Origin: Kappaphycus alvarezii | Taxonomy: Eukaryota > Rhodophyta > Florideophyceae > Gigartinales > Solieriaceae | Length of the DNA stretch: 64,000 nt | NCBI GenBank assembly: GCA_002205965.3 | Contig: NADL03000554.1 | Location: 62,001-126,000 of the forward strand | Direction: 5' to 3' | Shown: piece after piece, positions 1 to 64,000 of the stretch | Layout: the number at the start of each line of letters is the position of its first letter | Numbering within the stretch: position 1 is the stretch's first letter | Translations under genes and position numbers: made by a program | The notes under the pieces: generated by a model | The model's input: only the letters and a program-made list of their open reading frames with translations | Databases searched by the model: none | What the model was told of the DNA's origin: nothing

Positions 1-531
1 TCTGTTTTCCACAGTTTGGAATATGCGTTAGCATATCCTCATTCACTTGCATGAGCTTTTCTATATCCAAATTTGAATCTGATTCATTACAATTGTCTTT
101 AAATTGACTCTGACTATCATATTCACCGTCTGAGGTTTCTGAACCATTATTGAAACCAAAATTGACACTATCAACAGGCGGTGAGACCATATTTTCGGTA
201 AAGAATACATCCCTTGATACAATTAACTTCCTCTCATTCAGTATATAAATCCTGTATGCAGACTCAGCGGCACAGCCGACATGGATACCGTCCCATGTAC
301 GAACATCAAACTTAAATTTTATATACGGCTTGCGTTTCTTAACTTTCACTTTTGATCCAAAAATGCGTGAATTTAAGACTTCTGGTTTAGTGCCATATAA
401 AATCTCATGGGGTGTCTTGTATCCAAACTATTTATGGGTCAATTTTGAAAGAGCTCGGTTCCTGACGTAGTTCATTGTGGATACGGCTTCAGCCTATAAA
501 AATTCACAATCCTCTAGATTATTAATAGTTT
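1..531 (-). pseudogene. Copia 1 polyprotein: integrase tail and linker before reverse transcriptase
   Basis: Continuation of the integrase. The frame contains the characteristic copia stretch with KTPHEILYGTKP, then the VFG-like IFGSKV segment, GYR-like AYRIYILNERKL and ISRDV-like VSRDVFFTEN (about positions 430 down to 190). An acidic, Ser/Asn-rich linker follows. These landmarks normally lie between the DDE core and the reverse transcriptase of copia polyproteins. At least one in-frame stop lies near 430. The strand is open at the window edge, so reverse transcriptase is expected outside. The family call is firm, but exact limits of the domains are not. Confidence 0.75.
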
Positions 532-1383
532 TCAGCTCTGATAAAATAGTCCTGGCTCCTTTAACCAGTGTTCGTTAAGTCTCTCTGCTCTTCCGTTTGA
601 TTTGGGTGAGTATGGAGGAGTTTGTTCATGCACAATGCACTTTCTATCAAAAATATTTTCCAGCTCCCTGGACATGTACTCCTTTCCACCATCAGTCCGG
701 GCGTGCTTGACCTTTTTCTTAGTTATGTTCTTTACAACATCAAATAGAGACCCCAAAGCATTCGGTGCCTCTGAACGGTCTTGTATGAATCTAACCCATG
801 AAGCACCACTAGCATCATCAAGGAACCCTAGAATATATTTCGATCCACCAAGCGATTCCACTCTGGTGGGTTCTACGATATCAGAATGAATTAGTTCCAA
901 GACTTCTCTTGGTCTTTTATCACGACGGAGGTGTGGTACGGTAGACTTTTTCCCATCACAGCATTCAAGACACACACTTGAATTACAATCCTTGACCTTA
1001 TTAAGGCCCTCTACCACATTACGATGTATCATTTGTTTTACAGTATTTTTATTTGTGTGAAAAGATCTTCTGTGCATCGACTTCATGTCGTCATTTGACC
1101 CCTCATTAAGCATGAAAACTTTATCCTTACTAGCAACAGCCCCTGTCAGCTCACAAATTCCATGCCCTTCATTACTTCCAATCATGACAGTGTTAGTACC
1201 TTGTCTATCTATCATCTTAGTAGAACCTCCCAGATATTTAATGCTTACACTTTCCTTTTGTGCCAAGGGCTGTGACACCAGAATTGTTCTGATATCTGGC
1301 ATATGAGCGACTCGATTTAAACGAATAGTCTTCCAATCATCGTCTATATACTGTTTTAGATACACTGTACCATGACCCTTCAC
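532..1383 (-). pseudogene. Copia 1 integrase segment (pre-integrase plus DDE core)
   Basis: A 283-codon open stretch. Residues 1-100 are the protease-to-integrase linker. An HHCC zinc module follows (MHRRSFH with downstream H, then CLECC). The catalytic core comes next: first Asp in LIHSDIV, second Asp in ARTDGGKEY, Glu in SNGRAERLN. The full DDE triad is therefore kept although gag and protease are broken. In copia elements this domain is part of a single gag-pol polyprotein and inserts the cDNA into the host genome. The methionine at 1383 is internal. The homologous frame continues upstream past a TAG stop at about 1400 and downstream past a TAA at 531, so this is one surviving piece of a polyprotein and not a stand-alone gene. 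Confidence 0.85.
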
Positions 1384-1704
1384 TTTAAGTTTCTCAAACT
1401 AGGATACTGTGCTTGTAGTCTTCTCAGCATTTGCTTCTGGTTCAAAGTAAAATAAAGCATCACGTTGATTCGTCATAGGTTGAGTAGCGCAGCTGTCTAA
1501 AAAACATGAAGTACTCATGTCCTCTAATCCAGTACAAAAGGCAACAAATGCTGTGTCATTACTGTCGCCTTCAATTCCATCAGTATTGTTTCTCTCATTC
1601 CTGGCTTTTGCCCTCTCATTTAGACTGCGAATTATTTCCTCAATTTCAGGTGTGGTTTTAAAATGAGGCCTATAATTCTTTGATTCTGGATTCAGGTAGC
1701 AATT
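1384..1704 (-). pseudogene. Copia 1 zinc-knuckle exit and protease
   Basis: Joins gag to integrase. It contains the aspartic protease landmark FLDSCATQPM at about 1510-1480, where copia proteases usually have DSGAT. The catalytic Asp is present, but the following Gly is Cys (GGC to TGC would explain it). A TAG stop lies just before the integrase frame. Protease normally cleaves the gag-pol polyprotein in the particle, and this copy would not produce that polyprotein. Confidence 0.65.
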
Positions 1705-2425
1705 TTAAAACTGATGGCCTCGTTTGCCACAACCATGACAATTTCCACTAAATGGTTTCCGCTTTTTATTGTCCTTTGCAGTGTAGAATTCGTTTGTTTT
1801 ATCTTTGCTACTCCTTCCTTTTATGCTCAGTTCCTCTTCTCTTAGCTCCAACCTGGAGACGGTTTCCTCGAATGACAAATCCATACTGATCTGAAGTACC
1901 GCTTTTGTCACTTCATAATCCTTCCCCAAACCTTTTAAAAGAGCAAACATTTTGTCGTTTGATTCTATTTCATAGCCGCTCAATGCTAGATCATTTTCTA
2001 TTTCACATATTTCTTCAATGTATGACCTAATCGACTGACCTTCCTTCATACTGAGTCTGAACAATGTTGTTCTCAGAGTATACTGGCTTTCTGCAGACTT
2101 GCTTCTTCGCAAGCTCTGTAAAGCACCCAAATCGCTTTAGGATCCCTCTTCTTGCCAATGAAGGCGAATACTTAGAGTCAACATTCAGTAAAATTTCGGC
2201 CAAGCGCTGTTGCTGTAGCCTATGCTCTTTCTTTTTCTTTGACACAACATCCACGGAATCATGCTTTTTAATCTCTGTTTCGAATTCAGGGCCTTCTTCA
2301 ATAAAGCGCCACAAATCACGAGATTCCAAAATAAGGCGTAACTGCAACGCCCACACGGAGTAGTTCTTCTCCGTCAACTTTGCAATCGTATATCTTATGT
2401 TGTTCATCACGGGTTCTGGGCCCAT
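1705..2425 (-). pseudogene. Copia 1 gag
   Basis: Translation starts with MGPEPVMNN directly inside the primer-site sequence (ATG at 2425-2423), followed by the usual copia gag opening (LTEKNYSVWALQLRLILES with a conserved Trp). It is interrupted by a frameshift at about 2145-2115 and continues in another frame as a UBN2-like gag domain (LRTTLFRLSMKEGQSIRSY...). It ends in a zinc knuckle of the CX2CX4HX4C type (CHGCGKRGHQF-stop-NC) in which one of the four spacer codons is TAA. Gag normally packages the element RNA into particles. The frameshift and the stop make this copy inactive. Confidence 0.8.
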
Positions 2426-2430
2426 AACCT
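2417..2430 (-). promoter_or_regulatory. Second (gag-proximal) copy of the copia primer-site sequence
   Basis: Minus-strand GGTTATGGGCCCAG. It is complementary to the anticodon-stem region of eukaryotic initiator tRNA-Met (CTGGGCCCATAACC), which Drosophila copia uses as a half-tRNA primer. It overlaps the gag start codon. A near-identical copy lies 236 bp upstream, directly beside the LTR. Confidence 0.6.
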
Positions 2431-2432
2431 GC

Positions 2433-2652
2433 TGAAAACGTTAACCACTGAGCCACATGCGCTGGCTGTCTAGTGCAACTGAGCGGACCACAACATATAT
2501 ATATCAACACCCCCCTCGCTCAGAGGCACTACTACAAGATGCTTGTCGAGGGATTCAGGGCTTACACAGAGCATTACAGTAACGCCCATACCAAATATCC
2601 AAATCAGTGCACCCAGTGGGACTCGAACACGCGACCACAGCGGCAACGTCAA
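2433..2652 (-). repeat. 220-bp insert between duplicated primer-site sequences, with tRNA-like A-box and B-box blocks
   Basis: The segment is bounded by a 16-bp direct repeat (2417-2432 and 2653-2668, one mismatch). On the minus strand it begins with a B-box-like GTGTTCGAGTCCCACT (about 2633-2618) and ends with an A-box-like GTGGCTCAGTGGTTAACG (about 2459-2442), with a TATATATA run between. This fits a tRNA-derived SINE sequence, but the two boxes are in the wrong order for a single intact SINE. The piece looks circularly permuted, as if taken from a tandem pair. It could be a SINE insertion with a 16-bp target duplication or a recombination at the shared 16-mer. Confidence 0.5.
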
Positions 2653-2666
2653 CTGGACCCATAACC
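2653..2666 (-). promoter_or_regulatory. Copia 1 primer-binding site next to the LTR
   Basis: Minus-strand GGTTATGGGTCCAG begins immediately after the LTR terminal CA. It matches the initiator-tRNA-Met anticodon-stem complement with one mismatch. Confidence 0.6.
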
Positions 2667-2891
2667 TGTGGGATTTTTGATGGGTTTTGAACGAAAGCTG
2701 GCGGTTAGTACAGCTACGAAACTTAATCACTAGCTCTAGTACGTTGCCCTGAGGTAGTCACCTTCACACAACAAATGTTGTAAGTACATATGCATTTGAT
2801 ATTGATAATGCCTCGCTGTGACCAAATGCACGTGCTTCCATGTCTAAATGACCAACCTTTGTAATTTATGCAATTGCATGTATACCTAACA
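2667..2891 (-). repeat. Copia 1 5' LTR (225 bp)
   Basis: On the minus strand the segment starts TGTTAGG (2891) and ends TCCCACA (2667), the TG...CA ends expected of an LTR, and is followed at once by the primer-binding site. The outer boundary also coincides with the point where copia 2 coding sequence stops. The second LTR is outside the window, so the boundaries are inferred. Confidence 0.6.
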
Positions 2892-3369
2892 ACGGAAGGG
2901 GTTGAAGCCGCTGTTTTGCCGAGTCTAGCGGTTGATGAGTTTAAATGACGTTATAGTGGGCTGGGAATGGAAAGAGGCCATCTTCGACTAGCTGTTCATG
3001 CAGTAACTTTCCAGTCGTCTTATCAAATAGACGGTATCAATTCTAATCTGGTTAGTTGTGAAATTCAACTTTGACGAAGGTTTGGATTCTCGAAAGAGAA
3101 ACAACGTTTTCGCTGAACGTTGGAGTATGCTTTGCTTCAATATCCAAGACACGTTTTTCTCTAAAGGGAGTTGATAAATCATGGGAAATTATTTCTCTTC
3201 CTACAATAAGGTAGGCACTATTGCAAGTGTAGAAATTTGGACATGGGTTGGTGCAATAGTCCTTGAAGCAGTATGGGTTCAAAACGAAGATATGTTTCCC
3301 ACCGCTGTCAAGCCGAGTATCTATTCTGCGAGATGAAGGTTTTGTGTGCAGGGAGGGCAGTCCTGACAT
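2892..3369 (-). pseudogene. Copia element 2: protease and downstream linker, cut by copia 1
   Basis: Minus-strand frame with the protease landmark RLDSGGKHIFV (about 3315-3285; copia usually has LDSGASxH, so a small deletion is likely) and the associated YLIVGREI segment. Downstream, in the same frame after stops, comes FDKTTGKLLHEQLVEDGLFP (about 3030-2970), typical of the region between protease and integrase. Homology ends at 2892 where the LTR of copia 1 begins. This is an older, more decayed element that served as the insertion target. Confidence 0.7.
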
Positions 3370-3375
3370 AAATTC

Positions 3376-4255
3376 TCAAGGTACGGGGGGAGGAAAGTCT
3401 TCTAACTGGTAAATATTGTCGACATACCGAACCACATCTCTGAAGCGCCTGCTATGTCTTAGATTCTTCAAAGACTGGGAAAGACGATTGTCTGAGTTCA
3501 AGTTCCTTGGGTTCCTTCTGTTCTTCGAGTGTCCGCACTTGGACCTGTTTTTAATATCCATCATTTGAGCTCTACGTTCTGCTCTTACATACCCTTTTTG
3601 ATGGCAGTTACAGCATTCAACATCAAGTTGAGCCTTGGTGTTAACCTTTCGTGCGAAAGGAAAGAGATTCATATAAACAATGGCTTTCTTCTGTGAAGAC
3701 CTTTGCCCAATCTCTGCCTTTAAAATTACCTTTACTGCATCGTACCATAACTTCTGGGAGTCAGAGAGAACAGCAATGAACGCAAAATCTTCCGACAGAC
3801 TCCTTGTAAGCCAACCAACTTTTTCGCTCCCCACGGAAAGGACAGCTCAACGGGCTAAGTTGAGAAATATTCTCTCAAACTCTTTTATCTGCGTTTATAA
3901 CTCGGAGTCTTCCTTCAACTTGATTGTCTACAGCTTGTCTCGTAGGTCAGATTGGTCTGGATATTATCGTATTGATAAATTTGTTCCAACTTTAGCTACA
4001 AACATCTAGAAATTGCGCCATTAATCAAACAGGGTTGATGTAAATCAAGGTTTGTCCACCAATGTTCAAACCCCAATGAGATCGATCCCTGGAATCATAT
4101 TTACGAAATTTGTTGCGAGCGGCAGCAGACATCGACTTGAAATCATCATTTTATCCCAGAACATACGGAAAAATTTGATCAAGAATGAGGAGCTTAGTCA
4201 CATACAGGCGCCAAGCGGGATGGTCCTTGGCATTCTTGAGCTTTGGTATTTGTAA
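3376..4255 (-). pseudogene. Copia element 2: gag
   Basis: One minus-strand frame carries a decayed gag from about 4255 to 3376 with several in-frame stops. It opens with KLKNAKDHPAWRLYVTKLL (the conserved gag Trp region) and includes SLSEDFAFIAVLSDSQ, comparable to the S-LP-F-x-x-x-V-L motif of copia gag. It ends with a zinc knuckle CCNCHQKGYVRAER in which the His is Tyr and the last Cys is Arg. A Lys/Arg/Asn-rich tail follows. It is a different copia lineage from element 1. No LTR or primer site was recognised upstream. Confidence 0.7.
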
Positions 4256-7200
4256 TTTCGACTCTTCTCGGCCTAGATTCATGACTGATTCCCTTGGTGC
4301 AGTACACACATGAGTAGCTCAGAACTGTTATACTTCTCAATAATGTTCTCCAGAACTGGAGTTAGAACCAGACATATCAAGAGCACTAAAAGTTTAAAAT
4401 TTAATGGCACGAAAGTCTGAACCACTTTGTTGCAGTACAGGCTCAGAACTCCAACTGGGTCACAGGTGCCAAGTCGAAACATCGTGGTAAAAAGGGAGCG
4501 TTTTGGTATTATCAACTCACGGCGATGCTACCATGTGAATAAACGAGGGTCAGATCTTTTTCCTTCTAGTCGATAAAAAGGAGAAAAACTATCAGACTAA
4601 ATACACAGCGGGAAATAAATGTTCCGACCACAAAACACGGCGGCGAAGGGGCTACCCAGGGTTCACGGAGTTCAAGTGACTACGCCTTCGAACCAATCAA
4701 ATAATTCCTCACGGAGCTCGGCCACTTATACGGTACGGTACTTATCACAATTAACCTCGACAAATTTTCATTGCTCAGCTATAATTCGAATCCCCCCTCT
4801 AGTTTCACGAGTACACTCTTGGTTGGCACGAATAATACCTCATTACAGCAAAACGTTCTGCAATTTGGCCCACGTGTATATGTTCGTATGCATTGCGGCA
4901 TGTGTATCTGGGGTACCACCAGTCCGCTAATCCCTGTGAGTCATCTAATTTAAGTGCATTTCCTCGCAAAGAGTTGTTGTGCCTTTAAAACTCTGACCTT
5001 TCGCACCTAAAACGGCTGTATCCGTGCCTATACACCCTTAATGCATCCTTTTTAGAGACTTTTTTGTGGTTTGGAATGTTCTCATATACCGCCAACGGGA
5101 AAGGCAGGTCGATTGCGTGTATTATCATTAAAAGGAAATTTTGATTCCTTATTGTTTTTGTTCGAATTTATAATATACTACACTTTTAATTAGTAACTAC
5201 AACAGGATATAATGTACAACCATATTGATTTCCGCTGCCTTGTCCCAAGCCCGTAACTCTTCAGGTAGCGCGCATTTTTCTCAAAAGCTTTTTAATACGG
5301 CAGCCTAAGTTTATACAAGGGTAACTACTGCGCCATCTTAAGTTTTTGATGTTCTTTGCCCTCTCATTTTGATAATAATCAAGGATTATTTCCCGGTTCA
5401 CATTATGTGACGTTTTTCTTACGAAAATTGATTTCCAAGATAGGGAAGGGAGGAAAGAAGAAGCTGCTGATTTCTATGTTTCCAATATTTCAAGACTTCG
5501 TAGAGAGACATCTTTTCTTTCATTGTTTAGCGAGCTGCTAACTAAGCGATCTATTTATTACCATCCATAGTAAGGACTTGAGTGTCCCAGATGCTATTCT
5601 AATCGGTAAGGAAATATGAGATCTATAACTAATCTGGGTCAATCTTCGTGACTAATTTTTCGCTAAGATGTTATTATGTAGCCCTTTAATGGACTCAGTG
5701 TATTTTCACGCTTAGTCATGGACTTTTTGACGATGGTAGGGACAGAGGCACTGTGGTCACAAAAGATGTCCTATTTTGACATTTGGTCTCAAGTTGAGTT
5801 TGAGTATGTACATGGCTGCACCGGCTATAATCAAATGTATATATGGGAGTTTGCGAGCCTTGACAGTAGGAAGTTGGCTAATTACACATCTATGTAATTA
5901 AAGTATTTGAAAAGAAGTTCCAGAGAGATCGCGACTATTGTTGAATATATTTCGTTGACTGATAATCATAATCAAAACTGGAGAGAGATAAAAAACTGTT
6001 ACCACAGGCAAGGTATGCAGTATCTGACCAAATTGCTGTCCAAGGATAATTTATTTTGCTAAACACAAAATGTATGCTAAATCTATCCAGTAGTTATAAT
6101 TTATGATTGTACAAGGGTATAACTTACAAAACAACAAGAATAGAGTGAGGAATACTCTATTAAACTTCTTCCAGATTTTTATAAAGGAGCCCCTAGAGAG
6201 TAATAGATTTTTAAAAATTTAAAATCAACTTTCTATATAGGTCCATTAGTCTCTCAGCAGAGATGCGCGTATGATTGGGATCTTGAGGAAACAGTTATAT
6301 CTGTGTACCACCAGTGAAAAAAGCAGCTTTTTCGAGCATCTACACAAAAAATGTCATTGAACATGCTTTTTGAGGAACTTGAAGCTATGATTAATTGGGA
6401 AAGATTCAGGTGTCGCCCCTGTACGTGATAGTGTGTCCTCTGCAAAAATATCATGAACTTGTAAGCATATATGCAATCATTGTGCCATTGCAAGTCTCTA
6501 TAGCTTCAAGAGATTGAGTGTGCTACCTTCTCGAAATACTAGATCTTTCAAATTGCTAGAACTATTTTTAGTAGCTGATTATCGTGAACAGATACTCAGA
6601 AATACCCTAAATTTCTTTTTGTACAAAAGGTCCTTTCAGTAACCGTTAACATGAATCTAGCACTGTATTAAGAACATTTTGTAATGAAAATTACACCCCG
6701 ACACCATTGAAGGCTACGAACTGTACCCAGACATCAGTGCAAGACAGATTATCCTACCAATTTATTCTAAGCAGATGATACAAGGCCATCATAGAGAGCT
6801 TGCCTACTTCACGAAAATTCTTACTCCTGATCAATCAGAATTTCATTGATGCCCTCTCCTCGAATGCAGCAATTGAGTTTTTCCTTGGTTCTCAGTTCTC
6901 TCAGTCTCAATGATAAGTGCTATAATATTTCTCGAAGCCTTGTAATTTTATACTTTTAGGTAAATTCTTTTAGATTAACTTTGAATTCATTTTTATACCT
7001 TCAAATTTTCACTGTTATTGATGAATATTTTTTCATGGAAACCGTGGTCCGGTGCTACGCTTAACTGATAAAAAATATCAACCAAAAACTTATATATCCA
7101 TTTACTTTTGTGATTTCTTATTCCCACAATCTTTTAATCATATATATCGAGATAAAATTATGAAAGAATTTAGTAAAATGCTGAAATCATTTAGAACTAC

Positions 7201-9150
7201 CCAAAAGAAACTTTAATAATTCAAAAAAACATGCAGTTGAACTTGTTATTGTGGACTTTTGAAAGCTACTTTTTGGCTAAGTCAATACGGATAACCAAAC
7301 AGATGGCTTCCAATCCGATCCAAAAGATGTGAATAAATAATGGGTGACACAACAATACTTGACTAAATTCGAGCACTCGGATCATACTAATCTGGGTGTC
7401 CGATTTACTGAAGATTTCTCTAATTGAGATTAAGATAATAACGTCATCTATTTCATGAACAGTTTGAGCGAGATTAATACAGAAGACTTACTTTTCTGTA
7501 GACTCCACAGCGTATGTATCCATCACATATATTAATGAGACCAGTTCGGACTGTAAATCGCAAAAAGCTGATCTCACGGATATCTTCAAAGTAGTTTAGA
7601 AGTCTAAGAATGAGTACTACCGTCGCGAACTACTTTAATCTGTTGTTCAACATCAACATTGTTTATGTCGATTTCTTATTCCTGATAGGATTGAATCTGT
7701 TAAAATAAGCTAAACTGGTAAAACATTCTTTTAATATGAAGCACTTTAGAGGACTCATGGCTGATGAATCTTTCTGATTTTTTTCCTTGTACATATTTAA
7801 GTCGGCTAGGCAGTTAATTTGGTGTTCATCTTGGCTGATTAGAGAAAAATAAACTACAATTTTTATTATACACATCCAAAACTAATATATCCTGTCAAGC
7901 CCCGAGCTGGTCTAGATTAGAAGTCGTTAAAATTTTCATTGGATCTCGAAAAAATGTCATTGACATGTGAACTATTTTAAGGTAATTTGGAACAGCCATA
8001 TCCATTTGGAATCTCACTGCATATTTAATCGTGTATTGTAGTTCCGCAATAAGTATAAAAGTCATAAAGTTGGAAAGAAATACGGCGGAAAATGTCTTAA
8101 TCTATTACAAAAAGGTTATAGTGGCTTCTTATCTCAATAAACAATCGGAAACAGGGACTTACACTGCATTCCTTCGAATATGAGTATCTAAGTGAACCGG
8201 TCTATTTGAAGTCTTTTTCACTGCTTAGGGTACTCAATTTAGGTATTGGTAGTTGAAGAAAATTTTGCAGGCTGGTGAAATCTAGTAATAATCCATTTTT
8301 ATTGGAAGCCACAACACAATACGTGTCCTGAAAAGCTACAAATACCAGTTTTGACCAGTATAAAATCAAGACTAGTTTAGTAAAAACTCGACGAAACAAA
8401 ATCAAGCCTCATGTATATCTAGTTCCACAGTACAAAGTTTATCACACACCAAACTACACGTAGGAATAATAAAAGCCTAAGTCTTGCTAAACTTAAGGGA
8501 ATAATCATTACGAAATAGTACAGGATTTAAAAATAAATTGCAGAACTTTCTTACAATAATATTTCTTTCTAAGTTTTCGATGTTTAGTCCTCATTTGACT
8601 GGAACTAGAGTTAAATAATGATAAGACAAATTTGGCATTATGCACAATTTGGTTAGTATCTTTTCACAGTATTAGTATGAATAAATATCTTAGCACACCT
8701 CGCATTTCTTCTTTTTCATCTTTTTGATTTTTCGGGTTCTTTCTAAACGGCGAGTAGGACGACTTCAAAGAAAAATGGTGTTTCAAAGACCTTTAATTTA
8801 TAACCGAAAAAGGAACTTCATAAATCCCATTCGAGTATCGATCCTGCTTGGATTGCAGTACATGTTGTCTTTCTTAGCATAAAAATGCGGGCCAATATGG
8901 CATATAAGCCCTTTTCCATTTTTTAAATCTATAAAGGCAGAGAATAGCCCTTTTTACTCAAAATAGGAGGCCCTTAATATCGCTTCATCAATATTGTACA
9001 GAAGGTACTCGAAGCTAAGACCACAGACGGAGTATTCTTTTGGTATATTTTAAGTGCATATCTTGCGAAGATTTAATTCTTCGAAATGAGATAAATTTGA
9101 CGGAGGGCATCAAATGCGCTCGAGTTCGCTATGGACGCAACAAACGCAGT
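4256..9150. other. Intergenic or decayed sequence, no gene seen
   Basis: AT-rich apart from 4.6-5.0 kb. Short open stretches (all under 105 codons) show no family resemblance, codon pattern or repeat structure. The 5' end of copia 2 is probably in 4256-4620 but I could not place it. Confidence 0.6.
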
Positions 9151-9916
9151 TGTAGCTGCGGAATTACACAGACCAACACTCGCGTTAAGCTATGAAGTAG
9201 AGGTGGCCAGAAACTCGAGCGACGCATGAGCCAGGTCAACAATACGGGAGGCAGGTGCAGGCTGACGCGGAGGTGCCATTGTTGCGGAGATCAGGGACCA
9301 GCCAATAGGAAGAGGGAAAAGATCACAAAAAACCCAGTAGCCAATTCGGACGAGAGCTTTCCGCAGATCACAGACACGAAAGAGTGTTACCCAGAAGAAG
9401 AATTCTTGAAAAACAAAAGGAGAATCAGCAGAAACAGGAAGGATGAGCTCATTTCGCGAGAAGAAACCCGCGAGCGCTGGTACGAGACGCACGCGGTGGC
9501 GGTCAGTGTAGCCGAGACGACAAGAGGAAGGGGGATAGAGGCGACAGAGTTGTGAAACAATATCGGAGAGTTCAGAAAAAAGGGTAGTTTTTTGAGTTGA
9601 GATTTTACTGTACCATCTACGAGAACTTTTTTCACCTAGTTGGAATGGAGATTCAAGGGCAGTAGCTCACATTTCCCGCCGGGAGGCAGCCACAAACTGA
9701 AAGCCCGCACGTAAAGAAAGCAAATTCGCCAAAAGTTTTTGGTGGGCGCCATGGAAATGACATGAACAACACGCAATCGTTCAATCCATGACAACAAGGT
9801 CATTTTAACAATGGAAATTCCTAAAAGATTGCTAATACCGTACAGAATCGTAGAAACGAAAGAGAAAGGGACAACGAGAGGGACTATGGAGAGTCAAGCG
9901 GTATCTCTACCCATGC
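9151..9916. other. GC-richer block upstream of element 3, possible LTR or leader
   Basis: Base composition rises sharply from about 9100. The block precedes the gag of the plus-strand element at 9917. It may hold that element's LTR and leader, but no second copy exists in the window to define ends. A short minus-strand stretch starting MAPPRQPAPASRIV (9279-9190) has coding-like composition but no recognised relative. Confidence 0.35.
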
Positions 9917-10690
9917 GGTCAATGTGCTGTCCAAGTTAATGACGAGGTTTAAAGACAGATAGGAAAAGTTCAGCGGAAACGAGGGAGAGAAAAGGGAAGA
10001 CATATTTGGGATGCACTTGAATTATGTAACTCAATGGGGTGTCTCAGAAAATGCAGCTCTACGCAACATTGAGACAATACTAGCAGGTGAGGCAAAGATT
10101 TTCTACAAGCGCAAAGTACAGACCAATCCAACGTGCTTCAAGTCTCTCAATGCTGTTGACCGTTTTTTAATTAACAAATTGCATGGAATAGAGGCACAGG
10201 AAGCTACTCTCGAGTATTTTCTCGCCCTGTCCATGCAAGAACACGTCGTATCATCTGGATCCTACCAAGCTGGCTTAAAGGCGGTGCGCTACCTTATCAT
10301 TAAGCACATGAACCTCGTTACGAAATAAAAGCAATCTGACCGAGATCAGAAGCGTTGGTTGAAGGGTGCAGTACGTTGTTACAATTGGTGCTGGCAAATT
10401 TCTGCAAGGGCAAACGAAATAGACTTCGCCCAGGTATATGCTGTCCTCAAGTCAGAGGCTATCGAGGAGGAAAAAGGAAGAGAGCTTAGGAGTCTCCGCA
10501 ATTTCAGCCAAAAGGTCGGAGACAAGACCCTTCGAGAGAAAGGGGTCTGGGTCGGGGACATGTATGGTAAGGCAAAGTAAAATCCCAAACATATGCAATT
10601 TGGACATAGACAATCTGCGGGTTTCACCGGATCCTGTTTTGGGTGTGGTCGTCGCGGGTTTAAGCGTAGTGATTGACTATGTAGCTCGAC
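9917..10690 (+). pseudogene. Element 3 gag with broken zinc knuckle
   Basis: The frame runs from VLSKLMTRFKDR (about 9925), past a TAG stop, through EKFSGNEGEKREDIF and WGVSENAALRNIETILAGEA, matching the K-F-S-G and W-x-V-x-x-x-x-A-L pattern of retrotransposon gag. It then continues through stops at about 10326 and 10578. It ends with CFGCGRRGFKRSD followed by TGA (about 10648-10690). This is a CX2CX4HX4C knuckle in which the His is Phe and the final Cys codon has become TGA. Gag normally forms the particle and binds RNA. This copy is inactive. Confidence 0.65.
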
Positions 10691-11010
10691 ACACCAGGAT
10701 TTTTCAAAAGAATTAAAGTAGTTAACGAGGTAACTTCGCTCTCGGAAGCATCCAAAGTCATCGACGAACTACAGATACAGTACGGGGAGTATTGGGATGA
10801 ATTAATGATGGGTTAGACTAATAGCGAGATCGACAGAAGAAAAGAATCTGCTTAGGAGGCTGAAGTAGCTCTTGCAACGTTAAAGAACCCTTCTCCCGAA
10901 GGGCAGGAATGGAAAGTGAGGACAGTGGACTCGTTCACTAATATGCGAACAGCGATGGAACAGAGACAGATGGGCATGAGCCCAGCATAGATCCTGACAA
11001 TGATGATCAG

Positions 11011-12140
11011 GTGCTGATTTTTGGAAGCTCCAATGACATGGAAAAGATGCCAAATGCTCCAGAGATCCCCGATGACGCAAAGTTCTTAGGAACTAATTCA
11101 AATTCATTTGCGCACCTGCATTTTGAAGGGATGTGTCAGGATACTGGGGCTGTAAACTCAGTATGCGGAATACCTCAGGCGAGAGCTTATGCAGATTTCA
11201 TGAATTTTACCTTCAAGTGCTGAGAGTCCAAAAGGGTTTTCCGTTTTGGAGGACAGAAAACAGTGATTATTGGAACTATTGTGGTTCCTATGCCTATACC
11301 AGGGCACTCCTTCATTGAGGTACGATTTGACGTTGTCGCCTTTAACATTCCGATGTTGCTTGGCCTTGATGCCCTAGATGAACTTGGTATCTACGTGAAT
11401 AATGTCCAGGACCTACTCTTTCACGGCAAAGCTGGATGGAGTATACTGCTCACGAGAAAGGCTGGTCACGTATACCTCGAATGGGAGTCACAGATTCTCT
11501 TTACACTTGCTGAGCTTCGTAAGATGCACGATGGATTTAATCACTCTGCAAATGACAAGCTGTTTAACTTTATCAAGCGTGATAAGCCGGAACATTCCAC
11601 CCAGGACACTATGAAGTTGATCAAAGAAATAAGTCGGCAGTGCAAGGTTTGCCAAGTTCACTTCCCCAGGCCGCTTCTTTTCAGCGCTACAATCCCCGAA
11701 TCTATAGTTTTCAACCGCATGGTGATACTAGATCTCATGTGGATCCAAAGAAAACCCCTTCTGCATGTAGTTGATGCCCATACCCACTACTCCTCAGCAC
11801 ACTTCTTGGATGGTGAATCCACGGAGTATTTATGGAACGCATTCCTCCACTGCTGGGTGTCCACTTATACGGGAAGCTCCGGGTCCGTATTTACAACCAA
11901 AGCTTGTAATAGTTTATCGTCGTAAGTTGAAGTTGCTGTTGAGATAGCATAAGTGGAGAGCTCCAACTCTATGAGAGTGGGGAAAGCCATCACGACACTC
12001 TACGTCGGAGTTTTCACAAGTTTCTCGCCGAACATCCCGTCCATAGCTTGCATTTGGTCTTAGCTCTCGCGACGATGATCTTCTTGATTTGTACTTCATG
12101 CCCGATTACGAGTCGGAAGGGCCTTCGATACTGATCCGGG
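11011..12140 (+). pseudogene. Element 3 protease and integrase
   Basis: A single frame, broken only by TGA at 11221, runs from 11011 to 11925. The protease carries the catalytic DTG (11140-11148), the SKRVFRFG strand and the LLGLD flap-side motif (about 11355). The integrase zinc module follows (ELRKMHDGFNH, then CKVC at about 11640), then the core with first catalytic Asp in ILDLMW (about 11730) and HVVDAHTHYSSAHFL. After 11925 the homologous frame shifts. ESHHDTLRRSFHKFLAEHP (about 11975-12030) and PDYESEGPSILI (about 12100-12135) continue the integrase core. The second catalytic region is damaged (SSGSVFTT). Confidence 0.7.
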
Positions 12141-12154
12141 TGGTAATTTCTGCA

Positions 12155-12570
12155 TTAATGTTTTTGGATCTCGAGATTGGTTAGGTGTCGCAGGACTGAA
12201 GCCAAGAGGTTAGGGGCAGAGGGGACGGTGTTACTGTCGAAGCACATCAGCAGGTTGGAGGTCAAGTACTGTAGTGGGTGGTGACAAAGGAAAGATACAC
12301 TCAGCACTGTAACAACATTTGCTGGAAGGTGGGTGTAATGGTGAAGCCTGCAAAGGGCACTGTAGAAGCATACATATAACGTGCGGTAGGAAAATAGGAT
12401 CAGAGAGATAACGGAAAAGGAGGAAGGTCTTATCAACAAAAGCCTTGCATCAACTGGTATTACGACTCCCAACAAGCCAAAAACAAAATCATCATGGTAT
12501 TCTTGTGAAGGGTCGAACTCCAAACCTCCAGCATGTCAGGCTGCAGCTCTAAACATTAATTATCTACGTA
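12155..12570 (-). repeat. Possible tRNA-headed SINE remnant
   Basis: On the minus strand a B-box-like AGTTCGACCC (12519-12510) follows a tRNA-like stretch with a potential anticodon stem (GCAGCCTGACATGCTG). About 350 bp of pyrimidine-rich sequence follows it. The block has sharp compositional edges next to element 3. No second copy in the window confirms it. Confidence 0.3.
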
Positions 12571-12640
12571 CTCCATAAACTTAGTCGAAAGCCCTTTTCT
12601 TTCTCTTCCGTTTCCTTTCCTTTGCCCTCTTAGTTAGCAC

Positions 12641-13244
12641 TTAGCTAGGAAAATAGTCGGATCCTGCAGCGGACACCCGTTTTACTGGTTTTATAAAGTT
12701 ACTTCTCTTACTTGCCTTTTTTGGTTTCGTTTCTTCCTCGGTTCGACCTTGGAGATATATCTCGAAGACGTCGTCGAACCAGAGATAATCTCTCGGATCG
12801 CTACCTACATTGCGGATTGCTAAAGACTCCTCGGTCAGTCTCATCGGGTACTTTTCCGCACAATCCACTATCTTCACAGGATGGGAACTTCCGGCGACGC
12901 AAACCGCGTGAAGTAGCTCATGTGACCCGATGATACGGAAGACATACGCGCCCCGCCAGAGTTCGTTATCCAAAAGAGTTCCCAACAAACTGTAGTCAAG
13001 CTCTTCAAGAAGGAGGCTGCGGCTACTGTAACCAGAGGAGGACTATTCAGCTAGAGAGACGTTTATACGGAATAAAACCCCTTATGGGTCCCACGGGTCG
13101 CTTTCTTAAGATCAATGAAGCTTTTGAATACCTCAAATACCCATGATTCACGAAGAACGCTTCGGACCGTTTCTTCTCCGCCTCGAAAAATGAATTTTCT
13201 CGATCTTCACCTACGAGGACTCTCAACGCATGGACGACAGACAT
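12641..13244 (-). pseudogene. Unclassified coding-like block, possibly a retroelement pol C-terminus
   Basis: Two overlapping minus-strand frames (13244-13047 and 12988-12641) have higher G+C and plausible protein composition, unlike the surrounding AT-rich DNA. The second contains LWRGAYVFRIIG followed by a Val-rich strand pattern and DYLWFDDVFEIYLQGR, then a Lys-rich tail. The W-R-G-x-Y-x-x-x-x-I-x-G pattern recalls the small beta-barrel at the end of retroelement integrases, but this is weak. I do not recognise the family. A frameshift seems to separate the two frames near 13000. Confidence 0.35.
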
Positions 13245-16200
13245 CCGAGGAAGAAATGTGTAATAAGCTAATTACGTTTTCTTCACATGTATCCCAAAAT
13301 GTTAGAAGCACTGTAGTTTTCAAAATTCTTCATACTTCGAGAATATTTCTAAATTTCATGACTCTCAACCCTTAACCTTAAAGGCGTTACTCAAGGAAAG
13401 AGTATTATAGATAGGTCGCATCATCATGTTCTAATTTTGAAACCAACTAATGAATTAAATCGTATTTTCTTTAGCGGGACTTTATTTGGAGCAAGGATCC
13501 TCTTTGAAGCATCCATAACGTATTTTTGAAGGAAGTCACAGATACCATCCCTAATCATAGATGACTGATAATACCCCTGTCTGCGAATGAAATTCTCGAA
13601 ATCAGTACTTCAGATATCGTAACTTCAAATATTTCTCTACCTTTACTTAAGAAATTATACGAACACAGAGTCTTAAATAGCTCAATACCATTCTCATTCA
13701 AGCCTGCCCAGTGCTTCATGGTGTAGATTTCCGTACGTATTATCACCCTCATCTCACCAAACCTGTAAAACCGTGACTGCACTCTCCCTTCTGTAACTTA
13801 GAAATTTCCATGGCAAACGTACGAGAGTGTAGCAGAATTTCTTCCCAGTTTCGATCAGCAGGAAAATTTAAAATAGTGACAAGAACATCTTAATTCACAT
13901 CTTTGGCTGCAATAAAACCCTAAATAACACTATTACCCATTTCAATGTGCATCTCTTCTCCTAAATGGTCGTGTAATTAAAAATTGTACGAAGTTTAGAA
14001 AAATACAAAGAACAATTGGTGTATTTCGATCCAGCCCCATCTGCTCACTCTAATTCTGTAAAAGTAATGAAGAAAAACTGTCCCTCCAGTATCGATAGAC
14101 TCAACAAGCAGGAATCTATCCGCAAAGCGTTCATCATCGACCTCAAGGTAGCCGCTGGCTTTGAGAGTAAATATGGTTGACATCTTTCATAATAGAGATG
14201 AAACTCCAAGCTGCAGATAAGATATCATATCTCTAATTCATGCACTATTGTTTATTTTTTTACTAGGGCTGCTTTCACCATTAGTATACTTTCTAGTGTC
14301 ATTCCATTGATTTGAAACTTTTTTTTTGTTCCCCAGAAATTTCAAATGATTTCTCAAAGAAGACTTTCCGTTCTTCGGGTATTTTCATGCTTCGAAGAGG
14401 GGCTTTAACAAACAATTAAAGCCACGCTTAAGAGCTACTACCTTGTTCACCACATAAAAAGCTACAAAATTTTGCTCTAAAGTTGTTTAAAAGCATTTGA
14501 AGGCAAGAAGTACTGAATTCTAGGATCGGAGACACTATTATTCACTTTGAGACTCATTTAGGTCCATACCATGGCACTCTGATATGATTACGATCTATTT
14601 CAAAAAAGCGTTGAGTCTTTAACCGAAATTCAATAGCAATTAGCATGATAACACCGCTTTTAAAATCCTAAGTAATCATTCGGAAAATTTAAAAGATCAT
14701 AAATTGTTGTAATCAGCGTACGTTTCAAATGTAATGAGAGAACCCCGAACTTGAGATAAGAATGATTTTGAATGTCTTGATGATCTTAAAAGGACGCTGT
14801 TTTTATTCCTCAGAAAATGGACACGAGTCTTCGAATATATTCCTCGATGACAGCAAAGCTGGCTTTTCAGTTTTATGTCCTATGAACCAAAAAGAAATTC
14901 ACGGAAAAAATTAATACATCAATTAGTTATCGTCTAGAAAATAGTAATGTGTATTTCCTGAAGTTTGATAGAATTAATAAGGTTTACTATAAAGTTCAAA
15001 GATACCGAAATATTTCAACTTCACTTGAATGACTGTTTCTAACATTTATATTACCTTTCGAGTTAATTCTGGTCTTCCTGTGTCTAAAAGGACTTAAAAG
15101 CTCTGCTATCTCGGGTTTCTCTTCTTGAAAGTAGTAATAAAATAGACTAGGCCTAGAACCTATTTTTATGAAAAACATCATTATAAACAAAACATCGATT
15201 CTAAAAGGAATTCGAAAAGCAAGGTCAAGGATTATGAAAAAATTTGGAGATTACTTTGACCGAAAAGCGAGTTCTGTTACCCAAAAGAACTGTGATTTTA
15301 GAATTATATGTTTGATGTACAGAAAGAATTCCAATCTGGGTGCTTTTGGTACGGAACTCATATGATAAAGACCTCTAGGTTAGAATCGAATTTCTTTCAT
15401 CATGTTTACTGTACATAATCAACCTCATTACTGCTTGATTTATTCGAGTAAGCAGCAATTTATGAGGTAATTTTTCTCCTAATAAAGATAGCTGTTTAAT
15501 ATCGTATGTATCCTGTCCAGGTAAAAATATCAGAGAAAAAGTTTCCCCTATTTATTGAGTGTCGTTTTTCGATTTTCTGTATTAGTTGGGGCAACGATTA
15601 GTGTCTAGCTGCTTAAACTCGACAGCGGCACTGAAATTCACATTGCGAATACATTCTGCGTCTCTTTTTCGTATAACACAAAATTTGGTATGGACTTGAC
15701 ACTAGATATGCAATAAAACATTATAATTTTTATGAGAAGCACATCAAAGTTTCCTATAATTTTGGTTCTAAGTTCCGGGAGAACCTTTTCATCAAGGTTT
15801 TTACTTGCATTGTTTTTTGAAATAGAATGGACCCCATGGCATCTTCTAAATGAATTAACGATAATTGCAATTATTTTTACCTAAGAAGAGGGTTAGTTTG
15901 GATCTGGATAGGTTTTACGCCGCAAAATTTGGAGCCTGAAAACCCTACGATGATGAGATGATTACTATTGGGTAAAATTGATAACATTCTCATGATTTGC
16001 ACTAGCAATGTTAATTAAGCGTATTTTCGGAAATATTTATTGTATATGGCCCTTGAAAATATTTAAAGATGAAAATATGGACCAATTAAAATAAATAACG
16101 CGAGATAACTATTGAAATAAATGGATAATCGTGGAACCTGTGAATGTGAACAAAAGTATTGTTTTAGTTGTATATTTGGGCCAGATTATTTAAACGAATA

Positions 16201-19200
16201 GAATCAGTTTGTTGCACTATTTCCAAATAAACTTTTCATTTGGTGAGTTTTGCCGGGACGAAAATATAAAAGGTAAATATCCAGAGTATGAATCGCAAAT
16301 TGAATGATTCCTCGTATCACAAATCGGTGAATGTGCCATTCAAGTTTCATATGCATCTTTTAAATAATTTGAAACGAAATATGGTTTAAATAGTAGATTC
16401 AAGTGACCTCTTGATGTGGAAAGGGGATTTTTCCGGGTTTCCTGTCGTCGTAAAATGAAAAAAAAGAATCATGTCTCACACTTACACGCAGAAATAAATT
16501 TTCAGTTTCACAAAAAATAAGATATTTGCAGTAAATGTTTTGTGTTAAAATTGTAGTCACAGTTTTTTTAGATCCTGGAAAAGGGCTGCATTCTCCAAAT
16601 CAATTGAGTTCGTAAGACACATTTCCTGTAATCAAGTTATAAACGGAATTGAGGCACTTCTATAAAACATAAAAATGCCGGATGATAACATATAAAATAA
16701 TACTGGATGGACGAAATTTTTTTAAACCTACGTTTCTATTCGTAATGGACCAAGTACGTTTTCAAATAAATGATCTATATCTTAGCTGCTTTCTTGATTT
16801 TATGGATTTTTTACTGACTGTTATGGACGACAGTTTAAAACTGCGTTTTCTGAGGTTATCTGTGTAAAGGTTTAAGTTAATTTGCTATTATTACATTCCA
16901 ACTCACTCCGGCGAGAAATGCCATTAAGAAGTGTTGAGATGCTTGGGAGTAGGTCTTTTTTGGGTAGCTTTAGCGCTCCGAAGACACCTTTGTCGCATTA
17001 GTGGGATGCGCGAAGAGAAAAGCGACCGCTGCGCTTGGTTCGCTTTCCTCCACTTCTCTCTGCTTCATAGAAGACCTCCTTCCGAGCCCGCCAATCGTGG
17101 AAAAATTGTATACATTTGTTGGCTTCATTGGACTGAAAATTTACCGACGCATTAGTTACACGATCTTGTAGTCTCCGGTGGACGCTATCGTGTCTCCAAC
17201 ACCTATGCACGTTTCCAACGTGAACCAGCCGGTTAGCTCTTGGAGAGCAACAAAGTCGGTTCCTGGTCTGGACCCCCGATACTAATGCAGTAAAGTGTTA
17301 TTACCAATTTGTTATATTACCAGAAAAAGGTACTGTAAGTATTGTTTGAATTATTTTATTTTCTATTAAGAACTAGATTACATAGAGGGAGACCCATTTC
17401 GTAAGTATTTCTTTTCATTCTCGGTTTTTTGCAATTTATTTTATTGTTGTCGGTGATAATAAAAGCTTGCGGAAGAAGAAAAGCCTTTACTAAAAATTTA
17501 GAAAGAACTCTTAAAGCTGAAAGCCAATAAATTGGGGTATTTTAAATGAGAAAAACTATAGATAAATCCAAAAGTATTATATTAATCAAAATTGTCGTTA
17601 CTCTCTGCTCTTAATTTATAATAAGAAAAACTAATAAATGCCACATTTGTAGCCATAAAGTCTTACTTGGATAGAAGAGATTTTGGTTTTAAGTATCAGT
17701 TCACCTTTTTATATATCATATACTCTTTTAATACTTTTCAACAGCCAAACATTCCGAACATAAATATCAAAATATTTTGAGAGCATATCGAAGTCTACTC
17801 GACCGAAGTTATATGAATGTTTGAAGAAATATCTATCCGGAAAACACCCAATCTGAAATATTTATTTCCAGGAAAGAACGAGAATAAAAAAATCAAATAT
17901 GTACTGTTCCTTATCGGTTAAGGAAACCATGAAAATCTAAAATAAAATTATATATAATTGGGAGATAGCTCACTCGTTTTAAAGTACTGTAGAATGAAAA
18001 GCAGCAGAAAATGGGACGACAATGGGGAAAAGATAATGGTTTTCTCATTTATTAGAGAGAGGAGGATTTTCATTGAGTAAAGTTCACATAATATTCTGTA
18101 GGTATTTCACATAGAAAGAAACAATATGGAACTAAAATGCAAAGCTCACTGCTGCATATATACGCAAGAATTGTAGCCCAAATACTGAAAACAGGCAAGC
18201 TCCCTACATGAAACAAAAATTTCGAGGGCTTTAATGCTTCCATCTAATCCATTAGAAATTTCAATACTCAATGATATACACTTTTGAGTAACGTAAGGCT
18301 TTTTCTGAATATAATGAGCATAAAAGATAGCAAATGTTTCTACAGCGAACTTTATGATTAATATTTTATTATCTCAAGAGATTTAAGATATTTTTCTCTT
18401 TTGATTTTTCAAAAACAACTTTATTGATTATAAGGTAAATAACTTATAAAACAAGCATCTTTTGAGAGGTGTAGCAACAGCCACTCCTACTTATGACGGT
18501 TATTATATCTGAAAGCAATAAAGACGTGCTATGTATAGCAAATGGAAATCTTTGGTACTTTTATTTTTCTGAGTACATTAAATAGTTTCCAATACTATTT
18601 AAAAACAAAAAAGTAGCATGTGAGTGTAATAAAATGTCTAGTGAGCAACCATGGTGCAGAATCGTTTAAAATATATTACTGAATATGCATTTCCTAAATT
18701 GTTTTCGCCTAGTGATTTGTATGTTTTACAGGCCATACTTCAAATATGTCTCAGAAAGATTCAAATGGACTCTGATAGAGCAAAAACTCTGTGTGAAGTA
18801 TCAAATTACTTTTATTTTGGTAAACGTGACGGCTCCTCAAGGAATTTTGGTCTAGCTTTTTGAAACATAAAATCATTGCGGTTCACTCTTTTTCTCTTCA
18901 TTACAATATAAAAACTCAGATAAAAAACTTCTAAAGCACTACTGCTCAAAAAAACTAAAAAGACAGGCATATCTGCCACGGGACAAAATAACTATTTGGG
19001 GCCGAACATTTTGAAGATAAAACATCCTTTTTTAATTTCAACAAAGTATATTGTAGTAAAGTATATTTTCTCTCTGGCTTCACAAAATCATCATAGTTAA
19101 AAATTCAGTTATTTTAAATGGTTCACTAACAATATTTATAAATATTTTATCCAAAATCTGGTGGGTGAAAATGATTCGAACCTATTATTGATCACAATAT

Positions 19201-21511
19201 GGAAGAATTTCACCCCCATTGCAATTCAAGCTTCTTTTCCCAGTTCTTTGTAACAATGCATATCCCTCCAGTCAAATAGCATTTGTTGCATATCTTAGCT
19301 GATGGCCGTTTGTATTCATTTCAGAGCCGATTTAGATTTTAATAGCCAAGAAAATCGAAATATAATAGAGAAAGAAATGTAGTGAACAACCATTATCAAA
19401 TAGTTAATTTAATTGTAGACACAACAAAATCACCTGAGCTTCATGGCGGGAGGAATGTTTTATAAACAGATGCTATTTTGCTAGGGGAACCCCGGAATTA
19501 TATGAGTAGGTCAAAAGATTGCTATAAAATTAATTTTGCTGGGAGATAAAAGGAAACTAATTTTAGTTTCGCATCAATTTATGTAGAGGTCACGGTAAAA
19601 TTTTAGAAAGTACGAAAAATAAAATATCTCTCAACATTGACTTGAGCTTTAGTTTCAACGAAATGTATAGACATAGCTAATCCTACTAAGCAAAAAAGAT
19701 CAATTAAAAATGCAAAAAAATGTAAGAGTGCTCCGGAAACATATTAGGGACAAATATTTTCTGTTAGGACGAGAGAGGAAGAGAACTTTCCAAAACATTT
19801 TGTTAAAGGCTTTTAACAGTTTATAAGTAATTAGATGCATATAAATTATCCTTGGAATACAAATATAATCCTGTTAATCTGCTTTTGAATTTATATTCCA
19901 ATTTACATGTTCTTCCGGCTTAAAATATAGTAGCTTTAATAGAAAATATTAAACTAATAACAGCAAATACTTTTAGGCACCTATGTTCTGAATAGTATGT
20001 TCTGAATCAACTTTTTTATTTGACAATAAAGAAAGTATTTTAGTAGATCTAAGTTACCTAGAAAACCTTAAGATTGATTACAATGACACGTAATATAAAA
20101 TATAAATTATGCCTGCTTTCCTCGGTGAACTAATGAATTTGAAAAGAAAAAACCTACAAATACTTTATTTATGTCGTGACAGATTTAACAGAAACTAGAA
20201 ATCCATACATTTGTATATATGTATAAGTATTCTTCGAAACTTCATAGCGTACGAAACAGACTCCACAAATTGGTGGAAACTAAGCATACACTATTTATCT
20301 ACGGCAAAATATGTGGGTTACAAATGATCTACCCTCTGATCATGTCTTCAAAAAAACTTCGATGTAAAAAGCGTTGGTACATTGGCATTCCATAGGTGAT
20401 ATGTTTCACTACTTCGAGGGGCTGAACAACCTCGAAATGCTGAAAGAATCAATTTCGCGATATTAAGTTTACTTTTATATATTTATCCGGTGAGAGATAT
20501 ATGTCCAAACTCATATCAAGCAACTGCTCTTGATATTTATTCCGGTTTTATGCCTTCCACATTTGGAACTAAATTTTTAATATTGAAGGAAAAGAATTTC
20601 ACTCAAAAACTTTGCTCTTTAGTTTTTCTCATACGACGGAAAGGATCATTCATACAGTAGGGAAAACATAAAAGTTATCCAAACTTATGATTTGAAATTG
20701 TTTAGTAAAATTTAAAATTAGTTTAAATCCAATTTTCGATTTTAATATTGGAAACGTATACAGAATATTTTTGCAGAGTTTTAGTTTCTACAAAAAATCA
20801 AACTGAAGAGTAAAAAGGTTTCGCATGTTAAACAAATCTCTTTTTTTTACTTAAACATTCTTAAAAATTGAATTATTTTTGTGCAAAATAACGAACATCA
20901 TAGTTCAAGTACTAGTTCTTAATGAAGTTAAGATTGGTAATTAATCGAATAGTGTTATTCGTAGTCTCAGTTGAAGGCGGTATTATATATCTGCATACAA
21001 TATGAAAAAAAAATCACGAAGTACTCGGGATTAAGTAGACATATATATATGTGCTAAATGTCAAAGGATAATGAACCAAATGTTTCTAGTTAATGTATTT
21101 GCTTTGAATGAAATAGCTCGTATTTCAGAATAATTATTTCTAAGACTATTCAATCGCTCTTAAAAAAGTAAAATGTGCGAAATAATACAAATTTCAGGTA
21201 TTTCCACCTACTTCTAACAATTAACCAAGATTAATGAAACCTTGTAACATTTTTATAGCTACAGAAAGTGCCACCCATATCCTAATGTAAACATTTTATA
21301 ACCATGACCACAAGGTACATACATGTCTGTGTTAGTAGGTACTCTCAGATTGTTCGGACCTAGCAATGGAGTTCCTTTTTTTATATAGACTGATCCAGTT
21401 GAGCTCATTGCAGCTGTTGGAGGCCAAAAAGCCTATGTAATTTTGCTGTATATCCTGCTAGAATGAGTTCTGAATTTTTATCTGAAGGATGTTTCTTAGG
21501 TTTATAGTCTT

Positions 21512-21730
21512 CTAGGGCAAAAGCCATGATACCCTTTTTCTATATACTTCTACGATTTTTGTTTTAACTTTTTCGCTTATGTTGCCCTTTTTTTCTTCAG
21601 AAAGAGAACTTTTAAAGTAAAAGTAATGCCTTTTACCATCCGCGAGTAATCCATAGTACTCTATTGATTCAGACAAAATATCACTGTCTTTTAAAATTTC
21701 TGCATGTTCATCACGTTTCAAGTCACTCAT
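21512..21730 (-). other. Short open stretch of unknown status (72 codons)
   Basis: Starts MSDLKRDEHAEILKDSDIL and is rich in Lys, Glu and Ser, with a more protein-like composition than its neighbours (few Cys, balanced charges). No family resemblance was recognised and no flanking coding signal exists. It could be an exon or element remnant or pure chance. Confidence 0.15.
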
Positions 21731-24700
21731 AGTCTTGGTCGGTAGTTCTATAATTTTAGAATGGTGATGTTTTGTGGCTGTAACTCGTAGCTAAAAAAAA
21801 CGTTTTGTCTTACTTGTGTTATGGAAAGCAGAAATGGGCTCTTCAGAAAAAGTTTACGGTTATTTATATTGTCCAAGTTTGTGTTTATAGTATTTTTATA
21901 AAAAATAGTCGTAAAAATGCCATTGTAGTTCCAACATAAAAAAGAATACAGTAATTAATTTTCAGCTGTAATAAGAAAACTTATATCTTTTTTCATTTTT
22001 AGAAACGAGCTTGTGGGCTGAAATCTCAACAAATTCAAAATTTTCGATTGATAACATTACGTCTTTAGAATTTTGATATTTGGGAGGTTAGTAGTTTATC
22101 GATACTGTAGGTAATATTTTGTAAGAGAACTATACTTTTAAAACTGTACTTAGAGAATATCCATTTTTTCGAATTTTAAATAGTTTGGGCGTGAATACTG
22201 AGACATTTGCCGGAAGAGCACTAACTGGTTTTTAGCAGTGTCCTAAAAAGGGCCTTTAGCTAAATATTTACTTTAAAAATACAGTAAAAAGAACAAAACA
22301 AGTTGTTAACACTATTCATGACTCTATAGCAGGGACTATTCCAACTTCCAATGCCCTTTTCGCGTTATTATATACATAGAAGGTGGTTGGTAAAGAACCT
22401 TACAAGCTACATGAAACGCATTTTTGTTCGCGTGAACTAATATCTGAGTAATATTCTGACGCTATACAGTATATTTTAGAGCTAAAAGTAAATCATTTTT
22501 CATTAACAATCTTTAATCTAAACTAATAACATTTACAGAGTATTATCTATTACTTTCTAATAAAAATGAAATATCTTACAGAACCGGAGCCAGTTTTTCA
22601 TATTCTAAAAGGAAAACTGGGAATTATAATGATTGATTGATTTAAGGAATGGCAATATTGAAATAGACAATCAGAAATGCCTTTCTTTCATTTAAGTTCT
22701 ACCTGCTTTCAAAAAACCTTCTTGAAGTTATATATTAAATATGTTTATATAATAAACATTTTTAAATTTTATAAATAATCTAATGGAAAGGAAAGAAATA
22801 AATGTCACTAGTTTCTCATTGCGAAAAGGGTTTGGTAATGAATGATTTCGCGTTATTTTCTGAATTCCTCTAGACACATCTGATACAGATGCTTCGAAGC
22901 AACAGCAGAACTATCGAATACTCTATGTCAAATCTTAAGAATTTTAACGCAATAGGGAATTGAGTAAAAGTGTTTAAGATACTTAATAAGTTTAATAATC
23001 TGGAGAAATTTGGACCTTCCGGTAGCGTAGTAGGGAAATTAGAATCTTGGATAAATATTTTATTGTAATATTTTAAAAAATATGGTTACAACATTAATAT
23101 TATGACTATACAATACAAATAATAGTAAAAATGTTTATATTAAAAATGCGAAGTATATTTGTCGGTGAAAGTGTCGTATGTGGTTTTTCTACGGCTCGCG
23201 GCCCATCAAATAGTCAGCAGGTCTGTCAATATATTCATTTCTGTTATAGAGTAGCTGATAATGTGGGCATAAGGCGACGGCAATCTGCTGATAATGTTTT
23301 GATATTGGCATGACACTCGAGGAGTCTAATTCTATTGAATTGGGGTGCGGAACTGAATGAGGAGAAGATGCGAGTGGGCGCGGACTAAGGTTCGTAACTG
23401 GATTGTTATTTCCTTTTTACTTCGGACGAGGTTATGCCTTGTCAGTGCAAGAGTTTAGGGCGTGAAGTCAGCCCAGAAAGAAAAGGCACGTTAGGGGAAG
23501 TCTGCAGTATATAGCAGAGCTTTGAGCGCGGCAAGACCGAAGGGGAGGCAGTGTAAAAAAAAGGGTGTGACTTTGTCTTGTTCTCGGCGTACTCAGTAAA
23601 GAACTGGAGTGCGCTGCGACCGAGGACACACACACGCCAGCGTCTACGTCAACCATTTACTTTGTTTCTATCATCCTATCGGTTGTTCTATAACACTTCC
23701 GCTCTGCTAACGCTTCACAGCTTTTTCCTTCGTTGTCGTGTCGGGGTTGGAATCGGTGTGATAACATCGTCTTAGCTTTAGTCTAACATCATATTTTCGC
23801 CTACAATTCATCCCCGGCTAATTTATTTCAGTCGATAAATGCTTCTGAGTAATATTATTTATAATGAAAAGTATTACAGTGGTCAGATGCACGTAATTGG
23901 TCAGTAAGAAATGGTATGTAAGGGTTTAGAATATTTATTATCGGCTGTATCCCAAGTCATGGGAATTGAGGATTACCTAGGAGGCTAAGAAGACCTTGAA
24001 CAAATGGTTCAGGAAGCGACTGATTACATAATTATTTTGGATACAGTCGCGTTTCACTTACTTAGAGTTTTTCGATGCATTATTCCGGCTTATATACCTC
24101 CATAATTATCACCACGAACTGTGATCGCAGTTGTGATATTATCTTCTATGTCGGAAAAAAGGATGCGCGTCGAAGCATACTCCTAGGCGCATTATGCTAG
24201 TGAAAAAAATATTTGTCGGACATAGAAGTTGCTGTATGGCCATAAATATTAGACGAACATATAGCGAGCTGACCCGGCGTAGTGGAGTGTCAGACTGTAA
24301 TTTCAGTGCCGATAACACATGTGTTGCGCTTAGTCGGCGTAGCTGTAAATTATGCGTGTAGCTTCTCATTTTCGCTGAGGCGTGGTAGGGCTTAAGCCTT
24401 CGTAGTGTATCATAGGTTTTTTGGAAGATATTTGTCATTTTTCAGTGTATCTTATACGGGTTATTCGAAATGTTTGAAGAATGGAGGCTTTAGATGCAAC
24501 ATTTGGACTATAAAGCAGGTAAAAACTATATAAACCCCCAGATTGTTGCAATAGCTTGTTTTTCTTCTCTTCTTGCTTTTGATATGTAGTTCTAATGAAT
24601 TTTGGATAGATTTTGTGCTCCAGCTGTAGTAAAGTGGTTGCTGAATTGCACGCTTTCATTCGTATGCATCGTTTCGAGAACCTGTTAGATGAATGTTCCT

Positions 24701-25183
24701 TGCGAAATCAGGTTTCCGTTTGGATTGCACTCAAGACTACTTAACGAGGTCTTGTATCGTCTAGTTCTTTACTAGTGTGATTGATGTAGTTCAGATTTTT
24801 TCGATTATAATGAAAAGTAATTCAAGGCATACAAGCAATATATGCAACTACCGTCTCTTTTTCAAATTAATATGTTTTCACAACAGCTGGATGATTATAT
24901 GCCGATAGCATTGATATTATTCACGAAAAAATGATACCACGGCTGCACTGTATGCAATGAACCGTTAAACTTTTTGAAAAGCATCGTTATTTATCAACGA
25001 GCTGTATAAATTCCCTCAACATTTGGAAAATGTATGAATAAGTCGTCGCAGGGTAGTATAATGTAATTCAGAAACGCAACCTTACCATAGAATTTTGACA
25101 TCTTGTCATTTTGCGCAACGGAGAAGGGTAGCATATATTGCACTAGTTAATAAAAAGTGAATCGCACTCGGAGCTTAGCATAA

Positions 25184-25579
25184 TTGAAAAAAATTCTTCC
25201 GGTTTCCGAAAGGATAAGGAGTGCGTTCAAATTGCGTAATCAGCCCTTGTATTCGCGCCTCATCTTGATAATTATGCAAGAAGAGATAAAGTATGCACCT
25301 GAACGCAGCCTCGTTTTGTTTTTTTGCGACCTCTTCTTGCTATTTTTAAGAACATCGAATGTGTCGAATAGGGCATTAAGCCATGTTTCGCGCTTTGCAA
25401 ACTTGATTTATTTCACAACTATAAGATCTAAAATGATTCGCACTGATCATATTGTCTTTGTTTGGCAGTCACTGCGGTTCATTGCAAATATGATGACGGA
25501 TTATTTCCTTCTATCTGCACGTTTTGAAAATCTGATACTTTGGATGTTTTCTGCTTGGAATACGAGTAGTTACAGGTAA
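25184..25579 (+). other. Longest open stretch in the AT-rich desert (131 codons), status unknown
   Basis: A 131-codon frame rich in Leu, Phe, Arg and Ser with no recognised domain. Hydrophobic runs such as LVLFFCDLFLLFL reflect T-rich sequence. Nothing supports translation, and the opposite strand is not better. Listed because of its length in an AT-rich context. Confidence 0.12.
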
Positions 25580-28500
25580 ATTAAGATTCGGAGCCTCTTG
25601 CTAGTTGGAATATTGCGCGGAAGCTTACTGCTTGCGTCGAGAAATTCGGCGCATATTCAGCAGTCAAAAAGGTGTTGACCTGCAGCGATAAAGATATTAC
25701 AAAATATCTTGGACTGTGGTACGCATTGGCATTCGTTTACGAGATCATAAACACTAATCATATTGTATATTTCAATGTAATTCCGTGAATAAGCGTATCT
25801 AAGGTTAAGGGTGATTATTTAGTCTGAAGACGCTGCCAATGGAGCCATGAAATAGATAGAACCGTTACTGTTAGCTTTTTTGGCAACCTGGAATTTTTTT
25901 ATCTCAAAGAATCGAGGGCATCTAGCGAGATGATGCGCTTTCTCAGCTTTCAAATCGCAGTTCTTCACTGTGAGGCATGGATTGCAGACGTCGAAAATGG
26001 TCATGGAATAGAAATAATGACGTAACGAGTCATGCTGAAGATGACAACTTGTGTCCACTTGATGAGAAAAATATAGAGCGGGTGTTACCAAAGATTAACA
26101 TGAAGGTGACCTTCATCTTTTTCCGTCCCTAGTCATCGCAATCTGACGAACAAGTCTTCAATACTACAAAAAAACCTTTGAATCATAAGTAAGAACACAG
26201 TTGAGTATCAGTAAATTAAGTGGCGGAAGAGATAAATTGAAGCTGCTTAAGTGGCTTTGATGGTGTTTTTACTAGCTATAGAGTCAGTAATTTCTGCATA
26301 AACTCGCTGAAGGGTTTTTTTGTCCCTATCATTGATACTTATTACTCAATTTTGCAACGGTTCTCAGATTGTCATTTATGGCCGACTTTTGCTCTTTTCG
26401 TTGGTTGAGTCGGCAAAATAACGCCCTTTCGTGTATAACCAAATATCTTGATTTCACCGCGGATTTTAAGCTTCATTTCGTAGTCTGGCATTAGCAGAAA
26501 TGATATAAAATATTTTTCTGATAGGAACAGAAAGAAGAACATGCAGTTTCTCCTGGACGAGTAATATATTGTATAGTTTTATACGAATAAAGTTAATCTC
26601 TGGGATGATACTTCAAATCCCATCTCATGAAGAGTTAAAATTTTTCTCCACTGCTAAGAATGATATGCTCATTTGGAGAGTTGATTTTATGGCCCTAACG
26701 TCGAGCTATAGAGGTCTATTTATACTTCTTCTCATCCTCGAATGTGTTTTAGTGGTTGCTGCAAAATTTTCATTTCTGCTTAGCAGACTGCGGATCTAGC
26801 AACGATTCTACTGTATCTTCTGCAAGAAACATCTTGAAAAAGTCGCTGACTCGCTTATAGTAGAATGAGTAACCCTTTTGGAATTAGTTTTGGCAAACAG
26901 AACACTTCATAGCAGACGAACTAGCGGCAGTAGGATATATTGAGGTGCAGTAATCCGTCATAATCGTTTTGGGCCGCTCAGTGATTCAGCATGAAATTTC
27001 TCCTCATTTAAATGATTGTGCTGTCAGAATATGGATTATAGCTTGCACAGACGCCAGCTCATGGTCGTCTGGAGACTAGGAGAGGATTCAAAATGCGACT
27101 TTTCTGTTTGAAGGTCATGATTACTATTTCCTTTTGCTCTACGAGCGCTGCTGTAATATCGAAGTGCGCTGACATCTCTTCGCGCAGAGAAGTATATAAA
27201 GGACCCACAAGTCTTCTTTTTGTTTTGCAATTTGACACAAAAGTCAATTATTCTAATTGTTAAGAACACAAAATGTCCCCAAATCGGAAATTTTAGGAGC
27301 AAAAAATTGACAAACAAGTGTCGTATACAGATAAGTATTTAAACATAAGCTTTTCTACTTAGGAGCGTCTTCAATTCGGAATTGAGACGCTGATAACTGT
27401 TCGTGCAGTGGCTTCGCTTCTTCCACATTTTTGATCTGATGCTATTACACGCGCCTGATTTGCAGGTGCTTCATGTTGCAAGAGCTTGGGATGTGCACAC
27501 TAAAATTTTTTATTTTGATTTATTGCTGCAATTTTTTTAATCAATGTGAGATATTAGATAAGAAGACTCAACTGAAAAATCGTGCCGAATTTCTATCCAC
27601 TTTTAGAGGTTCTGATGTAAGATTTGTACTAAATGCGAAATGAAAACTTGCCTGTAGCCTTGGAGATGTTGTTTTTATCTTTTTAAAGAATATATGCCCT
27701 CAAAAAGAATTAAACTTCTGAATAAAATCTAGCGCAATGTTGTTGCATTATCCTTCTTTTGAGTAAATGTCTCACAAATTGCACTTTCATATGTAAACCA
27801 TCAGCCATTAATCGGTGTGGAATGTTTTCTCCAAAGTTCATAGGTTCTTAGGAATAAGAAATAACGTTTGGAAGCTCTACTGATTACAATGGTCGTTTTA
27901 GATCATTTCAAACGATTTTGTATATAGTTCAATTTAAACATTAATGAAGTGAGTAATTCATTAACATTCACTGTCGCTTCGTAGATACTTATACTGGGTT
28001 CATAAGATTTATATTGCAATGGACGCCGAATAATTGCATCATATTACTGGAAGTTCTAGATGCACCCAAACATACTTCTAAAGTGGAAACGAGTATAAAT
28101 AGTCATAATATCCGGAAACATCGGGTTAAAAATTATGTTCTTGCTAGAGTTTGAGTCTAGAAAATTTAAACTACAACAAAAAAATTCTCAAACAAAGATA
28201 AAACTTTCTGTGTTTGTGTAAGAGGAAAAATGTTTTTGTACAAACTGAACCATGAATTAAATTTTGGATTCTGTATTTCGAACTGAACTAAATTTGGATT
28301 GCAGAAGCGTAGAACCGGACCGATTCCTATGGAAACTAGTTACCGCCTTCGCATTATATTGAATGATGAAAATGAGCACAAATAGGGCTACGCTGTTTCA
28401 ACTAATCCTGTGTGTAGCTAATGTTTCGCTGCAGTACTGCAATTCTCCCAGATTTACTGGAAGAAATTTTACGGTTGGAACCATGCTTATGATAAATCAA

Positions 28501-31500
28501 AGTCCACAATAGTCATTGATGTAATCAATAAATTACACATACCTGACCGAAAAATTGTGACCAAAATTAAGGGTTTGTAATTTAAAAGTCTCAAATTTCA
28601 TTTAGAAATTCCAATAAGTATAAATATACATCCAATTCTAATTGGTTTGGTGTAATCAAAAAGGAATAAATCCACTTAGAACTGGTATTGGAGGTTGCGG
28701 CTCACTGTAAGTGGATTTTGTAGTCGGCACAGTCCATTATCGTTTCAACGGGCAGTTCAAAGCTACTTATTCTCTCAGGTTCAACTGGGTAACTTTTATT
28801 AGTCAAAAAAAGAAAAAAGGGCTGCCTCATGAAATATCCTTAAATGAAATGGCAATGTTTTCTTCGTAAGTATTTCTTCATGAAAGTTTGCTTCTAATAA
28901 ATATAACGCCACCGACCCCTTTTTCTTTCGCACCTCACTAGATTCAATAAAAGTTTTCCACTATACACAGTGATTTGGAGCCGAGCCATATATACAAGTT
29001 GAAAGAGAACTCTCTATAGCCGCTTGTAATCCAGGAAATGTTCCCGTTCCGTGGAAACTTTTCTTTAGTGGACAGAACACACCGAGCATCTCTTTCATAC
29101 AGAGCACAGAGTAGAGATGGGATAGTTGAATGGGTACCTCTTGATGTTTTAATTTGCCTTGGTCCACTTTTTTCAATTCCGGCATCTCTTAACAGATTTC
29201 GACCTTTGCTATCAAAAGAAAATGTCAAATTTTCAACTGTAAAGGCATTTATCCTTCTGTTCGTAACCTCAACTAATAACGTCAAAGGCTATGGATTAGT
29301 TTATAAGCTACTTGGGAACCAAAAATAAGTCCGAATGAAACCCGATGTAATACTCGCAGCCAAATGAGACCAGCTGCATGTATTTGAAGTTTATACAGAG
29401 ATATATAAAAAGTAAATAATCTACTTACTGTATTGTGAAAGATCTGAAATTTCCCGGAACTCGCCTATTATTTATTTCTATTTACAGGAATTACAAGAGC
29501 AGGGCTGTGAGAAAGCAATCTCACTGTCATATTATAAAGATCTAACTTAAAATTTATAGTTGATTACACAAGCTTGGCATCCACTACTTGGAACCCTTAC
29601 TTAGACTCTTTACTCTCATACTGTACAGAAATGCAATAATTAAATCCAATTTAAACACCAGAAGACCATAATTAATCCTAACGAACTTTGTTCTACCTTA
29701 AATCTTGTTCATATTCTCGTTAATGTATCTGAATTAATAATAGAGATTCTTTTATCTCCGATGACTTGAATCAACTTGAAATTTAAACCATATCTAAAAA
29801 CGTAGATATAAAGAAATAAAGTTAGCAATTATCGTATACCTAAACTATTTGCAAAATGATATCCTTGCGCACTATGATACCTAAAATTGGGCGATCTAGG
29901 GATGAATGGTTGAATTGAATGTAATTTGGGGACCGATACTGATATTCCAGAGTGTTGCATGAGCACCGTTTGCAATCCCGAAGAACTCCTTTGGGTAAGG
30001 CGCACTGCAAGCTTTTTAGTACAAATAGCTCGTGGATTTCGCTTTGAAGCGTAGTTTGTTCTTTTTAAAATTGGTATATTGAGTGTATTATACACCACAA
30101 ACCGCATTATGAGCTTCTAGGTAACATTATAACTCGGTGAATCTAGACAAATGTTTCTTTCTTGGTGGAATGGATCCCACCTGGCTCTAGCACCAACTTG
30201 GCTTCCTAAAATAAGAAAATTGAGATTTTTTAAAAGTAAGACAACGGCATCATCGACGTATTTTCTCTCATTTATACCTATTACAACGCATATTAGGTCT
30301 TGATTGTGGTGTGATGCGCGCATTCAGGAGCTAAAATAAACAGTCTGGTACCTCTATTTTACATATTTCCATAAATATTAGGGCAAAACTTACTCAACAC
30401 CATCACCAGGAATAGCCAAGAAACGATACTATATAATAAGTTCTAAATATGAAAAAATTGACACTGTTGTGAGTTTTCTAACTGCAGCTCAGAATTAGGG
30501 AAACTGTCTTGGGTAGGACGATAGTGATAGCAAAATGTGGCAATGGGCTAAGATGGATGGGGAGTTGTGATGCTTTCGAAGATCGTGGATCAAACTGGAG
30601 TAGTGGAAACAAAGTAAGAACGTAGTGGAGCAGTGGGAGCACTTCTTTGTGTGTTGAGCTATGTCTAAATCGCTATCGACTGTAGAACTTAAGTTGGTAC
30701 TTAAGTACCGTAAATCTGGATATACACAAGGACTCGGGCGAGTCTCCAACTTGATTCTTAAATTGGTTCCACAGGCAATGTGAGCCTCCACGCAACATGA
30801 TGTTTTCCATAAGCTAGTGAAAAAAATCTATTTCGATTACATGAACCAGTAGAAAGCTAAGGTTGAGATATGTCTGAAGTTACAAGCCGTAACATCTTCT
30901 TATCAGAAGTTATTGCGTCAGCATTAAACTTTTCGAATGATTGCATAGGATACATGCCACTAAAAGTGTACGGTTGGGACCGTAAACGTCAGAAATAAGC
31001 TGGTTTGTCAGATTAAAACAGTAGCTAAATTATTGAAACGGTAAGTGGAAGCCCAAGTTTCATACAGAAGCACATAATTAGGATCATTATTGGAAAATTT
31101 TCATCGGAAACGTCCCTCGCATTCAATTTGGTTCGTGTAAAATTGAATCCAGAATAATTTTATTCGAAAAAAAGAAGTAGACTGCCTTTCAAATTCATAG
31201 ATACTTGGCACCAACAAGTGACAGCCAATGTATTAAAACATACTACAATACTTTAAAATATGAGCATAATGTTTTGCAAGCATTGATAACAGGTCCTCAG
31301 AGAATCGCCAGTCGCGGGGTTCCGAAGGAATTAGGCTTCATACGGATATTTTTTATCACAGTGCAGATTAGGGAACTCTAATCACACAGATTTGTGGGTA
31401 TGAATAATTTGTGCTCTTTGTGAAGTTTTACCTTTGAAAACTTTCAAAGCCCCATCACTATTGCGAAAGCCAAAGCATCAGTAGCTGGGCACTACCAAAG

Positions 31501-32909
31501 ACAAGAATATTGCAGCAGAGCTTATTCTGTCAGTTTCTGAACAATTCATTGTAAACAATAAGCATATTAGTACAATATTTCTGATCTGGAAATTGCAAGT
31601 GTTCTACGGTGTTTTTGCGTGAATTTACGTCATTATTTGTGAAATGTGAGTAACGAAAGACTGAGGGATTTTTTAAAGTAGTTTCAGCAGAACATGTATT
31701 CCACTTGACACATAAAACAGTTAAAATACCCACTTCCATGTTCACAAAACTGTAAAACCTTTTGTGAGTACGGAAGTCGCAATTTGCAGCTCTAATAAGT
31801 CGTTTCTAGTAAAATTACATCTTTAGAAATGCATTTTGAACAAAATTAAGTATAGGTTAATTTTTTTATAAGCATAAAATGTTGCAACGAAATATAATTA
31901 ATTAATTTTGACTTTTAGATTAGAACATAGTTATACATTAACGAATAATACCCGAAAAATAAAATTAAAAAATTCCTTCACTTTTTAAAAGAGCTAGATA
32001 ATTTCTTCTTTAATATCTCGACGGTTATTTTCACTCAGAAAATGAAATTAATTACCAAAATTTATGAATTTTGGTAACATAAAAATTCTGACCGTCTTCT
32101 TGCCCTCTGAAAGTACAAAAACAGAAATCAAAATAAATGAACCTTATATAACACTCCTGGATCTCAATGAGAGCTAAAAATAAGACAAGTAGAGCCTGTA
32201 AATTTAGAAAGAATGCTTGAGCTGTTGAGAAATATGAAGGAGTATTTGCATCATCCGATCATTTTTTCCCAAATATTTCGAAAACTATCCTAAAAAATCA
32301 AAGAACGTCTTCGTCGGAAGATATTTTTTGTATGAAAGTGTTTAAATTAAAAGGAAATGAAAAAATATTGCAATCACTGCTGTGGATGAATTAGATGGAA
32401 AAATTTTTCGCTTCATAAAAATTAATTTATAAATGAGCTGCGTCCGTAAACCATTTTTTGAAGTTTAAACAGTCGTATAAAAATGATACGCATAAGGAAT
32501 TAAATCTTGGCAGTGCTTTCGAGACAAAATCTATATTTTAATTGAAGTCAAGTTAAAGCTTTAAGTTCCGTTTGTCTCTGATCATGAAGAAAATCTGCAT
32601 GTTTGAGCTGATAAAATCTCTCATGAAATAAATTACAAAACTTAAAAACTTGAATTTAGTCAATTTGAGTATTTTATCTCAATTTTACTAAATTGAAGTG
32701 AAATTGGAATTATATATTCCGATGAAACGTATTAGTAAATCGTAATGAGACGTTTCGACATATGAAATAGCATAATATAGTAATATTGTAGAACATTGAT
32801 TCAAATTTGACGAACATTAAGTTGTAATATAGAATATTGTCATAGAAGTTAATTTAAAATATGAAACATTGTCTGAAACCCAGCTGCCCAACTATCTCGA
32901 ACAAAATCA

Positions 32910-33672
32910 GTGGAATCCAAGGATTTTGTTACCCTGTCCACCTTCGATAATATCGTCGAAGACAATAATCATATCGAGATGACCAACAAAGTTGCACGTT
33001 CAAGAATGGAAATGTTTTTGTCTTACAAATCATTGCTTCGCCGCCATAGTTTGGAGTGGGTGGAAAATGAGAACGGAAAGATTGTTTTCCAACATGTACT
33101 GCCGGAAAGTTTTCCAGAATCGCTCCGAGCATCTTCAGTCAGACCCAGATCTTTATCGCTAGTAGTTACGCAATGACTTCAAACAATTTATGATATAGGC
33201 CACAAAACTCTCAAAAACCTTCCAGCTAGTCGACAATTGTCCACAATCCAGGCCAAAGAAGAAAGAAAAATCCAGGCGTAGTGAAAACAACCAATACAAG
33301 GAAAATAGTGCAGAAGGATCTGAGATACTTGGAAAAAGATTCAACATGAATGTAAAAGTTCTTCCAGTGTGCCTTTATTCACTTCACAAAGAGAAAGGGA
33401 TTCATAATTTCATTCGTTATTGTAAAGATTGCCTGGTAATGAAAGGGAAGCTTTTCTACAGAAGCCTGAAACTCCCAAAAGAAGCAATTGGCACAGCAAG
33501 GAACAACCGTTCACAAAAACAGAAGCCCAAAACTAGTAAAACAGACGAAAAGACAGTTTCTCGAGTAACTATCCTCCATAACAACCAATTAGTCACAATT
33601 CAAGTGACCATAATTGACGATGACGAAACACATGTAGCAAAAGAACGTTCTGACAACGGTGTACATGAATAA
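32910..33672 (+). pseudogene. Gag-like region of the 33-kb Ty3 element
   Basis: Two open pieces (32910-33176 and 33346-33672) stand out by composition from the desert. The first contains SLEWVENENGKIVFQHVLPE. The second has CKDCLVMKGKLFYR, possibly a worn zinc knuckle, and a Lys/Thr/Gln-rich basic tail. The call as gag rests mainly on position upstream of a recognisable Ty3 reverse transcriptase. No single motif is diagnostic. Confidence 0.4.
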
Positions 33673-34229
33673 ATCATTTTCACCGTATTGCAAAGTAAGC
33701 TGTACTCAACGGAATTGGTAAAATTAAAAAAGTATCACCGGTATCCTTACAAGTCGCCTTGAGGGAGGTTTTTGGTGGTAGTAAATTCTCGTTCTTGCTC
33801 ACCATGACGGCATGGTACACAGTTGTAAAGCTCTCCTGGACCACTCGAACTATTGAAAATGAACTATTTCGGTTGCCAATGAGGGGTCAGATGCTAGGAT
33901 CTTCTTTTCGGGCGTCCAGTTCTTCACAATCTTGTGGTAGATACGAATTCGCTTCAACAGGAGCGCCTAAATCTCCTATACGGAAGCTATTATTCGAAAG
34001 CCAAAACCTGCCGCCCTGAAAAGTTGGTGGTGCCAGTCGAATGATGACTGCCCGTGTTTACCGTGCTCCCATTGGTGATATCATCAAAAAATAGACGAAA
34101 TTTTCCCATATGGAAAAGCCGGCCACCGTTCCATCCATGGGTGCTACCCGCGACACAGAAATCGACTACTATGATATGCGTGAAGAAACAGATCCTTTTC
34201 TGGATGGTTCGTTACTCGACCCTCTCCGA

Positions 34230-35280
34230 CATCGATCAAAAGCCTGACACCGAAGTGGGCATTACAAAAATGCTTGAGGAATTTAGAGAAGACGGTGAAC
34301 CACCAGGTAGACAAGACGAACTACACAAACTTTTCTCTGGAAACGTAAATATCTCCCGCACGTCATTCTCGGCTGACCATCCCCCAACTTTCAAGCCCAT
34401 GCAAATTTCTCTCACAAATGAAGCAACAATGGTTTGTTTGAGTCTGCGTAATTATTCTCCGGAACAGCGTGCGTTCCTCACTTGCGTCGTCGCCCTCCTC
34501 GTCACCGCCGGTATATTTTACGTTAACTTAACCGCCGCCTGGACATTTACCCTACTGCTGGTCCCAATGGAAGGAACCGCTATGTTTTTCTTGAATATCT
34601 ATCTCCTTTTTGTTATAAGATTCACGTTAAAACACTAGTTCGATATGCCAAATACACACCAAGAGTTGAAAAAACTGCCGACTTCACGTTTATTTGTAAC
34701 ATTTGATTTATAGCGTGGAAATTGGCAGATGCCGTTGGCAAAATGAGCAAAATAGTTCCAGTCTTGCATAATACCTCACGTAATCTACACACCTACTCAC
34801 GTTCTGCTTGGTACCACCAATGCTTTAATGTTCTTACAGTCTAATCAGGCCGCCGTACTGCCTGCCAACCTTCGCTCAAACACCTTATAGTTGCTGGATG
34901 ATATCTCCATGTATGAAGCAACAGTTGATGCTCGTCTGAGTTTGAACTCCGAATTCTTTCCTTTTTCTACGGAGCAATATTTTAAGTCGAAACATGGCAA
35001 ATGCAAGCTCTTCGCTACTACCATACGTTGGTGTGAGAGAATCTTACCGACAGATGACATATCTTTTGAACCTCGTCTCATGGACGTTATAAGGAATATG
35101 ATTTTTCCTTAGGTGGGTGTAAATTTTCCAAAGTTTGTTGGTGCAATGCAATGGATGAGCGCTGTATATCCTGAATTTTCGTCACTAATACGCCCACTGG
35201 CAGACCTGTTGGAAAATGCTAAAAACTAACAGGTAAGCGGACTCTCGTGACAGCTGTACGTATATCCCAACAGTCCACCG
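34230..35280 (+). pseudogene. Reverse transcriptase of the 33-kb Ty3 element
   Basis: Landmarks in order across several frames are LRNYSPEQRAFL and FYVNLTAAWTFTLLLVP (the pre-palm segment, 34440-34570), then LPTSRLFVTFDL (34672-34707, with the first catalytic Asp) and RGNWQMPLAK. The palm follows: LLGTTNALMFLQSNQ (about 34805), then a stop, then LLDDISMYEAT (34892-34924) where the YxDD box should be. KCKLFATTIRWCERIL (about 34998) is next, then FEPRLMDVIRNM and FVGAMQWMSAVYPEFSSLI. The LFATxxxWCxRI signature and the AMQWM segment are typical of a Ty3 lineage I recall mainly from oomycetes. The enzyme would copy element RNA into DNA. This copy has several stops and frameshifts. Confidence 0.7.
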
Positions 35281-35289
35281 GTTGAAGCA

Positions 35290-36000
35290 ACTATCAAGAC
35301 AAAGCCCTCGAACAGTGCAAACAGGCATTGAAAAATGTCGAACACTCAAAGAGATAGTTCGTTTGCACTGGTGCTTCAGACTGTTTTTGATTAAATACCG
35401 TAACTCAAATTACGATCGCGGACTGTTCCCTCCGATGTGTCGACCAAAGGCAAAAAACCGCTAGCATTTATTGTCGGGCCACTTCACGGATTCGTCTATG
35501 CGATGTTTAATACTGATAATATTGCTTTCGCAAAAATTGAGAATCTAGGCCAAATGCATTAGATTCTCGCCTCGGATCGTGGGTTTGATTTGCACACAGA
35601 CCACAGTAATTTGGTCTTCTTGTTCGATGAACTTGTATAAGTTGTCGAAATTAGTAGGACGACTACATCCTTTGATTCAAGATGCTGTGCAGAAAAATCC
35701 GCAGCTATTTCGTAAAAAAGAGTCTAAGAATAGTTGTCGAGTTCTACGGAAGGTGATTTTGTACTTATTGAGCGGCAATATTTCACGCAAAGGAGAAGCA
35801 TTTCTTACTTTTGCGAAGCATCGACTAATTATCAAAGCGATTAATGACTATGTTTGCTAGGTCGATGATCTCCGAAACGTGCTTTTTGACTAAGTACATA
35901 TCTCACGTGTTACGTTCTATAACGATGTTTTACTTGAAAAAAAGGCCATTATTTCTTATATGTTAAGATCTTAGACTGATATGGTTGTTCGACGTCTGAT
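35290..36000 (+). pseudogene. RNase H and start of integrase of the 33-kb Ty3 element
   Basis: RNase H is recognisable by ILASDRGFDLHTDHSNLVFLF (35560-35622), which holds the D-x-x-T-D-H-x-N-L motif of Ty3 RNase H. After a stop the frame goes on with KLSKLVGRLHPL. At about 35855-35940 VDDLRNVLFD and a following VHIS resemble the start of the integrase zinc domain. Beyond about 36000 the homology fades. Shorter open pieces to 36360 may be the remains of integrase but show no catalytic motif. Confidence 0.5.
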
Positions 36001-39000
36001 GTATCTCACAAAGACTGACGACTGTATTATGTTGAATGTTTCTTTGTATGGATTTTCTGAGTCCGAGAACACCTTCGAGAACCTCGCAGAAAACTAGAAA
36101 GTCGTACCAAAACTGTTACAGAAAATGATTCGTCAGAAAAAAACTCAAGGTTTGGTGATATAAACACAAAAACAGCTCAACATTGCGTGAGGAAAAAATT
36201 TCATAAAAAGGTTTACCACGATCTGACCACCCCTGGCGTTGTGCCTATCCATCACCTTTTCATCAACTTCTACTGGAGGTGGGATTACGACATTACCCAA
36301 ACAATCATGCTACCATCTCCAGCCTTACCATGAAGGAAACTTCTGAACTTCTCTTCAGGGAAGGGTAGTGTAAAGAAATTCTCCGTTAGTTGCGTTTCTA
36401 CGTTAATTTCTCTCGCCTATGTTCTACCTTTTTTATTGCTAGCCGTACCACTTTTAGTGTCTTCAATTCAAGCTTTGAAGTTTGCATGCTGTTCTAGCAT
36501 TCCGATATCCCTTTCCCACTTTTGTGTTTTCGAGGAAGAATTTGATAATGAAAAGTAAAAGAATAGGGGGTACCGCATCGATCAACGGTCTTTCAACTAT
36601 CTATAAAATTCAGAGAAAGTCCCAAAACTCTTTCGGACTCTTGTAGACAACACAAGATCATATATATCATAGAGAAGCACCAATGAGTATGCGAATAATA
36701 GTTTTGGATTTACAGTTAGTGAAAAAAAGTTTTGGAAAGGATAAATAAGCACTCTAGTTTTCTTCTTTAAAGTAGAAGAAGACATAAAAAATAAGCAAAA
36801 AATCAGTTCGTATAAATTGTTTTCGGTATCGCATCGGAGCAATTGAGTAGTAAAATAGATATGGAACAAATATGGTAGCCATCCGTAAAACCATTGATAA
36901 CTTTTTTGACCATTACATTGCATATGAAACTTGAAAATCTCAACTTTTATCCAAAACACCAACACGTTACAGTTTGTAATCTATTTCATGGTATTATGCA
37001 ATTTTCAGTTCCATATTTATATACAGTAACGCCAGAAATGTATCATAGGTTATTTTTCCAGTACGAGATCAGAAAACTCCCAGGACGCCCTTTCCTTTGA
37101 AATATCCTGTAATCTAGTTAGGGTGAACCACTCTACCCTATTTCCTATTCCGATTGATAACTGCGCATGTATTACACCACCTGACATCCAGACGGGGCTC
37201 ATATGTGACCCAACTGAACTCTATGAAATTAAAGACCTCTTTTCCTCTTTAATTTGTAGAGTAAAGAACAATTGTTTTTATACGCAATTATGAAATCATA
37301 TTTCTATCATGGTACGCTAAAATATTTCAAATTTTACTTTAAATCACACTATAAAGACTGGAAGGACAAAAAAGATTCCATTATACGAGTAGAAACACGA
37401 CAATTAGGCTGTTAACTTCTTCAGACAGGGTTTAGCATTGAGAAATTTTTTGGCAGCTGCATATAAGTCGCTTGAATTCCGCGCTGTTCAAACAAACCAG
37501 GGCTAATCTAATTACATGAACGTTTAATTTGGACATATAATTCGGACATATAATTGTAAAAGATTCGAGCTCGTATTTTGGAGAGCAATAAAATTAAAAA
37601 CTCGTAACTTTTGAAACTCACCATACTGCACATTTTATACTAAAAATCCATTACGGAAAAATACTGCCCACAGACCTAAATCGAGTAGTTTGCAATACAG
37701 ATAAATTAAGACTTGCCAAATGTTAGCTTCAGTATCAAGCACAAATTCTCGCTTTTCTCTGTGTTATGTTTGCAACTTCAAAAGCAAAAAACCGTACATC
37801 GAGCGAAATTTCATTATTAACCGTCACTTTTCAACGACAAAAACCAAGTCTTCTTCCTAAGCGAGGTCCTAGTTGAGCAAAGAGCAGCTCTGTACGAGTA
37901 CATAGGCAAAATTTGACCTTATGATTATAACAGAAGCAACTTAAAAGTGTCATTTTGAGAAGAATTTTGTTTCCATTCAATTCTACATCATCAATACTCA
38001 AGAATTCGATTATTTATGGGAATTTTTCGGACGTACTGCAAGAACGCATTATTTATGGGGATTTTCGGAAGGTAGTGCAAGAATGCATTACAGTATTTTA
38101 CTTATACTAAAGAGTGAAATTACAGGGAAAGACGCATTTCTATGATTATGAAAATGCTGTAAAACGGTTGCCGTTCTGACTCTTAAGCTCAAGTTTATGG
38201 CAGGAATAGCCCAAGCTCCAAACGCTTCACGAACCTATCTGTCCTTATGATCACGAATTTTTTCGTTTGTGTCTGTAGTTGAGGTGACGAGTGGGCAGTT
38301 GCAGATATTATTATTTCAAAAGAATTAAACTAAATTTGGCATTTCGAGTACGCTAGATATACAGTGAATGCCAAATGCAAACAGATTTTAGTCAGAGCGG
38401 AGCCTTACGAGAAATAAAAAAATCAATGTAGCTGAATTTGCACCTCTATTACAGGAAGTAAGTAAGTATCATTTTGATATTGACATCACTGTTCTCTCTC
38501 TAGCTCTTTGCTTTAGATAGCCGTCTTAATCAAAAAAGGCCCTGATATTTTCTGTTATATCAGTAATGAACTTGATTTGAAATATAGAATGATTTAAATC
38601 TTAGCGTGGTACATCATTAAAGGCGCAATAATGATTATTTTGGAATTACTACCGAGACAGAGGTTGAAAACAAGCGTTCTAGAATATAGAAAGTTTACAT
38701 TTTTTAAGTGGCAGAAGATCACATGAAATTATGGTTTAAGAACGTAAAAAAAATTCAAGTTTTGTTCGCTGGTATTTAAGCCCCATATGATACCACGTAC
38801 TCAAAAACGAGTCAATTTGAAAATAGTAATCCTAATAGCCTTTTTGCTGATACATTTGGCCCAGATTTTCACTCTACAGTGACATTACATAAGCATCCTT
38901 AAAGTCTACACAGAGGCGATTACATTATAGATTAATTGAATATATTCAAATGGTGCAAATTTACATTAGACCATTCGGCGACCACTAACCATATCATGCG

Positions 39001-42000
39001 TCAATGAAGGTCGAGATTTAATCAATCTTATCATTAACGGAGCATTTGTTTCTACTTGCTTTCTCGAGTTGAAGCGTTTTGACCCTCTTTCACTAGCTCA
39101 TCTCCAGATTAAAGAATAGCACCCAGAAATGAGCTTACCGCCCGTTCTACAGATCCCTCATTCCAAACAATCATGATTATCTCCAAAGTAAATTTGTGGG
39201 GCGAACTCCGCGGATATGGAATCATCTTATTATGTTCCAAGGAGGGCTAAGTATTTATACGTTTAGACCTATAATGAGTCATCATTGCAATTTTGAAAAG
39301 TCAATAAGTCTAGTCTGTCGCGCCGTGCATCCACAAAGAACCAAGTGCATGGATTTTCAGCAGTTCCTGTTTGATCTGCGCGTTAAAAATTGCAATAGTT
39401 CTCCTTAAAAGTTATAGAATTGTCCATCAAACATCCGTTGAAGTGATTCGACTAGTTTACATGTCTATATTTACAATTGGCTGCGGTGATTCAAACAAAA
39501 CACTTTCCCTAAGGCCTCGCTCCACCGGTGGCATTATTGCGTCAAGCAATGGTAATGTTTTTCGATTCTGGAATTCATATTTTATTTCTGGAGCCTTATT
39601 TATAGTTGCATGCACATCAATCTTTGATCATAAACTATTTCTGAAACTGGGTCTATTTTTTCTGTTATCTAAAACACAAATAAAGCTTTCAAAGCCATTG
39701 TAAAATTCCACAGAAGGACCTAAAACTGTGTTTCATGTTTTAACTTCTGGTGTTTTGGTTGTTGAAAGCAGGAATGAAAATGTGTTTAGAATACAAGTTC
39801 AGATTTCAAAAATTGATATTAATGAAGCACGAGTTTTTTCGCTTAAACTATACCGTTCATTATTACATCTGTGTTTTAATTCCTTATCTGCTCGCTCCAA
39901 AACTTCACACTTAAGAGTTTGACTACAGCCTCGAATTGTACGCCTTAACTATACTCTATGTCTTCTTTCTGGAACATTCCATACTATATTTACACACAAA
40001 ATTTAACTAAATATAGTTTATTTCGACTAGAAGATTTAAATAGAAATAAGACATCGCTACTAACATCTTAGGTCATCAAAAATCAATCAGGGCCTCAAAG
40101 ATCTGAAATAATACCATCTTATGAGCGCATGGAAATTTAATTCTTCAAAATTGATATTTGAAGGGATGGAATAGGGAGTAAAGGGTCTGAATATTATGAT
40201 CTTTTTTCTTTTTACTTCCTTTCGTCTCATTTTTAGCGCTTTCAACACTGTCTACCTGAATACAAAGAAGTGCTGTTTTGGTAGCCTTTTTTTACTCAGT
40301 TAAAACGAACGGAAAGGACTAAATAGAATGATCAATCCGTCTACTACAAAAACCTCGGCATAAAAAATAGGTTATCATAAAATTAATCAAAATAGTATCT
40401 TTAGAAAAGTCTGTAGCATATTCTGTTTTTCCTTTATTTGAAATCTTGGTTTGTTAAAAGCATACGATTTTAGTAATTGCCAATATTATACCCGTACATT
40501 ATTCTGTCCAATGAAAGTCCAGTACAGATTTCTACCTTTACGGGCTGATTCGTGTACTTTAAATGGTTTACTAGAAAGTTATCTTGGAGGTGGAAGTAAT
40601 TTAAATTATACGAAATGTAAGACAGCCCATTGTCCATTATAACACAGTCCACATGAGTTAACACTGGAGAGTTCACAAAATAAATCAGAATTTCGTACCG
40701 TAATGATTTGGAAACGAATTTTAAAATAATAATTAAAACCAAAACTTAAAATGTATTGCACTACAACTATATCTGAGCCCCGAGTAAAAATAAAAATTTT
40801 ATAAGGCCACATTACTATTAATACTACCTGAAAAAGATAAACAGTTGCCAATTTTATAAGTCAACATTTTTTTAATACTACTTGAAAGATGAAAGGAACA
40901 AATAAACCATAAGAATGATTTTGAGGCCTACAATATTGGATCTTAAAGTTCTACTTTACCCTACCAGAAGGCCACCTGGCGCAATTAAAACTGTGGCGTG
41001 TCAATTTCTTCTGCCTTCTAGAAAACTGATATCAAAAAAATTCTCGGGATCGTATTCTTAAAACAATTGACAACTATTTTGACCATTTGGTTCCTTTCTC
41101 AAAACTTTAGGAATATTTATTATTAAATATAGTTTCGAAAACTTTTAAAATTTTTTGGAAGTCATTTCGACTGCTCTTGTATACACTGAATATTCTTGTC
41201 TCAAAATATTCCGTAAACGGACTTTTTACGTGTTTCGGACATTGTTCCTGCAAACCTTAATCTAGAATGGGGTATCACTGGAAATATCTACACCAGAAAA
41301 GTAGGTGACGGATTTTACGGGAATTTACTACTCTTTCTCTCGTCTTGAGAATGTTCACGAAGATGAAGCCCAACATGTGCTACATATTTGCTCAATATGA
41401 TCCAAAGCAATAATTGGAATTTTTATAGAGTTGGTAAAAATAATTTTAACAGAATACTCGGCTTAAAATAGAAACGAGTAGCTCCTGGAATCTATTTCAT
41501 GCATTTTCCGGAGCTATAAAGTTTTGACTGATTTGACCACTTTTTGTCGAAATTAGCGCGGCATTAGATGCATTATTTTGCAATGAATATTTATAAAAGG
41601 CGAGGTGAAATTTGCAACGAATATTTGTACAAGTCGAGGTGAAAATTCAACCTTGTTATGTAGTCTGATTGGAAAGAAAGGAACACGTAACTCTAAGATA
41701 TGACAGAGTTGATTTAAATTAACTCGAGCCGAAAGGTGCTACTTATTTATAGAGCATTGCCAAAAAGCAGTGCATCATAGGCGTTGAATACTACTGAATA
41801 ATATAAATGGTCTGTTTCGAAATGAACTACAAAGTTCATAGGCATCAATTTTTTCAGACTCGTTATTGTTTTCCCAAAGTTAAAATAATTGATAAGGAAA
41901 TAAAGAGATGTTTCTTGGCTGTAATCATCGGGATGATCAAATGAAATTACTATATTTGGGTATAAATTTAATTGATATGAAAATTGATATAAAATTTCAT

Positions 42001-44272
42001 ATTATTATTTCCAACAAACAATAAGCAAGCTATTTTGGTGAGATTTTGGGGAAAATGTGCTTTAATCAGTTATATTCTACTATTTGATAAATAATGAAAA
42101 CATTTGAGCTAAGATTAACTTCTAGATAATCTTAGCTCAGACGCTGCTTTCAAGTAGCTTTTTATTATATTATATCTTGTTTTAAGGAACTTTCTGAAAC
42201 ATGTACAGCGCTCAGCAACAACAGGATTAACGGATGCGATACTTTAATTATAGGAAACCATTTCTGAATGTATGTAAATACAAATATGACTCGAGCAATT
42301 AATAGAAAATACTCCAAGAGAAGAAATCATAATTTGCGAATTTATGAAAGATCCTAAATCAGAGAAATAACTCACTGGAATGCTAAATCTTCCAGGTTCA
42401 GTAATACAAAAATATAAACTTTTAATAGTACTCATGAATCTTGAAACACCAAAACTGAGATTAGGACAAGTTTTCCGCCTTACAGATTGTCATTGTCTTA
42501 ACGAAGTAACTTCGAGATATTGGTGGCATGTAATAGCCACCAAATAATATAGAATAGGTCATTAATCTTTTGCAATTTACAGATTCTAAAAAACTTTCTT
42601 TTTCTGCCATATTTTTTTGATAATCTCTCAGAATTATCTAGAAAGTAATATGTAAAACTGAATTATTTTAACTGATAGTCTTTGTTTCATAAATATCTCC
42701 TAAATCTAGACAAAAATGTGACATTAGGGTAACACAGGTAACATAGTCGCTCAGGAAGAATTTATAAGTATCAACAGATAATAACTTTGGATAAAATACT
42801 GTAGATAAAAGTTATTTATATTCATTATGATTAATTAAAGTGATTTTTATTTTTATCTAGGTACTAGATGGGCTTTTGACGTCTTTTTGGAATCAAGGTA
42901 ATCCTTTTTTGCTATTTTGCTGTAAATGGAGTATTTGGATGTAAAATAGTATTTGGGAATCTCCTTTTTACACCGTTTAGAACTAAAGAATTTCTATCAT
43001 TTTGTAAACTAAGTATCTAGGCGGCACATATCTCCGATTAAAGCATTGTTTAGCAATCCTACTATGTGGTTCAGGTAAATTGAAGGCAACCATGTACTTA
43101 AAAAGCAATGATGCTATATTCAATTTTTGTCGAGTGAAAATAGCAAAACTGTTTATTTTAACCTAAGAAAAATTGTACATCTAGAAGGAAAAAATCCATG
43201 TCTAGATTTTCTTGACTTGAATACAATATATTAATAGCATTACTCATAATTTGGCACTTATATTTATTTAAAGACTTATTAAGCCAAACTTTATCACCTC
43301 TAAGGACATGCACACTTACTATTATGGATTATTTCAGTTTTTTCAATGTCCCACGAAATATATCACTACATTTTGTACAATGCACGACAGAAAAGAACAT
43401 TTTAGGTTTACTACACAACTATGATCTCATTTTTACAATTATTTAATGAATATTATTTACGATCGAAGATTTCACTAGAAGATTTTTAATGTGTATTCTA
43501 CTACCAAATTTTTATCTACAAGAATCAATTTTTATGCCAAATATTAAGATATCAATTTACTTTTTTTTTTCTCCAAACGGTGCCCTGGAGTTCTGAAGAC
43601 AATTTCCATCCAGACAAATCTGTGAAACTTTAGGTAAATTCAAACGGCTATCTTACATAAGTTTAAGTCTGTATTTGCGCACGGAATTTCAAATCTATAA
43701 ATAACCTTCAATCCTGGCAAAAAAACCTTTGTTCGGTTATAGCCGCCTTTCTCTCAGTTATTTATTTTTGTGACTAAAAACTAAACATAATACGTCAACG
43801 TCTTACGAGCTCCGGAGGAAGATATAACGTCTGTAACAAGGAGAAATTTTATGGGGCCTTCTTGTTTATAGGGGGGAAATTTGGGGTGTTTTTAATGCAT
43901 GAAAAATATGGTCAACTGTTCCCTGAGGGATGTCGTGATGGTAAAGGCTTACAATGTAAAGGGTTGTCGGGAAGTTGTCAAAACGCTAGAAAACTGACAG
44001 GAGGCCGGCCAACAGGCACGCTGCATTGTATATTACTGCTGCTGCGGCATGACGCTGTGTTAAGATTTCTTTGACCTTTGCGTAGGTCTCCCCTGCCCTC
44101 GTAGTGTTTCTGAATATCCCAAAATATAAAAAAGGAAAAGAAAACATTGATGTTCCTCATTCAGTCAACGTTCTCAAAAAGTAGGTGACATAACTTTCTG
44201 TCTCTCGCGGAACTAATTTAAATAGTAAGCTAGCCTGCAAGAATGAAACCACACGAGCTAAAGACAATACTA
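36001..44272. other. Second AT-rich gene desert
   Basis: No recognisable gene, tandem repeat or transposon end. A 16-bp phrase (tttatgggaatttttcgg-like) is repeated in 38010-38060 next to a 20-bp near-duplicate, the only local duplication I noticed. Open stretches up to about 120 codons lack protein-like composition. Confidence 0.55.
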
Positions 44273-44710
44273 GTGTCTATTAGACCGTTGTCCTCATATG
44301 AGGGCAACTTTTAGCACCTTTTTTTCAATACAATTTTTTTATCTCAACGCATTTCTTGTCCCTCTGCATTAGTTCATGAGTGCAGATGGCCGATCAAAAC
44401 AAACTTTTCAAGATTGTTGACGGTGGTGAATGCTAGAGCAGTTTTCACTCACCAGCTTCCGCTCTTCGCAAGAAGTTGTGAAAACGGCTTCATTTTGGAA
44501 GGAAATATAGTTCGTATTATCGTGGGGGGTTTTAGAAACGAGGGGCATGTACAGTAAGAATTACTGTACTGCAACTTAACAAAAAAACCTTTTTTGCAGT
44601 AAAAATGTCGGGCTTCCAAAACATTTACTGTTCCAAAATGTAACGGAAACTGTCTTCATATGAGGACAAAGTGTGCCTCATATGAGGACAGAACATGGTC
44701 CAATAGACAC
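44273..44710. mobile_element. MITE (non-autonomous DNA transposon), 438 bp
   Basis: Terminal inverted repeats GTGTCTATTAGACC at 44273 and GTGTCTATTGGACC (read inward on the minus strand) at 44710 differ at one position. They are flanked on both sides by TA (44271-44272 and 44711-44712), as expected for a Tc1/mariner-type TA duplication. The flanking CTAG on both sides leaves a 4-bp CTAG duplication as an alternative. Near each end lies the 12-bp perfect palindrome CCTCATATGAGG (44292-44303 and 44676-44687), with a third imperfect copy at 44654-44665. In the middle is GTACAGTAA-gaa-TTACTGTAC (44549-44569). No transposase is encoded, so it would depend on one elsewhere. Confidence 0.8.
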
Positions 44711-44713
44711 TAG

Positions 44714-46138
44714 AGAGCATATCATGCGTGAAGCTTATTAACATATTGAAGGTATATGTGTCTTGGTATTTATGCATCCTCGGGTCTCTTACGAGAGAAT
44801 TGCATCACGCAGTCACTTAAAGGGAGGCATGAGCCGAAAATATTCTTGGTACAAAATTCTTTTTAAGAATAGTTCAAATGCAAGGAAGATAAATTTCATG
44901 ACATTCGAAAGGATCGTTAAACACTTCTTGTCTATACAACCTCCATACATACAGATTAAGATGAATCAAAGGCAGTTTTAAAATTACTCAAAATTTCTGA
45001 CATATACATGATGCTTTATATGCATTCTAAATTCCCTTAACTATCGTTATTGACCATTTGATATTTCATATATGTTTTATGCCCAGATTAAATTGTAAAA
45101 AGAGAATTTTTATCATTTAAATGTGGCAACAAGTACCACTTTTTTCCAAATGTCTGAATATGATCTTCAGTACTTTGTAGTAATTTATTCGTCTTCGTTT
45201 AGCTCCCAATAAACATCGTTCTGTATTAAAAAGCATCTCTGCAGGGTAACTTATGTCAATCATTTAAGATTCATAAGAGTTTTTAAAGTATATGAGAGAC
45301 AGACTATGGAAAATCACCGATGTCCCTGAAAGAATTACTCAGCTCTCACGCGTGAGAATTTACTACTATTACTGTAATTATCAGCAAGTATTATAATTCG
45401 TGCTCATTTTTGCTTTATCACCTAAAAGTTAAAGATGTGTTTTTATAAATTCGTGAAATTGTTATTCCGATCAGAATATAAACTTTTCGTCTCAATTTCA
45501 AACTCTTTGTGCTACGATAATACATTTATAATAATTGGGTTTTTTGCTCAAACACCAGTTGCGCTTGTATATTTGCTGTAACAATGGCTCTTTCAAAAAT
45601 TGTTAATAGTGAGTATAGTCGAAGGAATATAACTTTGGTTTGAGGGAGAATATACAAAACTTTGCATTTATTTATGTCGACAACACTGTAAGAAAAAGAA
45701 AAATGAAGCAGCACAAGCTTAAAAAAGCAAGCGAGACCTCAGGACAGATTACTCTATCAAAGTTTTTTAACCCACATATTGCAACCTTTTCTGCACATAA
45801 CACTCCATTATTTGTATTACTGATCGAAACAATGAGTATTTAGAATTTCATGGTGTCATTGACATGTACCATATTGGCGGCAATAGAGGGCAGGCTTTCC
45901 AATCCTCCATAAATCTTCCCGGAGCGAAAACACATGTGTCCTGTGTCGCAATTCCGGGACTCCAGAAAAATACTGAAAAGAAATTATTCTCGTTGTGGTT
46001 TCATTATTACTGTACATTCGTGCTTTTCGCTCAGCGGACACCAGGAACAAAGAGAAACTACTCTAGATTGCGCGACTAATTCGGTAATATTCTCTTTTTT
46101 TACCTGTGCGGAAGCGTAAGGACGCGATTAAATGACCT
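44714..46138. other. No gene seen
   Basis: AT-rich to 45850, then mixed composition. Open stretches are short and overlap on both strands without recognisable motifs. Confidence 0.5.
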
Positions 46139-46748
46139 TATTGTCGATGTATTGGCCAGTGTTCTGCAAATTGCAGCTCTACAGTCAGCTGTGGTACCTC
46201 AAGAAGGGCTTCACCGCACCAGACCCAATATTGGCGCAAAAAGGCATAATATTGGCTCTAAATTTCTCGACCTCACCGTATTAAGCTCCTTGGCAACCTT
46301 CCGCAAGAGATTTCCTCGCCACAACTCGCTGAAATCTGTTGATGTAGCGAAAAACGCGAAAATGAGGAGATAACAGTCATTCATTGCGAGTTCAGCCAAT
46401 AGATAGACTCATTATTTTCTCCTCCTTTTCCTTGAAGGTCTCCACCACGACACCTACTTGCTGCTAAGCGATCACACGGAATTCGACGGTAAGGACAATG
46501 GATACATAGCCAAATTTGGAAACTTTAGGTTTTCTTACTCTTCCAAGATATATTCGATCTATCTTAAAGACTTACAGACAGCCACAGTCGACTCAAAAGA
46601 GCATACCAAACCAGTTATTGGGGAGGAACTACGTTCTCTAAATGGACACTTTAAGGCCAGCCATCAAGCACGCTCATTCGACATAACGGCTGCTGCAGGA
46701 TTCTTCAGCCTCAAACCCCCGCAAAACCTTTGCGGATATCTCCATTAA
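46139..46748 (+). repeat. Unclassified repeat, copy 1 (related to about 56150-56350)
   Basis: A stretch at about 46209-46262 (translating as GFTAPDPILAQKGIILALN in one plus frame) has a clear relative at 56258-56312 on the same strand (GLTALDPIPVQKGILLDTN). Downstream an open stretch of 96 codons (46458-46748, preceded in frame by GLHHDTYLL) has protein-like composition but no recognised family. Because two diverged copies keep the same frame similarity, an old element gene is likely. Its class is unknown. Confidence 0.45.
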
Positions 46749-47869
46749 ATGATTTCTCACGCAAATGTACGCCGCAGTGGCATCAGCATCCAATGCTTCC
46801 TGTCTAATGGCTGGACTCCAGCCCGTTTCCTATGTTGATGTAGGCAAGTAGTTGATCTATTACCGTGTAAGCTTGCCCCAACTTGTCTCAATCTCAAATA
46901 AAAACCCTGGTCTCACTTCGGGGAATGATATCACTTTCCTCATATTAAACTACCCAAATTTTCCCCTGCCTTCATAACATAATTAGTTTTGAGTTACACA
47001 TTTAAAATAAAAATAAACATACTGGTCATCACTAGATAATCAGAAATCGAGTAGAAAATATTGAAAGCAGAAGCAACACTGTTATAATCAAACAATATTT
47101 ACATCACCCTCTTCCAGATGTAGTTCTCTCTGTGTTCATTTACAATTTATACGTTAGACGACCAATGCGGCAAGTAGGCTGAATTTTTAAAGCACATCAA
47201 TAAGTTTGAAGAGGGAGCAGAAAAATTCAAACTAACTGGTAGCGAAATTGTCATATTCAAGATTTAATTATCCAAAAGTAAAGCAAATACATGCTAAATC
47301 GCATCTAATAGAGCTATTAATTGAATGGAAAGAAGATTATGAGAAAAAATAAATATACCATATCAAGAAAGAGCTAAGTATCGACATATCCAGATCATCT
47401 TTTTAATTTGGGAAATTATATCAGCTTCTCCGTTTATTTCTGCAGATACCAGAATTACCACAGCTGAACCATTTAACCTGCATTTTGACTTTTGTGAGAT
47501 CTGAGATATCGCATGAAATGTGAATTCCTCTGAAAGGAATGTAATTGAGAGGCCGCCTAAAACTCCATCTGCACGTTTTCACTACATTCAGACTCACCTG
47601 TAAATAATTACACAGAACATATGTGTCCAGACTTTCAGCGGAGTGATGATGGTAGGGATAGTTTTGAGCTGTTACGACTATATTATTATTTAAATTTGAC
47701 TAACTATATTATAATAAAGCTTCCATGTATTTTTAACTTCATTTGGCAAGCCAAAAATTTGCACCAGTGAGAATGCTGCGTAAATATAGGATTTTCGACT
47801 CAAAGTACGATCTAACCACACCGATCAGAGACTCCGAAAATATTTGCCGCGAGCAGGAGCGCGAGTATA

Positions 47870-48720
47870 TTGAATTGTATAGGTAATCTTGCACTCGGTG
47901 TTTGTTACAAACATGGAAAATATGTAACCAGTTCTGACACGATTCAATCCGAGACAGTTATTATTCTGGTAATTGAAACAATATTTAGACCGCGGTTTGT
48001 CACCAAAACATCTGAAATGAGACTTGGAACGGCACCCAAATATAGAAGATCCTGCGTTTTCTTTCCCAAAATTTTATCTGGTAACAGAAGAGAACCTTTT
48101 GATGCTGTTTAGAACATTTTAAGAAAAAATTTCTTTCCTTTACAGTATTTATTACATTTAACAATTTTTGAGCTTTTTATTCGTATACAACTACTCCTAA
48201 TAGTTGGCCAAAAATGGTTCCAGTTTGCGTCGAATAGAGCTCAGCAACCAAATTTTATTTCTCCATACACTCTAATAAATCCCTCGGGACTTTTTTGCCT
48301 TTTTTTGCTGCGTTTCATCTTTCTTGCCGGAGCTTTTTTGCGCTTCCTGTACAATTTGATTTGATCAGAGTGGTACAAGTCCTGGAATATGCTTAACGAT
48401 TGCATGATCCAATCTTGGCTTCTTCGATATAACGTTATCTTCTGCATCCTTTTTTGTACTATTGACATGGCCCATTTTGCAAGCGATAGATACGCTATTG
48501 GATCTATTCAGTATATCATCCTTCCTTGGTTTTAAATATTTCATCTCAGGACCAGACTCGCTTCGTGCCTCAGAAATAGTTGTTCTCCTGCAAGTCCAGC
48601 AGTTGCTTTCATTATGACCATAGCGACTGCGATCCCTACACACATGGTTCCGATATAGATTCTTCAGGCATCTATTTGGAAAGCTTACAGGTTTATGGAA
48701 GTAAATTAAGACTTATATAT
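47870..48720 (-). pseudogene. Retroelement gag-like remnant with a worn CCHC knuckle
   Basis: On the minus strand from about 48700, a frame reads FPNRCLKNLYRNHVCRDRSR (48682-48623) and then YGHNESNCWTC. The C-x2-R-x4-H-x4-C spacing equals a CX2CX4HX4C zinc knuckle with the second Cys replaced by Arg. A Lys/Arg-rich tail runs down to 48241 with a frame change near 48365. Zinc knuckle plus basic tail fits the end of a retrotransposon gag. The element class cannot be told. No pol was seen beside it. Confidence 0.4.
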
Positions 48721-49521
48721 CCTTCAAAGTACTAGATGGGCTGAATATGGTTCTCTAAATGTGATTTCATCATGTCAAATCGATTGTCGACCCGTGTTTC
48801 TAGTCGTTTATCCGATTTTCGTACATCGCCTTGGAAGGCTTTCAACGTCGCTGAGCTGGTAGCTGACTTTTGGTAATTGTTCTTATAATGCACGAAGGAC
48901 ATCTATGTACGGTTACCTCTCTTTACTCACCCAGAGACTAAAATGTATCCGAATTATGAACGATCTCCACAATAGCACTCTTCATATCAATAAAGGTGTT
49001 AGGGCCTTTGATAAAGAGGAAATCGGAAGGCAACTTATCCTCTATTGAAACCTCACGCAGCATTCTATAATTAACTTGGGCACTAAACCTAGCCTCTTAG
49101 TAGAGATTACACATGTAAAACAATGAATTGAAAAAATTCATAATGTTGAGACGGGCCTCTTTGGTGGTAATAGTCATTTCATCTGCTTCAATTTACACTC
49201 CCCTATCTCAGCGAGGTTGCGCCCAGTCCCATTAATGGAATTACCATCAAAAAAATTTGCTTTATACTTGCTCTTTACATAATAGTACGATAGGTGAAGA
49301 CGCTTGTGGCCTCCTTTTCACCGTCTGTGTCCCACATGAAAACATAAGCATATGTATAAAGAAAATATTCAACGTTCTCATTTTTGCTTCCTTTCAACGA
49401 TATAAGAGCAGAGTTAGGATCTACTGTTGTAAAGAAAATGTAGAAATGTCAAACTGAACTTGAACCTAATGCTTCACAACTTGAACACTTCAGGTGCAAT
49501 TTCCTCCAAAAGAGGACCAAA
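48721..49521. other. No gene seen
   Basis: Mixed composition, short open stretches only, no repeat ends recognised. Confidence 0.5.
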
Positions 49522-50950
49522 TGATAAGAAAAAATCGGCGAGAATGAGATTTTCAAAACCAATTATTGTACGACGGATATGTTGCAGACAAAAGAATTGC
49601 TACCCAGTATAGTTGTGGGGACAAGAAGAGTTTGATGTGAAGGGATGGTCAAGTGGCTACAAATCAGTACAGAAGAGGAAGTTCTACCACTTATACTCAG
49701 TAAATATCGTATAAAAACGTTTCCTAGGTCAGATATTGACTTTCAACTTCCGAGCTATTCAGGTCCGCACATGAAGCTGTCCGCTAACTTTTTTAACCTC
49801 TCCTCGATGAGGTAGTATACTCAGCTTACATATACTTTTTAGCTAACCCTAAAGTCTCAATCAAGCATATTGAATACCATTGAATGCAATAAAGGGAATC
49901 CTGTGGACGATAAGGAAAACCAATAGATAACCTTAGGATAAATATTCGGATTTCATTCGTGAAATCTCCATTTTCGAGTTTAGATTTAAACAGCTCCTCT
50001 AAAATATCTATATCTCAAATTCAGTCCCTATGAATTTTTTCCAACGTCCCGGAATGATGAATAGCCTCCTCAGACTTATCACTGCCCTCTAATTACTATT
50101 CAGAACCCTTAGACTCCAGTCTTCACCCAGTGGAACAGATAGAAAATACGACTACATACTCACTCTCCCATCGGTCCCTTGCAATAAATCCCCTACGATT
50201 GTACACCAACGGCTCCTGCAGTTTGACATAGTCTTCGTCATTTTTGGATCCTTCCACATCTTCGTCGGCCTCCCGGGCCGACTATACCTCTCTGTATCCC
50301 CCTCTTTCTCCACAAATTTACGTAGAATCTACTTCAGAAGGCGGACTTGGTCCAAATTTGTGGTATAATCGTTGTCGTCAGCTGGCCCATCGGCCATCAA
50401 AGCCAGGCCGTTGATGCAATGCGGGGCTTTGGTTGATTTCTCGATTGTGAGTGACTGTCGGAAGCGTTTCATGTAGATAGAAAGATAAGAAAGTGTGCAG
50501 GTGAGTTGATGGAGTGGTTCATTGAAAGATTGGTGCTTCAACGACGTTGCAATCGAACTTTAAGTTCGCGAATGTTTTTGATAATTTTCACGACCTCGGA
50601 CCAAAACATTGCGAAGCGATGTTGTGACTTTGAAACTGCATGCACTCGGGGCAAAAAGATTGCTTGGCAAAATATCGGAACTAGATTCGGAGGTTGAAAC
50701 GAATCACGGGTTTAAAGGTTTGTTTTCGAAAAAGGATCAAATTTTCAAACGTAAAACAGAAAATAGAGTCGTACGATGAATTTTGATTCATAAGACAAAA
50801 ACGTTTTTAGGAATTCCTCCTTGATAAGAAGGGTAGAAAGATTGGTTGAAAGAGAATGAGGTCAAGGATGGCTCTCGGGGTGACAGAAATAGGAATTTGC
50901 GGAAAGAGCCGTTTTCGTGCGTACAGTTAGCATCAGGCACACGGTTCATT
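49522..50950 (-). repeat. Long-LTR family, copy D (diverged)
   Basis: The 3' end is defined by TGATAAG...AAATCGGCG at 49522, equivalent to TGATAGGGTAAATCGGCG of the complete LTR at 60692. The R1-like core with a worn inverted repeat (TTGACTTTCAACTTC, about 49736) and the CTCAGCTTA...TAAAGTC block (49820-49856) follow, then the C-terminus and N-terminus of the LTR gene. The 5' limit is estimated from the spacing in the complete copy. GGTTCATTTTTTG near 50943 may be the remnant of its end repeats. Confidence 0.6.
49965..50472 (-). pseudogene. LTR-resident acidic-protein gene, diverged copy D
   Basis: Starts MKRFRQSLTIEKSTKAPHCI at 50472 and continues NGLALMADGPADDNDY, aligning with the intact copy (INGLRLAAYGPTDADDY). 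A TAG stop follows at about 50331. Near the other end, in the proper minus frame, DIDILEELFKSKLENG (about 50016-49969) matches the intact C-terminus MDILEELFGSDLENG. The acidic middle is replaced by unrelated or eroded sequence. Preservation of both protein ends in such a diverged LTR suggests that the gene was once under selection. Confidence 0.6.
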
Positions 50951-51239
50951 TTTTGCTCTTATCTGTACCGAACGTGTCATCTTGTCAGTCTATTTTTTTA
51001 TCCAGAGAAGGGAAGTAGATTAAGACGGGTCGACTTGTGACGGGGATAACGTCACCAAACGGGGTGGTCGTCAGGACACACCATAGTTATGGGGCCGGTA
51101 CGGTATTATATTATTTGAGTCGAGTCGATATAATTATTCTAGGAGCATCGATTACTTTATAAGTTGTCAAATAGGTCAATGTAATTCCGAAATTACACTA
51201 ATTATCAATAAAGGACGGTAATTTTACTATTCCTGCGGT

Positions 51240-52340
51240 AGTGGTCAATAATTACCGAGGCACATCAATGCATTGTAAATATGTAGGGGGCATTGGAGAG
51301 AGACTACTCAGAAAGGCGTCAGGTGAGACTCTAACTGGTTTGCATCCCGTCCAGGCAGAAGACAAAATGCGTGACGAAGCCCTCGAGATCCGTTTAAGGA
51401 GTGGATCCACGACAGGCAGTAGCGAATGTGGGAAGCCTTCGGAAGAAGGATGAGTCCTCAGCACCAAACGCGCCGAATAATCAATGCTAATAGGAAGAAG
51501 GGAGATGTCAAGCTCGCGGCACATGATTCCGTAGTGTGTGTATTTGACACGCTCGGTCAGCGAGGCGGCGGTACCGCCGTAGAACGCACAATGAAACCCC
51601 GGGTACCTGACATGAAGGTGGGCCACAGTTACGTCCAAAGCTAGATCGCGGGGTCAATGCCGTAAGCGCCAGGAATATAGAGATTGATGAGAAATGTTGT
51701 CCAGGTGGAAGAAAAGTGGGAGTGGGGAAAGAAGCTGGTATTCAAAAAGGGTAGAAATCCCGACTTCCTTACAATAGCGATACAAGGAATTGCGCAGGTA
51801 TTTATGACGGCGAGTCTGTCCACCGTTGTATTTGCAGTTTTGCGCATGCTTTTTGTATTGATCAAACAGTGGAGCGACATCGGAAGACCGACGCGAACAG
51901 ACAGGATAGCGTGCATGGCTCGAAAAAAGATTACGCCCTAGGCGCACGGAGGCAGCGACAGTTTAGGCTCGGGAGGCCAATTTATTGCCACGGTGAGGCT
52001 GGGACAGACCGGAGAAAACAAAGAGAGAGTTAGATTCTCGAAAAGATGGAAGTGAGCTCGGTCATGGGCAGACGAGGAACGGAAGATGCGATCAAACTTC
52101 AAAATGTGCGTTCAGAAGTGATTGACGGAAGCGGTATGGAGAATATAGGGTACGTTATTGATTATAGATGTAGGAAGGACATTTCCCGAGACGAGGAGGC
52201 AGATCAGGTATCGTTGTATTGATATTATTTAATATTTGAAAGGTGCGGCTCGGCTATCCCTCGGTGTATGCTAAACGTGCTTATGTATTGAACTGTCTGA
52301 AAAGGGGATAGAGTCAGGCGGGATTACGTTACAAGGCTAC
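51240..52340 (+). other. GC-richer coding-like block, includes a repeat shared with about 56600
   Basis: Plus-strand frame at 51241-51453 contains GERLLRKASGETLTGLHPVQ and RLRSGSTTGSS. The minus-strand frame at 56700-56430 has EELIGNASGKNVTRLQSIQ and LGSGASTGSS with equal spacing, so the two are homologous. Other open stretches on both strands to 51950 have coding-like composition. The family is not recognised. Old element coding sequence is the likely source. Confidence 0.4.
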
Positions 52341-52930
52341 TGATACGGGTAAATTGTCGGGAGAAGAGATACTCAGAACCAACTACCCCAAGAAGGAGGT
52401 TTTGCAAGCGATAAAAGTGCTACCGTGGTAGAGTTGAACGAACAAAAAGGAGTTGATAAGAAAAACAGTTGAGAGGGCTACAAGCAAGTGTAGAGGGGGC
52501 CAGGTCTACCACTGATGCTCTGCGACCAGAGTAAGAAAAATGTTTCTTGGGTCTGAAGTTGACTCTCAACTTCGAACTACTCGGTACTTGACCTGAAGTT
52601 GTCTCCCAACTTGCTTGACCTCCACAAGAGGAAGCAGTTTACTCAGCTTATGTAGGCTTTTTGTCTAACCCTAAAGTCTCAAACAACCGTAACAAGAACC
52701 ATAAAATGCATCAAATGGAATATTATGAACAAGAAAGACTAACAGCAGATAATATTAGCATAAATATCTATATTTATTCCTTAATATCTTATTCCTCTAG
52801 ATCAGCGCCAAAAAGTTCCACTAAAATATCCAAACCTCCAGTGCAGTCCACAAATATTCCTTCCAGTGGTTCACACCAGCTATAATATCTAGATCACTAA
52901 AAATCCTTATTCAGCCCCATGACCAGTGCC
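52341..52930 (-). repeat. Long-LTR family, copy E (3' part only)
   Basis: Begins TGATACGGGTAAATTGTCGGG at 52341 and matches the complete LTR through the inverted repeat GAAGTTGACTCTCAACTTC (52555-52573), the CTCAGCTTATGTAGGC block and the C-terminal part of the LTR gene. Similarity ends at about 52930. It is a 5'-truncated or broken copy in minus orientation. Confidence 0.7.
52789..52930 (-). pseudogene. LTR-resident acidic-protein gene, C-terminal fragment E
   Basis: Minus frame ending at a TAA (52791-52789) reads DCTGGLDILVELFGADLEE, aligned with GDCLDSMDILEELFGSDLEN of the intact copy. The upstream part is missing at the truncation point near 52930. Confidence 0.6.
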
Positions 52931-53019
52931 CTAGGGCATCCCCTCTTACCTCCTTCTATACAGTTTGAAACATCCGAAATCTATGGCACCTGAGCAATGT
53001 CTATGTCAGCGCCGCACCA

Positions 53020-53140
53020 CTACTGTACAGTGCACAGAATGCCTCTAAAAATACTCGAAAATAAATTATGAAATACAGCACATCCAGCGCAGCATGCTAG
53101 CACGGACAGCGCAGCATGCCAGCTCAGCCAGCGCTTTCGT
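53020..53140 (-). repeat. Short repeat with degenerate GGCATGCTGCGCT units (pair of 57021-57190)
   Basis: On the minus strand two worn units of a 22-bp motif (GGCTGAGCTGGCATGCTGCGCT) are followed by TATTTTTAGAGGCATTCTGTGCACTGTACAGTAG. The plus strand at 57021-57190 has the same order: five units, then TATTTTTAGAGG-like and GCACTGTACTGTAG. Class unknown. Confidence 0.6.
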
Positions 53141-54200
53141 AATTTTCTTTTCTTCCTCGTTGTGCCAGTACAGGGATATCAGCTAGTACAGTATTTCATT
53201 ACTGAATCGATATTTTATAGGACTCGGGCCTTTACTTTCTTCGCAGTAAACTATATTTCTCCTTGAGCACAGTAGGACAGTCGCCTTGAAGTTTAATGAT
53301 ATTTTTGTTATAACAGGCCGCAACTTTGGAGAATTGTGAGGACTTTGAAGTTTCAATGATTGAGTAAAAGGTTCGCCTTCGATTTTTAGGGCAGATCGAA
53401 TATATTTTCCAAGATTAGAGCACCCAAACATTCGCAGAAAGGGTCATCCTAAGTGCGTCGAGTAATTGCTAGTGCATCAAATAGATGTTAGTTGGCATAG
53501 GGAAATGGGAAAGTAGTGCTAATTCGGTCTAAAATCGGTAGAAGGCTGGCTCGAGGCCAGCTAGCAGGCAGGCCATAGCGGACATGAAACGGGGACCGTG
53601 ATGGATTGTTCATTTCTCCGTCTGACACTTCTAGCGGGGGGTCTAGACGGAGTTTGGAGGGAAGGAAAGGAGAAATCAGAAACGTTTAGAGCATGAAACA
53701 GTTCACATCAAATATTTTCTATACATAGCAGCAGTTGCAGCGTGCCTCTGCATGAATACCCCTTCTCAAAATTGATTACACAATAATCTAGGGTTGGAGA
53801 GAAAAAAACTAGATGCAAGGGCAGGAACTTTAGTCGCTTTATTGTTTGCTTGATAGGCCCTGCTGTGTTAAAATGGGCATAGATCAGTCGCTAGTGGGTA
53901 TGTGGCAAAGCTGCAGGAGGAGACGGAATGAAACTAGCTGTATGGCTGACTCTATGCCTGCTTTGCTGCCTTACAAGCTTCATGGGACATGTGTGGCCTG
54001 CCATCTCCTAATGTAGAAATGGTAGGTGCTCCGCCAGGAACTTCCAAGAGGGAGCCATAGAGACCTTCGGACGGGTGCGATTCATCTTCAAATAGAGACA
54101 TGATGCGGCGGCGATTTTTTCTAACGCACTATCTATTATGGCAGGTCTGAAAGTAGCTGTTGGTACAGAAACGGTCCTTTCTGTAGAGAAGTGGTCCTCT
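53141..54200. other. No clear gene; one coding-like piece on the minus strand
   Basis: Mixed composition. At 54229-54008 (minus) a 73-codon frame with SALEKIAAASCLYLKMNRTR has protein-like composition and may be an old element fragment. Otherwise nothing was seen. Confidence 0.35.
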
Positions 54201-54329
54201 CCACAAACTTCTGTGTTATCTATCCCCATGATTCTTCAAAAAGAACTCTTCCCATCAAATTTATTTTAGGAAAAGATCATGTACCGGATTTTCCGATGAA
54301 ACTAAAATCTTTGTGCAACTCCATTTCTA

Positions 54330-55669
54330 TTTTTTGTTTGAGAATTTTGGTCCTCCTTTTTCAGAAAAGGAAACTTTAGACTCGCGATCCGATTCATCCT
54401 CTAAATGCAGTTCCGATATTTTATCAAGCAGATTTTTAGCAATTATCCTAATCGCATATAAATTCAAAGCTGTGGCATTTTTATTCCGTCCAAGGCCCAG
54501 AAACGTTTTGAATGGGTTGCCCTATTTGAAGTACAAAATCTACGTCGCTGTGGCAACCCCCCGCAATCAACTGCCCCATCGGCTCATCCCTTTTTTTTGC
54601 CTTCAAGATGACCACCCTCCTCACCATCACCAAGTCATCCCAAGGTCGCCGTCCTCTCAACGCTTTGGCCCTGATATAAAATGGTTCAACCGACTGCGAC
54701 GATTATTGTAGAAGGTTGGACCAAAAACGCGTTCGGGAGTGGGTCCGCCGTAACTGCTTCGAACATACTGAAGAGGAGGAGGAAGAGGAGGAAGAGGAAG
54801 AGGAGGTAGAGAAAGAGGAGGTAGAGAAAGAGGAGGAAGAGGAGGAAGGAGGGGAGGATTGCGTGGACCCGTGGGATCCACTAGTGTACAACGGTGGGAG
54901 AGCTCCCATGGAGACCGAAGGGGAGACTGAGGGAGTAATCATGATCTCTGACTCTTATGACGAATATGAAGAGAGAGGTGAAGAGGAGGATGAGAAGGAT
55001 GAGGGGGAGGGAGACATGGAAAGTCCTGGAATAGTGGGAAGGGGCTGAAAAGTATGGACCAGGTGGTCCCGACTCTAGAACCGGATGGGGACATCTTCAG
55101 TGGTCTAGATATTTCGCAGGAGGTAATGGAGATTTCTAAGCCGTTCGCGGAGGTTTGTGGGGACTGCTTGGGTGGTATGGATATTTTGGGGGAAGTTTTT
55201 GCCTCTTATCTAGAAGACTAAGGTATTAAGGAAGAAATCTATATATTTATCCTGATAGTATCTGCTCTTAGTCTTTCTCGTTCACATGATTCCATTTGAT
55301 GCTTTTTATGGTTCTTAGTATGTTTGTTCGAGACTTTAGGGTTAGTCACAAAGTCTGCATAAGCTTAGTAAACTGCCTCCTCTTGTGGAGGTCAAGCAGG
55401 TTGGCAGAAAACATTAACTCAAGTCCTGATTAGTAGGAAGTTGAGAGTCAACTTCAGACCCCAGAAATACTTTCCTTACGCTAGTCAGGGAGCATCAACG
55501 GTAGATTTGGCCTCTTCTATACTTGTTTATATCCCTTTCAACTGTATTCCTTTCTCAACCCTTTTTGGTCGTTCAACAATACCAAGGTAGCACTTTTGTC
55601 GCTTGCACCACATCCTTCTTGGGGTAATTGGTTCTGTGTAACTCTTCTTCCGACAATTTACTCCTAAAA
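54330..55669 (+). repeat. Long-LTR family, copy C (plus orientation, diverged)
   Basis: The gene (54608-55221) and 3' part match the complete LTR. They include the ACTTTAGGG block with a TGCATAAGC in place of the second TATA, the perfect inverted repeat GAAGTTGAGAGTCAACTTC (55437-55455), and GGTAATTGGTTCTG...ATTTACTCC at the 3' end (about 55669). The 5' limit is uncertain. GGTCCTCC at about 54350 may be a remnant of the end repeats. Confidence 0.65.
54608..55221 (+). pseudogene. LTR-resident acidic-protein gene, copy C
   Basis: Starts MTTLLTITKSSQGRRPLNAL and has a TAA at 54677-54679 followed in frame by GSTDCDDYCRRLDQKRVREW. This equals the conserved GPTDADDYIRR...EFVRR block of the intact copy, so the conserved start is at 54608. 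An acidic tract of Glu runs (about 54766-54855) and a second acidic region follow. A frameshift near 55040 separates them from the conserved tail (MDQVVPTLEPDGDIFSGLDI, then MDILGEVF), which ends at TAA 55219-55221. The tail has one Gly-for-Glu change in the DILEELF motif. Orientation is opposite to the other copies, which shows an independent insertion. Confidence 0.7.
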
Positions 55670-56140
55670 CTAGCATAGCGATTCTACGCCCATCTGAGTA
55701 TTTTAGCCAAAACTGATACAAGTGTGTAATTGCGACTAACATTTGATCCAACGGCTGGATTGATTGACAATACAGTGCGATTTTAAACTTTGTGGCTTTT
55801 GAATACTTTGCTAGTTAGAACATTTGTATTCACCAGATTGTACTGTAGACAAACATGATTTATCTTTGACGTCCAGCTCAACTCTCGGTACACGTACTAA
55901 ACGCTGCTACAAAATATTATACGACATAGCGCTTGACCAACACAGAGACCGAAAAGTAAAAGAATCAACTCTTTGACCTGCAAGAAAAACAAGGTACTCT
56001 TGCTGCTACCCCAGTCAGCACACAATCGGCGATGGACTTGACTAGCATGTAAGGATGCTACTAAGGGAGGACGACCTTTTTTCAGAGTACGAGTGTTTGC
56101 CTACCTTCGATTTGCAGTATAGGTCGATGCAGACGTCACG
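55670..56140. other. No gene seen
   Basis: A possible flank of LTR copy C. The minus-strand open stretch here is mostly LTR sequence read backwards. No primer-binding site or gag start recognised. Confidence 0.4.
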
Positions 56141-56350
56141 ATTCGTTGCATTCATGGCTTTCATGGAAGCAAAATGACGCGGCATCACGACCGTCAGGTC
56201 ATTCTACTGGCTAGTGACTTGAAAAAGGCAAGTTCGACGTTGCACCGCTAGAACGGCCTCACCGCACTGGACCCAATACCGGTGCAGAAGGGCATATTAT
56301 TGGATACCAACCCACATATCTACCACAGTAAATTAACCCCCATTTACAGC
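56141..56350 (+). repeat. Unclassified repeat, copy 2 (related to 46139-46260)
   Basis: Sequence at 56258-56312 is a diverged duplicate of 46209-46262, with shared phrases CACCGCAC, GACCCAATA and AGGGCAT. Both are on the plus strand and keep similarity in the same reading frame. Confidence 0.5.
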
Positions 56351-56429
56351 TTTTACTTAAAAAAGATCATATTGGCATCACGGACATCCTAGACGTCACT
56401 TGAAAAACAAATCGAAACATCAAAAATAT

Positions 56430-56785
56430 GCACTTGGCTGACTTGTGCTGACACGTTTGCTGCTGCCCGTCGAGGCACCACTCCCCAATGGGAGCTGCAC
56501 CTCCTAATCACGCGCTTTGTGTTCTGCTTGGATGGATTGCAAGCGCGTCACGTTCTTACCAGATGCATTTCCGATTAGTTCCTCTCTCATCCCCCTTCGC
56601 ATGTTAGTTTCTCTGTAATCCCCCTCAGCATGTTCTCCCACATGCTTTTTCCAAATTCCGTAAAGATTACACACACACGCTGACTTCCAAGCGCGCAATT
56701 GACAGACTGCTGCATTCATCCGAGTTTCAATTGCTCTCCTCAAGCCCTCAACATCACCATCCACCCCCCGTCGGAGCCTCGCCAC
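56430..56785 (-). pseudogene. Unclassified coding-like repeat related to 51240-51453
   Basis: Minus-strand frame of 93 codons with Arg/Ala-rich start (MARLRRGVDGDVEGLRRAIE) and GMREELIGNASGKNVTRL. A TAG at about 56505 is followed in frame by LGSGASTGSSKRV. Both pieces align with the plus-strand frame at 51285-51440. The conservation between two diverged copies suggests a real protein of an old element. The family is not recognised. Confidence 0.4.
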
Positions 56786-57020
56786 AGCTCTCGAGGTATT
56801 TCTTACATGGATCGCCCCGTTCCCACACCTTGGCCACGCTGCCCTACCGCCACCTCAAATCGAGATCGTCTCGTCCCGGCGTGATCTCCCAGGAGATCAT
56901 TAAAAATTAGAAATTTTTGGCTAAGATAACCGTTGGAAATATCAAGTTTGCACGCCGTAATATTGCTTGCACCAAATCGTCGATTGGAGACTGTGATATA
57001 ATGAAAACTGTAGATATTCC

Positions 57021-57190
57021 TTGGCATGCTGCGCTGGCTGAGTTGGCTGCGCTGGCTGAGTTGGCATGCTGCGCTGGCCGAGTTGGCATGCTGTGCTGGC
57101 TGAGTTGGCATGCTGCGCTGGCTGAGCTGTCACTGTACTTACAATTATATTTTTAATTATTTTTAGAGGGATGCTTTGCACTGTACTGTA
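57021..57190 (+). repeat. Minisatellite of a 22-bp GGCATGCTGCGCTGGCTGAGTT motif plus shared flank
   Basis: About five units (57021-57129), one shortened by 3 bp. Then comes an AT-rich stretch and TTTTTAGAGGGATGCTTTGCAC, shared with 53020-53070. The block abuts the truncated LTR copy at 57191. Confidence 0.75.
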
Positions 57191-57461
57191 GCGTTGGCAG
57201 ACAACTTCAAGCCAAGTTCCGAGTAGTAGGAAGTTGAGAGTCAACTTCAGACCCAAGAAGAATTTATTTTACGCTAGTGACTAAGAATAGGTGGTAGACC
57301 CTGCCCCTTTTATACTTGCTTGTAGCTTCTCAACTCTCTTCTATATACACTCCCTTTTGTTCGTTCAACAATACCACGGTAGCACTTTTGTCGCTCGCAA
57401 CACCCCCTTCTCAGGGTAATTGGTTCTGAGGATCTCTTCCACCGCCGATTTACCCCTATCA
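57191..57461 (+). repeat. Long-LTR family, truncated copy (3' part only, plus orientation)
   Basis: Homology with the complete LTR starts abruptly at GTTGGCAGACAACTTCAAGCC. It includes the inverted repeat GAAGTTGAGAGTCAACTTC (57230-57248), and runs to the full 3' end GCCGATTTACCCCTATCA (57461). The gene and upstream promoter are missing. Confidence 0.8.
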
Positions 57462-57984
57462 GACTGCTTCTCCCATTATAAGAATACCTGGTTAACGAAC
57501 CCACGGTTCAGAGGCTGTTTGTTAGCACTGGAGGGTCATGCGAACTATAATAACGAAGACGGTCGGCTGGCTGTCTGGTTAGGAGGTATAGTCATTCGCA
57601 GCCCGATCAGAGAGAAAAAGCAGTAATTAATCGCGGAAAGTTGGCGGAGGAACAGTTTTCAATTGCTGGCATGGATCAGGTTGTCCTGGAGCACATACCT
57701 TTGGAGGAGGTCGACTTCATTACATCGGTACCGGTTTCAGATGGCCCAGCTCCCGCATCTCCAAACCAGAGTGATATGGGGTAAATCGGCGGGGAAGAGA
57801 TCCTCAGAACCAATTACCCTGAGAAGGGGTGTTGCGAGCGACAAAAGTGCTACCGTGGTATTGTTGAACGAACAAAAGGGAGTGTATATAGAAGAGAGTT
57901 GAGAAAGCTACAAGCAAGTATAAAAGGGGCAGGGTCTACCACCGACGCTCTGCGACTAGCGTAAGAAAAAGTTTTCTTGGGTCT

Positions 57985-58003
57985 GAAGTTGACTCTCAAC
58001 TTC
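57985..58003. promoter_or_regulatory. Conserved 19-bp inverted repeat in LTR copy A
   Basis: GAAGTTGA-CTC-TCAACTTC, 8-bp arms and 3-bp centre. It is perfect in five of six LTR copies here, located about 215 bp from the LTR 3' end. It could be a protein-binding site or an RNA hairpin near the transcript start or end. Confidence 0.5.
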
Positions 58004-58211
58004 CTACTACTCGGGACTTGGCTTGAAGTTGTCTGCCAGCTTGCTTTACCTCTCCATGAGGAAGCAGTTTACTCAGCTTATATAGACTTTTGGCTACCCC
58101 TAAAGTCCGAACAAAACTACAGAAGATACCAAGAAATGCATAAAATACTTTGTGTGGACAATATACTCTAAGCAAAAGATACTTAAGAAACTAACAATTA
58201 ATTTGGTCCTC

Positions 58212-58493
58212 TTATTTCCCATTCTCTAAATCAGATCTAAACAACTCCTCTAAAATATCCATGCTGTCCAAGCAGTCCCCACAAATATCTGCGAATGGCT
58301 CACAGCTCTCTATTTCCCCTGGGAGATATCTAGACTACTAAAGATATCTCCATCCGGTTCCATCGTGGGCACAACTTCATCCGTACTCTCTATTCCAGGC
58401 CCCACCAGTCCAACACTTTCCATGCCCCCTGTTCCCTCATCCTCCTCCTCCTCTTCCTCCTCCCCATCCTCTTCCTCCTCTTCCTTCTCCTCA

Positions 58494-58525
<32 letters not shown>

Positions 58526-58840
58526 TTCCTCTTCCTCATCTTCTTCCTCCTCTTCCTCCTCCTCCTCCTCCTCCTGAGCCTCGTACACTAGCTCAGGGGC
58601 TAACCATTCCTCGAAGGACTCCCCGCTCTCCTCCTCGACCTTCTCAGCCTCTCCCGGACTTACCTCCCTCGCTTCTTCTTCTATGAAGAGGCGGCGAACG
58701 AACTCGATGATTTGCTTCTTTGTTTGCCGCCGGATGTAGTCGTCGGCATCGGTTGGCCCGTAGACGGCGAGACGAAGGCCATTGATGGAACGGGAAGGGC
58801 GGTTTTTGGAAATAGGGACAGATGGGCGATGGTTGTTCAT
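58212..58840 (-). pseudogene. LTR-resident acidic-protein gene, copy A (one-base deletion near the end)
   Basis: Starts MNNHRPSVPISKNRPSRSIN at 58840 and follows the intact copy closely. It has the basic N-terminal segment with YGPTDADDYIRR, then SFEEWLAPELVYE, a long Glu/Asp tract (about 58575-58440) and MESVGLVGPGIES. At 58316-58319 there are four C where the intact copy has five. The deletion shifts the frame so that translation ends early at 58310. The homologous tail goes on to TAA 58214-58212. In this copy the sequence upstream of 58840 is out of frame with the gene, which supports the MNN/MSN methionine as the true start. Confidence 0.85.
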
Positions 58841-60902
58841 TGTGATAGACGTTGGGGAACGGGAGCCAATGTAGGGTGTTTTGGGTGTGTGGGGGGAGAG
58901 GGGTGATGAGTAAAATGATCGGGGGCATTTGGAACTTAGAATAAAGGGGTTTAAATAGGCTCCCGGGGCAGGTTCTATAGATTAGGAATAGGTAAAATAA
59001 ATCTGCAAGGGATTTTGCAATAGTGCATTTGCGCCCTTCTTCTAAAAAAGGGCGAATTTGGAGGAGGAGGTAAGCTAAAAGGGAAAAGGGACTTGATTCG
59101 GGGTCGATTCAGAGGGTTAAATACAGTATAAAAATCTAGATAAAATGGAAGTAAATTTGGAAATGACGGTTGGAGAAGTTAGGGGCGGGATCGCTGTAGG
59201 TTGCTGGATTACACGAGGGAGGACCATTTCCTGTATTAAATGAGGGGAGGACCATTTTTGTATTACACAGAGGCCCAACATCGCGTCTCAAACCCCCGAT
59301 CTTTCTGAACAGTCTCTGCCATCTCTAAAGGAGATCTTCGCAACTCACACCCCAGTCATGTCGCATATACCGACCAAGTTCCGTGGTTGTCTAGCAGAGA
59401 CGTATGCAAAGTCGATGGACGATGCAGTGAACGCTTGTCTTGCTGATAATTCACGAGCATCTCAGGCGCTCACAAAAATATTTCTGTTCCCAGCAGTAAT
59501 GCTCACGAACATTCACTCGTCAGATTCCTGCTCAAGTGAATACCGGTGGCACTCTATTACGGACAAAATGAGGAAAGAATAGATATATGGAACGCGGGCA
59601 CTTCAGAACACTATGGGCGCAAGCACTCGACCAGCCCAAACACCGCACCGCACGAGCTCGGTCCACTTCGGACCAGCAACAGGTCAATGTAAAACGGGCG
59701 ACAAAACTGGCCAAAGAAGGTGCGTACGGAAAGGCTGCACAAGCTTTGCGCTCGCTAGGCGTTCTACCAGCTACCAGTGATGTAATCGATGCCCTTATCG
59801 ATAAACATCCCCAGCAGGCCCCCGATGAAACAACTCCAGTCAGGGGAACATCTTCTACCAACTACAGTTTCCGACCGATCACTGAAGACGAAGTCCTTGG
59901 CGGTATCAGGGCTTTTAAACCAGGATCCTCTCCCGGAGGCTCAGGTGTAAAGCCTTGCCACCTGGTAGAATTGCTAAGATGTCCATCCTCATCGGGGAAT
60001 TCAGGCTTTTTGGCAGCTCTTACGAGACTTGTTAATGTTCTAGCAACTGGTAAAGCACCAGCCGTTCTCGCTCCTTGGATCGCCGGTGCTCCACTTACCC
60101 CGTTGGCGAAGAAGGACATGTCGCCCAGGCCAATCGCCGTTGGGGAGACGCTGCGCAGGTTAGTCGGTGATTGCTTAATGAAGCGAGTGTCCGAGAAGGC
60201 GGCAGACTACCTCCAACCTCTCCAAGTGGGTATCGCCACAAAGTCGGGTACCGACACAGTCGTGCACGGAATCCGACGAGTCGTTCAGGAGTACGGCAGT
60301 AACCCAGCATATGGGTTATTGACTGTCGATCTCAAGAACGCTTTAATATGTGCAGCAGACCCGCTTGTATGACTGCGGTGAGACAGCTATTCCCGGAGTT
60401 ACAGCCTTGGGTCTCATATTGCTATGCAAACGAGCCCGCATTCCTATGGATAGGTAGTCACACAAAAGAAGAGTCTGCGGGACCCAACAGGGAGGCAATC
60501 TTGGAGGCCTCCTCTTCAACCTGGTGCTGCACCCTATTATCCTCAAAATACAAGACCTCTTCAGTTCAGAAGAAGGGAGAACAGAGACTTGGCAAAGTTG
60601 TTACTTCAACTGTGGTACCACGATGACGGGTACATTATCGGGCGCCACGACCAACTCGTCAAAGCCGTCGAAGTACTTCGCTCCGTGGATGTGATAGGGT
60701 AAATCGGCGGGGAGGAGATCCTCAGAACCAATTACCCTGAGAAGGAGGTGTTGCGAGCGACAAAAGTGCTGCCGTGGTATTGTTGAACGAACAAAAGGGA
60801 GTGTATATAGAAGAGAGTTGAGAAAGCTACAAGCAAGTATAAAAGGGGCAGGGTCTACCACTGACGCTCTGCGACCAGCGTAAGAAAAGTTTTCTTGGGT
60901 CT

Positions 60903-60921
60903 GAAGTTGACTCTCAACTTC
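60903..60921. promoter_or_regulatory. Conserved 19-bp inverted repeat in the 3' LTR
   Basis: GAAGTTGA-CTC-TCAACTTC, identical to copy A. It lies about 75 bp downstream (minus strand) of the second TATA element. Confidence 0.5.
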
Positions 60922-60993
60922 CTACTACTCGGGACTTGGCTTGAAGTTGTCTGCCAACTTGCTTGACCTCTCCATGAGGAAGCAGTTTACTCA

Positions 60994-61002
60994 GCTTATA
61001 TA
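60994..61002 (-). promoter_or_regulatory. Second TATA element of the LTR (TATATAAGC)
   Basis: Lies 130 bp downstream of the LTR gene stop and about 300 bp from the LTR 3' end, where the promoter for a genomic retrotransposon transcript would be expected. It is kept in copy A (58076-58084) and altered in copies C, D and E. Confidence 0.45.
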
Positions 61003-61130
61003 GACTTTTGGCTACCCCTAAAGTCCGAACAAAACTACAGAAGATACTAAGAAATGCATAAAAATACTTTGTGTGGACAATATACTCTAAGCAAAAGATA
61101 CTTAAGAAACTAACAATTAATTTGGTCCTC

Positions 61131-61754
61131 TTATTTCCCATTCTCTAAATCAGATCCAAACAACTCCTCTAAAATATCCATGCTGTCCAAGCAGTCCCCA
61201 CAAATATCTGCGAATGGCTCACAACTCTCTATTTCCCCCTGGGAGATATCTAGACTACTAAAGATATCTCCATCCGGTTCCATCGTGGGCACAACTTGAT
61301 CCATACTCTCTATTCCAGGCCCCACCGGTCCAACACTTTCCATGCCCCCTGTTGCCTCATCTTCCTCATCCTCCTCCTCCTCCTCCTCCTCATCCTCTTC
61401 TTCCTCATCCTCATCCTCCTCATCCTCCTCATCCTCCTCATCCTCCTCATCCTCCTCATCCTCCTCATCCTCCTCATCCTCATCTTCCTGATCCTCGTAC
61501 ACTAGCTCAGGGGCTAACCATTCCTCGAAGGACTCCCCGCTCTCCTCCTCGACCTTCTCAGCCTCTCCCGGACTTACCTCCCTCGCTTCTTCTTCTATGA
61601 AGAGGCGGCGCACGAACTCGATGATTTGCTTCTTTGTTTGCCGCCGGATGTAGTCGTCGGCATCGGTTGGCCCGTAGGCGGCGAGACGAAGGCCATTGAT
61701 GGAACGGGAAGGGCGGTTTTTGGAAATAGGGACAGAGGGGCGAAGGTTGCTCAT
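61131..61754 (-). CDS. LTR-resident acidic protein, intact copy (207 aa)
   Basis: An intact gene inside the 3' LTR of a gypsy element, in the sense orientation. I do not recognise the protein. Residues 1-55 are basic (MSNLRPSVPISKNRPSRSIN, then YGPTDADDYIRR and IIEFVRRLF). Residues 56-85 are mixed acidic, about 88-137 are almost only Asp/Glu in a DEE repeat, and 150-207 form a conserved acidic/hydrophobic tail (VVPTMEPDGDIFSSLDIS, CGDCLDSMDILEELFGSDL). The open frame extends 29 codons upstream to 61841, but that part is out of frame in copy A, so 61754 (context TCACAATG) is preferred. A TATTTAAACC element lies about 107 bp upstream with a CT-rich leader between. A basic head plus an acidic Asp/Leu/Phe tail resembles a transcriptional activator, but a histone-binding or RNP role is equally open. 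Confidence 0.75.
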   Translation of the reverse strand: MSNLRPSVPISKNRPSRSINGLRLAAYGPTDADDYIRRQTKKQIIEFVRRLFIEEEAREVSPGEAEKVEEESGESFEEWLAPELVYEDQEDEDEEDEEDEEDEEDEEDEEDEEDEDEEEEDEEEEEEEDEEDEATGGMESVGPVGPGIESMDQVVPTMEPDGDIFSSLDISQGEIESCEPFADICGDCLDSMDILEELFGSDLENGK

Positions 61755-61860
61755 TGTGATAGAAGTTGGGGAACAGGAGGCAATGTGGGGTGCTTTGGGT
61801 GTGTGGGGGAGAGGGGTGATGAGTAAAATGATCGGGGGCATTTGGAACTTAGAATAAAGG

Positions 61861-61870
61861 GGTTTAAATA
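61861..61870 (-). promoter_or_regulatory. Promoter element of the LTR gene (TATTTAAACC)
   Basis: TATA-like sequence 107 bp upstream of the preferred start, followed by a CT-rich leader (CCCCTCTCCCCCACACACCC, about 61815-61796). The same arrangement is present in copy A at 58951-58960. Confidence 0.55.
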
Positions 61871-62109
61871 GGCTCCCGGGGCAGGTTCTATAGATTAGGA
61901 ATAGGTAAAATAAATCTGCAAGGGATTTTGCAATAGTGCATTTGCGCCCTTCTTCTCAAAAAAGGCGAATTTGGAGGAGGAGGTAAGCTAAAAGGGAAAA
62001 GGGACTTGATTCGGGGTCGATTCAGAGGGTTAAATACAGTATAAAAATATCTAGATAAAATGGAAGTAAATTTGGAAATGACGGTTGGAGAAGTTAGGGG
62101 CGGGATCGT

Positions 62110-62239
62110 TGTAGGTTGCTGGATTACACGAGGGAGGACCATTTCCTGTCTTACGTGAAGGGAGGACCATTTCCTGTATTACGTGAAGGGAGGACCATTT
62201 CCTGTATTAAATGAGGGGAGGACCATTTTTTGTATTACA
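62110..62239 (-). repeat. Tandem subrepeats at the 5' end of the LTR
   Basis: Four units of about 28 bp with the core GGAAATGGTCCTCCC and a TTCACGTAATACA-type spacer. Solo LTR copy A has only two. Such terminal subrepeats often contain enhancer sites. The copy-number difference explains most of the length difference between the two LTRs. Confidence 0.7.
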
Positions 62240-62254
62240 CGCCCCCTTTCTCAA
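62240..62254 (-). promoter_or_regulatory. Polypurine tract of the gypsy element
   Basis: Minus-strand TTGAGAAAGGGGGCG directly before the LTR start TGTAATAC. A purine run at this position primes plus-strand DNA synthesis in LTR elements and fixes the LTR boundary. Confidence 0.75.
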
Positions 62255-62272
62255 GGCGAACGTCCCGGGTCG

Positions 62273-63271
62273 TCACTGCTCTTCTTCTGCTTCCGTTAGT
62301 GTTCGCTGTCTTATTGATAAGATGTATGGTCTCTCAAACGGGTACGGATGCAACTGATTACCAATATGATGCTCTAAAAAGTAGGTTCGCATTACTGGTA
62401 CCTCACTTTGTAGCATAGCCTCATATATTGGTTTGATCACATCGAGGTGGGGTTGAATACATTCTTCTTCCGTGACTCTTCCGAATCTTCCAAGAGTGAA
62501 AAAATATATGTGATATGCAAACTCTTCTGGAAGATGCCGGAGGAATGGATGTCGATAAGAAAAGAAGACGCGCATCATCAAGAACGAATCTTCGTAAGAT
62601 AAGTGCGGTCCATGTAGCGCCCTAAAACATAAACAGATGCTTATCATGAAATAAGAAATGACCTGCGCATCGTTCGCATCCTCGGAGATATTGCGCAGCC
62701 AAAAAGATAATCTTCTTCTTCCGACTGTATGCTGTGCATGGTTGTGAAGCAGAGCTAGAGATGAAGTTGTGGTGGACGGTCCCGATGAATGGCCGCGACC
62801 AGCTCCTGACGTACTGGGACCTGCACGAGGTCCTCTCGGGGGACGACCGGAACCTCTTCTGGGCGGGTTGTTGTCTCCTGAAGGTCCTCCTCTGGTCATC
62901 ATCACTGCTTCAGGAGGATCCTCGCCGCCTCCAACGTTCCCAATTTGTGGCGGAGAAACGTAAGGTTCCCATAGAGGATACGGGACCAGCCTGTATTCCA
63001 TATCCGGGGGTAAGGCGTAACCTCTCAGTCGCACGTCTTGGTTGTTCTTGAGAAATACGTAAATTGGACGGATAATATTCAGATACGTTTGCGACAAGTC
63101 TCCAGCAGCTACCATTCCATATCTTCCTATAGAGTAATGATATATTACCTCCACAAACTCTGGACCTGCTTCCGTGAACCTTCCGTTTTGGAATGAAAAT
63201 AGAACTCTTATTAATAGTCGGAAATCTTCTTGGGTAGCAATGGTCCGTTCAACGTACGAAAACATAGGCAT
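62273..63271 (-). CDS. Accessory ORF of the gypsy element: two copies of an unknown domain
   Basis: A 332-codon intact frame after integrase, one frame back (-1) from pol. Residues 1-106 and about 211-320 are homologous. Shared features in order are a Phe-rich RV-x-FS segment (RVLFSFQNGRF / RVFFSYRHPFL), a helix with G-R-Y/F-G (HYSIGRYG / FFTLGRFG), R/K-P-I-Y, and Y-P-x-x-x-P-Y (LVPYPLWEPY / LHPYPFERPY). Between them lies a Gly/Pro/Arg/Ser-rich linker of about 105 residues. No signal peptide or membrane span is evident, so it is not an obvious envelope protein. I do not recognise the domain. Similarity of domain 1 to domain 2 continues upstream into the pol frame (ICLCFRTLNGPL vs ICLCFRALHGPH), so domain 1 probably begins before 63271 and is reached through a frameshift. 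Confidence 0.7.
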   Translation of the reverse strand: MPMFSYVERTIATQEDFRLLIRVLFSFQNGRFTEAGPEFVEVIYHYSIGRYGMVAAGDLSQTYLNIIRPIYVFLKNNQDVRLRGYALPPDMEYRLVPYPLWEPYVSPPQIGNVGGGEDPPEAVMMTRGGPSGDNNPPRRGSGRPPRGPRAGPSTSGAGRGHSSGPSTTTSSLALLHNHAQHTVGRRRLSFWLRNISEDANDAQVISYFMISICLCFRALHGPHLSYEDSFLMMRVFFSYRHPFLRHLPEEFAYHIYFFTLGRFGRVTEEECIQPHLDVIKPIYEAMLQSEVPVMRTYFLEHHIGNQLHPYPFERPYILSIRQRTLTEAEEEQ

Positions 63272-64000
63272 ATATTAATGTAGAAATGGATGATTACGTG
63301 GAGTTCGTAGTAGTCCCGCGTAACCGAGATGATCCATTCCCAGGCCCTTTTTCCTCCCATAGGAATCATTCTATAGTTAAAGATGAGTATGCCCCGTGGT
63401 TGCGCATAGTCCTGTGTGAGAAGGAATTCTTCAGGCCTCTGATGGTAAGGGACCAGACGACGTGCATGGATGGCCCTCCTTGATCTCTTCCCTGAGCTTG
63501 AACAGAGCTGATAGTGCGGGTGTCTTTCCTCCGTGACGATGCAAGGGTTCGAGTACTTGGTTTGGAAGGCCGGCCACTTCACAGCCTGCTGCATTGCTTT
63601 TCCATGTACTACAAGTACTTTAGAGCCAACTGAAAAGGTTCTGACTGCAGGTTCTGCATCCTTATTTCTTGTCTGTGTTAGCGCGCGGTGTGATCTCCAG
63701 CCTTCGGTGGCCAGTAGTTCAACTTCCCTACTCTCTTCATCGATAATATTTGTTTCCATGTCTCTCTGTAACATTCTAGGAGCCCTTCCGTACATTAGCT
63801 CGAATGGTGAGCGTCCATTTCTTCCTCTTCTTCGACGGTAGCCGTATAACACTTTTGGTAAGGCATCTTCCCACTGGATTTCATTCTCCAACATAGTTTT
63901 CGATATTGCTCGTTTGATGGTTCCAACCATCCTCTCCGCTTTCCCGTTGGACATAGGAGCGTATGCGAGAACGGTCTTCAGCTGAATCCCTTTCTCTTCC
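63211..64000 (-). CDS. Gypsy pol, integrase C-terminal half (partial at the right edge)
   Basis: Open from the window edge. It starts in the catalytic core with LAYAPMSNGKAERMVGTIKR, where the Glu of NGKAER is the third residue of the DDE triad. WEDALPKVLYGYRRRRGRNG and SPFELMYGRAPRM follow, the usual end of the Ty3 integrase core. A C-terminal module KVLVVHGKAMQQAVKWPAFQ and IHARRLVPYH corresponds to the GPY/F-type region. The Met at 63954 is internal. Integrase would insert the cDNA. The 5-bp CAGAG duplication around the solo LTR of the same family is the footprint expected of it. The frame ends at 63211, overlapping the accessory ORF by 61 nt. Confidence 0.85.
   Translation of the reverse strand, partial: EEKGIQLKTVLAYAPMSNGKAERMVGTIKRAISKTMLENEIQWEDALPKVLYGYRRRRGRNGRSPFELMYGRAPRMLQRDMETNIIDEESREVELLATEGWRSHRALTQTRNKDAEPAVRTFSVGSKVLVVHGKAMQQAVKWPAFQTKYSNPCIVTEERHPHYQLCSSSGKRSRRAIHARRLVPYHQRPEEFLLTQDYAQPRGILIFNYRMIPMGGKRAWEWIISVTRDYYELHVIIHFYINICLCFRTLNGPLLPKKISDY

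Follow-up and report, generated by a model that had tools for sequence, protein, structure and literature searches.

Long terminal repeats (LTRs) are usually viewed as control DNA without a coding role. The window, a 64,000-nucleotide stretch of a Kappaphycus alvarezii contig, contains a gypsy LTR with an intact open reading frame (ORF) inside it, which raises the question of whether an LTR can hold a gene of its own that is kept for its protein. The relevant features of the window are, with the evidence for each in brackets:

60692..62239, minus strand: 3' LTR, TG...CA, 1548 bp (partner LTR, ends, polypurine tract)
61131..61754, minus strand: LTR gene, 207 amino acids plus stop (ORF listing, copies)
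61494..61754, minus strand: N-terminal part, conserved, 87 codons, with a low-confidence helix at residues 31-58/59 (comparison and structure model)
61356..61490, minus strand: acidic Asp/Glu tract of variable length with many frameshifts (copy comparison)
61131..61349, minus strand: C-terminal part, 72 codons, the best-conserved piece among compared relatives (comparison of copies and relatives)
61863..61870, minus strand: TATTTAAA, candidate promoter box (P1) for the LTR gene, 116 bp upstream of its ATG (box comparison)
60995..61003, minus strand: CTATATAAG, candidate TATA box P2 downstream of the gene, putative genomic RNA start (box comparison)
62107..62239, minus strand: 5' end of U3, short tandem repeats with a period of about 27-28 bp by eye (sequence, copy comparison)
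62240..62252, minus strand: polypurine tract adjoining the 3' LTR (sequence)
62240..64000, minus strand: 3' end of the internal region, by eye the integrase end and then a further ORF (frames)
57771..59266, minus strand: solo LTR (W57771) of the main family, 95.4% identical, 5-bp duplication CTCTG (LTR comparison)
54487..55666, plus strand: decayed LTR of an older related family, frameshifted gene still recognisable, TATTTGAA upstream (LTR comparison)
52341..52875, minus strand: decayed LTR of a related family, 3' part, C-terminal gene remains (LTR comparison)
49532..50028, minus strand: relic of a related LTR, the oldest one in the window (67-70% identity), gene traces upstream (LTR comparison)

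The 1548-bp repeat, with the polypurine tract GAGAAAGGGGGCG just before it in element sense, forms the 3' LTR of an element of Ty3/gypsy type; the 5' partner LTR, 99% identical, lies outside the window (C550:130318-131859) and is followed by the primer-binding-site-like TTTGGTACTC, which bore out the LTR, tract and gypsy assignment of the preliminary description. Frames named by eye read as gag with zinc knuckles, protease, reverse transcriptase, RNase H and integrase, gag of the window element seemingly being split across two frames (also judged by eye). The reverse transcriptase is of the Ty3/gypsy type: a search with it gave 2604 homologues (E <= 1e-40), with PF00078, PF17919 and PF17917 in the top ones listed, and integrase-like frames, judged by eye, follow the reverse transcriptase. 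The element thus resembles Ty3/gypsy LTR retrotransposons in its gag-to-integrase frames, primer-binding site, polypurine tract, TG...CA LTRs and the short, 5-bp target duplications of the family, and departs from the usual ones in its long LTR with its own gene and in the additional ORF after integrase. The window copy itself lacks matching duplications: the 5-mers flanking its two LTRs differ (GAATG and CATCC), so that the copy does not represent one clean insertion event; in its 5' LTR, the ORF loses its frame from around codon 90 onward. Forty near-full LTR copies with 95-100% DNA identity were found among the 43 matches of a DNA search. Judged from these sequence features, the element carrying the LTR gene is of Ty3/gypsy type and belongs to a young and abundant family.

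The 207-codon ORF (61754-61131, stop included) is complete, reads in element sense and lies wholly within the LTR, as had been described. In its protein, a long acidic tract lies between two predicted helices, a basic one in the N-terminal part (DDYxRR...VRR) and an acidic-hydrophobic one in the C-terminal part (MDIL(E/G)ELFGSD); structure models of poor confidence (mean pLDDT 47.7 and 48.3) depict the protein as mostly disordered with helices near both ends. A homology search with the whole protein scored only the 7981 top word-sharing candidates, a selection in which acidic words may have displaced other ones; it gave a single match (2.8e-4, 50% identical across 4% of the query length) that we took as chance. 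With residues 1-88 as query, 29 candidates and no match were obtained, and neither query found homologues outside the genome. None of 600 pattern matches in IMG/VR was a relative. No Pfam family scored above its cut-off, Pfam and PDB matches fell mostly within the acidic tract, and the Sag family, which we take to be included in Pfam, was absent from the Pfam matches at E <= 1. DUF2293 (PF10056) matched residues 20-54 of the protein of one diverged relative, C713 (E 0.0064, 17.0 bits, under the curated cut-off of 25), a weak match of this protein only that does not make it a family member. The other three N-terminal pieces compared with Pfam, DUF2293 included, yielded 0 families, and a search of the genome for DUF2293 genes gave no match, the control of that search being silent too. 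The actin of this genome had its nearest PDB matches in entries titled Major actin, chimeric actin and animal actins.

The comparison of LTR copies covered 73 sequences: 8 from the DNA search, 26 from a protein search (4 repeats dropped), 38 from further down the protein list and the 5' LTR L040. Most were picked by protein similarity, the ranking of which favours intact ORFs and lowers apparent dN, a bias that we sought to offset by three further searches scoring 40, 150 and 150 copies out of 2139, 6438 and 5581 first-look candidates. The gene was found in 5', 3' and solo LTRs, and its ORF reached the normal C-terminus in 63 of 74 mostly protein-selected copies; ten of these 74 were solo LTRs with exact 5-bp duplications, nine of them with the full ORF, and the ORF of the solo LTR in the window ends prematurely at 176 aa. 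The 72-aa C-terminus was 100% identical in 150/150 scored copies (best 150 of 6438 candidates). With the 40 near-full LTRs, these identical C-termini show that the LTR with its ORF is repeated far beyond chance. Outside the ORF, the tandem repeats at the 5' end of U3 vary in copy number and are replaced in the sister subfamily C500.

The C500 LTR is 88% identical to that of the main family and has kept the protein. Between the two, dN/dS was 0.49 over 159 codons (0.46 against C849), with 14 amino-acid changes versus 23.5 under random placement and 0/4000 replicates as low. A codon model of 18 distinct sequences from 65 copies gave an omega of 0.36, or 0.43 with kappa free, and fixing omega at 1 was worse by 7.6 log units. 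By dN/dS and codon model, in sets that are partly protein-selected, the ORF is therefore conserved at the protein level. Neutral dN/dS with frequent stops, which the preliminary description had named as evidence against its reading, was half borne out: the full frame was open in just 55 of 150 copies selected by the C-terminus alone, but dN/dS between subfamilies stayed below 1. The same description had regarded solo LTRs as free-standing expression units; the gene is present in them, but 14 solo or unplaced copies, most of them protein-selected, had 51 nonsynonymous and 23 synonymous changes, near the neutral expectation of about 2.6-2.9:1, and do not support selection on them as such units. 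Full-length copies had 18 and 3 such changes, and those common to at least two copies were 7 and 2. Solo copies thus carry the gene yet look near neutral in their drift, and selection seems to work via replicating elements. On the whole, the earlier interpretation was partly supported.

Conservation extends to older relatives. C713 and C782, chosen by C-terminal similarity and a long open frame, have intact ORFs of 199 and 204 aa; their C-terminal part shows dN of 0.20 versus dS of about 1.0, N-terminal dS is saturated, and dN/dS between the two is 0.41. Both were read without flanks reaching the LTR ends, and their LTR setting is inferred from an 80-82% match to a relic in the window. The C-terminus of an old relic matched itself and at least 149 other places at 70-87% (best 150 of 5581 candidates), which did not overlap, when compared by eye, with the 150 copies that share the identical C-terminus. 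This pattern of conservation leads us to regard the ORF as a genuine accessory gene that has long resided in the LTR.

How would such a gene be expressed? The TATTTAAA box is present in 72/73 main-family copies, and a TATTT(A/G)AA box lies 84-117 bp before the ATG in 6/6 compared copies (main, C500, C849, W57771, C713, C782). The previously described TATA-like box therefore stands, with retention in diverged relatives, at 61870-61863 and a distance of 116 bp rather than 107. The TATA-like box P2, CTATATAAG, lies downstream of the ORF, making a position within U3, upstream of the genomic transcription start, the candidate placement of the gene. We favour as probable a gypsy lineage with an LTR accessory gene between P1 and P2, the product of which helps the element and is selected via the replicating element. 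P1 would drive a short mRNA for the LTR gene and P2 would start the genomic RNA downstream of the ORF, so that gag rather than the LTR ORF would be read first and the gene would lie in U3, as with sag of mouse mammary tumour virus (MMTV). The product is probably a disordered acidic protein that acts in the nucleus as a regulator on behalf of the element, its likeliest role being to activate the LTRs or to counteract silencing; we presume this function and location from composition and motifs. Solo copies would keep the gene and drift nearly neutrally.

A single main promoter, P1, is possible but rather doubtful: genomic RNA would then start before the ORF, which would be its first cistron and lie in R, not U3. 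This agrees with the P1 box being kept in all six compared copies, and with the lack of a TATA box at the P2 position in the three oldest relics. Against it, though not decisively, the stretch between P2 and the end of the LTR is conserved better across relics than any other part of the LTR, as R-U5 should be, and a long first ORF would hinder cap-dependent translation of gag.

It is very unlikely that the ORF is non-functional, a passenger or an open frame of a purine-rich repeat that is open only through the youth of the copies. In favour of this, 47 of the 65 ORFs compared show no differences beyond the acidic tract, 95/150 copies are out of frame and solo copies are near neutral, but both unique ends are conserved in relatives with dS around 1 or saturated, and dN/dS between subfamilies is below 1. 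Moreover, one-base indels in the 73 copies numbered 0 in the N part and 6 in the C part versus 75 and 59 in the flanks, in a biased set that omits L045 with its one N-part one-base indel. The conservation in C713 and C782 largely refutes a chance or passenger ORF. Slimmer still is the chance that the acidic repeat acts as a hypervariable switch, by which slippage keeps the gene active in roughly one third of the copies and inactivates it in the others. The in-frame fraction of the C-terminus-selected copies is statistically indistinguishable from one third (P = 0.22) and the acidic tract is the most variable ORF part, but deletions of one base also typify errors of long-read assembly, and the frame was open in 23/40 copies of the DNA-selected set. 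The least probable reading is that the stretch is conserved as a DNA or RNA signal acting in cis, such as an enhancer or packaging signal, and is open by accident. This reading has a parallel in the noncoding R-U5 block conserved across relics of the same LTR, but was rejected because the C-terminal part has changed far more at synonymous than at nonsynonymous sites, whereas a signal acting in cis would give no reason for amino acids to be preserved.

Among known systems, lentiviral nef and foamy virus bel/bet are accessory genes that overlap U3 and start outside the LTR. Our gene resembles them as an accessory gene reaching the LTR and differs in that the whole gene and its promoter box lie inside. 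In MMTV, the U3 of the LTR encodes Sag (PMC12548423), which upholds the parallel drawn beforehand: a protein gene within an LTR. MMTV is a mouse betaretrovirus and Sag an immune superantigen, whereas here a gypsy-type retrotransposon encodes an acidic, predicted-disordered protein. The arrangement is best known from MMTV, and here the gene, as its substitutions indicate, is kept as a protein while the family diversified. Among the titles and abstract openings listed from the open PMC literature, none names a gene lying entirely within the LTR of a gypsy element; "LTR ORF" as a phrase leads there mostly to MMTV papers.

The gene has stayed in LTRs until synonymous sites neared saturation, so recombination that deletes the core leaves the gene behind. 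Hundreds of copies of the gene, and perhaps thousands, would be discarded in repeat annotation as LTR sequence without coding capacity. Tentatively, and at somewhat less than even chance, this may be an ancient, diversified LTR-gene family in a Ty3/gypsy lineage outside the retroviruses of vertebrates, its product being a nuclear regulator that acts in trans and has its own promoter in each LTR. The LTRs, numbering hundreds to thousands with the solo ones counted in, would then form a dispersed regulatory gene family with some copies switched by slippage. Besides MMTV, the gene offers a second system for studying the role that an LTR gene plays for the element carrying it.

The LTR at 60692-62239 (-) begins with TG, ends with CA and is directly preceded, in element sense, by GAGAAAGGGGGCG, and the ORF inside it is complete and in element sense; thus the preliminary description was right in placing an intact sense-oriented gene within a TG...CA LTR adjoining a polypurine tract (PPT). 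The assembly (336 Mb, 884 contigs; window at C550, 62001-126000) also held the 5' LTR and further copies that the description had suggested looking for: a matching LTR lies at C550:130318-131859, followed by TTTGGTACTC, a primer-binding-site-like (PBS) start, and 74 copies were compared. The nearest PDB entries to an actin exon from this assembly are named Major actin, chimeric actin and animal actins.

Features of the window (types of the last two assigned by eye).
60692-62239 (-), LTR of the gypsy-type element
61754-61131, ORF of the LTR gene, element sense
62273-63271 and 63211-63999 (-), extra reading frame downstream of the integrase
57771-59266, further copy of the LTR
54487-55666 (+), relic, a decayed LTR with traces of the LTR gene
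59572-60372 (+), LINE-type RT fragment beside the LTR
1-2440 (-), copia-type element at the beginning of the window, its frames interrupted

The frames between the two LTRs look by eye like gag (two zinc knuckles), protease, RT, RNase H and integrase; the RT had 2604 homologues at E <= 1e-40 (3831 candidates). The window's own copy is worn: gag is apparently split across two frames, the ORF in the 5' LTR is frameshifted and the flanking 5-mers are unequal at the two ends. The post-integrase frame, with no Pfam match, seemingly contains a twice-repeated domain by eye (ICLCFR.L.GP ... FTLGRFG / YSIGRYG). A 1-kb internal stretch from this region has one base more than the window in 38 of 39 other scored copies, only that on contig C635 being of equal length.

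The 74 LTR copies (73 fetched plus that at 57771-59266) were ranked mostly by protein similarity.

Kinds of LTR copies among the 74 compared.
3' LTRs, preceded by a PPT: 32
5' LTRs, followed by a PBS: 24
Middle LTRs of LTR-internal-LTR-internal-LTR chains, PPT before and PBS after (L023, L028, L065, L070): 4
Solo LTRs with exact 5-bp duplications: 10
LTRs with neither PPT nor PBS: 4

Partner LTRs of three pairs matched by duplication differ by only 2, 1 and 0 substitutions, so the main family is very young. Two copies 2.5 kb apart with nearly identical flanks (L063 and L068, C678:760650-766950) are apparently a tandem duplication including a solo LTR. The ORF runs through to its usual end in 63 copies, is broken in 10 and has an early one-base deletion in one (L045). 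Each of ten typed breaks involves at least one one-base indel, and an alignment gap of one base accompanies the early stop of the copy at 57771. Since most of these copies had been ranked by whole-protein similarity, we also queried with the 72-aa C-terminus, which was 100% identical in all 150 scored copies (6438 candidates). The whole-gene frame (at least 220 aa), as read in the assembly, was open in 55 of them, a share that does not differ significantly from one third (P = 0.22), and closed upstream in 95 (longest 166 aa). A DNA search, which orders its hits by how closely they resemble the intact copy in the window, gave 40 near-full LTRs; judged by eye, 23 of them have an open frame (P = 0.0014 when tested against one third), 14 a broken one and 3 an ambiguous one. 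The frameshifts may be real or long-read errors.

Selection on the protein was visible in comparisons with diverged subfamilies. The LTR of the C500 subfamily is 87.8% identical to the main family over the alignable part, its U3 start being replaced. Between the two, dN/dS was 0.57 for the N-terminal part, 0.40 for the C-terminal part and 0.49 together, and 0.46 between the main family and C849. Main and C500 proteins differ by 14 amino-acid changes versus 23.5 when the same 32 substitutions are placed at random, and none of 4000 replicates was as low. Base differences were 7.7% and 5.6% in the N and C parts of the ORF; the LTR flanks differed by 13.3% on the 5' side (counted from LTR position 158) and by 8.9% on the 3' side. 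Fitting a codon model to the 18 distinct sequences among 65 protein-selected copies gave omega 0.36 (0.43 with kappa free; 0.31 without the C500 clade), omega = 1 being worse by 7.6 log units. Among young copies, the 14 solo or unplaced ones, which include the seemingly duplicated L063 and L068, carry 51 nonsynonymous to 23 synonymous changes, close to the unselected ratio of ~2.6-2.9; full-length copies carry 18 to 3, above it, though the changes are few. Substitutions per site in ORF versus flanks were 0.0007 and 0.0032 in full-length and 0.0108 and 0.0171 in solo copies, and the nonsynonymous to synonymous counts were 24:19 for single-copy changes and 7:2 for changes in at least two copies. 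Selection thus shows when subfamilies are compared and is not seen among the young copies. The proposal that solo LTRs uphold the gene as free-standing units was not borne out; of the pattern named as speaking against the gene, neutral dN/dS with frequent stops, the broken frames were found, but not the neutrality between subfamilies.

The TATA-like box upstream of the gene is present, although 116 bp before the ATG rather than the 107 bp first described. The distance of TATTT(A/G)AA to the ATG is 97 bp in C500 and C849, 117 bp in the solo copy at 57771 and 84 bp in C713 and C782; in the relic, TATTTGAA lies near 54523. When the upstream stretch was simply shuffled, exact TATTTAAA arose at frequencies of 0.0006-0.0026 (three cases); it occurs in 72 of 73 main-family copies. 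Downstream, CTATATAAG is found in 71 of 73; in the three oldest relics its site does not read as a TATA box. In the C500 subfamily (L079, L080) the 5' end of U3 is wholly different (TGTTAGGCGC... versus TGTAATACAA...) with gene and R-U5 retained, a swap that we read as modular LTR replacement.

Older relatives were reached through the relic, whose C-terminus matched itself and 149 other places at 70-87% identity (5581 candidates), 24 of the 150 with an open frame of at least 180 aa. Two of these 24, C713 and C782 (ORFs of 199 and 204 aa), are taken as putative LTR copies because nearly all of their own length matches the relic at 80-82%. They share M.NLRPS and a DDYxRR...VRR stretch at the N-terminus, acidic tracts, and C-terminal DQVVPTLEPDG.IFS...ISQ and MDILGELFGSD. 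Compared with the window family, the C-terminal part has a dS of ~1.0 and a dN of 0.20, and the less surely aligned N-terminal part is saturated for dS; between C713 and C782, dN/dS is 0.41. Five matches to the relic C-terminus at C68:259170-281409, spaced ~4.4 kb or twice that, may form an array of related elements of smaller size.

The nearest known kind is sag of MMTV, a gene that the U3 of the LTR encodes (PMC12548423). Among the open-licence PMC papers listed, no title or abstract opening named a gene wholly within a gypsy-type LTR. The profile search proposed for the 207-aa protein returned no Pfam family above cut-off, residues 1-88 found no homologue (29 candidates from 5.8 billion proteins), and IMG/VR gave no relative. 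One diverged member, C713, weakly resembles DUF2293 (E 0.0064, 17 bits versus a cut-off of 25), which serves as a lead only. In the AlphaFold models, which were poor and mostly unstructured, helices span residues 31-59 and lie within 179-204. Transcriptional activators commonly combine acidic tracts with acidic-hydrophobic helices, and we take IVISDSSDEDE of C782 to resemble a SUMO-interacting motif. On account of these two features, we propose with modest confidence that the product of the LTR gene is a putative nuclear regulator of the element.
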